Position numbers and translations under genes: made by a program. The notes beneath the pieces are model-generated. The model searched no databases. It was not told where the DNA came from and was given only the letters and a program-made list of their open reading frames with translations. From Nitrospirota bacterium (GTDB taxonomy: Bacteria; Nitrospirota; Nitrospiria; SBBL01; JAADHI01), in NCBI GenBank assembly GCA_029261155.1, contig JAJDBW010000061.1, positions 124,001 through 188,000 of the forward strand: a stretch of 64,000 bases of DNA, in the 5' to 3' direction. This document shows, one piece after another, positions 1-64,000 of this stretch (within the stretch, counting starts at the first letter, position 1; every line of letters starts with the position of its first letter).

Positions 1-253
1 GATCCAGCACATTTCCGCTCGATTCGAATGAGCCTTGCGAAAAGTCGGATTTGATATTATTCACAAAAACGCCACGACCGATTTGCCCCTTACTCGCAAC
101 ACCGACACTGCTAATAATATCCGAGAAGGTGACGGAACTGCTCTTGAAGCCCACGGTATTGAGATTCGCAATGTTGTTACTTACGACGGAAAGCCCATTA
201 CCAAAGGCATTTAATCCACTGACGCCGGTAAAAAGCGAAGTTAATATGGCCAT
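1..253 (-). CDS. flgE: Flagellar hook protein FlgE, N-terminal part (cut by window edge)
   Basis: The first 84 codons of a hook/rod-family axial protein are visible; the rest lies beyond the window start. The ATG at 253 follows a strong AAAGGAGG ribosome site. The product begins with residues typical of the flagellar rod/hook N-terminus (MAILTSLFTGVSGLNAFG, then a NNIANLNTVGFK block at about residues 27-38), the segment that forms the D0 coiled coil of the hook. FlgE polymerises outside the cell into the hook after export by the flagellar type III apparatus. It follows flgD (the hook cap) and fliK (the hook-length ruler) on the same strand, which favours FlgE over FlgG or FlgF. Alternatives within the FlgE/F/G family cannot be fully excluded without the C-terminus. 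Confidence 0.88.
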   Translation of the reverse strand, partial: MAILTSLFTGVSGLNAFGNGLSVVSNNIANLNTVGFKSSSVTFSDIISSVGVASKGQIGRGVFVNNIKSDFSQGSFESSGNVLD

Positions 254-306
254 ACCTTCTTCCTCCTTTATGAGATTTGCAGCAAAATTTAAATCATATC
301 AATTGA

Positions 307-924
307 TTAAGCGGGCTGAATCGAAATAACTCCCGATGCAGGCACCTTTTCACCGTTGACCCTTAAAAATGGCATGCCCCCTTCAAATGAAACGCTCGTG
401 ACCTGGCCTGTGCTAAAGGCCGTCCCTTCTATCGGCGACCCTAGCAGGCTCTTCCCGGAAACCTGAAAATCATAGGTGCCGTCGGGAAGCCGATTTCCGT
501 TTCCATCACGGCCATCCCAAGAGAGTGACTGAAACCCGGCCTTTTGTGGCCCGGCTTCCAAGACTCTGACGATCGCGCCGACTTCATCGAAAAGTTGCAC
601 CAAAACAGCTTGGGAATCCTCATTGATCTGATAGTTAAGTACCGGCTGGCTGTCCGGGGACAAGATCACCGATTTCCCTTCTACTTGAACCAATTTTCCA
701 ATCAATTCGGCAGCCCCATATTTATTAAGCGAGGTATTCACATCGACCAAGGACCCGAGGGTGTCATTGATCCCATTCATTTGTTCGAGTTGAGTAAATT
801 GGGCCAACTGCGTCACGAACTCTGTGCTATCCATCGGCGCGAGTGGATCTTGATATTGCAACTGCGTGGTGAGTAGCCTCATAAAGACATCCTTACCAAG
901 CGCATCGATTCCGGAAACAGCCAT
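307..924 (-). CDS. flgD: Flagellar hook assembly scaffold protein FlgD
   Basis: A 205-residue protein starting at ATG 924 behind an AAAGGGGGG ribosome site. Residues 8-50 carry the FlgD N-terminal signature (FMRLLTTQLQYQDPL followed by MDSTEFVTQLAQFTQLEQM). The C-terminal half holds the W-DGRDGNG motif of the FlgD Ig/tudor-like region at about residues 135-145. FlgD caps the growing hook and is needed for FlgE polymerisation. It is slightly short because it lacks the long disordered N-terminus of enteric FlgD. The gene lies 25 bp after fliK and 53 bp before flgE, so the three are very probably co-transcribed from the sigma-54 promoter upstream of fliK. Confidence 0.95.
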   Translation of the reverse strand: MAVSGIDALGKDVFMRLLTTQLQYQDPLAPMDSTEFVTQLAQFTQLEQMNGINDTLGSLVDVNTSLNKYGAAELIGKLVQVEGKSVILSPDSQPVLNYQINEDSQAVLVQLFDEVGAIVRVLEAGPQKAGFQSLSWDGRDGNGNRLPDGTYDFQVSGKSLLGSPIEGTAFSTGQVTSVSFEGGMPFLRVNGEKVPASGVISIQPA

Positions 925-949
925 TTCACCCCCCTTTATTTTCTACAGC

Positions 950-2296
950 TTACCCATAGACATTAATGAGACCTTGCCTTGGCAATCCAAGGGACCTTGG
1001 AGAAAACCCTCCCATCGGTCGTTTTAACACGGGCTCCGAAACCGATTGTGGGTTTTGCTCAGCCGGAAAGGCATCTCCCTTTTCCTCGAAAAATTTTCCC
1101 GTGTCCCCGACATCAACCGAAAACTGATCGACCTGAAAACCTTGCTCCGCTAAACGCTCTCGCAATTGCGCCTGGTTTGCCTCAAGAAGCAATTTGACCT
1201 GTGGATCCCCTGTTAAAATATGCGCATGCACGACACCCCTTTGTACCGAGACTTCAACCTGTATCGATCCAAGCGTTTCCGGCTCAAGTTGAAAACGGAT
1301 CTGTTCAACTTTGCCAGGTTGAAAGACCTTAAGCTGCTCACTCACTTGGGAAATAAGGGCCTCTTTTTGCGATAGGCTTAGGGCCACATTCTTTTGGGCA
1401 TTTTCCATAGGTGTCGTTTGTTGAAGGCCCAAGACATCGGATGACAACATTTTAATACTGCCTTTCGAGATCTCCGGTCGAATCTTAGACTCGGCATTTT
1501 TCTCACGATTCATGTCAGGCATGGCATCGGATAAAGTCCCCTCTGCCAACACAGAATTTTTTCCTTCAGCCTTCAGCATGCCTTCCTGAACCATTTTGGA
1601 TGCCGTTTGTGCTTCGATTTCGGCCTTCTTTTCTTGTAAGGCGGAGTTTAGCGGTTTGTTCACGATTTCCTGGATATCTTCTGTTTCTAGGTTGATATCC
1701 ATTTCACTGTCCATCGCTTCAATGTCTTTTAAGGACAATGCACCCTCTAAATTTTCTTCGCCGCCTGCTTCACTTTTCTGAACCTCCGTTCCCGGATTGA
1801 GTATTTCTTCGGTCAGGGGCTCTGCCCCTTCTATTCCCAATAAAGAGAGGTTCTCTTTTTGTAAAAACGCCCCATCCCCTAATGGATCCTCAAAATTTTC
1901 AAGCAGAACCGCTTGCCCTCCAGCAAACACGACTGGGTTGGGCGATAGAAATTGAGAAGCTTCGGGGAGTCCGCTAAGCCAGGAATCGCTTTCTTCACCC
2001 TCAGTCATTGTCGTCTTCTTCGCCTCGTCGGTACCATTCGTCGTCTTAGGCACATCCTGGGTTATTTTGCTTTTTTCACCAGAGTCAGATTCTGCTTGGC
2101 GCAGTTTTTCGGGCGAGGATGCCGCGGAAGCCCTGATCGATTGATTCCGATCTACCGAATGCAGTACGTCTTTAAAGGGTTTCGTTTCGGATTTCTCGAT
2201 CGGGCCTTGACGCGCTTTCCCGCCCGACGTTTTACCCACATTTGCGGGCGCGGGAAACAAGGTCTCTAATCCTTGAGCTGTTTTAAGGGGCGTCAT
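950..2296 (-). CDS. fliK: Flagellar hook-length control protein FliK
   Basis: A 448-residue protein. Most of it is low-complexity, acidic and alanine/glutamate/serine-rich, as expected for the variable FliK ruler region. Only the C-terminal part, about residues 325-410, is family-like: a hydrophobic Flg_hook domain with the core LEPETLGSIQVEV, then HAHILTGDPQVKLLLEAN and LRERLAEQGF. FliK is secreted during hook growth and switches the export gate from hook to filament substrates when the hook is complete. Position next to flgD and flgE supports the call. The ribosome site is weak (GAGAAGAC), so the start at 2296 is less certain than the reading frame. Confidence 0.92.
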   Translation of the reverse strand: MTPLKTAQGLETLFPAPANVGKTSGGKARQGPIEKSETKPFKDVLHSVDRNQSIRASAASSPEKLRQAESDSGEKSKITQDVPKTTNGTDEAKKTTMTEGEESDSWLSGLPEASQFLSPNPVVFAGGQAVLLENFEDPLGDGAFLQKENLSLLGIEGAEPLTEEILNPGTEVQKSEAGGEENLEGALSLKDIEAMDSEMDINLETEDIQEIVNKPLNSALQEKKAEIEAQTASKMVQEGMLKAEGKNSVLAEGTLSDAMPDMNREKNAESKIRPEISKGSIKMLSSDVLGLQQTTPMENAQKNVALSLSQKEALISQVSEQLKVFQPGKVEQIRFQLEPETLGSIQVEVSVQRGVVHAHILTGDPQVKLLLEANQAQLRERLAEQGFQVDQFSVDVGDTGKFFEEKGDAFPAEQNPQSVSEPVLKRPMGGFSPRSLGLPRQGLINVYG

Positions 2297-2341
2297 TTTG
2301 ATGTCTTCTCACTCGGACGGTTTCGCATCGCCTAGCCTAAG

Positions 2342-2357
2342 AGCAAGACTGAGGCCA
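2342..2357 (-). promoter_or_regulatory. Sigma-54 (-24/-12) promoter of fliK-flgD-flgE
   Basis: On the minus strand the sequence reads TGGCCT, five bases, TTGCT. This keeps the essential GG-N10-GC spacing of sigma-54 promoters, with one mismatch in the -24 box (C for A). It lies about 45 bp before the fliK start, giving a plausible 5' leader of roughly 35 nt. Hook genes are commonly sigma-54-dependent in bacteria with FlrC-type activators, and two such activators are encoded next door. Transcription itself is inferred. Confidence 0.6.
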
Positions 2358-2458
2358 AACGGAATAGGTCTTTAGATATGGGCTTTTTCGGGGATTATTT
2401 AAACTGACTCCGTCGTTTTTGCCTAGTGCTGGGAAAAATATTCCGAGGTGACAAAAAC

Positions 2459-2487
2459 TTGACACTCTGAATAAATGGGATTAAGCT
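2459..2487 (+). promoter_or_regulatory. Possible sigma-70 promoter for the hybrid kinase gene
   Basis: TTGACA at 2459-2464, 17 bases, then TAAGCT at 2482-2487. The -35 is perfect and the -10 is weak. It would start transcription about 25 nt before the ATG at 2518. The element shares the divergent intergenic space with the fliK sigma-54 promoter. Confidence 0.4.
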
Positions 2488-2517
2488 GTGAGCGAAAAGA
2501 CCGTGTATGAGTAAAGG

Positions 2518-4041
2518 ATGCCGCGAGAAGAATTCAAAGAAGAATTCAAACCGACCCTCCAACACTTCCAAAAAGCCTTCGACCTTATTCAAAACGGACT
2601 TCTGCTCCAAGATAAATCGGGAAAACCGCTCTTCGTCAACCAAGCACTTTGTCATATCTTTGGCGCTTCCGAAGGGGAGTTGATGGAGAGAGGCCTATCG
2701 AGGTTATTTCCACCCAAGAGTCTGACTCGCTACCAGAAGAAGATCCTTCCAGAATCCCTAAAGTTTGGTATCGGAACGGATGAGATCGAGGGGATCAATA
2801 AAGAGGGCGCCACCTTTCCTTTAACGATTTCGACCGTTCCGGTCCAAGAGGCGGATCAACAAAGCGTATCGGGCTATGTCTCCCTCTGCAAAGACCTTTC
2901 CGAGGAGATGGAATTCCGGCGTCGGCGGCTTCACTCTGAAAAGCTCGCCGCCATCGGCGAAATGCTGGCCGGGGTCGCGCATGAGCTCAATAATCCGCTC
3001 ACCAGCGTGGTGGGCTTTTCGGAACTGCTGCTGCAAAAACGGGTTAGCCCGGATATTAAACGTCAGTTGAGGCGTATCTCCTCCGAGGCCATCCGTACTT
3101 CGAAAATCGTCCAGAATCTGCTCTCGGTCGTCCGCTCGCATAAACCCGAAAAAATATTGGTGGGTGTGAACGGCGTCCTCCAAAATGTCTTGGAACTGAA
3201 GAGCCGTCAACTCCGCATCGACAACATTCGTATCGTCAAGCGGATGGTCGACGACGAAACCCTTCCCAAAGTGGTCGGCGATTATCAGCAGTTGATCGAG
3301 GTCTTCTTAAATTTGATTAACAATGCCCACCAAGCGATGGTTGGCGACAGAGGCAAGGGCACGCTTTCGATCAAGACCGAAGCCAAAAACGGGGCCGTGA
3401 TTATTCGTATTAGCGATACCGGACCGGGGATTCCCGCATCGGCCCAATCAAAATTATTTCAACCCTTTTTTACAACGAAAGCCGATGGCTGCGGCTTGGG
3501 CTTGAATATCAGCCATAACATTATTAGAGAACACGGCGGAAATATCACACTGGAAAACCACCGGCCACGCGGCTGCACCTTCGCCATTTGCTTACCCGTT
3601 GCGACCGATCAAGTGCTGAAACCGGTCGCGTTCCCGAAAACCTCTAAGGTACCCGCCAAAGCACTTGAGATTATGGTTTTGGATGACGAGGAAATCATTT
3701 TAGACCTTCACTACCAGATGTTGACGCAACTTGGGCACAAAGCCCGTCTCTTCAAAACAGCGGCGGAGGCCATCTCGGGTCTGGATCATCGTCCGTACGA
3801 TCTGATCCTCGCCGACATCAAACTGCCCCGAATGAATGGAAGAAAGTTCTACGAATACCTCAAGAAAAAAAATCCGCGTTTAAGTAAAAACACCATCTTT
3901 GTCACCGGAGATATTCTCAGCGATGCCACCAATGTGTTTATAAAGAAAAACAAATTGGCCGTGCTCTACAAACCCTTTGTCTTGAAGCAGCTTGAAGAAA
4001 TTATCGAGACATTCTGTAGAAAAAAGAAAGGGATGAAATGA
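2518..4041 (+). CDS. PAS-domain hybrid sensor histidine kinase with C-terminal receiver
   Basis: A 507-residue cytoplasmic protein with no membrane segment. Order: PAS-like domain (about 18-130); dimerisation domain with the H-box VAHELNNPLTS, phospho-acceptor H155; HATPase with NLINNAHQA (N-box), DTGPGIP and GLGLNIS; then a receiver (about 385-500) with acceptor D433 in ILADIKLP and a conserved late Lys. A hybrid kinase can pass phosphate from H155 to its own D433, so the receiver may modulate signalling to the activator encoded immediately downstream (ATGA overlap). The start is uncertain: an in-frame stop lies nine bases before ATG 2518, and the only purine-rich stretch abuts the ATG with no spacing. 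The signal sensed is unknown; a flagellar or pilus role is inferred from the neighbours. Confidence 0.85.
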   Translation: MPREEFKEEFKPTLQHFQKAFDLIQNGLLLQDKSGKPLFVNQALCHIFGASEGELMERGLSRLFPPKSLTRYQKKILPESLKFGIGTDEIEGINKEGATFPLTISTVPVQEADQQSVSGYVSLCKDLSEEMEFRRRRLHSEKLAAIGEMLAGVAHELNNPLTSVVGFSELLLQKRVSPDIKRQLRRISSEAIRTSKIVQNLLSVVRSHKPEKILVGVNGVLQNVLELKSRQLRIDNIRIVKRMVDDETLPKVVGDYQQLIEVFLNLINNAHQAMVGDRGKGTLSIKTEAKNGAVIIRISDTGPGIPASAQSKLFQPFFTTKADGCGLGLNISHNIIREHGGNITLENHRPRGCTFAICLPVATDQVLKPVAFPKTSKVPAKALEIMVLDDEEIILDLHYQMLTQLGHKARLFKTAAEAISGLDHRPYDLILADIKLPRMNGRKFYEYLKKKNPRLSKNTIFVTGDILSDATNVFIKKNKLAVLYKPFVLKQLEEIIETFCRKKKGMK

Positions 4042-5474
4042 ATAAAAGTCGCATCCTCATCGTAGAAGACGACGATGGCGTACGGGAAACGCTCATGGTT
4101 CTACTTAAAGGTGCCGGTTACGAGGTCGAGGCGGTCGCCGACGGGCCACCCGCAATTGAATTGACCAAGGCAACCCCCTTCCACCTCTACATGATCGATC
4201 TTCGCCTTCCCAGTAGCAGCGGTATCGATATTATGGAAGCCATAAAAAAGATTCGCTCGGAGGCTGTCTGCATGGTCCTCACCGCCTACGCCACCATCGA
4301 ACTTTCGGTCAAAGCCATGAAAGCCGGCGCCTTCGATTTCATCGCCAAACCCTTTCAAATTGATGTGGTTTTAAACCTGGTTAAAAACGCCCTCGAATTC
4401 AACCGTTTAAAGCTAGAAAACCGGTCGCTTCAAAAAATGGTGCGTGATAAATATCGCTTTGAAAACATGGTCGGCTCGTCCAGCGAAATGAACCAAGTCT
4501 ACGAATTAATCGAACGGGTCTCCGACAGCGACAGCACCATTCTCATTCAAGGCGAAAGCGGCACAGGCAAAGAAATTGTCGCGAAGACGATTCACTACAA
4601 CAGTCCGCGCCGTGACAAACCCCTCATCCCCATCAACTGTGGGGCGATTCCTGAGAACCTACTGGAAAGCGAACTTTTCGGTCACGAAAAAGGCGCCTTT
4701 ACAGGAGCCACCAGCTCCAGAACAGGGCGCTTCGAACTGGCCCATGGGGGCACCCTCTTCCTCGACGAAATCAGCGAAATGCCCATTTCCCTGCAAGTAA
4801 AGCTGCTTCGCGTCTTACAAGAACAAACCTTCGAGCGCGTCGGAGGGGTGAATTCCATCCATGTGGATGTCCGCATCCTTGCGGCCACCAATCAAGATCT
4901 CGAAGAAGCCATCGTCGACAAGCGTTTTCGAACCGACCTCTACTACCGCCTCAACGTCATTCCCATACACATCCCTCCCCTTCGCAAACGTAAAGACGAT
5001 ATTCCCCTACTCGTCGACCACTTTATTGGAAAATTCAGAGCGAAGAAAAACAAAAATATTAAGGGAATGACGGATGAAGCTTTAAAGCTTCTTATGAATT
5101 ACTACTGGCCCGGAAACATCCGCGAACTCGAGAACCTAATCGAGCGTTTGGTTGTTCTTAAACGTGAAGAAGGCTACATTGAAGCCGGAGAGATCCCCGA
5201 AAAACTGGTCTTCTCACGACGACGCGCTTTCCCCTTTCAATTCGATCTCCCTGAAGACGGCGTCGTCTTTTCCAACGTGGTCTCCGCCTTTGAAAATCAA
5301 ATCTTGGACCAAGCCTTAGCCCGCGCAAAAGGGGTGAAAAACCAGGCAGCCCAATTGCTCCAGATGAATCGCACCACCTTGGTTGAAAAACTTAAAAAAC
5401 GTCGTGTAATCACTTCCATGGCAGAAAAATCGGAAGCCACCGCCACTCGAGATCAATTTTATCGAGACGAGTAA
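4038..5474 (+). CDS. Sigma-54-dependent response regulator (NtrC/AtoC family)
   Basis: A 478-residue activator with the canonical three-domain layout: receiver (1-120) with acidic pocket EDDD at 10-13 and acceptor D54; AAA+ domain (about 143-380) with Walker A GESGTGKE (172-179), an intact GAFTGA sigma-54 contact loop (219-224) and Walker B LFLDEI; and a Fis-type helix-turn-helix at the C-terminus (about 425-460). Phosphorylation would drive oligomerisation and ATP-dependent remodelling of sigma-54 RNA polymerase. It overlaps the upstream hybrid kinase by 4 bp, so the two are a cognate pair. Targets are not shown by the sequence; candidates are the sigma-54 promoters elsewhere in this window (fliK, fimT, TPR operon, MerR operon). 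Confidence 0.93.
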   Translation: MNKSRILIVEDDDGVRETLMVLLKGAGYEVEAVADGPPAIELTKATPFHLYMIDLRLPSSSGIDIMEAIKKIRSEAVCMVLTAYATIELSVKAMKAGAFDFIAKPFQIDVVLNLVKNALEFNRLKLENRSLQKMVRDKYRFENMVGSSSEMNQVYELIERVSDSDSTILIQGESGTGKEIVAKTIHYNSPRRDKPLIPINCGAIPENLLESELFGHEKGAFTGATSSRTGRFELAHGGTLFLDEISEMPISLQVKLLRVLQEQTFERVGGVNSIHVDVRILAATNQDLEEAIVDKRFRTDLYYRLNVIPIHIPPLRKRKDDIPLLVDHFIGKFRAKKNKNIKGMTDEALKLLMNYYWPGNIRELENLIERLVVLKREEGYIEAGEIPEKLVFSRRRAFPFQFDLPEDGVVFSNVVSAFENQILDQALARAKGVKNQAAQLLQMNRTTLVEKLKKRRVITSMAEKSEATATRDQFYRDE

Positions 5475-5546
5475 GACGATCACCTTGCTTGTCCTTGCCC
5501 TCACGACAAGCCGATACCGACTCACTTTTTTCAACTGAGTTCCGCT

Positions 5547-5585
5547 CAGCAACATCCTCCCCCCATCAGCAACATCCTCCCCCCA
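5547..5585. repeat. Tandem direct repeat, two units of 20 and 19 bp
   Basis: Unit 1 is 5547-5566 and unit 2 is 5567-5585. Both begin TCAGCAACATCCTCCCC and differ only by one C in the terminal C-run. This looks like a recent slippage or duplication event in the spacer between the first activator gene and the sigma-54 promoter. Confidence 0.75.
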
Positions 5586-5639
5586 AAGGTTCACTGTACG
5601 ACAGAACTTCTCCACGTTTTCTGCTTACGGGGGAAAGGG

Positions 5640-5657
5640 CTTGACGACAATGTCAAG
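5640..5657. promoter_or_regulatory. Perfect inverted repeat, candidate activator (enhancer) binding site
   Basis: CTTGAC and GTCAAG arms are separated by six bases, and a further half-site TTGAC follows at 5661-5665. The centre lies about 96 bp upstream of the start of transcription predicted from the -24/-12 element. That is the usual position for a sigma-54 activator binding site. Which activator binds is not known; the two encoded on either side are the obvious candidates. Confidence 0.5.
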
Positions 5658-5717
5658 ACTTTGACGATTCCATTACACCTCCTGTGCTCTATTCCCCTAA
5701 AAAGCGCTCGAAACCGC

Positions 5718-5733
5718 TGGCACTAATATTGCT
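5718..5733 (+). promoter_or_regulatory. Sigma-54 (-24/-12) promoter of the TPR-kinase-activator operon
   Basis: TGGCAC, five bases (TAATA), TTGCT: an exact match to the sigma-54 consensus with correct GG-N10-GC spacing. Transcription would start near 5745, about 40 nt before the TPR gene at 5786. The downstream kinase and activator genes follow without a visible terminator, so this would put a sigma-54 activator under sigma-54 control. Confidence 0.82.
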
Positions 5734-5785
5734 CTATTTATCCTGGCATTCGTAGTTCACGCGCATTGTTCGGAACGGACGGTAC

Positions 5786-7825
5786 ATGTTGAAGGTTTTT
5801 TTAGTCGTCGGATTGTTCATTTCAAGCCTTTTTGTCCCCATACAAGGGCTGGCGCAAGCGCCCCACAGTCAAATCGCCGAGGAGACAAACATTCCCGCTG
5901 ATCCTGCATTCGATGAAATCAGGATTTTCTACAAAGACTTCAAATATGCCAGGGCTGCTCAACTGACAAAAAAACTGACAAGGCAGCGAAAGAACAAGGT
6001 CGCCGCGCAAGCAGCCGCATTTCTACTGGGCGATCTCTACGTTAAAATTGCCGATAAAGGAGAACCAAAAAAATACAAAGATGCTCTAAATGCCTATCAG
6101 GCCGCCAGGCAAAAATACCCTAATTCCGAAGACGCGATCGTTGCCTTGTGGAAAATCGGATCGGTTTATTTAAAAAGACAGCTACATTATGAGGCGATCG
6201 CCTCCTTCAACCGGATTTTGAAAAGTTATCCCGAACACCCAATCGCCACGTCCGCCCAATTGGGAAAAGGACAGGCGACGACAGCCATCAATCAAATGCG
6301 GGAAGCCATCGGTATTTTTGATGCGATTAACCCGGGCCTTCTATCTCACACGCAACGTATGATTTTGCTCCTGAGCTACGGCGATGCCTTTTATAAACTC
6401 GACTACCTTCACACCGCCTATGAGTATTATAAACTCGTCCCCATTGAAGATACGATTGCTCACGCCAAACCCCTTACTTTTTATCAATATGGCATTTCCG
6501 CTCTGCAAGCCAAAGACTACAAGCGGGCCCGCGAAATCTTCTCCGCCTTGGGCGCCGTATATCCAAGTGAAGCCGAAGGCATTATGGGCTTGGTGCGGAT
6601 CGGTGATGCCTGGCGTATGGAAGGCATGAGCCTCCGGGCCGATGCCTTTTACCAAGAGATCGCGAATTCCAAAAAACCCGGCGTCACTTTCCAGAAAGCC
6701 CAACTGGCGGCCGCCGTCGGCGCACTTCATCTGGCGGGCTGTTACCCCAAGCCACTGCTCGTCAGACAATCGGAATGCGATAAAATCAGAGCCTTGGAAA
6801 GTGAAAAAGGACGGGACGCGGAACAAAAGATTAAAACAATCAGCCCGCGCCTCATCGAACGGATCGAAAGCGATGAACAGATCGAATCGCTTTTAGTGGA
6901 AGCGGTTGCGGCGCTGGAACGTCATCGGGCTTATACGAGCTCACTTTGGATTAAAGAAAAGGCACTGGAGAGAAAAATTTCAAAAAAAACACGAGAAGGC
7001 TTCGAAGAAACCCTTCAGCAGACAGTTATCAAATCTGTTGAACAATTAGTGAAACATCAAGACAATCTTGAAGCCTTAAATCTTTTTTTTCGATATCATT
7101 CGTTTTTTCTAGACGGGAAAGTTGAACCCTCAATTGCCCTACGGATTGGTGTCAATTTAAGCGAAGCGGGTTTCCACGAAGAAGCCGCAATCTTGCTGGG
7201 TGAAATTGCCGAAGGGAAAGCGGGGCAAATCGCGAAGGAGGCCCATTACCATTTAATTAAAGCAAAGTTTGACCAAGGCGATTTCGAATTGACAGACCGC
7301 CTCCTAAAGCGTTTTATCCAAAGCCATCCCAATAGCATACAGGTCCCGTCTCTAGAACACATCTCCGCAGAAATATTGGATAAACAAGGCAAGCACGAGC
7401 TCGCCCTTGTACAGTATCAAAGCTGGTTAAAACGCTACCCGAAACACGCCGAAAAACGGAAAGTGCAAGTCCTTCTCGCAAGGGCTTACGAAAAAAAAGG
7501 CGCACTGAAAAAGGCCATCGCGGTTTATTTAGATCTCAATGCCGGCTCTAAAAAAGAGGACCCAGAAATTAACCTTCATGTAGCGGACTTATATTATCGC
7601 ATTAAAAACTATAAGGCCGCGCTTCCGCTCTATCAAAAATCAATGGACGCCCTAGCGCCCTCGCCTAAGAAAGAGTGGGCCACCTTACAATTGGCAAATA
7701 CCTTTGAACGAATCGGACAAGGTGAAAAAGGCGGTCCACTGTTCTCCCGTCTCGCCAGGGAAGCAAAAGACGATCTCATTCAAGGGATAGCCGCTCAAAA
7801 GGTGGAAACGATTGCAAACCCATAA
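5786..7825 (+). CDS. Exported tetratricopeptide-repeat protein
   Basis: A 679-residue protein with a clear signal peptide (hydrophobic residues 4-22, ending near GLAQA). The rest is repetitive alpha-helical sequence with many TPR-like units (for example YKDALNAYQAARQKYP and YEAIASFNRILKSYP in the N-terminal third, and further units at about 500-650). It is presumably periplasmic or outer-membrane-facing and would act as a scaffold. It sits between a sigma-54 promoter and the FlrB-like kinase and FlrC-like activator genes (36 bp to the kinase). It may take part in the signal input of that system or in motor or pilus assembly; this is inference only. I cannot assign it to a named TPR family. 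Confidence 0.82.
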   Translation: MLKVFLVVGLFISSLFVPIQGLAQAPHSQIAEETNIPADPAFDEIRIFYKDFKYARAAQLTKKLTRQRKNKVAAQAAAFLLGDLYVKIADKGEPKKYKDALNAYQAARQKYPNSEDAIVALWKIGSVYLKRQLHYEAIASFNRILKSYPEHPIATSAQLGKGQATTAINQMREAIGIFDAINPGLLSHTQRMILLLSYGDAFYKLDYLHTAYEYYKLVPIEDTIAHAKPLTFYQYGISALQAKDYKRAREIFSALGAVYPSEAEGIMGLVRIGDAWRMEGMSLRADAFYQEIANSKKPGVTFQKAQLAAAVGALHLAGCYPKPLLVRQSECDKIRALESEKGRDAEQKIKTISPRLIERIESDEQIESLLVEAVAALERHRAYTSSLWIKEKALERKISKKTREGFEETLQQTVIKSVEQLVKHQDNLEALNLFFRYHSFFLDGKVEPSIALRIGVNLSEAGFHEEAAILLGEIAEGKAGQIAKEAHYHLIKAKFDQGDFELTDRLLKRFIQSHPNSIQVPSLEHISAEILDKQGKHELALVQYQSWLKRYPKHAEKRKVQVLLARAYEKKGALKKAIAVYLDLNAGSKKEDPEINLHVADLYYRIKNYKAALPLYQKSMDALAPSPKKEWATLQLANTFERIGQGEKGGPLFSRLAREAKDDLIQGIAAQKVETIANP

Positions 7826-7861
7826 GGTAAAAGATCAGTCCATAGACCGGAGGAATAAGGG

Positions 7862-8716
7862 ATGACTGTCAAAGACAACAAGGTTGCGCTTCTGGAAGAG
7901 GCATTTAATGAATTCAACACGCGGTCCTTTGAACTGGAGAGAAGTTACAAGCTTTTAAAGAGTGAGGCGAAGCGCCTAAAATCCGAACTCAAAGCAAGTC
8001 ATGCCGAAAAAGAACGCTTTCGTGAGGAGGCAGAGCGAAACCATCGGCTCGCGGCGGTCGGTGAAATGGCAGCCAGAATGGCCCACGAATTAAGGAACCC
8101 GCTTGGGAGCATCGAACTCTTTACTGCCCTCTTAAAAAAATCAGTCCACGACCAACCCAAAGAAAGTGCCTGGGTCGATCATCTTTCGATGGCCATTCAT
8201 GCCATGGAATATGCCATCACCAATTTGCTCCTTTTTACCGGCAAACCCCAGCCCCAATTTCGCCGTGTCGATCTTCGAAACACGATCCTATCGCTTCGAC
8301 CTTTTGTTGATCATCTATTGCAACAAAACAAGATTACCTGGCAAGAAAATACGGCAACGCTTTCGAAGACCGTTTGGTGTGATGAGGATCTACTCAAACA
8401 GATCTTACTGAATCTCATTCTCAATGCCATTGATGTCATGCCCGATGGTGGACACTTGGAAATATCGGCAGAGGCCACGGAACGCCCCCAGGCAGATCTC
8501 GTTTTAAGTGTATCCGATACCGGAACAGGCATTCCGGAGAAAGCCTTGTCACGCCTTTTTGACCCCTTCTTTACAACAAAAGATAAAGGCACAGGACTGG
8601 GCCTCTCCATTGTTCAAAATGCGGTGGCTGCACACGGAGGAACCATCCAAGTCAAAAGCAATCACCAGGGTGCTTGTTTCATTATTCGATTTCCGCTTCA
8701 CCAAGAGGCCGCCTAA
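7862..8716 (+). CDS. flrB: Sensor histidine kinase, FlrB/FleS-like
   Basis: A 284-residue soluble kinase behind a strong ribosome site (GGAGGAATAAGGG). An N-terminal coiled coil (about 10-62) leads into the H-box MAHELRNPLGS with acceptor H75. A HATPase follows with NLILNAIDV (N-box), DTGTGIPEKALSRLFDPFFTTK and GTGLGLSIVQ. There is no membrane segment and no obvious PAS domain, so it is a minimal FlrB-type kinase. Flagellar FlrB/FleS kinases phosphorylate FlrC/FleR, which then activate sigma-54-dependent basal-body and hook genes. Stop and next start overlap (TAATG) with the activator gene, and the flagellar operon begins 24 bp after that, which is the basis for the flrB name. Confidence 0.85.
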   Translation: MTVKDNKVALLEEAFNEFNTRSFELERSYKLLKSEAKRLKSELKASHAEKERFREEAERNHRLAAVGEMAARMAHELRNPLGSIELFTALLKKSVHDQPKESAWVDHLSMAIHAMEYAITNLLLFTGKPQPQFRRVDLRNTILSLRPFVDHLLQQNKITWQENTATLSKTVWCDEDLLKQILLNLILNAIDVMPDGGHLEISAEATERPQADLVLSVSDTGTGIPEKALSRLFDPFFTTKDKGTGLGLSIVQNAVAAHGGTIQVKSNHQGACFIIRFPLHQEAA

Positions 8717-10101
8717 TGGCATTGGAGAACTGCAAGCCCATCCTCATTGTCGATGACGATCATCATATGCGATCAGCACTATCGGCTTCCTTGGAACAAC
8801 AAGGCTATACCGTCCTTTCCTCGCCCAACGGAAAAGATGCGCTTCGCCTCTGCCAACACGAAATGGAAAAAGGAGGATTAAGTCTGATCCTCACCGACAT
8901 GAAGATGCCTCAAATGAGCGGAAACGAATTCTGCCACCATGCACGCTCCTCTTGGCCTCAAGTGCCGCTGGTCATGATGTCGGCCTTCGGGACAGTCCAG
9001 GGCGCAGTGGAAGCCATGAAGCTCGGCATATCAGATTACTTGGTCAAACCTTTTTCTGAAGATCGCCTCAACACCCTCATTCAACAAGTCCTCTCCAGGA
9101 CAAAAGGCGAAGGTCGGGCAGTGGAAAAACCGGTTTTTCCGAAAAAAGAACATGGCATTGTGACGGAAGATCACGGTATGAAGCAGATGCTAAAGATGGC
9201 GGGCGTGGTTGCAGCAAGCCAAGCCACCGTCCTGATCGAAGCTGAAAGCGGCACCGGTAAAGAATTACTGGCCCGCTTCATTCATGACCGCAGTCCCCGT
9301 GCGCATCGGCCCTTTGTGGCCATCAATTGTGCAGCCGTACCGGAAACCTTGCTCGAAAGCGAGCTCTTCGGCTTCGAAAAAGGGGCGTTCAGCGGGGCCG
9401 CCGCAAAAAAGCTGGGTCGTTTCGAATTGGCCCAAGGTGGAACCCTCCTCTTGGATGAAGTCGGTGAAATGCACATCTCCCTACAAGCCAAACTCCTGCG
9501 TGTCCTCCAGGAGCGGGAGGTCGACGTGCTTGGCGGCAAAGGTCCTCTTTCAATCGACATCCGCGTGATCGCGACCACCAATCGTTCACTGCTTGGAGAA
9601 GTTCAGGCGGGCCGATTTCGCGAAGACCTCTATTATCGTTTGAATGTTTTTCCGCTTCGCATTCCGCCCTTACGGGAGCGCTTGGGCGATATTCCGAGTT
9701 TAGTAAAGCACTTCATAAAAGTCGGGTCCGACAAATCAGGAAAACCGACGCAATCGGTTCATCCGGAGGCTTTGTCGATTTTAATGCGCAGGCCTTGGCC
9801 CGGTAATGTAAGAGAATTCGAAAACGTGATGGAACGCGCGATTCTTCTTTCCAATGGAGAAGAGATCACCCCCGATCATCTCCTCTTTACGCCAAGGGTA
9901 TCTGAAAAGGGACACGCGACGGAAATCACGACCGTTTGGGAAGCCGAACGAACTTTGATTTTGGAAACACTTGTTCAAGTCGCCGGAAATAGAACCCATG
10001 CCGCGCGGCGCCTGGGGATCAGCATACGCACGCTACGAAATAAGTTACGCGAGTACCATCGGATCGATCCCGACTGCGAAGCGTCCGTGATACGAAATTA
10101 G
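8716..10101 (+). CDS. flrC: Sigma-54-dependent flagellar response regulator, FlrC/FleR-like
   Basis: The start is placed at ATG 8716, which overlaps the kinase stop (TAATG), giving 461 residues. Receiver 1-125 with acidic pocket DDD (13-15) and acceptor D61; AAA+ about 140-370; Fis-like helix-turn-helix at the end (RTHAARRLGISIRTLRNKL). Two deviations are visible: the P-loop reads AESGTGKE (176-183), Ala for the usual first Gly, and the sigma-54 contact loop reads GAFSGA (223-228), Ser for Thr. Both are conservative, so activity is plausible but may differ from the neighbouring activator at 4038. It sits directly before flgB and is probably the activator of the flagellar sigma-54 promoters. 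Confidence 0.88.
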   Translation: MALENCKPILIVDDDHHMRSALSASLEQQGYTVLSSPNGKDALRLCQHEMEKGGLSLILTDMKMPQMSGNEFCHHARSSWPQVPLVMMSAFGTVQGAVEAMKLGISDYLVKPFSEDRLNTLIQQVLSRTKGEGRAVEKPVFPKKEHGIVTEDHGMKQMLKMAGVVAASQATVLIEAESGTGKELLARFIHDRSPRAHRPFVAINCAAVPETLLESELFGFEKGAFSGAAAKKLGRFELAQGGTLLLDEVGEMHISLQAKLLRVLQEREVDVLGGKGPLSIDIRVIATTNRSLLGEVQAGRFREDLYYRLNVFPLRIPPLRERLGDIPSLVKHFIKVGSDKSGKPTQSVHPEALSILMRRPWPGNVREFENVMERAILLSNGEEITPDHLLFTPRVSEKGHATEITTVWEAERTLILETLVQVAGNRTHAARRLGISIRTLRNKLREYHRIDPDCEASVIRN

Positions 10102-10124
10102 AAACGAAACAGGAGGAGGAAACA

Positions 10125-10541
10125 ATGCTTGTAAAACTATTCACAAAATCGCTCGCTCGCTTAGAACAAGCGCTTGATATCCGAAGCGAACGTCATGAAG
10201 TCATCACCTCAAATATTGCAAACCAAGATACCCCAGGCTTCAAAGCGAAATCGCTCGATTTTAAGGCCGCGCTCCAATCTGCAGAAGGCGGAACGCTGAG
10301 CCTACAACCCACAACCACAAACCAAGCCCACCTTCGGGCGGCGGATGGTGCACAAAAACCCTTCGCGGACCAGATCACCCTTTCGGCCGCGGATCGCGCG
10401 AAACGGCTTGATGGGAACACGGTTAACGCAGAAAAAGAGATGACACGGCTTGCCGAAAATACCTTCATGTACCAAACCGCCGCACAACTGATCGCGGGGA
10501 AATTCAGGGGATTGAAAAATATTATTCATGAAGGGAGATAA
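10125..10541 (+). CDS. flgB: Flagellar basal-body rod protein FlgB
   Basis: 138 residues behind an AGGAGGAGG ribosome site. It has the rod-protein N-terminus, with SNIANQDTPGFKAKSLDF at about residues 29-46, and a C-terminal helix ending in an amphipathic segment (TFMYQTAAQLIAGKF). FlgB forms the proximal rod and contacts the MS ring through FliE. It heads the flgB-flgC-fliE-fliF-fliG-fliH-fliI-fliJ string, a widely conserved order. Length is normal for the family. Confidence 0.96.
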   Translation: MLVKLFTKSLARLEQALDIRSERHEVITSNIANQDTPGFKAKSLDFKAALQSAEGGTLSLQPTTTNQAHLRAADGAQKPFADQITLSAADRAKRLDGNTVNAEKEMTRLAENTFMYQTAAQLIAGKFRGLKNIIHEGR

Positions 10542-10544
10542 GCG

Positions 10545-10979
10545 ATGAATATCGAAAAACTGTTTTCCATTCCCGCCTCTGGACTTGATGCACAACGCGA
10601 ACGTTTAAATGTAATTGCCAGTAACCTGGCCAATGTCGATTCGACATCCACACCGGGAGGCGGACCCTATCGACGAAAAGATGTTGTCTTTTCCTCTGTG
10701 GCCATTGAGGGACCCTTCGAGGCCCTACTGAAGCAGAACCTCGACAGGCCTCAAGGTGTGGAAGTCAGCCGGATCACGCACGATCCTCGACCATTCAAGT
10801 CGGTCTTCCAACCCAGCCATCCGGATGCGGATTCGGAAGGCTTTGTCCTTTATCCAAATGTAAATGCCATGGAAGAAATGGTAAACATGATTTCGGCGCT
10901 TCGTTCTTACGAAGCCAATGTCACCGTTTTAAATTCGGCTAAAAGTATGGCGGCCAAGGCCTTGGAAATTGGCCGCTAA
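10545..10979 (+). CDS. flgC: Flagellar basal-body rod protein FlgC
   Basis: 144 residues starting 3 bp after flgB. The N-terminal block ASGLDAQRERLNVIASNLAN and the downstream PYRRKDVVFSS are typical of FlgC. The C-terminal NVNAMEEMVNMISALRSYEAN block is the conserved rod/hook C-terminal helix. FlgC is a proximal rod subunit exported by the flagellar type III system. Length and order match the family. Confidence 0.97.
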   Translation: MNIEKLFSIPASGLDAQRERLNVIASNLANVDSTSTPGGGPYRRKDVVFSSVAIEGPFEALLKQNLDRPQGVEVSRITHDPRPFKSVFQPSHPDADSEGFVLYPNVNAMEEMVNMISALRSYEANVTVLNSAKSMAAKALEIGR

Positions 10980-11007
10980 ACCGTCCCAGTAAGCGGAAAG
11001 GATTTTC

Positions 11008-11307
11008 ATGAAAATTCAATCGATCTCACATGAACAAATCGGCGCATTGACCCAACATAAACCGGAGGGGATTTCCAATCCGAAGGGGAATGGTTTTTTG
11101 GATACATTGAAAGATTCGCTTTCCCAGGTAAACAATCTTCAGAAAACGGCAGAACAAGCGGTAACGGATTTGGTTTCGGGAAAAGATCAGGAAATCCATC
11201 AAACCATGATCGCTGTCGAAAAAGCGGATGTCTCTTTTCAACTCATGATGCAGGTCCGGAATAAAATATTAACGGCCTATGAAGAGATCAGCCGGATGCA
11301 AATTTAA
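11008..11307 (+). CDS. fliE: Flagellar hook-basal body complex protein FliE
   Basis: 99 residues. The C-terminal half carries the FliE signature: FLDTLKDSLSQVNNLQ, a VSGKDQEIHQTMIAVEKAD block and VSFQLMMQVRNKILTAYEEI at the end. FliE joins the MS ring (FliF) to the proximal rod and is the first exported rod component. It lies between flgC and fliF as expected. Confidence 0.95.
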   Translation: MKIQSISHEQIGALTQHKPEGISNPKGNGFLDTLKDSLSQVNNLQKTAEQAVTDLVSGKDQEIHQTMIAVEKADVSFQLMMQVRNKILTAYEEISRMQI

Positions 11308-11335
11308 TGACCTTAGACCGCTGAGGAAATAACAC

Positions 11336-12949
11336 ATGGCCGACATTAAAAAACTGGCGGAAAGCCTCACAGAACTGAGTATGACAAAGAAGATCTTGAT
11401 TGCCTTGGCCTTTGCCGGTGGCTTCGCTTTGATCAGTGTGCTCTGGCTCTGGACGCAAGCACCCGAATTTCGAGTCCTCTATACCAACCTATCTCCCGAA
11501 GACGCGGGCGCCGTCGTGGAAAAATTCAAAGAGCAAAACATTCCTTATCAATTTTCAGGCGGTGGGACAACGCTTCTTGTTCCGGGAGAACAAGTTCATG
11601 AATTACGGCTTCAATTGGCAGGGCAAGGATTGCCTCAAGGCAGCGGGGTTGGCTTTGAAATCTTCGATAAATCATCCTTAGGTACAACGGAATATGCTCA
11701 GAAGCTCAATTTCAGACGTGCCCTCCAAGGAGAACTTGCACGAACGATCACTCAACTGGAAGAAATTAGCAATGCCCGAGTGCATCTGGTCATTCCGGAA
11801 CCAACCCTGTTTAGCGAACAGCAGGAAGAAGCGCGCGCTGCCGTGGTGGTTAGCCTTCGGCCCGGTCGAAGCCTTTCGGCTGCCCAAATTCAAGGTATCT
11901 CGCATCTGGTTTCGGGCAGCGTGATTGGATTAAACCCCAACGCGGTTACCATCGTCGACAGCAAAGGACAAATACGAACGAAGGGATCGGAAGATGGCAG
12001 CTCACTCCAAATGAGCCATACCCAACTCGAATACCAGAAAAATTTAGAACAGGATCTGGAAAATAAAATTGAGACCATCCTGGCAAGGGTCGTCGGCCCC
12101 AATAAAACAGTGGTCCGCGTCTCGAGCCTCTTGAATTTTAGGCAAGTCGAATTGACAGAGGAACGCTTTGACCCGGATACGCCAGTCGTAAGAAGCGAAC
12201 AACGCTCGCAGGGTCAGGCCAACGGAGATTCTCAGTCTCAGCCCCCAAGCGGCGTTCCTGGCGTGTCAAGCAATCTTCCCGCTAATGCCGCTGCACCGGG
12301 TGCGGGCTCACGAAACAGCAATAACTCTCAATCAACAAACGAGGTTATTAACTACGAAATCAGTAAAACAATCAGCCGAGTTGTAGAACCTTATGGAACC
12401 ATCAAACAGCTTTCGGTGGCCGTCATGATTGATGGAAACTATGAAACGACGAGCGACGAAGAAGGCAAGGAATCCCAGAATTATGTACCCAGAGGTGAAG
12501 AAGAAATGGGGAAACTCGAGGAAATCGTAAAGAAGACCATGGGCTATTCCGTAGAACGAAAAGACCAAGTCGAGGTAGTCAATATTCCCTTCAATGCCAG
12601 CCCGGCTACGGATACCGCAGATGTCGCATCGAGATCGATTGTAGAAAAAATCAAGGACTGGCTCCCTCTGGTCAGACAGATCGTCGGTCCGCTCCTGATT
12701 CTATTGGTTCTCCTTTTCGTCACCAAACCGATTATGAAGGTTCTCCTCACTCCCGCCCCTCAACCACTTCCGCTTCCGGAAGGCATGAGTTTGGATGCCT
12801 TTATGAATTCGGGGGGGAATTCGAGACAATTGGGATCAGGCAAAAATCAGGAGCCCGAGACGATTACCAAAGATGAATTTCTCGAATTGGCAAGAGACCA
12901 TCCCCAAGCGGCAACGCATCTTGTGAACAAGTGGGTTGGCGAATCCTAA
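11336..12949 (+). CDS. fliF: Flagellar MS-ring protein FliF
   Basis: 537 residues. The first membrane segment is at about 20-39 and the second at about 448-465. Between them lies the YscJ/FliF ring-building motif region (YTNLSPEDAGAVVEKF, ARVHLVIPEP) and a Ser/Asn/Gln-rich linker around 290-335. The cytoplasmic tail ends in ARDHPQAATHLVNKWVGE, the FliG-binding helix typical of FliF. FliF forms the inner-membrane ring on which rotor and export gate assemble. Length is normal. Confidence 0.97.
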   Translation: MADIKKLAESLTELSMTKKILIALAFAGGFALISVLWLWTQAPEFRVLYTNLSPEDAGAVVEKFKEQNIPYQFSGGGTTLLVPGEQVHELRLQLAGQGLPQGSGVGFEIFDKSSLGTTEYAQKLNFRRALQGELARTITQLEEISNARVHLVIPEPTLFSEQQEEARAAVVVSLRPGRSLSAAQIQGISHLVSGSVIGLNPNAVTIVDSKGQIRTKGSEDGSSLQMSHTQLEYQKNLEQDLENKIETILARVVGPNKTVVRVSSLLNFRQVELTEERFDPDTPVVRSEQRSQGQANGDSQSQPPSGVPGVSSNLPANAAAPGAGSRNSNNSQSTNEVINYEISKTISRVVEPYGTIKQLSVAVMIDGNYETTSDEEGKESQNYVPRGEEEMGKLEEIVKKTMGYSVERKDQVEVVNIPFNASPATDTADVASRSIVEKIKDWLPLVRQIVGPLLILLVLLFVTKPIMKVLLTPAPQPLPLPEGMSLDAFMNSGGNSRQLGSGKNQEPETITKDEFLELARDHPQAATHLVNKWVGES

Positions 12950-13032
12950 TGCGCAACGAACGCAATGGTATTTAATTCTAAGGCCCCATTGGGCAGAAAC
13001 GCTTCGTTAGATATGAAATGGTTTAAGGAAAG

Positions 13033-14037
13033 ATGGCGATAGAAGACGGCTACTATAAAGCGGCCATTCTCTTAACCGTTCTGGGTGAAGATGCCGCGTC
13101 TGAAGTCATGAAAACACTTTCACCCAAGATCCTCAACCGTATCGGAAGCAAGATTACGGAATTGACAGAAGTCCCTCAGCATGACTTGGACGAAATTTTT
13201 CAGGAATTTGCAGCCCATGTCGCCAAAACGGGTGGAATGAATGTTGAAGGAAAAGCCTACATCGCAAAAGTATTAAATAAGGCCCTCGGAAAAGAAAAGG
13301 CCGAACGGATTATGGAAAACCTTGTTGAAGCAGAGGAGAGCGGGCTCGACACCCTGAAGTGGATGGACCCCAAGGGGATCGCCGCTTTGATACGCGGTGA
13401 ACACCCACAAACCATCGCGCTGATCTTGTCTTACCTCGATCCAAGCCTCGGCAGTGAAGTGCTCCCCTTCCTTCCCGAAGCCCTGAGAAGCGATGTTATG
13501 GTTCGAATGGCCACCCTGGAAGATATCCCCTCCGGCGTGTTGCAAGAAATTGGTGTCGCATTGAATAAAGATCTCAGACAAATTGGAAGCGGTTCGGGCG
13601 CCGTCCGAAAAGTCAGCGGTGTTAAACTCGCCGCCGCGATCTTAAATCAAATCGACAGCGAATCCGAAAAAGCGATCATGGAATCTATTACAGAGAATCA
13701 AGCGGAAGTCGCTGAGCAAATCCGTCAACTCATGTTCGTTTTCGACGACCTGACTGCTTTGGATAGTCGAGGCATGCAGGAACTGATGAAGGTGGTCAGC
13801 AAAGAACAACTTGGCCTGGCGCTCAAGGCCACCAGCGAGGAAATGAGCAACCTTATTTTCTCGAGCATGTCGGAACGTGCTGCAGCCCTCTTGAGAGAAG
13901 ATATGGAAGCGAAAGGTCCCGTTAAAGTCAGTGAAGTCGAAAAAGCGCAGCAGGAAATCCTTAAATTGGCCAAAACCTTGGAAGAAGCCGGAACCATCGT
14001 TCTTGGAGGAAAAGGTGGATCCGACGCGCTTGTCTAA
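13033..14037 (+). CDS. fliG: Flagellar motor switch protein FliG
   Basis: 334 residues behind AAGGAAAG. FliG hallmarks are EHPQTIALILSYLDP in the middle domain and the charged C-terminal torque helix region (LTALDSRGMQELMKVVSKEQL, then RAAALLREDMEAKGPVKVSEVE). FliG binds FliF with its N-terminus and touches the stator MotA with the C-terminus. An 83-bp gap precedes it after fliF, with no terminator seen, so it is probably in the same operon. Confidence 0.97.
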   Translation: MAIEDGYYKAAILLTVLGEDAASEVMKTLSPKILNRIGSKITELTEVPQHDLDEIFQEFAAHVAKTGGMNVEGKAYIAKVLNKALGKEKAERIMENLVEAEESGLDTLKWMDPKGIAALIRGEHPQTIALILSYLDPSLGSEVLPFLPEALRSDVMVRMATLEDIPSGVLQEIGVALNKDLRQIGSGSGAVRKVSGVKLAAAILNQIDSESEKAIMESITENQAEVAEQIRQLMFVFDDLTALDSRGMQELMKVVSKEQLGLALKATSEEMSNLIFSSMSERAAALLREDMEAKGPVKVSEVEKAQQEILKLAKTLEEAGTIVLGGKGGSDALV

Positions 14038-14041
14038 AATT

Positions 14042-14701
14042 ATGAAGTCCGATACGCAAGTCCCGAAAGACATACAACCCTATGCCTTAAACGACATGGG
14101 TTCGAAGACGGCGAGACCGGCAAGAAAAAATGCTTTGAAGGGCTCAGCTTCTCGGCGCCATCACGGGCACGAGGGCGTAGGTGATGAGGCCTCGGAGATC
14201 GAACGCGAAGCCTATGAACGCGGCTTTATTGCCGGGGAGGAAGCCGGTCATGCCTTAGGTTTAAAAAAAGTGGAACATACCCGAAAGCTCCTCTCCGAAA
14301 TGATCGCGGAAATGAACCAGCTTCAAATGGAGATCGTGAAGGCTGCCGAACAAGATATTCTTGCAATCGCACTTGCTGTTGCCCAGCGAATTCTCGGTGA
14401 TGAGACCCATTCAGATCGAGAACGATTGCTTAAAAATATTCACGAAGCCATTAAAAAAGTCGGCCAATCGGATAAGATTATCATTCGTCTGTCGCCCCAA
14501 GATATCGATCAAATTGTCCAAGAGTCGGATGCCCTTTCCCGCCTCGTAAAACAGGAGGGGAAAATAAAATTTGAGGCAGACAATACGCTTATATCCGGCG
14601 AATGCATTGTAGATGGGCAAGAACGCATGGTAGATGCCCGCTTTAAAAGTCAAGTCGCGGTTTTCATCGATGCCTTCAGTAAGGAAGAAAACGAAGCATG
14701 A
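14042..14701 (+). CDS. fliH: Flagellar export ATPase regulator FliH
   Basis: 219 residues from ATG 14042, four bases after the fliG stop. A longer reading frame runs back into fliG, but its extra N-terminus is only the fliG sequence in another frame and is not believable. The protein has a disordered, basic N-terminus, a glycine-containing helical stretch (AYERGFIAGEEAGHALGL, about 55-72), and a C-terminal domain (VAQRILGDETH, then LIISGECIVDGQERMVDAR region) typical of FliH/YscL. FliH dimers hold the ATPase FliI at the export gate. The gene overlaps fliI by 4 bp (ATGA). Confidence 0.92.
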   Translation: MKSDTQVPKDIQPYALNDMGSKTARPARKNALKGSASRRHHGHEGVGDEASEIEREAYERGFIAGEEAGHALGLKKVEHTRKLLSEMIAEMNQLQMEIVKAAEQDILAIALAVAQRILGDETHSDRERLLKNIHEAIKKVGQSDKIIIRLSPQDIDQIVQESDALSRLVKQEGKIKFEADNTLISGECIVDGQERMVDARFKSQVAVFIDAFSKEENEA

Positions 14702-16047
14702 ATGGCTCAGTCAATACTCGGCTCGAGCAGATAGAACGCATCGATCCAATTCCTTCCCAAGGGAAAATCCTACAGGCCATTGGCTTGGTCTTAGAAGGCT
14801 ATGCGCCGGTCTCTTCGATTGGCGAAGTCTGCACCATTGCTTCTACCAAGACAGGTCGTGAGCTTTTAGCGGAAGTCGTCGGTTTTCGGGGCGATAAAAT
14901 TCTTCTTATGCCTTTGGGCGACTTAAGAGATATCGGACCGGGTGCCCCCATCGTCGGGCGGGGTGATCATGCCAAAGCGAAGGTTGGAGCGGCCTTACTC
15001 GGAAGAGTCATCGATGGCTTAGGCCAAGCCATCGATGACAAAGGACCGCTTAATACGGTCGAAAGCCGCCCGATCTACGGCAATCCGCCCAATCCCCTTT
15101 TCCGGGAGAGAATTCAGGCACCGCTCGATTTGGGCATTCGAGCCATTAATGGTTTATTGACCTGTGGCAAAGGTCAGCGTGTTGGTATTTTCGCCGGCAC
15201 CGGTGTTGGAAAAAGTGTATTACTCGGTATGATCTCTCGTTACACGGAAGCAGATGTGAATGTCATTGCACTCATCGGTGAACGCGGGCGAGAGGTAAAA
15301 GAATTTATCGAAAAGGAACTCAAAGAAGAAGGCCTTCGCCGGTCTGTTGTCATCGTCGCCACATCGGAACAGCCTCCGCTCATTCGGCGCAGAGCGGCCT
15401 ACTTGGCCATTACAATTGCAGAATATTTCAGAGAACAGGAAATGGAAGTTCTATTTTCAATGGACTCCTTAACACGACTTGCGCATGCCCAACGCGAAAT
15501 CGGATTAGCCATCGGCGAACCCCCAACCACAAAAGGCTACACGCCCTCCGTTTTTTCGGAGCTTCCAAAATTTCTAGAACGTGCTGGAACCGCCGTGGGG
15601 CAAGGATCGATTACCGGCCTTTATACCGTATTGGTTGAGGGAGATGACCTGAACGATCCCATACCCGATGCGGCGCGCTCGATATTGGATGGCCATATCG
15701 TTTTGTCCCGCGAACTCGCCAACGAAAACCACTATCCAGCCATTGATATATTGAACAGCATTAGCCGCGTGATGATCGATATCGTGAAGCCCGAGCAAGC
15801 GGCGGCGGCCAAAATAATTTCTCAATGGATTGCAAACTACAAAAAGGCGGAAGACCTCATTCATATCGGTGCCTACAAAGCCGGGAGTAGCCGGAAAATC
15901 GACCATAGTATTGCCATGAAAGAAAGCTTGGAAATGTATCTGCAACAAGGCATGTTGGTTAAATCGGACCTTCAAGAAAGCGTCGAGGCCCTCTTGCTTC
16001 TCGCCCAAACGCAGACGGTTCCAGATCACGAGGAGAGGAGTCCCTAA
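14698..16047 (+). CDS. fliI: Flagellum-specific export ATPase FliI
   Basis: 449 residues, the expected length. The F1-beta-like ATPase core has Walker A GIFAGTGVGKS (about 163-173), the GERGREVKEFIE motif that distinguishes FliI/YscN from F1 subunits, and the Walker B segment MDSLTRLAHAQREI. The C-terminus contains DHSIAMKESLEMYLQQ. FliI energises unfolding and entry of flagellar substrates. It overlaps fliH and lies two bases before fliJ. Confidence 0.97.
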   Translation: MNGSVNTRLEQIERIDPIPSQGKILQAIGLVLEGYAPVSSIGEVCTIASTKTGRELLAEVVGFRGDKILLMPLGDLRDIGPGAPIVGRGDHAKAKVGAALLGRVIDGLGQAIDDKGPLNTVESRPIYGNPPNPLFRERIQAPLDLGIRAINGLLTCGKGQRVGIFAGTGVGKSVLLGMISRYTEADVNVIALIGERGREVKEFIEKELKEEGLRRSVVIVATSEQPPLIRRRAAYLAITIAEYFREQEMEVLFSMDSLTRLAHAQREIGLAIGEPPTTKGYTPSVFSELPKFLERAGTAVGQGSITGLYTVLVEGDDLNDPIPDAARSILDGHIVLSRELANENHYPAIDILNSISRVMIDIVKPEQAAAAKIISQWIANYKKAEDLIHIGAYKAGSSRKIDHSIAMKESLEMYLQQGMLVKSDLQESVEALLLLAQTQTVPDHEERSP

Positions 16048-16049
16048 GA

Positions 16050-16496
16050 ATGGCCACTTACCGATCCCGCTTAAAAACCGTTTTAGAGGAACGCAGCATT
16101 CGACAGGATCAGCGTCAACGCGCTCACGCGGTTGAAAAACAACAGTTGCTCAGAGAAGAAACCATTCTACAAAAAATGATCGAAGCATCCGAAACGGCTT
16201 TGAATGGAATGAGCGCATTGCAGGAGGGTTTTGTAAACCCGGGAGAAATAGAAGTCTACTGGCAATTTGTGGATCATCAAGCGAGAAAAATCGCAAAACA
16301 AAAAGAGGTCGTTATCGCACAACGACGCATGGTTGAGGAAAAAAGACAGGATCTCGAGAAGGCGGTTCAAGAGAAAAAAACCATTGAAAAGATAGAAGCG
16401 AAAAGAAAGGAAGTGTTTTTCGCTTCGGTTAAAAAAAAGGAGTCCGATTTCTTGGACGAGGTCGGAGGGAGAATGGAGCAAAGAGGCCTGGGATGA
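16050..16496 (+). CDS. fliJ: Flagellar export chaperone FliJ
   Basis: 148 residues, almost entirely coiled coil and highly charged, with the FliJ-like pattern of an N-terminal YRSRLKTVLEERSIRQDQ helix and a long heptad region to about 135. FliJ binds the FliI ring and FlhA and acts like the gamma subunit of ATP synthase. Sequence conservation in FliJ is low, so the call depends on length, coiled-coil nature and position after fliI. It overlaps the next gene by 4 bp (ATGA). Confidence 0.87.
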   Translation: MATYRSRLKTVLEERSIRQDQRQRAHAVEKQQLLREETILQKMIEASETALNGMSALQEGFVNPGEIEVYWQFVDHQARKIAKQKEVVIAQRRMVEEKRQDLEKAVQEKKTIEKIEAKRKEVFFASVKKKESDFLDEVGGRMEQRGLG

Positions 16497-17038
16497 AGGA
16501 CCGAATCGACATAAAAGCGGGTCTCGAAACTCAATCACGCAAACCGCATGAGATCCGCACGATATTTATTTCTATAACAGCATTTGTCTTGTTTATACTG
16601 TTCCCATCGACCCAGGCCCTTAGCGCGGAGGACGAAAACCCTGGATCTATCATTAAGGCCCTTGGTGAACGTGAAGCCATAATCGATCAACGAGAAGCCC
16701 GCTTAAAAGAACGAGAAGGTCGCCTTCACCTTCTTGAGGAAGAAATACGAGCGATGATAAAAAAACATACGACGCTGAAGGAAGAATACGATCAAAGAGA
16801 AGCCTTACGCTTAAGTGAACGACAACAAGAAGAAGAAAAGCGCCTCGCCCGTTTGGCCAAAATTTTTCAATCCATGCCGCCCAAGGAAGCCGCCAATCGG
16901 CTCTCCAAATTAAAAGAACAAACAGCCCTGGCATTACTCAGAAGAATAAAAGAGAAGGATGTGGCAAAAATCCTTAGCAATTTAAGCCCCACTCAGGCCG
17001 CAAAATACAGCGAGAAATTCATCAAGGTTCCTAAATAA
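16493..17038 (+). CDS. MotE-like flagellar protein (membrane-anchored coiled coil, MgtE-N-like tail)
   Basis: 181 residues. An N-terminal hydrophobic segment (about 23-42) is a signal anchor or signal peptide, followed by a long charged coiled coil (about 55-120). The C-terminal segment is IFQSMPPKEAANRLSKL with LRRIKEKDVAKILSNLSPTQAA, which matches the MgtE N-domain-like fold found in MotE. MotE proteins are periplasmic chaperones of the motility machinery encoded next to fliJ in many bacteria. It closes the flagellar operon here and is followed by a 156-bp spacer. Confidence 0.78.
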   Translation: MKDRIDIKAGLETQSRKPHEIRTIFISITAFVLFILFPSTQALSAEDENPGSIIKALGEREAIIDQREARLKEREGRLHLLEEEIRAMIKKHTTLKEEYDQREALRLSERQQEEEKRLARLAKIFQSMPPKEAANRLSKLKEQTALALLRRIKEKDVAKILSNLSPTQAAKYSEKFIKVPK

Positions 17039-17194
17039 CGACCCTCTCCTTCTTTTAAAAAAATGCGGCATTCAATTATATCTTCGGGTCGATAGATTTA
17101 GCAGATTTCGGGTTCTGGAATTCCGACATCAGAGCGATTTCATTTTTTCCTGAACTATGCTAGGCTAAATCCTCAATTTAGAGGACGGTCTGAG

Positions 17195-17356
17195 ATGCTT
17201 TTTCGTTTAATTGGTTTTGTTTCGTTTATCATTTTGATTATCGCATCCTTAGCATCCTTAAAGATGATCGAAGTCACGGCGCCTCCATTAAAACAGCTTA
17301 TCGACGTTTTAATCGCACTCGGCCAAACGATAAAAAACGGACTTCAATCGCTTTGA
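17195..17356 (+). CDS. Small membrane protein (53 aa), unknown function
   Basis: An ATG at 17195 behind a GAGGACGG ribosome site opens a 53-codon frame. The first 23 residues form a strong transmembrane helix (MLFRLIGFVSFIILIIASLA); the rest (about 28-53) is a short amphipathic tail ending in GLQSL. It fills the gap between the flagellar operon and purC (17 bp to purC). I do not recognise a family. Support comes from the ribosome site, the coherent membrane segment and the fit between genes; no homologue is known to me. Confidence 0.5.
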   Translation: MLFRLIGFVSFIILIIASLASLKMIEVTAPPLKQLIDVLIALGQTIKNGLQSL

Positions 17357-17373
17357 CCTTAAATTAAGCGCTG

Positions 17374-26532: not shown

Positions 26533-26558
26533 AAATATTCCTGATTTTTTGAATATTT
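26533..26558. repeat. Inverted repeat, 8-bp arms, upstream of sigma-54 promoter
   Basis: AAATATTC (26533-26540) and GAATATTT (26551-26558) are perfect arms around ten bases. The element lies between the palindrome at 26497 and the -24 box. The AT-rich arms could be a bending or IHF-type region, or a second binding site. It is not followed by a T-run, so not a terminator. Confidence 0.4.
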
Positions 26559-26582
26559 CCCATATATTAGCCCCAAACACGC

Positions 26583-26598
26583 TGGCACATAAGTTGCT
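26583..26598 (+). promoter_or_regulatory. Sigma-54 (-24/-12) promoter of MerR-like/zinc-ribbon operon
   Basis: TGGCAC, five bases (ATAAG), TTGCT: exact consensus and spacing. Transcription would start near 26610, about 50 nt before the MerR-like gene. Together with the palindrome about 106 bp upstream it makes a complete sigma-54 control region. Confidence 0.82.
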
Positions 26599-26659
26599 AA
26601 GTATATAGAAACATGAAATTTTCTAAGTTGATTAACCTCAAAACGAATGGTCAAATTCG

Positions 26660-26941
26660 ATGAATACATCATATTACGACACACAGGACGTGTGCGAAAT
26701 CCTCGACTTACCCTATTACAAGTTGGAATATTGGATAGTTGTCGGTTTGGTCAAACCGATGCTGGAAACCGACGGTGAGAAATGGCATAAAAAATTCAGC
26801 GATGATGACCTCACATTTCTAAAAAAAATAAAAGCGCTCACCGATCAAGGCATACTTGTCAGTCGTGCAGCGGAAATCGTTAGAGGCTGCCGACTACCCG
26901 AAGTCTCCTGGCGTGAAACGATGGAACAGACCCACCCCTAA
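26660..26941 (+). CDS. MerR-like helix-turn-helix protein (93 aa)
   Basis: 93 residues. The N-terminus YDTQDVCEILDLPYYKLEYWIVVGLVKP aligns with the MerR winged-helix start (helix-turn-helix then a wing, with a Tyr/Trp pair and a small-xx-GLVxP turn). The FSDDDLTFLKKIKALTDQGI segment is the second MerR helix pair. The long dimerisation helix and effector domain are missing, so it is a minimal DNA-binding or adaptor module. It is driven by a sigma-54 promoter and lies 9 bp before the zinc-ribbon protein. Targets are unknown; no MerR-type promoter with an extended spacer was seen nearby. Confidence 0.72.
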   Translation: MNTSYYDTQDVCEILDLPYYKLEYWIVVGLVKPMLETDGEKWHKKFSDDDLTFLKKIKALTDQGILVSRAAEIVRGCRLPEVSWRETMEQTHP

Positions 26942-26950
26942 GGAGGAATC

Positions 26951-28501
26951 ATGGTTGTCCAATGTCCAAAATGCCAAGAAGCGGTCACATTTGACGCACG
27001 ACAGTTAGAAGACGGAAACGATATTAAGTGTGAAAGCTGCCAAAGTGTCTTGAAGATGCAAATTATACCGGAGCTCGTAGCGATAGACGAAAATGCCATG
27101 ACTTACGGGAACGCAGAAGATCTTGTCGACGCGCAATCCGAAGCGCCACCGGTCGATGATTCGAGCAATGACGTCTTCGAATTAAACGACAACGATCCAT
27201 CAGGAAACGATGACCCAATCCTTCCATCACCAGAGAATCCTCTTTCGCTTGAAGCGTCGAAGGATCCCATTATGGAGACTATGGAAATGGCACATGAAAA
27301 CGTAGAGAATACGAGTCTTTCCTCAGTAGAAGCAACGGATGACCATGAGAAAATATTACTTTGTATTGATGGCGAAGCCACACGAGAAGCGGTTGGCGAT
27401 TTACTAAAAGATACGCATTATCGTCTTATCAACATCCCCTCCGAAATGGATGCCTTGATGTCAGCGGAAATAGACGCACCCAAACTGGCCTTAATCGACG
27501 CCGACTTGCTCAGCGATGAAGATGCAAATTTATGTGCAGAACTCAAGAAACATCCCTCTCTAAAGGACACGATTTTTATTTTAGTCGGATCCATGTTCGA
27601 TAAAAACACGAAATATAGAACAGAACCGCCACCCATGAAGGGAGCGGATGATTATATCGAACGCTACTATCTCCAAAATGACCTTCTCGAAAAAATAAGG
27701 ACGAATATTGAGCAAAAAGAAGGTGTACTTAACGAAGAAACAGATTTTTTCTCTGCCGATCCGATCGAATCAGAGGAAATCGTCTCTAATGGATCAACTT
27801 CAATTGAGGATGCGCACAGCGACTCCCTTGATACGGCAAGTGACACAAAGGCCTTAGAAGAAGCACAACAACTCGCTCGTATTATTGTTTCTGATATCTG
27901 CATCTATAATGAAAAAAAGGTAGAGGAAGGCATTCGCACGGACACTTTTTATGATCAACTCGAAGAGGAAATCGAAGAGGGCCGACTACTTTTTGAATCG
28001 CGTGTTTCGGAAGACCTTCGTATGACTTCCAATATCTACGAAAAGGCACTGGAAGACGCAATCGATCAACGAAAAGGCACCCTTGTTCAAGACAACCCCA
28101 GCACGGAAGCGCTTGTAGCCGATCATCCTCCTGAAGACCTCTCTCTCGATTTTGGCGATGTAGATATGATGGAATCAGACGACGAAGCTAAGGTCTATGC
28201 AACACCTCCTGTCACGGACCAAGCGGTGGAAGAAGCCCAAGAGGAAGATTCAGAAGAAGTTAAAAGTGCGAAACGACTTGCACGGATTATTGTTTCGGAT
28301 ATCGTAATTTATAACGAGAAAAAGGTCGAGGAAGGCTTGCAAAAAAATACTTTTTATGAACTTCTTGAAGATGAAATCGGAGAAGGCCGCCAACTTTATG
28401 CTTCTCGTGTCGATAAACGGTTCTTAGACGAAACGGATTATCTTCAGCAAGCGTTCGACGATTTTATCAATAAAAAGAAGGAATCGGTAACAACCAAATA
28501 A
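26951..28501 (+). CDS. Acidic zinc-ribbon, receiver-like protein with duplicated C-terminal domain
   Basis: 516 residues behind TAAGGAGG. An N-terminal MJ0042/zinc-ribbon-like finger has C5/C8 and C27/C30. A very acidic linker (about 40-130) leads to a response-regulator-like domain (about 135-260) with LALIDADLL as the likely acceptor strand. The C-terminus holds two copies of a roughly 75-residue unit, at about 303-377 and 437-512, each with LARIIVSDI, IYNEKKVEEG, TFY, L.E.I.EGR and a SRV ending. No membrane segment. I do not know a function for the repeated unit. Sigma-54 control and co-transcription with a MerR-like protein suggest a regulatory or motility-linked role; this is inference. 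Confidence 0.78.
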   Translation: MVVQCPKCQEAVTFDARQLEDGNDIKCESCQSVLKMQIIPELVAIDENAMTYGNAEDLVDAQSEAPPVDDSSNDVFELNDNDPSGNDDPILPSPENPLSLEASKDPIMETMEMAHENVENTSLSSVEATDDHEKILLCIDGEATREAVGDLLKDTHYRLINIPSEMDALMSAEIDAPKLALIDADLLSDEDANLCAELKKHPSLKDTIFILVGSMFDKNTKYRTEPPPMKGADDYIERYYLQNDLLEKIRTNIEQKEGVLNEETDFFSADPIESEEIVSNGSTSIEDAHSDSLDTASDTKALEEAQQLARIIVSDICIYNEKKVEEGIRTDTFYDQLEEEIEEGRLLFESRVSEDLRMTSNIYEKALEDAIDQRKGTLVQDNPSTEALVADHPPEDLSLDFGDVDMMESDDEAKVYATPPVTDQAVEEAQEEDSEEVKSAKRLARIIVSDIVIYNEKKVEEGLQKNTFYELLEDEIGEGRQLYASRVDKRFLDETDYLQQAFDDFINKKKESVTTK

Positions 28502-28546
28502 ACGGCGAAGCTCCAATCCCTACCTTGCCCGCGCCAAGGGTTCAGT

Positions 28547-29368
28547 CTATACAAGGCGTTTTAATTGTTTCCTGAAAAACCGGCTTAGCGCAAAACGGAT
28601 GAGCCGGAGCGCCATTTTCGTCTTTGACATCGCGCGATATTCCTTTCCCGTCACATCTCCCCGTTTTTGAGCCGCTATTTTAACCGCCAAGACAGCCGCT
28701 AAAGAGGCATCCCCCGCAAGGACATCAATCAAAGGTTCCGCACGTTTTAAATAAGGCCGACCTTCCTCTGTTGCTTCTCGATTTAAGAGTAATCGTGTTT
28801 TGACCACGCCAGAGGACAATAGATTTACACAGATCCCCGAACCGCGATATTCTCGTGCTAGAGACCGAGTAAAGGCAGAAAGCCCTGCCTTGCTTGCACC
28901 ATAAGCCGAAGCCCGTGGGGAAGGAAAAGACGCACCGTAGCCTTTAAGATTAATAGTATTGCCTTCACCCTGTGCCTGCATATGAGGTAAAACGGCGTGA
29001 CAGCAATAAAAGCTGCCGATCAGATTAACGCCAATGACTTCGGCCCAACGGAGTGGATCGACCTCTCCGGCTCTTCCATAGGTCATTCCCACAGCGGCAT
29101 TGTTGATCAGCACATCTATCCGTCCCTGCCGTCTCATAACGACATCGATCATCTGCATCACTGACTCGCGTTTAGAAACATCGCAGACAATTGCATCGAC
29201 CTCGCCATATTGACTGAGCGCTTTTGTTGCATCGCTCAACCTTCCTGCGTCGCGTGCACAGAGGCTCACCTTCGCCCCTTCACGAAGATAAGCCTCTGAA
29301 ATGGCGTAGCCGATTCCCCGACTTCCGCCGGTAATTACGGCAATTTTGTCCTGTAAGAGGCCGCTCAT
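28547..29368 (-). CDS. Short-chain dehydrogenase/reductase (SDR) family protein
   Basis: 273 residues. The Rossmann motif TGGSRGIG (13-20), INNAAVG (88-94) and the YGASK pair Y156/K160 mark a classical SDR. The catalytic serine, normally 13 residues before the tyrosine, is replaced: the segment reads INLKGYGA, placing Gly at 143. The enzyme may be impaired or use another residue. The C-terminus is unusually basic (residues 240-273, ending with several Arg/Lys), possibly for membrane or nucleic-acid contact. It lies divergent to a small exported protein and near a thiolase/B12 group, hinting at acyl-CoA or polyketide-type metabolism. Substrate unknown. Confidence 0.85.
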   Translation of the reverse strand: MSGLLQDKIAVITGGSRGIGYAISEAYLREGAKVSLCARDAGRLSDATKALSQYGEVDAIVCDVSKRESVMQMIDVVMRRQGRIDVLINNAAVGMTYGRAGEVDPLRWAEVIGVNLIGSFYCCHAVLPHMQAQGEGNTINLKGYGASFPSPRASAYGASKAGLSAFTRSLAREYRGSGICVNLLSSGVVKTRLLLNREATEEGRPYLKRAEPLIDVLAGDASLAAVLAVKIAAQKRGDVTGKEYRAMSKTKMALRLIRFALSRFFRKQLKRLV

Positions 29369-29383
29369 CCTTTAACAGTCTTC

Positions 29384-29412
29384 TTGATTTCTATCCAGGC
29401 TTGGTGTAACAT
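29384..29412 (+). promoter_or_regulatory. Sigma-70 promoter of the 126-aa exported protein
   Basis: TTGATT at 29384-29389, 17 bases, TAACAT at 29407-29412. It lies in the 81-bp divergent gap between the SDR gene and the small exported protein, about 30 nt before the latter's ribosome site. Confidence 0.5.
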
Positions 29413-29449
29413 CGCCACAATTTGGTCGAATCGTATTCAAGGAGGACAT

Positions 29450-29830
29450 ATGAAAAATGCTGTTGCGGTCTTGCTCATTGTTGCCGCTGCGCTCACTTTT
29501 TTACCCGCCCAAGCTTCGGCCAGGAGAAACGATCTTGTTGAAGTCCTCGAAAGCAGTTTTTACGGTGGACTCACTGGGACATTAATCGGGGGCGCTTTCC
29601 TGGCCTTTCGGGATAAGCCCAGTGATCATTTAAGCGATCTGAGAATCGGTGCGGGTGTTGGCGTTATACTCGGAACGATCTATGGCATCGCGAAAACCAC
29701 GTCTCGCTCCTTCGCTGAGATCGATAATGGTCAGTTCACCTTCCACGTTCCTACCCTGCAATTTGACCTCGACCCTTACGACCACTCGGTCCGTGGCTCG
29801 ATCGATCTTCTTCGTATTCCGATCAAATAA
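29450..29830 (+). CDS. Small exported glycine-rich protein, unknown function
   Basis: 126 residues from ATG 29450 behind AAGGAGG; an upstream in-frame ATG overlaps the promoter and is rejected. The signal peptide is residues 1-24 (hydrophobic core then AQASA). Two glycine-rich hydrophobic stretches (YGGLTGTLIGGAFLAF at about 41-56 and IGAGVGVILGTIYGIA at about 68-83) could form a membrane hairpin, as in glycine-zipper proteins. The C-terminus is a short beta-like tail (FTFHVPTLQFDLDPY). It converges on the thiolase gene with an 8-bp gap. No named family recognised. Confidence 0.7.
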   Translation: MKNAVAVLLIVAAALTFLPAQASARRNDLVEVLESSFYGGLTGTLIGGAFLAFRDKPSDHLSDLRIGAGVGVILGTIYGIAKTTSRSFAEIDNGQFTFHVPTLQFDLDPYDHSVRGSIDLLRIPIK

Positions 29831-29838
29831 GTTACAAA

Positions 29839-31122
29839 TCAAGGCCGCTCGAGGATCGTCACGGTAATATAGGTTCCTGTTCCGGCATGGCTATGGATGA
29901 GTCCACGCTTTGCTTCTGGCACTTGGAGTTTATCGCTTCCCAAGTTTTGCTCAATACAACCTTGAAGCTGCCAAAAAGCAAATACCGCTTGCATCAGTCC
30001 GGTCGCACCAATGGGATGCCCGCACGCGAGTAGGCCGCCGCTCGGATTCACGGCCAGCACACCCGCTCGCTCAAGATCAAGCCCATAATCAATGTTGGCC
30101 AAAAAAGGGGCGCCAGAGGCAACAAATTTTCCGCCATCGCCATACCGGCATAGGCCTAAATCTTCATAGGTTTGAATTTCGGAAGAGGTGTAGGCATCGT
30201 GTAATTCGATAAAATCAAGATCGTCCAGCGGGTTTTCGACGCCCGCCATACGATAAGCCGTATGGGCCGCCAATCGGCCACCGCGACAAGAGTGGACCCC
30301 AGGATAGTGAAGATCCTTATAGTCTTCCTTTTTTTCGTGCGGAAGTAATAAAACATCGCCCCGTGCACGATCAGCCAGGCGCATGGTATCGGATCCACTG
30401 CCGATTCCAGTAATCTTAATCGGATTCGAACTTAAAGATTCCGCCTTTTCCTCCGAAGCGAGAATCGCCACAGCGGCACCGTCAGACATGGTGCAAATGT
30501 CGAGCAAGGTCAGCGGCGTGGAGACCATGGTGGCGTTTCGAACATCGGCAATGTTAAGTTTTTTCGGGCTCTGCGCGTATCGATTGTAACAGGCGTTTGC
30601 GTGATTTTTTATCGACACCATTGCCATCTGCTCGGGTGTCGTCCCGAATTCATACATATGGCGCTGGACCATCATGGCATAGTAGCCCGTGTAAAACCCG
30701 CCAAGTGGATAGTCAAAATTGGTATCCGAAGCCAATGCGATAAACTCATTCCCTTTCCAGGTATTCACACGCGACATCGTCTCGAAGCCGAAGGCCAGGC
30801 AAACATCCATTCGACCTGAGGCGACGGCCTCCCATGCACTCTGAAAACAAAGCCCCCCCGTTGCCCCGCCCCCCTCAACTCGCCTGGAAGGCTTAGGACA
30901 TAGGCCTAGATAATCTTGAACCATCGCTGCTGCCATCAACTGTCTTGTAAAGTGATCCGAAAAATAAGAACCCACACTCCCATCGATCATCTCTAGCGTC
31001 AGCTTGGGTAATTCAGTAAGTGCTGCGTCGAAAGCCGTTTTAACCATTAAACGGAAATCCATCTCAGCATTTGTTTTTTTAAATGGGGTAATCCCGCCGC
31101 CGATCATGTAGACAGGTCGCAT
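29839..31122 (-). CDS. Thiolase-superfamily protein (SCP-x-like), nucleophile position altered
   Basis: 427 residues with the thiolase fold: N-terminal VYMIGGGITPF, ELHDAYTSSEI (histidine loop) and NPSGGLLACGHPIGATG near the C-terminus. The segment where the acyl-accepting cysteine normally sits (N-[AN]-C-[AS]-[ST]-G) reads VEGGGATGG, so the nucleophile position is Gly86; Cys92 lies six residues later. This suggests a non-canonical or regulatory thiolase, or a subunit needing a partner. It is the third gene of an MBL-hydrolase, B12-domain, thiolase string on this strand. Substrate unknown; the acyl-CoA context is inferred. Confidence 0.8.
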   Translation of the reverse strand: MRPVYMIGGGITPFKKTNAEMDFRLMVKTAFDAALTELPKLTLEMIDGSVGSYFSDHFTRQLMAAAMVQDYLGLCPKPSRRVEGGGATGGLCFQSAWEAVASGRMDVCLAFGFETMSRVNTWKGNEFIALASDTNFDYPLGGFYTGYYAMMVQRHMYEFGTTPEQMAMVSIKNHANACYNRYAQSPKKLNIADVRNATMVSTPLTLLDICTMSDGAAVAILASEEKAESLSSNPIKITGIGSGSDTMRLADRARGDVLLLPHEKKEDYKDLHYPGVHSCRGGRLAAHTAYRMAGVENPLDDLDFIELHDAYTSSEIQTYEDLGLCRYGDGGKFVASGAPFLANIDYGLDLERAGVLAVNPSGGLLACGHPIGATGLMQAVFAFWQLQGCIEQNLGSDKLQVPEAKRGLIHSHAGTGTYITVTILERP

Positions 31123-31131
31123 GGCCTGCTC

Positions 31132-31554
31132 CTATTCCGGGCTCAGGAGAGCGCGAACAAAAGAAACGATCTCCTCCATGGGTGTTCCGGGGGTAAAAAT
31201 CTCGCAGACGCCGATTTTTTTTAGGGCTGCGATGTCTTCGGTGGGGATAACGCCTCCGCCAAAAACGGCAATATCTTCCGCACGTTCTTTTTTTAAGAGC
31301 TTGAGCGTTTCCTTAAAAAGCGTCATATGTGCTGCGGAATGGATCGACAAGCCGATTACGGCGACATCTTCTTGTATGGCGGAGGCCACAATTTCGGCGG
31401 GCGTATTGTGAAGGCCAAGATACACCACCTCGAAACCGGCATCGCGAAGTGCGCGCGCAACGACTTTTATCCCTCGATCGTGTCCGTCTAGGCCGATCTT
31501 AGCAAGTAAGATGCGTCCTTCGAGTTGGATTGATTCTTTAGGCCGCTTCGCCAT
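31132..31554 (-). CDS. Cobalamin-binding subunit of methylmalonyl-CoA mutase type
   Basis: 140 residues from ATG 31554; the longer frame extends into the upstream gene and is rejected. It has the B12 signature: AKIGLDGHDRGIKVVA (the DxHxxG lower-ligand His at about residue 23), VIGLSIHSAAHM and a GGGVIPTEDI loop. It would carry B12 for a separate catalytic mutase subunit such as an isobutyryl-CoA, ethylmalonyl-CoA or methylmalonyl-CoA mutase. No large mutase subunit or MeaB chaperone is encoded in this window. It overlaps the MBL gene by 17 bp and precedes the thiolase by 9 bp. Confidence 0.9.
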   Translation of the reverse strand: MAKRPKESIQLEGRILLAKIGLDGHDRGIKVVARALRDAGFEVVYLGLHNTPAEIVASAIQEDVAVIGLSIHSAAHMTLFKETLKLLKKERAEDIAVFGGGVIPTEDIAALKKIGVCEIFTPGTPMEEIVSFVRALLSPE

Positions 31555-32401
31555 TCTCTTCCACCTTCTCCAAGACCAAACGGCCCTTTTCCTTTTTAAG
31601 ATATCCCATCCGAACCTTGGGGTCGTGCTGAAAAATAAGGAGCCAATGTTCCTCATAGGCCTGCTCTAATAGGGCACGTTTTGTTTCAAGGGTAGTCAAG
31701 GGAAAGAGATCGTAACCCATGATGTAAGGCAGCGGTATATGTGCGACGGTGGGAATTAAATCGCCTAAAAAGATCGCCTTTTGCCCTCCGGATTCGATAT
31801 AGATCGCCTGGTGATGCGCCGTGTGGCCAGGCGTTCGAATCACGGATACGCCTTTCAGGATTTCGGAATCTCCTTCCAATAAATTCAAGCGCCCTTTTTT
31901 GGGCAAGAGCTCAAAATTTTCGGGAAGATAACTCCCCTGTGTACGCTCGTTGATCGTATTCGCGGCCTCCCATTCACCCTTTTGGACGAAGTAGGACGCA
32001 TTGGGGAAACTTAAACGAATGCGGCCGTCCGGATCTTTCCGCGTATTGCCGCCGGCATGATCGAAATGAAAATGGGTATTAATCACCATGCCGATATCCG
32101 AAGGAGTCAAGTGGTGATTCGAGAGGGATTCTTCAATGGAAGGCCGTCGAGACACCGCGTAGATTTCATTAAATTTTGCATCGCATTTGTTTCCAATGCC
32201 GGTATCGACCAGAATATTGAAGCCATTGGCCTTGATAAGAAGTACGCCCAATTCGAGCCGAATACGATTTCGATCATCGGCAGGATGATGTTTTTCCCAA
32301 AGCACCCTGGGGACCACACCAAACATCGCGCCACCATCAAGGTAGAGCGTGCCATCGGTCAAAGGGTAAACCTCAATTTGGCCAATCTTCATGCGGGGCA
32401 T
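31538..32401 (-). CDS. MBL-fold metallo-hydrolase
   Basis: 287 residues. The metal motif INTHFHFDHAGGN gives H110, H112, D114 and H115 of the HxHxDH pair site. RTPGHTAHHQ and IFLGDLIPT supply the third His and bridging Asp. The overall arrangement resembles quorum-quenching lactonase and thioesterase-like members. It probably hydrolyses an ester, lactone or thioester; with the downstream B12 subunit and thiolase, an acyl-CoA thioesterase role is reasonable but not shown. First gene of a three-gene minus-strand string. Confidence 0.88.
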   Translation of the reverse strand: MPRMKIGQIEVYPLTDGTLYLDGGAMFGVVPRVLWEKHHPADDRNRIRLELGVLLIKANGFNILVDTGIGNKCDAKFNEIYAVSRRPSIEESLSNHHLTPSDIGMVINTHFHFDHAGGNTRKDPDGRIRLSFPNASYFVQKGEWEAANTINERTQGSYLPENFELLPKKGRLNLLEGDSEILKGVSVIRTPGHTAHHQAIYIESGGQKAIFLGDLIPTVAHIPLPYIMGYDLFPLTTLETKRALLEQAYEEHWLLIFQHDPKVRMGYLKKEKGRLVLEKVEENGEAA

Positions 32402-32467
32402 TATATCTGTTTACTAGGCATCGGTAAACTATTTTGAAGGCATGAGGAACGTTGGGCAAGACAATCC

Positions 32468-32511
32468 CAAGTTTCATCGTCTTGATTGATATTAAATGCC
32501 CAAGAAACTTG
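32468..32511. promoter_or_regulatory. Inverted repeat in the MBL/cupredoxin divergent gap
   Basis: CAAGTTTC (32468-32475) and GAAACTTG (32504-32511) are perfect 8-bp arms 28 bases apart. They lie between the divergent MBL gene (start 32401) and the cupredoxin-like gene (start 32599). The spacing fits two DNA-looping half-sites or a long-stem RNA hairpin. An operator role is inferred. Confidence 0.35.
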
Positions 32512-32598
32512 AAGAGCGTGTAGACAATAGACTAAAGTTCAGTTTGAATAATGAAGACATCCTTTCGAAAAATGAGTACACGAGCCCAAAAACACATC

Positions 32599-33573
32599 AT
32601 GTTGAAAAAACGGATTTCCATTTTTGTCCTTTTATTTTCACTTGCGATCCCAGTCTCCGCGATAGCTTCAGAACAACAAGGTGGAAAGCTTGTCGGAAAA
32701 GTTCAAATTAACGGACTCACCGTATCGAATGCCGTTGTCTATCTGGTTCCAAGTGACGATCGGAAGCTTCGACCCCTTCCGATGATACAGACCATCGTCC
32801 AAAAACAAACACGTTTTAAGCCGTCCTTTATGGTCGTCACTGTAGGATCCACTATCCGCTTTGAGAACCACGACGAAAAAATACACAACGTCAATTCACA
32901 ACACCCTCCGAACCGTTTTGATCTTGGTTCTCACCTCCCAAAAATGAGCAAAGAAGTGGTCTTAAGCCAAGCTGGCATTGTGCCTGTCCGATGCAAAGTT
33001 CATGAAAAAATGAAAGCCTGGATTTATGTCTCGCCTTCTCCATATTATGCGCTCACAGATGAAGATGGGCAATTCGAAATCAACAATATCCCCTTCGGTG
33101 CCTACCGCGTCGAAACATGGTATTTTAACCTCTCTCCCATCGAAAGGCAGGCAGGAAGCACACACATCGATATCCTAAAATCACAGATGGAGATTGTCCT
33201 TAATTTCAAATCGGCCAACCCCGGTAAAGATTTTTCCGATGTCTTAATTCGAGACTGGAGGCCTGTGCTCGCCGAGATTAAGACGTCGCTCAATAAAGCA
33301 ATCCGACAATGGGAGAAACAAAAAAAGACTTCCGCGACCGTGTTTGTGATGACCGCGCGATCAAAATTATTTCAAGGCTCTGGGTTTAGAAATGCGATAG
33401 CCAAAAACCAGGGAGAAACGATTGCCGAGAAATACGATAGTCGTTTCGATGAAATCAGGAAATCGATTCAAGGTTTGAATAAACGGAATATTGAAGCGTC
33501 TTCTTTAAGAAAAGAAGTCGATGGTCTTCTTTCAGATCTCATGAAAGACTTATTAGAAATCGGGAACCCTTAA
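32599..33573 (+). CDS. Exported cupredoxin-like protein with carboxypeptidase-regulatory-like domain
   Basis: 324 residues from ATG 32599, chosen because it puts the signal peptide (residues 5-23, ending AIAS) at the N-terminus; in-frame ATGs at 32551 and 32572 are possible. The cupredoxin domain (about 28-150) shows likely type-1 copper ligands H96 (EKIHNV), C132, H135 and M138 in a C-x2-H-x2-M loop as in amicyanin. A short Ig-like DEDGQFEINNIPFGAYRVE repeat (about 155-195) resembles the carboxypeptidase regulatory domain. The rest (about 220-324) is a helical tail. Probably a periplasmic electron-transfer or copper-binding protein; partner unknown. Confidence 0.75.
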   Translation: MLKKRISIFVLLFSLAIPVSAIASEQQGGKLVGKVQINGLTVSNAVVYLVPSDDRKLRPLPMIQTIVQKQTRFKPSFMVVTVGSTIRFENHDEKIHNVNSQHPPNRFDLGSHLPKMSKEVVLSQAGIVPVRCKVHEKMKAWIYVSPSPYYALTDEDGQFEINNIPFGAYRVETWYFNLSPIERQAGSTHIDILKSQMEIVLNFKSANPGKDFSDVLIRDWRPVLAEIKTSLNKAIRQWEKQKKTSATVFVMTARSKLFQGSGFRNAIAKNQGETIAEKYDSRFDEIRKSIQGLNKRNIEASSLRKEVDGLLSDLMKDLLEIGNP

Positions 33574-33616
33574 GCCTAAGAAAGATAGGAACCCTGCTTA
33601 GGAATGTGTTAGAAGA

Positions 33617-34570
33617 TTATTGTTTTGTTTGGATCGTAAATCGCTGTTCACCCAGGCCGCCCTTACCATCTTTGACCCCAACAGCAATTTCCATCCTACC
33701 TTCTGGCAAAGGTGCCACCTTCCATGAAAGCCGGCCCGTTTCGGAATCGATCGACATGCCGGAGGGGCCCGCCTGTAAAAAATAGCTCACAGTGTCTTGA
33801 TCGGGATCTTCTGAAACCATTTGGTACTCGAACCATTCTTCATTTAAACCGGAAGGTGGACGAGAGAGGATCTTCGGCGGATTATTTTTCACGGTGATTA
33901 TTTTACTGGCCTTTGGCGCTCCTTCCGAGAAAGAATCGCCTGGCGTCACAACAACAGTAATACGATCGGCGCTGCGAACCAAGCCCGGCCTAAGTTCCTT
34001 GTTATCGTTTCCTTCGACATCTTGACCATTGATCGTCCAACGATAAGAATAGAAGACCATGTCCCCATCTGCATCCGAGCTATTCACCTTGGCTTGGATC
34101 CGTTCTCCAGCATGTGGGGTTTCCGGCTCAATGATAATTCCGGATATGATTGGCGGGTTGTTTTGAATCAGCACGTGATCGGCCTGTTTCGACGCGCCTT
34201 CAATTTTACCATCATAGGGAATCACTTCAACCGAAACGCTGTTTCCTTGTTTAAACTGGTTTAGAGAGAGCGTCGCTTCTTCGCTAACCAATTTTCGATT
34301 GAGGGTCCACCGATAACGAAAGGTCACCGCGTCTAAGTCAGGATCTTCAACTTCCGTTTGTACCGCGAGCACGGAATGGATGTCTGGATTTTTTGGGATA
34401 ATCGAAACCCGTTTTAAGTTCGGCGGACGGTTCCTCCTTCCCTCAGGCGCTGAGAGCGCAACTCCTTCCTCTTTCGGAAACTGTTCCCCAGAAAAAAACC
34501 CATCGCTAAAAATTCCGAAGACAAGCAGGGAGAAGGCCATGATGATTCCGATACGTAATTTCAACTTCAA
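33617..34570 (-). CDS. Ig/cadherin-like repeat exported protein at end of pilus operon
   Basis: 317 residues with an N-terminal signal anchor (about 7-24). Three similar beta-sandwich modules follow, two containing [TN]RYRW/YSYRWT cores and a D-x-DxDxDxV motif (DPDLDAVTFRYRWTLN; DADGDMVFYSYRWTIN), and a third with DPDQDTVSYFL. These are Ca-binding cadherin/Ig-like folds. The last module ends with a putative-Ig segment SIDSETGRLSW. It lies 56 bp after pilY1 on the same strand, so it is likely co-transcribed and might act at the cell surface with the pilus tip. No specific family assigned. Confidence 0.72.
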   Translation of the reverse strand: MKLKLRIGIIMAFSLLVFGIFSDGFFSGEQFPKEEGVALSAPEGRRNRPPNLKRVSIIPKNPDIHSVLAVQTEVEDPDLDAVTFRYRWTLNRKLVSEEATLSLNQFKQGNSVSVEVIPYDGKIEGASKQADHVLIQNNPPIISGIIIEPETPHAGERIQAKVNSSDADGDMVFYSYRWTINGQDVEGNDNKELRPGLVRSADRITVVVTPGDSFSEGAPKASKIITVKNNPPKILSRPPSGLNEEWFEYQMVSEDPDQDTVSYFLQAGPSGMSIDSETGRLSWKVAPLPEGRMEIAVGVKDGKGGLGEQRFTIQTKQ

Positions 34571-34626
34571 ATCCCTCTTAAATCTTCATCTCCAAGTTTT
34601 CAAATCGCAATGACAGGCTTATATGC

Positions 34627-37600
34627 CTACTCCGGCTTCTCTGTAAAGACACGAGTCCCTTGACGGATGGGTTTACTCACAGAGACATCCTTTATCTGAA
34701 CGATCTCCCCGGTACTGCTTTGCACAAAACCCGTTATCGTATTATCACTCACCACGACATTCACTTTAGAGGCAACTCCTTGTCCTAAATCCTTATTCCT
34801 AACCGCCGTTACGCCATCGCTTTTAAAACCAAGCGCACCAACGACATTCCCCGCTTTATCCGTTGCAATGGAGGCGATGCCGGCTTCGAACATAAGCGCA
34901 TACACCGCATTGGTTCCTTGAGGAATACAGATGTCCTGGCCGGGTGTATACGTCGTCACGGCTACAATTCCGCCAATGATAGACGATTCGTGAACCACGC
35001 GTTCTCCGTTAAAGAGATCGATCACCCATCCCCCTTTTTCGCTTGAGGAGCCGCTGGAACTGTGAATGACGTTCGTAATCAGGTCTTTCACTGTCGTTGC
35101 GCCGCAGGCACTGCATGTAATCGTGCCGTCTTTTTTGACATCGATATCGGTCACATTCAGAAGAGAGGACAACGGAATCGTGTTGGTGCAACTAGCCTTC
35201 CAATTCCGGACACCTGAATCCCAACATCCTTTCGGATGCGATTCTTTCACGCCGTATAGCGCTTGCTGGCTCGTATCCGTCTGATCGCTTGTGGGTCCCG
35301 CGCTATAAAACCGGCCTGTCCCGAAATAGATCCAAAATCGACCACTGGTGTCCATTGATGCAGTGGGTTTAACCGTGACGGGCTTTTGCGGATCGAAAAA
35401 TTCCGACAACACCCAGCTTGCAGGATTTTTATTTCCGTAAGACAGCAGGCGGTATACCTTTCCGGACCAGCCGCCAGCCGTTGAATAGTTTTTACCGATA
35501 TATGTGGCATCGGTCACATAGTTTTGCGGCATATCGTAAACGACCGGATCGCCCATAAAAGCCTTGACCTCGGTTCCCGCAGATCGCTTATCGACCAGGG
35601 TGCCGTCTTTCAAATTAATCGTATAGATCTGCCCGACTTCGGTGGCCGTCGATTCGAATTTATTTTCGGTGGCACTCGCTTCCCGTAAGCCGTCATAGCT
35701 GAGCGGACCCGATCCAAAAACGCCATACCAGGTATCTTTGTCATATCGCGTCACGGCAGGCCAGCTTGTCGTAAAGCCAAGATCCGCGTCCGAATAAACC
35801 CAAAGAAGGTCGGGTCCGGCTTCCGGATCTGTAATATCCAATGCAAAGTAGGCGGAGCGAAATCGATCCTCACCCGGATCGGTGGTATCTCCGTCCCCAT
35901 TCAAGTCGACTTTGATTAATCCGCCACCCATCCGTAAGCTTCCGATCAAGACGGTTCCCCATCCTCCAGGATATTTACAAGAGGCATTTGCAGGATTCGA
36001 ACAATCTCCTTGTTCGGTAAAGATCTGAAGGCTCGCTATCCGTGGCGATCCATCGACCATATACACATGTTGGCCTTTATCGTAGTCGGTTCCGGTTAGC
36101 CATTTTAAATGCGGCAAGAGTTCCTGCGGAATAAAGGCCCAAAGCTCTTCGCCCAGCGGCGTCGCGCCAACGGTATTCGCGTTCGGCGCTGTCGTAAAAT
36201 AACCGTGCTCTTCTACGCCGTTTGTATTCGGGTCGTCCCCTTCATGAAAGAATCCGGCATTAAACGCATGCAACATGCCATCGTTCCCGCCGACATAAAC
36301 CACCTGCCGGCGTTCCTTATACTTGGAATAAAAGAGCGTAAAGCTATCGTCGCCATATTTTGTGTCGTATCCTTCGGCGGGAGGCCCAACGGATACGGGG
36401 CTCGAATAGACAATATCTCCCAGACGCCAGGTCTTTGTTGTACCATCCACATCGATTTCCCGTTTCCGGTATCCGGAGATCTGTTCGCCATGAATGAAGT
36501 CGATTATATTTTTCCCTTCAGTCGCATTGGCCGCCCGTAAGTAAGGTCTGAGCGTTGCTTCATTTGCGGCGGAAAAATCGATGAATTCACCCGAGTCGAC
36601 CGTGCCATTGGCATTGCCGTCCACCCATGTTTTGATCAATCGCGGATCCGTGGAAAGATTTCTGTTGGCTAAAACCTTTCCGCCTTCCCATATAGGCTTC
36701 ATTTCATCCAAATCGATGACTGAGTAGGTCGTTTTATTTCCAGAGGCATCGAGATCGTAACGCCTGACTTTGGTTTCTAATAGCTGCATATCGAAAAAGG
36801 TTTCAACAATTTTGTCGTGCTTTAAATCAAGCCTTCCGTCCTGCGGTGGCGTATCTTCACGGAGTTGTCCGAACTCGTCGAAAAAAAGCCCCTGCATATA
36901 TCCAAGCCATGCGGCTTCTCCCTGGCCTTCATCAATGGATGGGAAAAAGTAAGCCTGATAGACCGCGCCTTCACCGCCGGTCGAGGTGGCCAGCACGGAG
37001 ACCGAGGTTCCTGAAGCGCTTCGTTGCAAAATGGCGCTAATGGCCGCAATTAGGCGCGTCTTTAAAGTATAGGCGTTTTGCGATTCGAAATAGGTATCCG
37101 GGACGCCATCTCCATCCTTGTCCCATTCCTTCGGATCCGGCCCTGGCAGGCCATCTTTATTCTTGTCCTCGAAGCCACCCACCTTGGCGGCGTCTTTTAA
37201 AAGCTGGGAGCCTGTACCAAAAGCGAAGAAGGGATAGAAGGTAATATTCTGCATGCCGGGCAGTCCATCATTGTTTGGGCCTGGAGTATATCCGGGTTCA
37301 TTGATACCGGCAATATTTGTTCCACTGGGCGGACGAAGGTCGGTCGTATGGGCCCAGAAGGCAACATCGTCTAAAAAGTGAGAGCCCTCCGCAAGGCATG
37401 ACCCGCCCGATATTCCGCCATAGTAAGCCGAACAGGGATCGTGGTGTTCGCTCATCGTGTTATGGCTCAAACCGGCCGGGTGATTGTTGGGATGGCTGGC
37501 ATGAAGATGAGTAAAAAGACAGCCGGAGGCCGCCGCGCAATGCGTGCTGCTTCCGTGGCCTGCTGCAGTGTGAGCGTAATCTTGAATGGCCGCCGGAATG

Positions 37601-38661
37601 TCTTGATCTTTTGTTGGATCTCCATCTGTGAACATTAAGACGAAGCCTTGACAGCAAGGGGCCCAACGCCCGTTTGTCGCCGTTTTGCAACCGGTTTCAC
37701 CCGCAGGAGGGCTCAGATTCTCGAGACAATAAGGATCGTAAGCGGGACCGATCTTGAAATCGGTGTTTTCATATGCAGGTGTAATCTGGGCAAAATAACG
37801 CGAGGCTTCATAGAGCGATTCCGCAAGCGGGGTCCAAGAGGTGGCGACCAATCCTTCGATGGCATTGATCATCGAAACCATGTTATCCCCAAGATCCGAT
37901 CGGATCTCCGCCCCGTTGTCGTTCCCACCATCATCGTCGAAGGTCATGAGACCGAAACGCGCCCGATCGCCCACTTCTTGAATCACGCCCGTTTGCTTAA
38001 TCACGCCATCCACGGTAATTCTTCTCATGGTTCCTCCGTTCGAACTGCAGGTTCCATCGCCTAGAATGTAGAAATTCCCGCCTTCAACGCGAACGCAGCG
38101 CAGGCCGCTAAAAGTCGCAGGCGCAACGTTGGTCAGATCAAACTGCTTGTAAAATGCCTTACAGCAAGCACCATTTGAAAATTGCGATTGGCCTTTTATT
38201 TTTGTACAACTATTCGCGCTGGCTCGAACCGAGTTACAGAGGCCGCCGGTCATTACCCACTTGGTAATATCGATGCGGCGCATGCTTAACCAATTTAAAA
38301 AATTACCGTCCCATTCGTTTGTACAGGGTCTGTTTCCTTGGGGGGAAAACGTGTTCGTGGCGTAGGTATAGCATTTGTCTTCTTGGTAGTAGCCAAAATA
38401 TTGCGTCGTCGAAACGTATCCCGTCGAAAGGTTCGCGCCACTTAAGGCCAGACAACCGTCCACGCCGGTATCGGAATACGCGCAGTGGTTCATGCTGCCG
38501 GAGTTATCCACCAGCAAAAGGATGTTGGGTGGAATTTCGGGGCCCAAGAAGGGCGGGAGCGCGCTATAGTCGGAAAGGGTTTGCGCGGAAGCCGTACCGA
38601 ACATCACCACGATCAAAAATGCGGCAAATACGATTGGTTGAATGATAGCATTGCGTTTCAT
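34627..38661 (-). CDS. pilY1: Type IV pilus tip-associated adhesin PilY1
   Basis: 1344 residues with a signal peptide (residues 8-27). The N-terminal part has a von Willebrand A-like metal site D52-S54-S56 (LLVDNSGSMN), a large cysteine-rich insert (about 85-430), and Ca-binding DKNKDGLPGPD / DKDGDGVPD repeats near 510-530. The C-terminal half (about 740-1250) is the PilY1 beta-propeller with VYVGGNDGMLHAFNAG, ALDITDPEAG and a Ca loop DLNGDGDTTDPGED. PilY1 sits at the pilus tip and antagonises retraction and mediates adhesion. It follows the minor pilin genes, the usual arrangement. Length is in the PilY1 range. Confidence 0.95.
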   Translation of the reverse strand: MKRNAIIQPIVFAAFLIVVMFGTASAQTLSDYSALPPFLGPEIPPNILLLVDNSGSMNHCAYSDTGVDGCLALSGANLSTGYVSTTQYFGYYQEDKCYTYATNTFSPQGNRPCTNEWDGNFLNWLSMRRIDITKWVMTGGLCNSVRASANSCTKIKGQSQFSNGACCKAFYKQFDLTNVAPATFSGLRCVRVEGGNFYILGDGTCSSNGGTMRRITVDGVIKQTGVIQEVGDRARFGLMTFDDDGGNDNGAEIRSDLGDNMVSMINAIEGLVATSWTPLAESLYEASRYFAQITPAYENTDFKIGPAYDPYCLENLSPPAGETGCKTATNGRWAPCCQGFVLMFTDGDPTKDQDIPAAIQDYAHTAAGHGSSTHCAAASGCLFTHLHASHPNNHPAGLSHNTMSEHHDPCSAYYGGISGGSCLAEGSHFLDDVAFWAHTTDLRPPSGTNIAGINEPGYTPGPNNDGLPGMQNITFYPFFAFGTGSQLLKDAAKVGGFEDKNKDGLPGPDPKEWDKDGDGVPDTYFESQNAYTLKTRLIAAISAILQRSASGTSVSVLATSTGGEGAVYQAYFFPSIDEGQGEAAWLGYMQGLFFDEFGQLREDTPPQDGRLDLKHDKIVETFFDMQLLETKVRRYDLDASGNKTTYSVIDLDEMKPIWEGGKVLANRNLSTDPRLIKTWVDGNANGTVDSGEFIDFSAANEATLRPYLRAANATEGKNIIDFIHGEQISGYRKREIDVDGTTKTWRLGDIVYSSPVSVGPPAEGYDTKYGDDSFTLFYSKYKERRQVVYVGGNDGMLHAFNAGFFHEGDDPNTNGVEEHGYFTTAPNANTVGATPLGEELWAFIPQELLPHLKWLTGTDYDKGQHVYMVDGSPRIASLQIFTEQGDCSNPANASCKYPGGWGTVLIGSLRMGGGLIKVDLNGDGDTTDPGEDRFRSAYFALDITDPEAGPDLLWVYSDADLGFTTSWPAVTRYDKDTWYGVFGSGPLSYDGLREASATENKFESTATEVGQIYTINLKDGTLVDKRSAGTEVKAFMGDPVVYDMPQNYVTDATYIGKNYSTAGGWSGKVYRLLSYGNKNPASWVLSEFFDPQKPVTVKPTASMDTSGRFWIYFGTGRFYSAGPTSDQTDTSQQALYGVKESHPKGCWDSGVRNWKASCTNTIPLSSLLNVTDIDVKKDGTITCSACGATTVKDLITNVIHSSSGSSSEKGGWVIDLFNGERVVHESSIIGGIVAVTTYTPGQDICIPQGTNAVYALMFEAGIASIATDKAGNVVGALGFKSDGVTAVRNKDLGQGVASKVNVVVSDNTITGFVQSSTGEIVQIKDVSVSKPIRQGTRVFTEKPE

Positions 38662-38671
38662 AGTCTCCCCC

Positions 38672-39010
38672 TTAGCGCATTAATAATCCGTAAATGGTGG
38701 CTTCAACGATTTCGTCTTTATCGAGCCTTAAGTCGACACGCATCTCCGGCCTTAATCTCTTTCTCCCATCGATTATCTTTCCCCCCTCTTCATCGAAAAA
38801 TAAGGCATTAGGAGAAAACCGTAATCGTTTGCCATTGATCAGAATAAAATCTTTTCCGATCGAATCGATAAATCCCTGAACTGTATTGGCATTAGAAGAA
38901 AATCCTTCTTCCGTGCCCTCCGCGAGGCCTGGATAGACGTTCACAAACCCAATCAGAAGTCCTATCATTAGAATCCCCACGAAACCTCTCGAGAAATTCA
39001 TGTTCATCAT
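38672..39010 (-). CDS. Small exported beta-rich protein between pilX and pilY1
   Basis: 112 residues with a signal peptide (hydrophobic residues 8-24). The mature part looks like a small beta-barrel: VQGFIDSIGKDFILINGKRLRF then RLRPEMRVDLRLDKDEIVEATIYGL, in the style of OB/PRC-like or DUF5666-type periplasmic proteins. It is 13 bp after pilX and 10 bp before pilY1, so it is part of the pilus operon. Function unknown; the position suggests a chaperone or accessory for PilY1 or minor pilins. Confidence 0.78.
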   Translation of the reverse strand: MMNMNFSRGFVGILMIGLLIGFVNVYPGLAEGTEEGFSSNANTVQGFIDSIGKDFILINGKRLRFSPNALFFDEEGGKIIDGRKRLRPEMRVDLRLDKDEIVEATIYGLLMR

Positions 39011-39023
39011 TTATCCCTTTCCA

Positions 39024-39623
39024 TTATGGGCAATCGAAATATGCCGTCGTCACATTAGACTTGGTCTTGATCGGGCCCAATGAAACCGTATCGACGCTAT
39101 AAAGCGTGCCTGACGCACATCCTGTTCCACCCACTTTCTTATGGTGACCGATGGCAAATTCCTCAAGTTCCGAGCCCGGAAGCATGACCCCCCCCGCTTC
39201 GTAATCGATATCGACCTGTATGGTCTGGTTATTCAGAGCGGTCACGATTAAATCGGGTGAGCCCATCGCAGTATCGTTTCTCAGTGCCCCTCCTCCGGTC
39301 TTTAGCTCTTCTAAAAAATCCAATAGGGTCGCATTGCTCCCTCCCGCCGTGCTCGGATCGACCACGATCGTTCCCGGGTAGCCCTTCGGCGTGGCAGGAT
39401 GCGCGTTCAACTGCAATGTATCCTTAATGACCTTGTTCGAAATCTCGTTTCCGCCACCTGCCGCATGGAAACTTTGTATCGTGCGTTGGTTGCTCGAAGA
39501 CAGGGTTCGTTCGGTGCCGCTGATATCCAGCACCATTACCATCAGCCCCGTGACCAATGCGATCATTGATATGACAATCAATAAGGCGATCCCTTTTTCA
39601 TTTTTATAAGACTGATCCATCAT
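39024..39623 (-). CDS. pilX: Minor pilin PilX
   Basis: 199 residues from ATG 39623; the longer frame runs into pilW and is rejected. The prepilin-like start NEKGIALLIVISMIALVTG carries a class-III leader ending in Gly before a hydrophobic helix and the PilX-type SGTERTLSSSNQRTIQSFHAAGGG segment. PilX is a low-abundance pilus subunit that helps initiate the fibre and present PilY1. It is followed by the 112-aa protein and pilY1. Confidence 0.85.
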   Translation of the reverse strand: MMDQSYKNEKGIALLIVISMIALVTGLMVMVLDISGTERTLSSSNQRTIQSFHAAGGGNEISNKVIKDTLQLNAHPATPKGYPGTIVVDPSTAGGSNATLLDFLEELKTGGGALRNDTAMGSPDLIVTALNNQTIQVDIDYEAGGVMLPGSELEEFAIGHHKKVGGTGCASGTLYSVDTVSLGPIKTKSNVTTAYFDCP

Positions 39624-39636
39624 TTTATCCTTAAAG

Positions 39637-40542
39637 TTAGAGGCCAAGATTCCTGATCTCCACGACCCGTGTAATTTGCCGACGATGAAAATTGTCTGGC
39701 GCCAACGCCGCCGCATGGTCTTCAATGGCCGGACGCGTGGAAATGGTCGCCGTAGAACTTTTATCGGCTGCCCGCGCCAAGATTGAAACCCGTACGCCAC
39801 GAATCGGTGAAGGATTTCCCGCCGGATTATTCACAACAGTGCCATCGGACAAAAGATAGGCAAGTTGAAGATCTTCGATCCCGGAGGCAATCACCTGATT
39901 AAACGCCCCATCGTTTCGCCACAGGGCGAAATCACCCCCAAAAGGAGCGACCGCATAAGTGATTTGCTGTATGCCCGCGACGATAGTCAAATTCGAATAG
40001 GCCCTTGCTAAGGGGGCATTCAAGGTCAGCGTATAGTTCCCACCCGCATCCGGTCCGGCCAGAGCTGTGACTGACGCTGTGAAGAAACCGTTTAATGTGA
40101 TGGTTCGCCCAATAATGTTCGGATTAGTCGGATTCGTACCGGCAAGGGGAGCCACCACAATTGTTGTTGCACCTTGCGGTGCTGCGACATTGATTGTTCC
40201 GATCATTTGGAAACCGCCGCTCACTGAAATTCTGTCCAGTTTATTCGCCCCTCCCTGCGGATCGGGGTCGACATTATTCATTGAAGTAATCGTGGAAAAA
40301 CCAGCCGCTGAAGGATAACTCCCGCCAGCGAGTGGATCGAGCACCCCATATCCTGCGCCTCTGATTTCTCTCACCATCATATCGATCGCGGTACGCGTTT
40401 CCCTTTGCATTTCCGTTTTATTGCTATGGGTTACAGTGAAATTTAGAGAATTGTTAAAAAAACTGTATCCGGCCATCCCGACGATGGTGGTCACGGCCAT
40501 CCCGATCATGAGTTCAATTAAAGTAAAACCTTTTTGCTTCAC
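39637..40542 (-). CDS. pilW: Minor pilin PilW
   Basis: 301 residues if translation begins at GTG 40542, which follows AAGAGGG at good spacing and gives the short leader KQKG before FTLIELMIGMAV; the frame is open 19 codons further upstream into pilV. The body has the PilW-type MVREIRGAGYG segment and beta-rich pilin domain ending with REIRNLGL-like residues. PilW is part of the minor pilin priming complex. 10-bp gap after pilV. Confidence 0.85.
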   Translation of the reverse strand: MKQKGFTLIELMIGMAVTTIVGMAGYSFFNNSLNFTVTHSNKTEMQRETRTAIDMMVREIRGAGYGVLDPLAGGSYPSAAGFSTITSMNNVDPDPQGGANKLDRISVSGGFQMIGTINVAAPQGATTIVVAPLAGTNPTNPNIIGRTITLNGFFTASVTALAGPDAGGNYTLTLNAPLARAYSNLTIVAGIQQITYAVAPFGGDFALWRNDGAFNQVIASGIEDLQLAYLLSDGTVVNNPAGNPSPIRGVRVSILARAADKSSTATISTRPAIEDHAAALAPDNFHRRQITRVVEIRNLGL

Positions 40543-40552
40543 TTTTCCCTCT

Positions 40553-41026
40553 TTATTCGAATAAGGTTTGAACGACGACATTACGAGCGGCCGCTGCACA
40601 GGGCGGCTGCCACACGGTGACGGTAACCGTTGAAATCGCGGTCACAGGCGTATTTTGAACGACCTGAACAGTGCCGCAACCCTGCGTTTCTTTTTCGACA
40701 TTGACTTTCCATTCGTCATAATCATTTTGTAAAATCCCAACTGTTCCTGGGCGGGTTCCGGCATTGGCAGTATCAAAGCCATTGTAGGCGGCCATGTTGA
40801 TCCGATTCCGGCGAATTCTTTCGAGGATTTCATCAGAGGTGGCTGTCGCCCAAGCATCGGTTTGACCTCTACGAGCATTTACGACCGAGATCGACTCTGC
40901 TGTAGCAAACGTCATGAGACCGATCGCCAAGATGATTGAAGCAATCAAGACTTCCAACAAGGTGAATCCCTGCTCTCCTTTTAGACATGTCTTGGCATTC
41001 GATCGATTATTAAAGGTAGCTTCCAT
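40553..41026 (-). CDS. pilV: Minor pilin PilV
   Basis: 157 residues with the prepilin cleavage site GEQG then FTLLEVLIASIILAIGL, followed by the PilV-type NARRGQTDAWATATSDEILERIRRN. It overlaps fimT by 17 bp. Minor pilin in the PilV/W/X complex that starts pilus assembly. Confidence 0.85.
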   Translation of the reverse strand: MEATFNNRSNAKTCLKGEQGFTLLEVLIASIILAIGLMTFATAESISVVNARRGQTDAWATATSDEILERIRRNRINMAAYNGFDTANAGTRPGTVGILQNDYDEWKVNVEKETQGCGTVQVVQNTPVTAISTVTVTVWQPPCAAAARNVVVQTLFE

Positions 41027-41531
41027 TGATATCTCCAGTCATGGTCACAAAGATTTGATAGGATCTTCCTTCACTGTTTTGAATAATGACGTTTGATGGA
41101 TCGGTAACGGGTCTTCCTCGTAGGCCACGTCCGTTAAAAAGAAAAGCGTTTCCCGCAGCATTGATCGTTTGAAAGACAACACCATCACCCAAGCTGAAAA
41201 ATGTTGATGATCCCCTCTGGATGATTTCTTCCGTTCCATTTCGAATAAGATCCCTCGCGACGCCGCCAAGCCCTTGTCCATCATCGACAAAAATGGTGTA
41301 CTGATTTGCCGCTGGGGAATTTAATAGGAGTGTAACCGGGGCATTTCGATTGATTGCTGTAATCCTTGCGACTTGAAGGTTCCCTTGCAATTCTGAAATA
41401 TTTGATCGTAGTCGATGATTAGCGGACCACACGAGAAGATCCGGTACGGCAACCATGACGAGAATACCCAAAATCGCAACCGCGAGCATCATCTCGATTA
41501 AGCTATAACCCTTTCGATTTAACTTCATCAT
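41010..41531 (-). CDS. fimT: Minor pilin FimT/GspH family
   Basis: 173 residues with leader NRKG then YSLIEMMLAVAILGILVMVAVP (in parts) and a FimT/GspH globular domain (LRSNISELQGNLQVARITAI; then LFNGRGLRGRPV). The Tyr at +1 instead of Phe is acceptable. First gene of the pilus operon, 36 bp downstream of the sigma-54 promoter on this strand. Confidence 0.87.
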   Translation of the reverse strand: MMKLNRKGYSLIEMMLAVAILGILVMVAVPDLLVWSANHRLRSNISELQGNLQVARITAINRNAPVTLLLNSPAANQYTIFVDDGQGLGGVARDLIRNGTEEIIQRGSSTFFSLGDGVVFQTINAAGNAFLFNGRGLRGRPVTDPSNVIIQNSEGRSYQIFVTMTGDINGSYL

Positions 41532-41566
41532 TTTGCTTTCTCCTTACACAATCATCAGCAAGGTAA

Positions 41567-41582
41567 AGCAACCTATATGCCA
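41567..41582 (-). promoter_or_regulatory. Sigma-54 (-24/-12) promoter of the minor pilin/pilY1 operon
   Basis: On the minus strand TGGCAT, five bases (ATAGG), TTGCT: the -24 and -12 boxes match the consensus (TGGCAY, TTGCW) with correct spacing. Transcription would start near 41555, about 24 nt before fimT. Sigma-54 control of pilin genes is known in several bacteria through PilR-type activators. Confidence 0.75.
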
Positions 41583-41700
41583 AAGACAAAATAATGTTAA
41601 TAATAAATATATTTATCATATATTTCAATAACTTAAACAACATACAGCTTATTAATAAATTTGACATAATTAAATTTTTATATAAAATAATCCATCAATA

Positions 41701-41720
41701 CTATGTAGAAGATTACATAG
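41701..41720. promoter_or_regulatory. Inverted repeat, candidate upstream activator site of pilus operon
   Basis: CTATGTA and TACATAG arms are separated by six bases. The centre is about 155 bp upstream of the predicted pilus operon start, within range for a sigma-54 activator site. Arm and spacer length match the inverted repeat at 5640 (6-base spacer) but the sequence differs. Confidence 0.35.
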
Positions 41721-41854
41721 TCCTTGGGGATCTATCCGATCAATATTGATTAGAATTTATTGTTGATTCTAGAGGGGGACCGTCAGGTTTGAATTAATGC
41801 ATGGATTGCGGATCGTACTTTAGAAAAGAAGATTCTGTGCTTATTTTAAAAAAT

Positions 41855-42634
41855 TCAGGAGGGCCTTGAAGTAATGATCTCACTAACCTTCAGTAAATCG
41901 GCAGGGGTATTCACTTCTATAAAAGAACGTCCTTCTTCAGGGGACAGCGTAATCAGCGCGATTTTCCCACCCTGCTCCAAGACCCGTAGCTGTTCGAGCT
42001 TTTCGATTCGTTCAAGCCGGCCTTCGGGGGTTTCTACGATATTGAGCAAGAATTTTTTCGCGTAGCAATAAATACCATAATGTTTGTAGAGGGACACTTG
42101 TTTATCTCGAAGCCTAAAATCCGCTTTCATGATATGAGGAATGGGTGAGCGCGAAAAATAAAGTGCATGTCCCTGTTCATTTGAAACCACTTTGACGGTG
42201 TGTGGAGAATAGAACTCGGCCTCGGATTCGATTTCAGACTGAGCCGTGACAAGATCGGCTGACCCACCCCGGATTAAATCCATCCCAGATTTTAGCAGCT
42301 GGTCCAAGATTTCGGGATTAAAAAAAGGAAGATCGCCTTGAAGGTTCACGACGATATCGAAATCAAGGACGGAGGCCACTTCTGCAACCCGTTCTGTACC
42401 ATTTCGATGCGTAGAAGCCGTCAATTGAACTTCAGCTCCGAAATCGCTGACGCAGGCGGCGATACGTTCGTCATCTGTGGCCACCAGGACTTTCCCCGGC
42501 AACTTGGCCGATACGGCCCGCTCCCAAACGTGCTGAATCATGGGCTTGCCTTTGAGCTTGGCTAGGGGTTTTCCGGGAAATCGCTGGGAAGCGTATCGCG
42601 CGGGAATAACGACGAGGGGGCCTGGCTTTGGCAT
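41855..42634 (-). CDS. kdsB: 3-deoxy-manno-octulosonate cytidylyltransferase
   Basis: 259 residues from ATG 42634, one base after the kinase stop; an upstream start would lie inside the kinase gene. Motifs: VIPARYASQRFPGKPLAKL, VATDDERI, VNLQGDLPFF and KHYGIYCY. It makes CMP-Kdo for lipid A core assembly, so the organism makes Kdo-type LPS. Confidence 0.96.
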   Translation of the reverse strand: MPKPGPLVVIPARYASQRFPGKPLAKLKGKPMIQHVWERAVSAKLPGKVLVATDDERIAACVSDFGAEVQLTASTHRNGTERVAEVASVLDFDIVVNLQGDLPFFNPEILDQLLKSGMDLIRGGSADLVTAQSEIESEAEFYSPHTVKVVSNEQGHALYFSRSPIPHIMKADFRLRDKQVSLYKHYGIYCYAKKFLLNIVETPEGRLERIEKLEQLRVLEQGGKIALITLSPEEGRSFIEVNTPADLLKVSEIITSRPS

Positions 42635-42635
42635 T

Positions 42636-43622
42636 TTATTGCTCCGACAGGGCCCGGCCAAGGCTTACTTTATCAATTGCGGCAGTCCCGACTATACCGA
42701 CGACGATGCCTGCCGCCACATTCGAAATTTTCGCCGCTTCGACCAAGGGAAGCCCCGCGGCAAGACAGAGAGATAGGGTACTCAAAACTGTATCTCCTGC
42801 CCCGGTCACATCGTAAACCTCCTTGGCCTTTGTGGAAATATGCGTCTCCCTTCCATCTTTTTCGAAAAGGCTCATGCCCTGCTCGCCTCGCGTAATTAAA
42901 ACGGCTTTACAGCGCAATTTTTTAAGAAGCTTCTCCCCTGCCGCATGCAATGACGACTCATCCTCAATGTCTATGCCAGAGGCTTGAGACGCTTCCAAGT
43001 GGTTCGGTGTAATTAAGCTCACCTTTCGATAAAAAGGAACATGATTCACTTTAGGGTCCACCACGATTGGGATGCCTATTCGGAGGGCGGCAGGGAGAAC
43101 TTTTTCAAGCACTTTTTCGTTTATGACGCCTTTCGAATAATCGGAAATGGCAAGACAATCCATTTGAGGTAATTGGGCCAGCACGTACTCGACAATTCGG
43201 TTTTCCGTTTTTCTAAGCAGGCTGCTTCGGACTTCATGATCGAATCGAACGACTTGTTGCTGATGTGCGATGATACGTGTTTTCTTTGTCGTCGAGCGGT
43301 TCTCTTCGATAATAAGACCTTGAACATCGAGGTCTTTCGATCGGACGCGTTCCGACATCCATTGCCCTGCTTCGTCGGATCCAATCACACCGCAGAGGAA
43401 TCCTTTTCCACCTAGTCCTAAAATATTGTTGAGCACATTCCCCGCCCCGCCCAGCCGAACGGATTCGGAATCGACTTCTACAACGGGTACTGGCGCCTCG
43501 GGTGAAATCCGCTTGACCTTGCCCCAAATATAATGGTCGAGCATCAGATCGCCCAAGATCAACACTTTTCGATTTGCGATCTTTTTTAATAAAGACCCGG
43601 ACGAGACTTTTTTCTTCTCCAT
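42636..43622 (-). CDS. rfaE1: D-glycero-beta-D-manno-heptose-7-phosphate kinase domain protein
   Basis: 328 residues from ATG 43622 (an in-frame TTG lies 10 codons upstream). PfkB/ribokinase family: LGDLMLDHYIWGKVKRISPEAP, GGAGNVLNNILGLGG and the anion-hole DVTGAGDTVLS. This matches the kinase half of HldE/RfaE (heptose branch of LPS core). The cytidylyl/adenylyl-transferase half is missing, so it must be a separate gene outside the window. Coupled to kdsB (1-bp gap). Confidence 0.88.
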   Translation of the reverse strand: MEKKKVSSGSLLKKIANRKVLILGDLMLDHYIWGKVKRISPEAPVPVVEVDSESVRLGGAGNVLNNILGLGGKGFLCGVIGSDEAGQWMSERVRSKDLDVQGLIIEENRSTTKKTRIIAHQQQVVRFDHEVRSSLLRKTENRIVEYVLAQLPQMDCLAISDYSKGVINEKVLEKVLPAALRIGIPIVVDPKVNHVPFYRKVSLITPNHLEASQASGIDIEDESSLHAAGEKLLKKLRCKAVLITRGEQGMSLFEKDGRETHISTKAKEVYDVTGAGDTVLSTLSLCLAAGLPLVEAAKISNVAAGIVVGIVGTAAIDKVSLGRALSEQ

Positions 43623-43632
43623 AATGCGCTCG

Positions 43633-44376
43633 TTAATGGATACCTTTTCCAATGCGATCCCAACGGCCCCAGCCTTTCATCCAATCAAAACCGGAAGCTT
43701 CCTTGTCCCAAGACCAATAGATAAGAAAGGCTTCGCCTTTAATTTTTGAGAAATCAACAAAGCCCCAAAACCGCGAGTCGAGGCTGTGATCTCTGTTATC
43801 GCCCATCACGAAGTATGCATTTTCAGGCACGGTTACGGGTCCGAAATTATCGCGACCGGGCATGGCGCTTAAGATGTTATTATTTTTTTCATGATTGATG
43901 TAGGGCTCGCCTTGTTCTACGCCATTGAGCAAAACCCGCTTGTTTTTGACTTCGATGGTATCGCCGGGAATACCGATGACACGCTTGATAAAATCCTTCT
44001 CTTCATCCTTGGGAAAGCGGAAGACAATAATATCTCCCCGGTCTGGACGCTGAATTGGTATCAGCACGAAATCGGTAAACGGAACCCGAACGCCATAAAT
44101 AAATTTACTAACAAGGATGTGATCACCGATTTGTAATGTGGGAATCATCGATCCGGAAGGAATCTTAAAGGCCTGAACAACGAAAGTTCGAATAAACAGG
44201 GCTAAGACAACCGCGATGACGAAGGTTTCGACGTACTCTCGGACGGTCGATTTTTCCTTCGCTTCGTCAGAATCGACTAGTCCTGCACCTTCAGGGCTGC
44301 TAGAAAGGCTTCCTGCGGGATTTCGATTCGGCCCACCTGTTTCATCCGCTTCTTCCCTTCCTTTTGTTTCTCCCAT
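43633..44376 (-). CDS. lepB: Signal peptidase I
   Basis: 247 residues from ATG 44376 behind GGAAGAGG. Transmembrane segment about 48-68, then catalytic S76 in IPSGSMIPT and K131 in [13 protein letters not shown], plus [14 protein letters not shown]. It removes signal peptides from exported proteins. The N-terminal 34 residues are hydrophilic and encoded within the last 100 bp of lepA in another frame; no other start is available, because no ATG, GTG or TTG occurs in frame between the lepA stop and the membrane segment. Confidence 0.95.
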
Positions 44377-46079
44377 AATTTCCTCTTCCTTGAAATATCG
44401 CCGCCATAACACTTTGCGGTCACATTTTTCTTCAGGGCTTTCACGGTTTCCCTGGCGATAATTTTACTCCCGATCGCCGCTTGGATCGCCACTTCAAACA
44501 TTTGCTTTGGTATGATCTCTTTCATTTTTTCCGCCATGAGTCGTGCACGAATTTGCGATTTGTTTCGATCGCTAATAAACGAAAGGGCATCCACCGTTTC
44601 TCCGTTGAGCATAATATCGACCTTGACCAAGTCGGCATCTTTATAGCCGCTGAGTTCGTAATCGAAGGAGGCGTAGCCTTTGGATAAGGATTTTAATCGA
44701 TCATAAAAATCGAGTACAACTTCATTTAGGGGCAGCTCATAGGTTAACATAACACGATTGGGGTCGAGATACTTGAGTTCTTTTTGCGTGCCACGGCGGT
44801 CCTGACAGAGCTTTAATATCGCACCCAAAAAGTCACTTTTTGTGATAATGACCCCATCAATATAGGGTTCCTTAAAACCAAAAATCTTGTCCGGGCTCGG
44901 TAATTTAGCGGGATTGTCGATTTGGGTTACTTCACCCTTTTGATCGATGATGTGGTAAACCACTGTCGGCGCCGTCCCAATGAGCGAAAGCCGATATTCG
45001 CGCTCAAGCCGCTCTTTAATGATTTCCATGTGGAGCAAGCCCAGAAATCCACAACGGAAACCGAAACCCAGTGCGAGGGAGGTTTCGGGCTCGAAGCGAA
45101 AAGAAGCGTCATTGAGCCGCAATTTTTCGAGCGCATCACGAAGATCTTCGAAACGATCCGTGTCTATAGTATAAAGCCCACAAAAGACCAAGGGCTTCAC
45201 TTCTTTATAGCCGGCAATTGGATTTTCCGTCGGCCGCTTTGCGTCGGTTACAGTATCGCCGATTTTCGCCTCACTCACATCCCGAATTCCCGAAACGAGA
45301 AACCCGACTTCACCGACGGAAAGCGCGGCGACCTCTTTTGCTTTGGGAGTAAAGACGCCAAGGGAAAGGACTTCATGCTCCGTTTGGTTCGACATCAGTC
45401 TTATGCGTGCGCCTTTTTGAACGATGCCATTCATAATTTTCACAAGAATCACAGCGCCTTGGTAGTTATCGAACCAAGAGTCGACGATGAGGCCCTGAAG
45501 CGGCGCAGTGGCCTCGCCTTTTGGAGGAGGCACTTGGGTGACAATCGCCTCAAGCACCTCATCGATTCCTTTACCTTCTTTGGCACTCGTCAGGATCGCG
45601 CCGGATGCATCGAGCCCCAAAATGTCTTCGATTTGCTCCTTGGTTTTTTCGATATCGGCACTCGCCAGATCGATTTTATTAATGATGGGGACAATTTCAA
45701 GATTGTTTTCGATGGCGAGGTAGGCGTTGGCAATAGTTTGCGCTTCGACCCCTTGCGTGGCATCGACAATTAAAAGGGCACCTTCACAAGCGGCAAGACT
45801 TCTTGAAACCTCATAGGAGAAATCGACATGTCCAGGCGTATCGATCAAATTAAAAGTATAGGTTTGTCCATTGAGGGATTGATAATTTAAGCGCACCGCA
45901 CGTGCTTTAATGGTGATCCCCCGTTCTCGCTCCAAGTCCATATCGTCTAGGACACGGTCTTTAAACTCCCGCGAGCTTACGGCACCAACCCGCTCGAGAA
46001 GTCGATCGGCAAGGGTCGATTTTCCATGATCGATATGGGCGATAATAGAAAAATTCCGGATTAAGGATTGCAAGGACAT
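44277..46079 (-). CDS. lepA: Elongation factor 4 (LepA)
   Basis: 600 residues, the family length. GTPase motifs: [15 protein letters not shown] (G1), a RERGITIK switch, DTPGHVDF (G3) and NKIDL (G4). The LepA-specific C-terminal domain ([18 protein letters not shown]) is present. LepA acts on stalled ribosomes. Its 3' end overlaps lepB by 100 bp; the pairing of lepA and lepB is common in bacteria, but the overlap is long. Confidence 0.98.
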
Positions 46080-46470
46080 CTTAACTCATGTTCAAACTTA
46101 AAGCTTGCTCAACATCAATATGTACGTGAATGAGAAGAAGTAGAAAAATGATTCGGTATTGTACGCGTATAAACCAGAGCCCCTTAGTCATTTGGAGGCG
46201 GCACGGAGATCGCAGCCATAAACAAAAGGAAAATCAAGGTTAACACCAAGACGACATTTCCCATTTTTTTGTGCATCCCCATGCACGAAACATAATACTG
46301 AAATCATATTAAAGAGAAGCTCGTGATTGGTCGTGTTATGAAGCACTCAGTAAAAAGGCTGGCTTTTTCGAAGTTTGAAAAAGAATGACCTTTGGAACGA
46401 CGCTTCCGAATTAGGATTGGAAACCCTCAAGCAAGCCTAAAAATATTGCGCGCATCCTATTAAAAGTGGT
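46080..46470. other. Intergenic region before lepA with one possible micro-ORF
   Basis: About 390 bp between lepA and the SUMF1-domain gene. Apart from the 32-codon minus-strand ORF listed separately, it holds only AT-rich weak hairpins (for example CTTTTTC/GAAAAAG at 46363-46383). I see no convincing promoter or terminator. Confidence 0.5.
46184..46282 (-). CDS. Micro-ORF encoding a 32-residue single-pass membrane peptide
   Basis: An open frame MGMHKKMGNVV... with a hydrophobic core LVLTLIFLLFMAAIS and a short proline-rich end PPPND. It has positively charged residues before the membrane helix, as expected for insertion. The ribosome site is poor (GGGG), and start could be ATG 46282, 46276 or 46264. 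No homologue is known to me. Only the residue pattern supports it. Confidence 0.35.
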   Translation of the reverse strand: MGMHKKMGNVVLVLTLIFLLFMAAISVPPPND

Positions 46471-47391
<921 letters not shown>

Positions 47392-47441
47392 AAGACACCT
47401 TTAGAAGAATTAAAGAAAATCGCTCTAAAATGAAGCACTTG

Positions 47442-47470
47442 AATATATACAATTCCATACGGCTTTGCAA
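47442..47470 (-). promoter_or_regulatory. Sigma-70 promoter of the SUMF1-domain gene
   Basis: On the minus strand TTGCAA, 17 bases, TATATT. It would start transcription near 47435, about 45 nt before the ATG at 47391. Confidence 0.6.
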
Positions 47471-47520
47471 GACGCCTCGGTTCGACATGGGGAAATCACA
47501 AAATGTTTGTTTTAGACAAA

Positions 47521-47552
47521 AAAAGAGAGAGGCCTAAGACCTCTCTCTTTTT
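47521..47552. terminator. Bidirectional rho-independent terminator
   Basis: A perfect 12-bp stem (AAAAGAGAGAGG with CCTCTCTCTTTT) around an 8-base loop or less, with T-runs on both strands, longest (seven T) on the minus strand. It ends the transcript of the exported paralogs about 35 bp after the stop at 47587 and separates it from the SUMF1 promoter. Confidence 0.88.
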
Positions 47553-47586
47553 AGGGATGAAAGTGGAAACTCCCGGAAAGCCTAAA

Positions 47587-48495
47587 TTAAGGGAGTGTTG
47601 CCGTGGTCACACCATTAGTCTGCGACTGGCCATTAGGATATTGAACCGCCGGAAATGAGACCGAGCCATTGTAGACAAAGGAGCCCGAGAGCGTTTGAGT
47701 AAACTTGCCCGTCCCCGTACCGGATTGATCCGGGTCTTCGATGAGGGAGGTCCAGGTCACCGTTGCGGCACCACCCGTCGCAGGATTGTTCGAAGATGTG
47801 GTCGTAAACGCCGTCGTGAGCAATACTCTTTGATCGCCACTCCCTGGTGCGGCAAAGGTCCCGATACCGGTCGTTTTAAGTGCTGTAACCTGCTCCATGG
47901 TCTGAGAAGAAACCACTGCAGCCGTTGTCGTTGACAACTGGTCCCAGCTAAAATTATTAACCACATTAAAACCCGTGTGGGCTGCCGTCACTTGTGCGGG
48001 AACACTATCTTGGCAATCCGTTCCAGCATTTGCACAAAAGTCGGCACTCAAGGTATTGTTCATATCAACCGGTGCCGTCGTGGTCAAGGAATTATCTGCG
48101 GCAGTCAAACTGCTTTGCCCTTGTTGGGATGGGTTAAATCTCGCATCGCCGCAGTTAAGGTCGTTAGATCCAACAGCCCCCGTTCCACATGTTCCAGGAG
48201 TCGCATCCTGTTCGATGATGCCAAACATATTATCTGTGACCGCACCGGGACCAAGGGTTGTAAACATCGTTAAATTCGCCGGAGACAAAAGGGCTGCCGC
48301 ATTCACAGCGCCACCACAGACGCCATTGGCATCCCGGGTTCCGCCCAAGCAAGGGTTAAAACCAGGGTTTCCATTGGACCCGTCTGATCGGACATCTGTC
48401 GACTGTGTGTTGACATTAGGATCGACCGCCCAAGACAGGTGCACGAAGGATAGTACACCCATCGCCATGATTAATGTAAGAAGCAGCTTTTTCAT
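47587..48495 (-). CDS. Exported protein, paralog A of tandem pair, unknown function
   Basis: 302 residues behind AGGAGG. Signal peptide 1-23 (LSWA end). The mature protein is Ser/Thr/Ala/Asn/Gly-rich and nearly free of Lys. Shared with the next gene: TDVRSDGSNGNPGFNPC, FTTLGPGAVTDNMFG, DLNCGDARFNPSQQGQ, and the C-terminal block FPAVQYPNGQSQTNG...LP. Cysteines (about eight) suggest disulfides, consistent with a periplasmic, secreted or surface location. No motif for anchoring or catalysis was recognised. The two genes are about 80 bp apart and end at a strong terminator, so they form an operon. I cannot name a family. Confidence 0.8.
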   Translation of the reverse strand: MKKLLLTLIMAMGVLSFVHLSWAVDPNVNTQSTDVRSDGSNGNPGFNPCLGGTRDANGVCGGAVNAAALLSPANLTMFTTLGPGAVTDNMFGIIEQDATPGTCGTGAVGSNDLNCGDARFNPSQQGQSSLTAADNSLTTTAPVDMNNTLSADFCANAGTDCQDSVPAQVTAAHTGFNVVNNFSWDQLSTTTAAVVSSQTMEQVTALKTTGIGTFAAPGSGDQRVLLTTAFTTTSSNNPATGGAATVTWTSLIEDPDQSGTGTGKFTQTLSGSFVYNGSVSFPAVQYPNGQSQTNGVTTATLP

Positions 48496-48574
48496 TTTTT
48501 AATAACCTCCTTCTCTCGTTACGAAGTAAACAAAGTATGAAAACTTAACTTAAATCCGTCTCCGGGATCTCTCT

Positions 48575-49615
48575 TTATGGCAGGTTCGCCGCTGCAATCG
48601 ATCCATTGGTGAAGCTCTCCCCGTTCGGATATTGAACAGTCGGGAAGGTTGTTGCAGCTTCGTTGTACTCAAAGGACCCTTCGATTTCTTGATCGAAAGC
48701 CCCACCCGTACCGACAACGTCGGCTTGGTTTATATGCATTCTCCAGGTAATAGTCGGATTCGCGCCGATGGCACCCGCGGCGGAATTGGTTGTCGACCAA
48801 CGGGTTGTTATATCGACTTTCACCGTTGTTGACGCGGAGAGACCAGTCGTTTCCTGCATCGATTGTTGTCCACAGACCGTCGGGTTAGCTTCCGGAGACC
48901 CTCCCGTATCTGCAGTACAGGTCATCTGCGTTGGGGCAACGCCGCCGATCGTTGGCATATTCGCAAGGGTCACTTGGAGTACCTGATCCGTCCCCGTCGG
49001 ATTCCAGACAAAGGCATTCTCAAGCTGCGAGCGGTGAAGCGTGGCTCCCGATCCGGAATTCATGTCTGCAGAGTTATTCGCGATTAGAGCACCCGTTAAA
49101 TTGGTGCCATCCGTCGGAATGGTCTGTCCTTGAGTCGTCGGATCAATGCGCACGTTTCCACAATTTAAACCGTTTAAACCGCCAAGCGCACCGCTATTAA
49201 AACCTGCATCGCCAAGCCCTGGCGCACAATTTGTGACTGCGGTATCCGCGTCATTCCCGGCTCCGCCGACAGCATTATTTGCACCCAAGGCCGCCCCAGA
49301 AACCAGACCAAACATATTGTCGGTTACAGCACCGGGTCCTAGAGTAATAAAAGTGCTTACATTTCCTAACAATGCATTTGTTCCGAAAGCATCGCAGCCC
49401 GTCGCATTGGCATCCGCACCGGCACCTGCACCACATGGATTAAAACCCGGATTGTTATTCGTGCCATCAGAACGCTGATCCGTAACCTGTGTATTTGTAA
49501 AGAAGTCGTTCGCCTGAGCCGAAGCATCCACGATTGAGCCAGTAATGAGTCCTACAGAAAAAACAAACAAGCCGACACTTTTAGCAAGCAAGCCTTGGTA
49601 TGCTTTGCCTTCCAT
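48575..49615 (-). CDS. Exported protein, paralog B of tandem pair, unknown function
   Basis: 346 residues from ATG 49615 behind AAAGGGGG; an in-frame GTG nine codons upstream is less likely. Signal peptide about 1-34 (hydrophobic LFVFSVGLITGSIV, ends near DASAQA). Shared blocks with paralog A: TDQRSDGTNNNPGFNPC, FITLGPGAVTDNMFG, LNCGNVRIDPTTQGQ and FPTVQYPNGESFTNG...LP. It has extra insertions, including a Gly/Asp/Ala-rich stretch (about 100-160). Composition is again Lys-poor and Thr/Asn/Gly-rich. Surface or periplasmic location is inferred from signal peptide and composition. Function unknown. Confidence 0.8.
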   Translation of the reverse strand: MEGKAYQGLLAKSVGLFVFSVGLITGSIVDASAQANDFFTNTQVTDQRSDGTNNNPGFNPCGAGAGADANATGCDAFGTNALLGNVSTFITLGPGAVTDNMFGLVSGAALGANNAVGGAGNDADTAVTNCAPGLGDAGFNSGALGGLNGLNCGNVRIDPTTQGQTIPTDGTNLTGALIANNSADMNSGSGATLHRSQLENAFVWNPTGTDQVLQVTLANMPTIGGVAPTQMTCTADTGGSPEANPTVCGQQSMQETTGLSASTTVKVDITTRWSTTNSAAGAIGANPTITWRMHINQADVVGTGGAFDQEIEGSFEYNEAATTFPTVQYPNGESFTNGSIAAANLP

Positions 49616-49750
49616 AACAGTCCCCCTTTCATTCCTTCCCACATCATGATGGGGAAGAATCTAATTATTTCTAAATTACTATATAATTTCTTATTATTAT
49701 TTCTTATTTTTTAAGTATATTGATTATATGCCTATCTTTTGTTAACGCTA

Positions 49751-49759
49751 ATTATACCA
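49751..49759 (-). promoter_or_regulatory. Extended -10 promoter before the exported paralog pair
   Basis: On the minus strand TGGTATAAT, an extended -10 (TGN-TATAAT) with no good -35. It would start near 49744 and give a leader of about 130 nt in an AT-rich region. moaA ends 37 bp upstream. Confidence 0.5.
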
Positions 49760-49795
49760 TATATTTTGAAAATTGGGACCTTAAGCTAAAGTAAT

Positions 49796-50791
49796 TTAGC
49801 CACCAATGCTAATCATGTTCGTAAGTTTCTTCTCTTTTGGCATGACGTCCAATTCATGGTATAGCGGTTTTACATACAAAACCTGATCCAGTAGGCCATC
49901 AATTTCTTCGTCGCTACAGCCATTCCGGATGGCCTCTCTAAAATTGACTGCAATTTCAGAAAAGAGACAGGGTCGTATATCCCCATCCGCTGATAGCCGA
50001 ACACGATTACAGGTGTCACAAAAGTCGTGACTCACGGCATGAATAAAACCAACGACACCTGGGGCCCCTGGAATTCTAAAATTCTCAGCCGGACCGGAGT
50101 TATTTTCATTGGAACCACTAACAGGTTCCATCTTCCCAATCTTTTTTTCCACTTCATCTACAACAGTTTGAAATGGCTTATACGTTTTTACCCATGTATC
50201 CCAGTTCGCACAGGGCATATATTCAATAAATCGAATATGGTATGGTTTTCGTCGGGTCAAGTCGACAAAATCCATGACTTCATGATCGTTCACCCCTTGC
50301 TGTAGCACGACGTTAATCTTGATGGGCTCGAAACCGACGCGTTCCGCTTCTTCGATCCCCTCCCACACCATTGGGAAGATGTCGCGGCGTACCACCTCGG
50401 AAAAAGTCTTTGGATCCAAAGAATCAAGGCTGATGTTAATTCGCTTGAGACCCGCCTTATAAAGGTCGCTGGCCATATCCTTTAAAAAGACCGCATTGGT
50501 TGTCAGCGCTAATTCATCCAATCCTTCAATTTGATTGAGGCGCTCAACAAAACCGACAACGCCTTTACGGACAAGAGGTTCTCCACCCGTAATCCGTACC
50601 TTTTTGAGTCCACGCTTTGCTGCAACGCTAATAATGCGAATTAATTCATCATATGAAAGTAATTCGTCACTGGGGGTCCAGTTCAGCCCTTCTTCCGGCA
50701 TACAATAGACACACCTCAGGTTGCAACGATCGGTGATTGAAACTCTCATATATGTTATAGACCTATTATACGGATCGACGAGCGAGCCCAT
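49796..50791 (-). CDS. moaA: GTP 3',8-cyclase (molybdopterin synthesis)
   Basis: 331 residues behind AAAAAGGAGG. Radical SAM cluster C23, C27, C30 (RCNLRCVYC). The second, C-terminal cluster CDTCNRVRLSADGDIRPC (C-x2-C-x13-C) binds the GTP-facing 4Fe-4S cluster. The C-terminus ends SIGG, the conserved Gly-Gly tail. With MoaC it converts GTP to cyclic pyranopterin monophosphate. No other moa gene is near, so it is an isolated gene. Confidence 0.97.
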   Translation of the reverse strand: MGSLVDPYNRSITYMRVSITDRCNLRCVYCMPEEGLNWTPSDELLSYDELIRIISVAAKRGLKKVRITGGEPLVRKGVVGFVERLNQIEGLDELALTTNAVFLKDMASDLYKAGLKRINISLDSLDPKTFSEVVRRDIFPMVWEGIEEAERVGFEPIKINVVLQQGVNDHEVMDFVDLTRRKPYHIRFIEYMPCANWDTWVKTYKPFQTVVDEVEKKIGKMEPVSGSNENNSGPAENFRIPGAPGVVGFIHAVSHDFCDTCNRVRLSADGDIRPCLFSEIAVNFREAIRNGCSDEEIDGLLDQVLYVKPLYHELDVMPKEKKLTNMISIGG

Positions 50792-50864
50792 GATTCCTCC
50801 TTTTTAATGTGAATAACATTCATTATTACGGTTCTTTCGTATTTTAAGAAATTAGGCTAGACCA

Positions 50865-50893
50865 ATCTTACAGCCTAAAATAAATATTGTCAA
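50865..50893 (-). promoter_or_regulatory. Sigma-70 promoter of moaA
   Basis: On the minus strand TTGACA, 17 bases, TAAGAT. It would start near 50858 and give a leader of about 67 nt before the moaA start. The leader is too short for a Moco riboswitch. Confidence 0.75.
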
Positions 50894-51043
50894 GAATTTA
50901 TGAAGATACTCCATATCAATAATATCCAGACACTTTTTCATTCTAAATAAGGTGAATACCACAAAATAAAGCAATTTCAATACTTCTACAAATATGTTAT
51001 AACTGGACCGATACTATATTAACCTAAAATAGGAATCAAGCCC

Positions 51044-51232
51044 ATGCCGAATAAAACAGGTAAAGAGGAAGCCCCAGAACAGAAAAACAAAGAGGAGAAG
51101 CCAAAAACCACGCGAATCCCTCTTCAAATAATCCCAAACGATGACGAAGAAGTTGCTGAAGAAATGCAGCGAATTTTCGATGAGGATAAGGTCGTCCACC
51201 GTCATGGATCAAGCGAGCCTGAATCGGATTAA
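51044..51232 (+). CDS. Small acidic/charged protein (62 aa), unknown function
   Basis: 62 residues behind AGGAATC, mostly charged and probably disordered: a Lys/Glu/Gln-rich start, a hydrophobic middle (TRIPLQIIPNDD), and an acidic tail (EEVAEEMQRIFDED). It is convergent with the site-2 protease gene, ending at the base before it. Codon composition does not look random. No family recognised. Regulatory or stress peptide is conceivable but unsupported. Confidence 0.5.
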   Translation: MPNKTGKEEAPEQKNKEEKPKTTRIPLQIIPNDDEEVAEEMQRIFDEDKVVHRHGSSEPESD

Positions 51233-51931
51233 TCATATAAACACTTCACCAAAAATATAGCTCGAAACCACGCTAACCAAAGGCATCACTAAATTTCTCA
51301 TTAGACCAAAACGAAACGGATCGAGAAAAACGAGAAAGACTAAGACCAGCATACCGTAAGGTTCCAAACGACTCACCATCCTCGATTGCGCTTCCGGTAA
51401 CAGACCCACCAAGACTCTTCCGCCATCCAAAGGTGGAATGGGGATTAGATTAAACACCATCAGCAAGACATTAAAAAAAACTGAAAATTTCAGCATTTCT
51501 AATAGAGGAATAAGGAAAAAGGATGTTGAAGACCCGAATTCCGAAAACAGAGAACCCCCGACAAAAAGATTGGGGCTATAAAGCAGGCGATATAAAATCC
51601 CACTAACGATCGCGAGCGCAAGGTTCATTCCAGGCCCTGCTGCAGCCACCCAGGCCATATCTTCCTTCGGCCGCCGTAAATTATGAGGATTGACAGGAAC
51701 AGGCTTCGCATAGCCGAACATAAAACCCGTGGTGGACAAGAGCAATAGTGGAATAATGACGGTTCCAAAAAGGTCGATGTGAACGAGCGGATTCATTGAA
51801 ATGCGACCCAGCTGGCGTGCTGTGGGGTCCCCTTTTTTATCGGCGACCCAAGCGTGTGCGGTCTCATGCAGGGTCACAGCCAGAATAAAAGGAAGTGCAA
51901 AGATACTTATATTCTGAATAATTTCATTCAT
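51233..51931 (-). CDS. Site-2-type (M50) membrane metalloprotease
   Basis: 232 residues, multi-pass. The zinc motif is HETAH at 22-26 in the first membrane segment, followed by RQLGRISMNPLVHIDL, and the third ligand is in FNLIPIPPLDGGRVL. It is a minimal M50 with no PDZ or CBS domain, like the small FlaA-like rhomboid-neighbour M50 forms. It is coupled to pycB (ATGA overlap). Substrate unknown; a stress or envelope role is inferred from the family. Confidence 0.92.
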   Translation of the reverse strand: MNEIIQNISIFALPFILAVTLHETAHAWVADKKGDPTARQLGRISMNPLVHIDLFGTVIIPLLLLSTTGFMFGYAKPVPVNPHNLRRPKEDMAWVAAAGPGMNLALAIVSGILYRLLYSPNLFVGGSLFSEFGSSTSFFLIPLLEMLKFSVFFNVLLMVFNLIPIPPLDGGRVLVGLLPEAQSRMVSRLEPYGMLVLVFLVFLDPFRFGLMRNLVMPLVSVVSSYIFGEVFI

Positions 51932-53808
51932 TTTTCTGGTCTTACTTCCACTAAAACTTCATCAGGGTTTACCTTGTCGCCTTCTTGCACGTAGATATCC
52001 TTTACAATCCCATCGATAGAAGTGTGCACCTCACTTTGCATTTTCATCGCTTCAATGATCAGAACCACTTGCCCCGCTTTAACTTTATCTTTAGGACGGA
52101 CTTTTACGTTTACGACCGCGCCTGGCATTGGCGTTGTCACATCCCCTTCGTGGGTAACTTTCGGTCGCGTGGAACGACCGCCCGCATGCGAGTCAATTCT
52201 TCCTTCAGCACTGGGGACAACCTCTAACTGAGAGTCTACCATAACCTCCTCGAGGTGCCCATCGATATAGATAAAATAGGGTCTGCCCTCCTCGCCAGGA
52301 TGCCCCATGCCTCCGACCTTGACCTGAAAGGTTTCTCCATGAACCTTGATGTTATATTCACTGGGCGCGAGTAGCGGGACAGGTGCCTCCATAGCCAATT
52401 TCGGCTCTACCGTTTTCTTTTTTGCCGCACTACTCTTATTTTTAAAAAAATCGAGTGCTACTTGCGGAAACAATGCATAAGTAATTACATTTTCAATGTT
52501 TTTACTTACAGACTTCAACTCTTTTTCAAGTTCTTTTTTTGCTTTTTCTAGCTCTGGATCAACCAAATCCGCAGGGCGACAAGTAATTGCAGCTTCTCCG
52601 CCAATCGCTTTTTTTTGAATATCTTCATTAATCGGACCCCATGATTTTCCATAGAGTCCCTTCAGATAATTTTTCGTTTCCGTGGTAATGACCTTGTAGC
52701 GCTCTCCTGTGAGTACATTCAAAGTCGCCTGCGTCCCCACGATTTGACTGCTGGGGGTAACCAAAGGCGGAAAGCCAAAATCCTCTCTCACTTTTGGCAC
52801 CTCTTCAAGAACTTCCTTCATCCGGTCAAGCGCATTTTGCTCTGAGAGCTGCAATGCCAGATTCGATGTCATTCCACCGGGGATTTGATAGGTTAAGACC
52901 CTGGGGTCAACGCCCGTATAATCGGATTCAAACTCCTTATACTTTTTTCGGACATCCACAAAATAATCTGCGATTTCAGTCAGGAGGTTCATGTCCAGCT
53001 TGGGATCTCGAGGTTCGCCTTGTAATATCCGTGTAATCGTTTCGACGGGAGGTTGCGATGTGCCTGAGGCCATGGACGATATTGCGGTGTCGATAATATC
53101 AACCCCTGCCTCAATCGCCTTCACATAAGTTGAAACCGCCATCGCACTGGTATCATGGGTGTGAAGATGAATCGGCACATTGATCGCTGCTTTCATCTTC
53201 GTGATGAGGTCGAATGCGTCATATGGAGAGAGAAGTCCCGCCATGTCTTTGATACAAACCGATTCGGAGCCCATATCTTCTAAACGCCTGGCCAGATCGA
53301 CAAAAAGATCGTTGTTGTGGAAACGACTCACCGTATAACAAAGGGCGCCTTCAACTTTTCCGCCATATTTCAAGGTAGCCCTAAACGAAGTTTTAAGGTT
53401 TCGCATGTCGTTCAAAGCATCAAAAATCCGTATAATATCAATCCCATTTAAAATGGCCCGGTCGATAAAGCGCTCCACCACGTCGTCGGCATAATGACGG
53501 TAGCCCACCAAATTCTGGCCGCGAAGCAACATTTGAAAGGGCGTCTTCGGCATCACCTTTTTCAGTTGGCGTATGCGCTCCCAAGGATCTTCATTAAGAT
53601 AGCGAATTGCAGCGTCGAACGTCGCACCGCCCCACATTTCAATCGCCGAATAGCCGATTTGATCGATCTTGCCCGCAATCGGCAACATATCTTCCGTTTT
53701 AAGCCGCGTCGCAATTAGGGATTGGTGGCCATCCCGGAGTGTTGTATCCATAATTTGAATGGGTGCCACACTCGGTTTTTTCTTCGCGTCATTCTTTGAT
53801 GCTGCCAC
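51928..53808 (-). CDS. pycB: Pyruvate carboxylase subunit B (carboxyltransferase plus biotin carrier)
   Basis: 626 residues. The HMGL-like carboxyltransferase domain begins IMDTTLRDGHQSLIATR, with a metal site in HLHTHDTSAMAV. The C-terminus is a biotinyl domain with the acceptor lysine K589 in EAMKMQSEV. This layout is that of oxaloacetate decarboxylase alpha or PycB. Pairing with the adjacent biotin carboxylase gene makes it pyruvate carboxylase (anaplerosis) rather than a Na+-pumping decarboxylase, since no beta or gamma subunits are present. Confidence 0.93.
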   Translation of the reverse strand: MAASKNDAKKKPSVAPIQIMDTTLRDGHQSLIATRLKTEDMLPIAGKIDQIGYSAIEMWGGATFDAAIRYLNEDPWERIRQLKKVMPKTPFQMLLRGQNLVGYRHYADDVVERFIDRAILNGIDIIRIFDALNDMRNLKTSFRATLKYGGKVEGALCYTVSRFHNNDLFVDLARRLEDMGSESVCIKDMAGLLSPYDAFDLITKMKAAINVPIHLHTHDTSAMAVSTYVKAIEAGVDIIDTAISSMASGTSQPPVETITRILQGEPRDPKLDMNLLTEIADYFVDVRKKYKEFESDYTGVDPRVLTYQIPGGMTSNLALQLSEQNALDRMKEVLEEVPKVREDFGFPPLVTPSSQIVGTQATLNVLTGERYKVITTETKNYLKGLYGKSWGPINEDIQKKAIGGEAAITCRPADLVDPELEKAKKELEKELKSVSKNIENVITYALFPQVALDFFKNKSSAAKKKTVEPKLAMEAPVPLLAPSEYNIKVHGETFQVKVGGMGHPGEEGRPYFIYIDGHLEEVMVDSQLEVVPSAEGRIDSHAGGRSTRPKVTHEGDVTTPMPGAVVNVKVRPKDKVKAGQVVLIIEAMKMQSEVHTSIDGIVKDIYVQEGDKVNPDEVLVEVRPEK

Positions 53809-53823
53809 TTTGCTTCTCCTTTA

Positions 53824-55242
53824 CTATCTTCTGGAATGTGCCGCGATCGCGGCTGCAATCGCAATAACTTTATCAATATGATCGTCGCTGGTCGATAAAT
53901 TCAAGCGATCGAGATGCGTTTCGATGTAGGTGGTATCGAAATTACCACTAATAAAATCTGGATCTTCCATGATTCGTTTTAAAAAAGGTATCGTCGTCTT
54001 GATCCCGCGAATCACGTATTCGTCAAGGGCCCGGCGCATGCGCTGCACCGCCCCGTCCCAGGTCTTTGCGCGAACCGTCAGCTTCGCCAACATCGAATCG
54101 TAATAGGGGGAAATCGTATAGCCTTTATACACATTTCCGTCGATCCTCACCCCGATTCCGCCGGGAGAATAATAGGCGGTCACCTTCCCTGGTGTGGGTA
54201 AAAAATTGTTTTTGGAGTCTTCGGCATTTATTCGGCATTCAATGGCATAACCGCGCAAAGAAATGTCTTCTTGTTTCTCAGCTAAGGGTTCTCCGGCGGC
54301 GATTCGAATCATCTCTTTCACAATATCGATTCCGGTCACCTCCTCAGTCACCGTGTGCTCGACTTGTATACGTGTATTCATCTCTAAAAAGTAATACCTC
54401 TTGTCGGCATCCACTAAAAATTCAACGGTTCCCGCGCTTTCGTAGTTGACTGCGCGGGCCGCAGCCAAGGCGGCCTCGCCCATTTCATGGCGTAGTTTAT
54501 CGTCCAGCATCAGTGAAGGTGCAATTTCAACCAGTTTTTGATGGCGACGCTGAATCGAACAATCCCGCTCTCCCAGATGAATCAAATGCCCATAACGATC
54601 TCCGAGTACCTGTATTTCGATATGGTGAGGGTTTTCGATTTTTTTCTCGAGGTAAACGGCATCCTTCCCAAAAGAAGCCTTCGCCTCAGCCTGGGCGATT
54701 GGAAAGAATTTTTTTAAATCACTCCGGTTCGTACAAATCCGAATACCCCTTCCGCCGCCGCCCGCAGACGCTTTTAACATAAGGGGATAACCAATCTCAT
54801 CGGCGGATTTTTGGGCTTGGTTAATTGATGAAATCGGATCGGTCAACCCAGGAACTACCGGAACCCCCGCCTCTATCATGAGTCGCCGGGAGGAAAGCTT
54901 ATCTCCCATCGCCCGTATGGCTTCGGGTTTCGGACCGATAAAGGTCAGGCCGTTGGCACTGCAGGCCTCTGCAAACTCGGCATTCTCTGCCAAAAATCCA
55001 TAGCCAGGATGAATGGCATCGGCCCCCTTTTGTTTCGCAAGGTCAATAATACGGTAGATACTGAGGTAGCCTTCGATCGGGCCCGGCCCAACCAAACAGG
55101 CTTCATCGGCATACTTTACAGGGAGCGTCGCCGCATCGACCTCGGAATGGATGACCACCGTGGGCACCGACAACTCCCGGCAAGCGCGAATAATACGAAG
55201 GGCGATCTCCCCACGATTTGCAATTAAAATCTTCTTAAACAT
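53824..55242 (-). CDS. pycA: Pyruvate/acyl-CoA carboxylase biotin carboxylase subunit
   Basis: 472 residues. ATP-grasp enzyme with KILIANRGEIALRIIRACREL, KASAGGGGRGIRICT, EMNTRIQVEHTVTEEVTG and the C-terminal biotin-carboxylase subdomain. It carboxylates the biotin carried by the neighbouring subunit. Adjacent to pycB (15-bp gap) it should serve pyruvate carboxylase, although accC function for acetyl-CoA carboxylase cannot be excluded because the sequences are similar. Confidence 0.94.
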   Translation of the reverse strand: MFKKILIANRGEIALRIIRACRELSVPTVVIHSEVDAATLPVKYADEACLVGPGPIEGYLSIYRIIDLAKQKGADAIHPGYGFLAENAEFAEACSANGLTFIGPKPEAIRAMGDKLSSRRLMIEAGVPVVPGLTDPISSINQAQKSADEIGYPLMLKASAGGGGRGIRICTNRSDLKKFFPIAQAEAKASFGKDAVYLEKKIENPHHIEIQVLGDRYGHLIHLGERDCSIQRRHQKLVEIAPSLMLDDKLRHEMGEAALAAARAVNYESAGTVEFLVDADKRYYFLEMNTRIQVEHTVTEEVTGIDIVKEMIRIAAGEPLAEKQEDISLRGYAIECRINAEDSKNNFLPTPGKVTAYYSPGGIGVRIDGNVYKGYTISPYYDSMLAKLTVRAKTWDGAVQRMRRALDEYVIRGIKTTIPFLKRIMEDPDFISGNFDTTYIETHLDRLNLSTSDDHIDKVIAIAAAIAAHSRR

Positions 55243-55416
55243 AAATCAATTTGCTCAATGTTCAATCCCGCTAATTCACGAAAATGATTATCACATCTTC
55301 CATTTGATTCAACAATCTAAAGCATTGGCCCTGAATCCGCAAGCCGATACGGTGTGCTTCAAAGTGAGATGTCGTCGAAGTGCTGCCGTCTGCGATATCT
55401 CTTCCATTCCGTTTTC

Positions 55417-57420
55417 TCAATTCACCTGAACGAATTCTCCCCCTTGCACTTCAATAAAAAAAGGTTCTTTGATGACCTCACCATCCAGGATTTCATAAAT
55501 AAATCCGGAAACCCCCGGAAAGTCGATTGCACCAGCGATCGCCGTTTTTACCTGTTCGGGTGTCACCGCTCCCCCTCGCAATGCCGCTAAGACAAGCCGT
55601 GTCGCATCAAAGGCCTGTGCCGCAAACAAATCCGGCTCTTCTTGAAACCGTGTTCGATATTGATGAACAAAGCCTTGGACAATGGGATTGGTGCTCCCTT
55701 TGAAGAAACCTTCGGCAAAAACCACGCCTTCGGCATAAGAACCCGCCAAGTTCAAAAATTCGGGAGTATTCCAACTGTTCGTGCCTAAAACTTTCACTTC
55801 GTGGAAATCGTGAAAAATCAACTGCGGAATAATCAAGCCTGCCCTAACGGCATCCGCAGGCAAAAATATGGCCTCGAAGCCGGGGATATAAAGTTTTTCT
55901 TCCTTTCCCCCTTCGAGTTCGATAGTCTCAATGAATCCATTTTTTTCTAAGTCTGCTTTTTTCAGGCGAAGAATGGTTTTCGAGAAATCGGTATTATTTA
56001 AAGGGTAGGACTCCGACAACACGACCTCGCCACCCAAGTCCTTAACGCCTTCGGCAAAACAATCTACCCAGCGTTGTCCTTGCCCTTCATCCGGGTAGAG
56101 AACGGCAAATCGTTCGATCGATAATTGCAGTACCGCATATTCGGCAATGGCACTGCACAAAAAACGATTGGTCGCAGCATTTCTAAAAACCGATTGGCCC
56201 AGGCCGCTTAAATTCGCCGCAGTCGCACCGGGTGTAATTAAGGCCAAATTCGCCTTTTCGATGATTGGCGAGATCCGTTCCACTTCCTTACTCAGGAGGG
56301 GACCCACAACCGCCACCGGCGCATACTCATTAAGCCAATCTTCAAAAGGCATCCGAAGACTCGATGGATCATTCTCCGTATCCCGAACAACCAAGCCTAC
56401 AGAGGCCATCGGAAGGGCTTCCTTAAAAAGCCTGAGCGCGAGTTCGGCACCGTACAAGGCCTTATTACCAAAGTGAACCAAGCGCCCCGAAAGGGGAAGA
56501 ACGACGGCGATTAAGTAACGATCTGACTTTATCTTTTCCTTAATTCGGTCGAGCTGATTTCTCGCCTGTATGACATAAGGGTGAGCGGGAAAACGAGATA
56601 GAAATCGCCGGATCTCTTTCTCTTGCCGGTAATAGTTTGAATTTAAATCATAAAGATGAATCAATTGAATAATGGCAAGATCTGCCGGATAGGTAGATTG
56701 AAACTGATTCGCCACTTTTTGAAGGCCATCCTCCTTTAGTTTCTCTCGAATTAAAAGTTCAATTTCATGTTGGATTAGGACCTCATCTATCGGATCGCTT
56801 GAAAGCGCCTTACGTTTTATCAGGATGTCTAAGGCATTCAGAAATGCTTGCCGATCCACATAGGCATTGGCCAATTTTTCAAAGACAAGTTTTTTTGAAT
56901 CGGGTAGTCCTGGCTTCGCCTCCCAAAGCGAGACAATCGCCTCAAGATTTCCCAGTTTGAAATACAGATCGCTTAAACGTAATTGTACAATTTCAACGCG
57001 GGGTTCAAGAGGAAACCGATCGAGAAAAGTCTTAATCGTCGCCACAGCCTGCTTCAATTCACCCAATTCCGAATAGGTCTCGCTGAGGAGGAGAAAGGTA
57101 TCCGGCAGGAGGACATTTTCGGGATAATTATCCAAGAAGTCTTTGAGATAGGAGCGGGCAAGGGCATAACTACCCTGATCAAAAAAATCTTCCGCTTTGG
57201 CAAAGATCGCTCTTTCTTCGGGTGAAGCCAGATCGAATAGGTGACTGGGTATATGAGCCCGAAGGCGATTTTCCGAAGGCAGGGCCGGAACTGAAGCCTT
57301 CGGCGGCTTCTGTCCAAGACCTTGCGCCAACACAAGTGGCGATGGCGACAGCAAGATCAGAAACGAGAACAACGCGGCTAAGGCAAACTTAAGTTTAGGT
57401 GCTACGTTCGTTTTCATCAT
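55417..57420 (-). CDS. TPR plus periplasmic-binding-protein fusion (LpoA-like)
   Basis: 667 residues if translation begins at ATG 57420, chosen since it puts the signal peptide (about 9-32, ending LVLAQ) at the N-terminus; the frame is open 38 codons further upstream. The N-terminal half (about 60-310) has TPR-like repeats (FDQGSYALARSYLKDFLDNYP and others). The C-terminal half (about 320-640) is a type-1 periplasmic-binding fold with AVVLPLSGRLVHFGNKALYGAELAL and AVVGPLLSKEVERISPII. This TPR/PBP-1 architecture is like LpoA, which activates PBP1A. A branched-chain amino-acid sensing protein is the alternative. No lipobox cysteine is seen at the signal end. Confidence 0.78.
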   Translation of the reverse strand: MMKTNVAPKLKFALAALFSFLILLSPSPLVLAQGLGQKPPKASVPALPSENRLRAHIPSHLFDLASPEERAIFAKAEDFFDQGSYALARSYLKDFLDNYPENVLLPDTFLLLSETYSELGELKQAVATIKTFLDRFPLEPRVEIVQLRLSDLYFKLGNLEAIVSLWEAKPGLPDSKKLVFEKLANAYVDRQAFLNALDILIKRKALSSDPIDEVLIQHEIELLIREKLKEDGLQKVANQFQSTYPADLAIIQLIHLYDLNSNYYRQEKEIRRFLSRFPAHPYVIQARNQLDRIKEKIKSDRYLIAVVLPLSGRLVHFGNKALYGAELALRLFKEALPMASVGLVVRDTENDPSSLRMPFEDWLNEYAPVAVVGPLLSKEVERISPIIEKANLALITPGATAANLSGLGQSVFRNAATNRFLCSAIAEYAVLQLSIERFAVLYPDEGQGQRWVDCFAEGVKDLGGEVVLSESYPLNNTDFSKTILRLKKADLEKNGFIETIELEGGKEEKLYIPGFEAIFLPADAVRAGLIIPQLIFHDFHEVKVLGTNSWNTPEFLNLAGSYAEGVVFAEGFFKGSTNPIVQGFVHQYRTRFQEEPDLFAAQAFDATRLVLAALRGGAVTPEQVKTAIAGAIDFPGVSGFIYEILDGEVIKEPFFIEVQGGEFVQVN

Positions 57421-57804
57421 ATCGACCGGATAAGGAAGCACAAGTCCGATAGGCCCGACAACAAAGGCCGCATCGTTTGTAAACAGATTTTTGTTTTCGA
57501 AAAAAAAAGAACAAAAGCCTGTTTTATTACCCATTTTATAGGGAACGCATTAGATCGGATTACGAGCTATAAGATGATAAAAGAATTGAAGAACCATGTC
57601 AAGAAATGGAAGATCCCACCCGGGAAAACGGCGCCTTAAACCTCTTTTCATTTTTGAGCGAACTGAGGATCGACCTTCAATTCTGGCCCTCCCCTGCTTC
57701 CTTGACACCATAGGATAACTATTGTAGTTTTCGGGGTTGTTACATTTTGGGTTGCCGCTTAAAAGCAGACGCTGGCACATTTTTTAAAAATTGACGTAAA
57801 TCAC
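57421..57804. other. Divergent intergenic region between LpoA-like gene and ABC exporter
   Basis: 384 bp. A minus-strand sigma-70 promoter for the LpoA-like gene is listed separately. On the plus side TTGACA at 57702 has only a weak -10. A 76-codon basic minus-strand ORF (57550-57780) has unlikely composition and is not called. Near 57773 a TGGCAC lacks the -12 TTGC. Confidence 0.5.
57574..57602 (-). promoter_or_regulatory. Sigma-70 promoter of the LpoA-like gene
   Basis: On the minus strand TTGACA, 17 bases, TATCAT: near-consensus. It would start near 57567, leaving about 145 nt before the ATG at 57420, or 33 nt before the alternative start at 57534. Confidence 0.7.
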
Positions 57805-58779
57805 ATGATCGCTGTTAAACAATTGAGCAAACGCTATGGCCCTGTCGTTGCCATAGACGATGTCAGCTTTACGGTCGATAAAGGGGAAATCCTGGCCTTT
57901 TTAGGGCCAAACGGTGCGGGCAAAACCACCACCATGCGCATCCTCACCTGCTTTATGCCGGCCACAAGTGGTACGGCCACCATCGCCGGATTCGACATCT
58001 TTGAAGAACCCATGGCCGTAAAACGCCGCATCGGCTACTTGCCCGAGTCCCCGCCGCTCTATCCTGAAATGACCGTCGAAGAATATCTCGTCTTCGTCGC
58101 GAAGATAAAAGGTCTGCCCCGTGCGGCCATCCAACCGGGATTAAAGGGGGCGATTGAAAAATGCGGGCTCGGAGAAGTCTCGCGTCGTTTAATCGGAAAC
58201 TTATCCAAAGGCTACCGGCAGCGCGTTGGCTTGGCCCAAGCCCTCATCCACAATCCCGATGTACTGATCCTCGACGAACCCACAGTTGGCCTCGATCCCC
58301 GGCAAATCATCGAAATTCGAGAGCTCATCAAAGGCTTGGCGGGAGATCATACTATTATCCTTTCAACCCACATCTTGCCCGAGGCCACGGCCGTGTGCCA
58401 AAAGGTGGTCATCATCAGCCGTGGGCGGATTGTCGCCGTCGATTCTCAGGAAAAGCTATCCTCGCGAGTGCGAAAATCCGAGAAAATCTCCCTCCGCATT
58501 CGACGGGGAGACGCGGCAAGCCTTGAAAAAATAAAGGCCGTTGCCGGCGTACTCCAAGTCAGTCCCCAAGCTTCCGAAGAGGACGAAGTCGCCTACATTG
58601 TGGAATCGAATCTGGGTCAGGATATTCGTGAACACCTATCGAAGACCGTTGTAGAACACGGCATGGGACTCCTGGAAATGAAACCCCTCGTGTTAAGCCT
58701 AGAAGAGGTTTTTTTGCAACTCACAACCGAGGAGAAAATGCCAGAGTCTCAACAACAAACAGTAAAGGATGCGTCGTGA
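57805..58779 (+). CDS. ABC transporter ATPase (Gld-type exporter)
   Basis: 324 residues. Walker A GPNGAGKT at 34-41, signature LSKGYRQRVGLAQAL and Walker B LILDEPTVGLDP, with the accessory domain (about 225-315) of ABC-2 exporters. First gene of a four-gene transport operon. The ATPase powers the membrane component encoded next. The gene overlaps the permease by 4 bp (GTGA). Closest in layout to GldA. Confidence 0.93.
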   Translation: MIAVKQLSKRYGPVVAIDDVSFTVDKGEILAFLGPNGAGKTTTMRILTCFMPATSGTATIAGFDIFEEPMAVKRRIGYLPESPPLYPEMTVEEYLVFVAKIKGLPRAAIQPGLKGAIEKCGLGEVSRRLIGNLSKGYRQRVGLAQALIHNPDVLILDEPTVGLDPRQIIEIRELIKGLAGDHTIILSTHILPEATAVCQKVVIISRGRIVAVDSQEKLSSRVRKSEKISLRIRRGDAASLEKIKAVAGVLQVSPQASEEDEVAYIVESNLGQDIREHLSKTVVEHGMGLLEMKPLVLSLEEVFLQLTTEEKMPESQQQTVKDAS

Positions 58780-59549
58780 GAAACCTCTTCACGCTTATCG
58801 GAAAAGAGCTGCACCTCTACTTCATTTCACCCGTCGCCTATGTCGTTGCCATGGTCTTTCTCGCCGTCTCCGACTTTCTCTTTTATCTACAAGTCCGAGG
58901 CATCTCGGAACTGTCGTCAAGACACATGATGCAAATGCAAGGCGAAGTCCCGCAATTAATTGTTCATGAGGCCATCTTCATTCCTACTTTTCGAAACATG
59001 AGTTTCGTGCTTCTCTTAATCATGCCCTTGCTGACCATGCGTTTGTTTGCGGAGGAAAAAAAGGGACGCACAAGCGAGCTCCTGATGACCTCCCCGATCA
59101 GCATTACGCAAATCGTATTCGGAAAATTCTTTGCGGCAATGTTGGTCTATCTGCTCTTATTAATCCTGTCCTTACACCTTCCCTTAGTCCTTTCGATTGT
59201 CACAGAAATTTCCTGGGCCCCGATCTTTTCAAGCTACCTCGGCCTCTTCCTCATGGGCGGTGTCTTTTTATCAATGGGCCTCTTTGCATCCTCCCTCACC
59301 GAGAACCAGATTATTGCCGCTGTCATTGCTTTCGGCATTCTGATCGGTTTGTGGATCGGGGGGGTCTCCGGGGCCAATGCAAGCGAAAGCGGGATTGGAG
59401 AAATTGCCGTCTATCTCTCCATTTCGAAACACCTCGAGGGATTTATCAAAGGCCTCATTAGCACGCGTAGCTTGACCTACTTTATTTCCATGACCCTGCT
59501 CGGGCTCTTTCTCTGCTATCGCGTGGTTGAATCGGAACGCTGGAAATAA
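58776..59549 (+). CDS. ABC-2 type permease (GldF-like)
   Basis: 257 residues, GTG start in a GTGA overlap. Six hydrophobic segments, with FAEEKKGRTSELLMTSPISITQIVFGKF (in parts) typical of ABC-2 permeases. It would form the membrane channel for the ATPase. In Bacteroidetes GldF and GldA work with GldG in gliding and export, and this order recurs in other phyla without gliding. Confidence 0.9.
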   Translation: MRNLFTLIGKELHLYFISPVAYVVAMVFLAVSDFLFYLQVRGISELSSRHMMQMQGEVPQLIVHEAIFIPTFRNMSFVLLLIMPLLTMRLFAEEKKGRTSELLMTSPISITQIVFGKFFAAMLVYLLLLILSLHLPLVLSIVTEISWAPIFSSYLGLFLMGGVFLSMGLFASSLTENQIIAAVIAFGILIGLWIGGVSGANASESGIGEIAVYLSISKHLEGFIKGLISTRSLTYFISMTLLGLFLCYRVVESERWK

Positions 59550-59555
59550 GCCATC

Positions 59556-60917
59556 ATGACCCCTAAAAAAAAGAGCGCGGGTTCAATTCGAACGGCAAAG
59601 TTCGGAGCAAATAGTCTCATCGCACTGGCGATTTTCATTGCCATCCTTTCGATCATTAATTTTATTCTGGCCCGGCATGAATTGCGTTTCGATTTCTCGG
59701 GCACCGGAACCTTCTCCCTTTCCGATCAGACCCAAAACGTACTCACGAATCTGAATAAACCCGTTAAGATTACCGGTTTTTTCAGCGAGCAAAGCGTCGC
59801 CAAAACACGGGCCTTGGATCTATTTAAAAACTATACCCATCAAAGCGATCAACTCAGTTACGTGGTGATCGACCCGGACAAAAAACCGGTTATTGCCAAG
59901 AACTACGGCGTCAGCGATTACGACACCGTCATTGTCGAATCGCAAGGCCGCTCCTCAGCCCTGCGCAACATTACGGAAGAAGCCTTAACCTCCGCACTGA
60001 TCCGAGTGAGTCGAGAATCAACGAAAACGTTTTACTTTGTGGAGGGGCACGGCGAACACGACATCGATGATGGGGGGCAGGACGGTTACGGGTATATAAA
60101 AGACACATTGCAGAAACAAGGCTTCGTCGTGAAGAAACTATTTTTGCTGGCCGAAAAAACCATTCCGGCCGATGCCTCCGTGGTGGTGATCGCCGGACCC
60201 AAACGAAGCTTCACGGCGGAAGAACAGTTGCTTTTAAAAAACTATCTTGAATCAGAGGGGCAGTTTTTTTTACTCCTCGACCCCGTCTTAGATCCTAAAG
60301 AGGCCACCGGCCTGGAAGATCTCGTTGCGGCCTGGGGCGCCAAGATGGACAACGGGCTCATTCTCGACCCCAGTTCCGGACGCATCACCATACCGACAAT
60401 GAATCCAGGCAGCTACCTGCCGCACGAAATCACCCAAAACTTCAATTTGGCCACGTTTTTCCCCGTCAGCCGCGCCGTCTTCTTCGATGCGGTGCGCGGA
60501 CAAGGCTATCGTTACGATCCCTTTTTGGAAACCCATCCGGAAGCCTGGTATACCCAAGAATTGTCGGGAGACCTCGAGGTTGACCCTGATCGTGATCAAC
60601 AAGGGCGCATTCAATTTGGCGGCGTTATTTCTTCGACGGGTGCAAGCAAGATGCGAATGGTCATCATCGGCGATTCAGACTTTGCCAACAACGGGGCCGC
60701 CCGTTCGGCCGGCAACGGCGATCTCTTTTTAAATATCCTCAGTTGGCTGGCCAATGAAAGCGACCTCATCTCTATTCGCCCGAAGGAAGTCCCCACTGCC
60801 ACCCTGCTGCTTTCCCCAAATCAAATCAACACCATTTTTACGGTCTCGGTTTTGATCCTTCCCATTGGGGTGATGGGTATCGGTCTTTATATCTGGCGAG
60901 GGAGACGCCGCTTGTGA
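59556..60917 (+). CDS. GldG-like ABC auxiliary membrane protein
   Basis: 453 residues. One membrane helix near the N-terminus (about 18-36) and one at the C-terminus (about 425-445) bracket a periplasmic domain (FDFSGTGTFSLSDQTQNVL; YFVEGHGEHDID; LLDPVLDPKEATGLEDL). This is the GldG / ABC-2 auxiliary domain, predicted to act with GldF. It is 6 bp after the permease and overlaps the next gene by 4 bp (GTGA). Confidence 0.88.
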   Translation: MTPKKKSAGSIRTAKFGANSLIALAIFIAILSIINFILARHELRFDFSGTGTFSLSDQTQNVLTNLNKPVKITGFFSEQSVAKTRALDLFKNYTHQSDQLSYVVIDPDKKPVIAKNYGVSDYDTVIVESQGRSSALRNITEEALTSALIRVSRESTKTFYFVEGHGEHDIDDGGQDGYGYIKDTLQKQGFVVKKLFLLAEKTIPADASVVVIAGPKRSFTAEEQLLLKNYLESEGQFFLLLDPVLDPKEATGLEDLVAAWGAKMDNGLILDPSSGRITIPTMNPGSYLPHEITQNFNLATFFPVSRAVFFDAVRGQGYRYDPFLETHPEAWYTQELSGDLEVDPDRDQQGRIQFGGVISSTGASKMRMVIIGDSDFANNGAARSAGNGDLFLNILSWLANESDLISIRPKEVPTATLLLSPNQINTIFTVSVLILPIGVMGIGLYIWRGRRRL

Positions 60918-62323
60918 GATTTAAGGCAACGATCTTGCTTTCTGGAATCTTGATCCTACTAGGTGCCTATCTTTACTTCATCGAATTCCCCGGAGAAAAA
61001 AAAGCGGCGGAAGAACAACTTCGTTCAGGAAAACTCTTCTCCTTCGGCTCCGAGGAAATCACGCGTGTCGTCATCCGAGGGCCGCGCGGCGAAATCGATC
61101 TGGAGCAATTTCCCGAGCATCCCACATCGCCTTGGCGTATCTTCAACCCGGTTGAAACCGTCGCGAATCAACAGCTCGGGCAACAGCTGGCCGATTTGCT
61201 CACCGGAATTAAGACCAGCCGACTCGTTGAAGCTAAACCGAAAGACCTGATCGACTTTGGCCTCGATCCACCGCAATTTACAGTCATCATCACGCTGCAA
61301 CGGCACAATACAGAAATTATCGAAGTGGGTGCCGAGAACTTAACAGGTAGCGATGTCTATGTCCGCAAGGGCGAAGGTACTAGCCTCTACCTCGTACCCG
61401 CGGGCATCAGAACGCTCTTAAGCAAAAACCTTTTCGAGTGGAGACAACGCGATGTCTTTCCCTATTCATCCTTCGACATCAATCGAATGCGTTTGGAATC
61501 CGAAAAAGGCCAACTCACACTTGAACAAGATGAAGAGGGCTGGTCAATGCGGGTCCTACGCCCAGGCCAAAGACAGAAAGAGGCGATTGAATTTCGAGGA
61601 AACGGAGGAGAAATCGCCAACCTCCTTGGAAGCCTGGTGAATTTACGGGGAATCACTTTTGTCGATAAAGGAAAGGAAGAGAAAAAACAACGCTTGGGTT
61701 CAGCCATATTCAAAATCAGCATTAAAGTCGGAAAGGTTGAGCGCGAGGCCTTGTTTTATCAAGACGACGAAATGCCCGAACTCATTGATGTGGTCACCCG
61801 CTTTGAATTCGACCCTATTTTCCAGATGTCCAAAAAAGAACTGGAGGCGATTGAACAACCTTTTAATACCTATCGGGATCGCCGTCTTGTCCATTTGACC
61901 TTTCCTGAAGAAATTGAGGACTTGGAAATCCGTCGATCGGATGAAGTCTTCGTTTTGAAAAAAAAGGAGGGACAGTGGTGGATGGAAGGAAAGGACGACG
62001 CCCCTCTTCAGGAGGTGGGCATGGTTTCACGTCTACTGACCGATCTTTATAATTTCAATGTCCAGAGCTTCGAAGACGCACTCGATATGGACTCCACGCT
62101 ATCGGGCTTACAAAATCCAAGACTCACGATAATTATGAAAGGAAAAAACCAAAACGCACTTGGGGAAATTCGATTTGGCAAGATTGAGGGAGACCGTGTC
62201 TATGCCCGCAGTTCGGCCCAAGCCTTTCCCGTTTCACTCGATGCGTCTGTACTTGAACGAATTCCGCGTGGTATCGATTTCAGTGCTAAACAATCAAACC
62301 CCACTGAACTTCCCGGTCAATAA
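60914..62323 (+). CDS. DUF4340-domain protein of Gld-type transporter operon
   Basis: 469 residues with an N-terminal membrane helix (about 6-25) and a long periplasmic beta-rich region that contains repeated DUF4340-like modules, e.g. WRIFNPVETVANQQLGQQL followed by LVEAKPKDLIDFGLDPP, and a second similar block near residues 355-430 (GQWWMEGKDDAP, LSGLQNPRLTI). DUF4340 proteins follow gldG-type genes in many genomes. Substrate of the exporter is unknown. Confidence 0.83.
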   Translation: MRFKATILLSGILILLGAYLYFIEFPGEKKAAEEQLRSGKLFSFGSEEITRVVIRGPRGEIDLEQFPEHPTSPWRIFNPVETVANQQLGQQLADLLTGIKTSRLVEAKPKDLIDFGLDPPQFTVIITLQRHNTEIIEVGAENLTGSDVYVRKGEGTSLYLVPAGIRTLLSKNLFEWRQRDVFPYSSFDINRMRLESEKGQLTLEQDEEGWSMRVLRPGQRQKEAIEFRGNGGEIANLLGSLVNLRGITFVDKGKEEKKQRLGSAIFKISIKVGKVEREALFYQDDEMPELIDVVTRFEFDPIFQMSKKELEAIEQPFNTYRDRRLVHLTFPEEIEDLEIRRSDEVFVLKKKEGQWWMEGKDDAPLQEVGMVSRLLTDLYNFNVQSFEDALDMDSTLSGLQNPRLTIIMKGKNQNALGEIRFGKIEGDRVYARSSAQAFPVSLDASVLERIPRGIDFSAKQSNPTELPGQ

Positions 62324-62534
62324 AAATATATCTCCCCCAAAACACATATCCGACATTCCCTAATCTTTCAGCCTCAGTAAAAAGACTACCATTCACGGAG
62401 CGGACTTGAAATAGTCTTACATTTATTTGAGTTGAATGTTTCGAGTAGACAACCGAGGGATTCAGTGAAAAAAAATACCGTGCCTCGTTTCTCTTTGGCG
62501 GGTGTGTGACTCATCCTATCTCGCTGAATTAACC

Positions 62535-63221
62535 TTACTGCAAGAGACCTTTGACGACTGCTGAAAGCTTAACGGGTGTCGTCACCATTTTCAGCAGAAA
62601 TTCATTGGCCCCGGCATTCATCGCCTTTTCGATTACATCTTTCGTTCCCTTTGAAGAAAATATAATAACGGGGATACTTTCCCATTTAGGCGATTGTTTA
62701 ATGATGGCAAGGACCTTAAAGCCATCTATCTTTTGCATAAAAACATCCATAATAATGAGGTCAGGTAATTCATTTTTGAGTATATTAATGGCGTCCAAGC
62801 CATTGTCAACTTCAGTAACTGTAAAGCCTTCCATCACAAGTTTACTTTTATTCATCTTTCGTGATGTGTCATTTTCGTCAATGAGCAGTATCTTTTTTTT
62901 ACCCGGCTTTTTTGCATGGCTTTTATAATCGAAGTTATCCAGAAACCGATGAATGAGCGCGCTCTGTTTTGCATCAAGGTTTACAAACTTAAGTCCCATA
63001 CCCACACCCGATTGATTGTGCTGCACTCTGGCTTTCACAGATAGTTCTTCTGCATTAAGCGGAAAAGTCACTTCTACGATGCTGCCCGGCGGAAAAGAAC
63101 GGCCTGTGTGAAGGTAGAGGCCCGTGATACTGATATCGATGCCTTTCACAAGGACACCCTTATTAATCAAGACATCTACGGTGAAAGGAATGCGTTTATT
63201 TTTCCTGTTTTCCGAGCCCAT
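62535..63221 (-). CDS. PilZ domain fused to response-regulator receiver
   Basis: 228 residues. The N-terminal PilZ domain has the c-di-GMP-binding residues RKNKR (R6/R10, RxxxR) and DISITGL (D-x-S-x-x-G). The C-terminal receiver (about 108-228) has LLIDEND acidic pocket and an acceptor Asp in LIIMDVFMQ, with a late Ser/Lys. PilZ-receiver fusions link c-di-GMP to two-component signals, often in motility or polysaccharide control. It is divergent from the DksA-like gene at 63735 and isolated. Confidence 0.9.
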   Translation of the reverse strand: MGSENRKNKRIPFTVDVLINKGVLVKGIDISITGLYLHTGRSFPPGSIVEVTFPLNAEELSVKARVQHNQSGVGMGLKFVNLDAKQSALIHRFLDNFDYKSHAKKPGKKKILLIDENDTSRKMNKSKLVMEGFTVTEVDNGLDAINILKNELPDLIIMDVFMQKIDGFKVLAIIKQSPKWESIPVIIFSSKGTKDVIEKAMNAGANEFLLKMVTTPVKLSAVVKGLLQ

Positions 63222-63689
63222 AATCGTTCGCTTCCTTTCAATGACTTTATTTCAAACACTGGAATAAAAAAAGAGGCAAAGGAACAGATTCATCCTCAAA
63301 TCACAAGATTACGAGAGCACCGATCCAACTCGAGGATGCACTTATCCCTCAGCTTGATAACACCATTCTCAATTCTCCGGAAAGACAAGGAGGAAGCCTA
63401 GAGGAAAAAAGGAGAAAAAGCAACGGATACAACGCCGCTTTAGCCAACTTAAACAGAACTTAGACGCTTTTAAATTTCGAGTATCAGACCACTCAAGTCA
63501 CCAACTGACATGAAGAAACCCTTATTAACTTGATCCTTTTTCAGGGCATTTTCGGAACCTCATCGTCTAAGGGCCTATTCTTATAAATCGCGTTGCTCAA
63601 GACACACTTTCCGCCCTTCAAGGACACATACCCCCTATTGACGTGTATAGAATATTTTGATATATCTTAATTTTTAGTAGGTCTGTTCC
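63222..63689. other. Intergenic region without a supported gene
   Basis: About 470 bp. The open frame on the plus strand here has no codon bias or motif support and mostly covers noncoding sequence. Apart from the promoter of the DksA-like gene near its right end I see nothing. Confidence 0.55.
63638..63666 (+). promoter_or_regulatory. Sigma-70 promoter of the DksA-like gene
   Basis: TTGACG at 63638-63643, 17 bases, TATATC at 63661-63666. It would start near 63673, shortly before the candidate starts at 63690 (TTG), 63726 and 63735 (GTG). Confidence 0.6.
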
Positions 63690-63734
63690 TTGAGAATCAC
63701 CGTTGAATCGACATTTTCTCCCTGGGTGAAAATA

Positions 63735-64000
63735 GTGAAAAGCCAAAACACACAAACCAAAGACAGCAAAAAGAAGAAAACGCCACGACATCCTTTCGCT
63801 TCGATCAAGAACGATTTGGAAGGGCAAAAAGCGGCACTCCTCGCCGAGGCTGGCGTATTGATTGGCGCCGGATTGAATCCAAGAAGCGAGGCCCTGCCCG
63901 ATATTGGAGATCAGGCCTCCGCCGAAGCCAATCAAAATTTCACTTTACGCCTCAGAGAACGCGAGCAAAAGCTCTTAAAAAAAATTACAGATGCAATTTC
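63735..64000 (+). CDS. DksA/TraR-family zinc-finger protein, N-terminal part (cut by window edge)
   Basis: 88 codons of a frame reaching the window end. It begins with a Lys-rich segment and then the pattern LPDIGDQASAEANQNF, followed by LRLREREQKLLKKITDAI. This matches the coiled-coil tip and second helix of DksA/TraR proteins, which bind the secondary channel of RNA polymerase. The zinc-finger part is beyond the window. Starts at GTG 63735 (GGGTGA ribosome site), GTG 63726 or TTG 63690 are all in frame; I chose 63735. Role as a ppGpp cofactor is by family. Confidence 0.7.
   Translation, partial: MKSQNTQTKDSKKKKTPRHPFASIKNDLEGQKAALLAEAGVLIGAGLNPRSEALPDIGDQASAEANQNFTLRLREREQKLLKKITDAI

Follow-up and report, generated by a model that had tools for sequence, protein, structure and literature searches.

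The P1-P2 locus

The window is the whole 64,000-nucleotide stretch analysed here. Two adjacent genes in it encode exported proteins, P1 (302 aa) and P2 (346 aa from its ATG, 355 aa from an upstream GTG), each with a good ribosome site ahead of it (Table 1). By inspection, both carry Sec-type signal peptides, with cleavage between ...LSWA and VDP in P1 and between ...ASAQA and ND in P2. P1 and P2 are acidic, cysteine-containing proteins; the mature forms have 0.7% and 0.3% lysine, and T, N, G and S account for about 45% of their residues. The two are homologues with 35% identity. The preliminary description allowed that they might align by low-complexity composition only; the Smith-Waterman score of the mature parts is 379 against 61.5 +/- 10.3 in 1000 shuffles (maximum 106; z = 31), and the likeness is therefore not compositional.

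A terminator-type hairpin closes the P2-P1 unit. Thus the two exported reading frames, their lysine-poor, Thr/Asn/Gly-rich composition, the four common blocks (all present in both proteins) and the strong terminator are as first described. The separate promoter proposed with them found no support: no sigma-70-like site was found in 49616-49796, in a scan that cannot exclude a promoter there. The moaA-like gene lies upstream of every window-type array and is probably a positional landmark only. The window also holds a type IV pilus block (34627-41531) with a PilY1-propeller protein (1344 aa, PF05567), and PilW-like and further pseudopilin genes.

Table 1. Features of the P1-P2 locus and of related loci. 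Positions refer to the window, or to the locus named before the colon.
Feature	Position	Strand	Remark
SUMF1/FGE-fold protein, membrane-anchored	46471..47391	-	PF03781, E = 1.5e-57
Terminator-type hairpin closing the P2-P1 unit	47520..47552	-	fold -26.1 kcal/mol, z = -4.4
P1, exported family member, 302 aa	47587..48495	-	orthologue clade support 95/93
P1 C-terminal beta domain, LNCG block to C-terminus	47590..48162	-	AlphaFold2
TLGPGAVTDNMFG block of P1	48220..48258	-	
RSDGSNGNPGFNPC block of P1	48349..48390	-	
P2, exported family member, 346 aa	48575..49615	-	orthologue clade support 100/99
TLGPGAVTDNMFG block of P2	49307..49345	-	
RSDGTNNNPGFNPC block of P2	49433..49474	-	PGF(N/D)P core nearly invariant across 33 members
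moaA-like radical SAM gene	49796..50791	-	gene name from sequence by inspection
A2 family members	L033:11578-12561, L035:3824-4765, L032:4000-5178, L089:3817-4542		
Third exported family	L088:3485-4351, L089:4675-5589, L090:3925-4809, L095:4615-5556		

Family distribution and conservation

By sequence comparison, P1 and P2 belong to a new and previously unassigned family in the order of the manganese oxidiser Manganitrophus (Troglogloeales). Searches of Pfam and NCBIfam (E up to 10), PHROGs (E up to 1) and PDB sequences give no match to either protein, and hence none to a curated model of a known S-layer, adhesin or repeat family, which agrees with the earlier statement that the two proteins resemble no familiar family. 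The window's genome has four close members, and relatives occur in the same genus, in a sister genus and in the Candidatus Manganitrophus genus; the related genomes are marine. Metagenome-assembled genomes of GTDB order SBBL01 from an Oslofjord subsea tunnel are Manganitrophus-like and have Cyc2 and PCC (PMC11442690).

A narrow profile finds the family in 9 of the 18 genomes of the order and, among 396 Nitrospirota genomes, in none outside it. A wide profile finds it in 12 of the 18 and agrees with the order-only spread; its weak match in G242, a Nitrospira-like genome, falls on a TPR protein and is regarded as chance. Matches in a scan of about 85,000 species come from this order only, with the exact core peptide GPG-x-x-T-x-NM required, so that remote relatives elsewhere could escape it. 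Viral contigs and plasmids contain no relatives of the family.

In the family tree, which has some long branches and unsure deep forks, P1 and P2 lie in separate clades, each with members from the window's genus, G003 and Manganitrophus; the clade mates of P2 come from G001, G003 and four Manganitrophus genomes. Judged by tree and gene order, P1 and P2 each represent an orthologue group that is ancient and has kept its synteny. The dN/dS ratio is 0.08-0.12 between Manganitrophus orthologues, dS being saturated for pairs of the window and G001, and the family is under strong purifying selection.

A conserved core, as suggested in the preliminary description, is borne out by blocks that align across 33 members. 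Positions G45, P48, F78, G84, T87, N89, C103, G116 and F182 of P1 are invariant, and G82, P83, M90-F91-G92, Q125, W248 and G271 are nearly so. AlphaFold2, run with 29 members, predicts six long strands in the C-terminal half of P1, with a mean pLDDT of 70.6 and strands mostly at 74-90. The full-length protein is predicted poorly (pLDDT 57.6), and its conserved N-terminal half has no confident prediction. Foldseek finds no fold match to the C-terminal domain in PDB or BFVD with E <= 0.001. Gasdermin and pore-former folds head the rows and are rejected, with E of 0.15 or worse and TM of 0.1-0.2.

Array loci

The window-type gene order is moaA, the array of family genes and, at some loci, a Big_5/fn3 lipoprotein and a SUMF1 gene. 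The array has two genes in G000 and G001 of the window's genus, three in G003 and six in Manganitrophus. The window's genus is without the Big_5/fn3 (propeller-type) lipoprotein at this locus.

Outer-membrane genes adjoin several arrays. G011 has the order LolA/DUF1329-like gene, MMPL RND, OMP, moaA, six-gene array and propeller-type lipoprotein, and G003 has RND, OMP, moaA and array. This OMP lies upstream of moaA in G013, G014 and G017 as well. No outer-membrane gene adjoins P1 and P2 in the window's genus, where the RND-OMP pair is on other contigs (G000:C78, G001:C55); this genus seems to have lost the adjacency. Exported lipoproteins with Big_5, fn3, FG-GAP or CarboxypepD_reg domains follow or accompany family genes.

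TPR-barrel fusion loci

Profile-profile comparison shows a distant branch to be homologous with the family (hhalign probability 99.2%, E = 1.9e-19, 180 columns aligned); this branch lies in operon-like adjacency to a gene for a fusion protein. The fusion of G000:C82 (L087:3133-7929) has 1598 aa and comprises TPR at about 1-550, an OMP-homologous barrel at about 825-1058 and a DUF1302-like barrel at about 1140-1598. Its first barrel is homologous to the free-standing OMP, including that of the G011 array locus. Fusions of about 1,600 residues also occur at L126, L127, L161 and L136; the reading frame is cut by contig ends in G005 and G007. PF06980 matches the fusion and the free barrels with 47-51 bits (cut-off 23.2) and nothing at the window locus.

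A family gene is upstream of the fusion in six of six genomes (G000, G001 with two copies, G002, G003, G005 and G007). The nominal chance of this is about 4e-16; the loci are orthologous, and the six therefore amount to a single conserved linkage. The distant-branch gene is 110-349 bases upstream of the fusion in G001:C43, G002:C22, G003:C86, G005:C42 and G007:C20, and in G000:C82 an A2-like gene lies between the two. A giant FG-GAP-type lipoprotein (FG-GAP/CarboxypepD_reg) follows the fusion in G000, G001, G002, G003 and G007, and a LolA/DUF1329-like gene is ahead of the family gene in G002 and G003. The same genomes have unfused TPR, barrel and lipoprotein cassettes (L130, L131, L132, L138) with no family member alongside. 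About half of the family loci have no outer-membrane gene nearby. Two separate contexts, fusion and array, tie the superfamily to outer-membrane barrels.

Comparison with known systems

The exporters Slam (type 11 secretion), BcsC and PgaA consist of TPR and an outer-membrane barrel. The fusion resembles them in its N-terminal TPR, its C-terminal barrel and the exported proteins encoded alongside, but none of the barrel models of Slam, BcsC and PgaA in Pfam matches it; TPR_Slam does so as one among many TPR models. Secreted beta-sandwich matrix proteins of the TasA/camelysin type are likewise exported, beta-rich and paralogous, and a conserved block follows their signal peptide. In contrast, P1 and P2 match no Pfam model up to E = 10 and are therefore not members of that group.

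The nearest described system is AmeABCD of Castellaniella defragrans, with a DUF1302 outer-membrane protein (AmeA), a DUF1329/LolA-like protein of the LolA superfamily (AmeB), a COG4447 protein and an HAE3 RND pump (AmeD) (PMC6394551). The surroundings of the family loci repeatedly include a DUF1302-like barrel, a LolA/DUF1329-like gene, an MMPL RND and propeller-type proteins. Unlike in AmeABCD, a TPR scaffold and a second barrel go with the DUF1302-like barrel, either by fusion or as a pair; the loci also have giant lipoproteins and exported families that are new, and the parts are split over two locus types. The four AmeABCD-type genes are never together in the loci read; RND is with the OMP at arrays, and DUF1302 is with TPR elsewhere. 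Compared with AmeB and AmeC, P1 and P2 have no LolA, DUF1329 or propeller match in Pfam.

Possible function and alternatives

A cell-surface role of the family is probable, as its distant members adjoin genes of a large outer-membrane complex. We favour, with somewhat less than even confidence, a role of P1 and P2 as proteins secreted to the surface that rely on, or belong to, a TPR/barrel outer-membrane assembly of Troglogloeales. They would enter the periplasm via Sec, where a TPR scaffold would receive or capture them; this scaffold is linked to outer-membrane barrels, namely the OMP with the motif YKPSLKTLN and the DUF1302-like barrel. A LolA/DUF1329-like carrier and, at array loci, the RND pump may assist. 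The final place of the proteins would be the outer face or the space beyond it, where, together with giant FG-GAP or Big/fn3 lipoproteins, they could form a surface layer or matrix. For P1 and P2 of the window, this scheme presumes that they use the same machine as their relatives, cross the outer membrane and take a matrix role.

Next in preference, and rather unlikely, they act on their own at the surface or in a matrix, as S-layer-like, adhesive or mineral-templating proteins; their paralogues would diversify to coat the cell, and the outer-membrane linkage would be historical and not functional. Such coats are in keeping with tandem expansion to two, three or six copies, with mature proteins that are acidic, poor in Lys and rich in T, N and G, with Ig-like and fn3 domains in neighbouring proteins, and with a window locus free of outer-membrane genes. 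Against them, Pfam and NCBIfam give no S-layer, adhesin or repeat family match and the family is linked to barrels in two separate contexts. Less likely still are periplasmic or outer-membrane subunits of an AmeABCD-kind export route for lipids or hydrophobes, in which the beta domain would bind or pass a substrate moved by an HAE3-type RND pump and a LolA-like carrier to a DUF1302-like barrel. The counterparts of AmeA, AmeB and AmeD and the propeller-type proteins are all found around family loci. Yet the RND gene is confined to the array type and the DUF1302 barrel to the fusion type, AmeABCD has no P1/P2-like component, and sixfold paralogy with little conservation between the blocks suits a surface protein better.

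It is highly improbable that P1 and P2 are substrates of the neighbouring SUMF1-type protein, modified after export. The membrane-anchored SUMF1 gene noted in the preliminary description is present, and its product has an N-terminal hydrophobic anchor. It adjoins the pair in G000 and G001 and lies near the array in G003, but is absent beside the Manganitrophus arrays, so the neighbourhood holds for the window's genus and G003. Moreover, the terminator separates it from the pair, and CxPxR occurs in 0 of 41 family members. In alignment to solved formylglycine-generating enzymes, the protein has no Cys at SYLNTAHDLRASKR, the site of the catalytic Cys, and is therefore not evidence of sulfatase-type modification. 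Overall, the initial interpretation keeps its unassigned family, conserved core and consistent neighbourhood, loses the separate promoter and has its SUMF1 synteny qualified. The outer-membrane linkage in related loci is more informative than the SUMF1 neighbour and is not visible from the window alone.

Manganese context

Candidatus Manganitrophus is the lineage where growth by manganese oxidation was shown. Its cell surface, the site of Mn oxidation and oxide nodules, is largely unexplained. A published comparison deals with Cyc2, porin-cytochromes and oxidases, and its passages on these mention no exported family of this kind (PMC9040806). CxxCH haem motifs are absent from 41 of 41 family members and from the cassette proteins checked. 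Co-occurrence with Mn-oxidation genes is rejected; decahaem TIGR03508 matches are patchy, and multihaem proteins are also present in g2 genomes without the narrow family. The family has the clade in common with Mn oxidation, and no link is claimed. More speculatively, and with small probability, a new lineage-specific secretion and assembly system of the outer membrane, made up of a TPR scaffold, two barrels and a giant lipoprotein and served by a secreted beta-protein superfamily of its own, could build the extracellular layer for Mn oxide deposition by Manganitrophus and its kin. An exported family that is conserved and expanded and has ties to outer-membrane machinery offers surface proteomics a set of named candidates. 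The fusion of TPR and barrels in one gene serves as a Rosetta-stone link through which the partnership can be tested.

Accompanying exported families

At loci of a second type, a family member forms a pair with an exported A2 protein of about 300 aa. The A2 family (exported, 240-390 aa) has an invariant S-x-TDxxG motif and no Pfam match, and its homology to P1 and P2 is not significant in three profile comparisons; it also occurs in other families of the class. A third exported family, with a NIQTNTTSTTVGSTQFG start, lies between A2-like and TPR genes; its profile comparison covers only 33 N-terminal columns, at 35% probability. An apparently broken copy of the P1/P2 family with only the N-terminal block region in frame (L094:4530-5180, G014:C11) is near fragmentary A2 and third-family genes. 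In Manganitrophus, an exported fn3 protein of about 2,480 residues and a 277-aa fn3 protein (L042:179-8478, L044:100-8412) are encoded upstream of the pair of A2 and family member.
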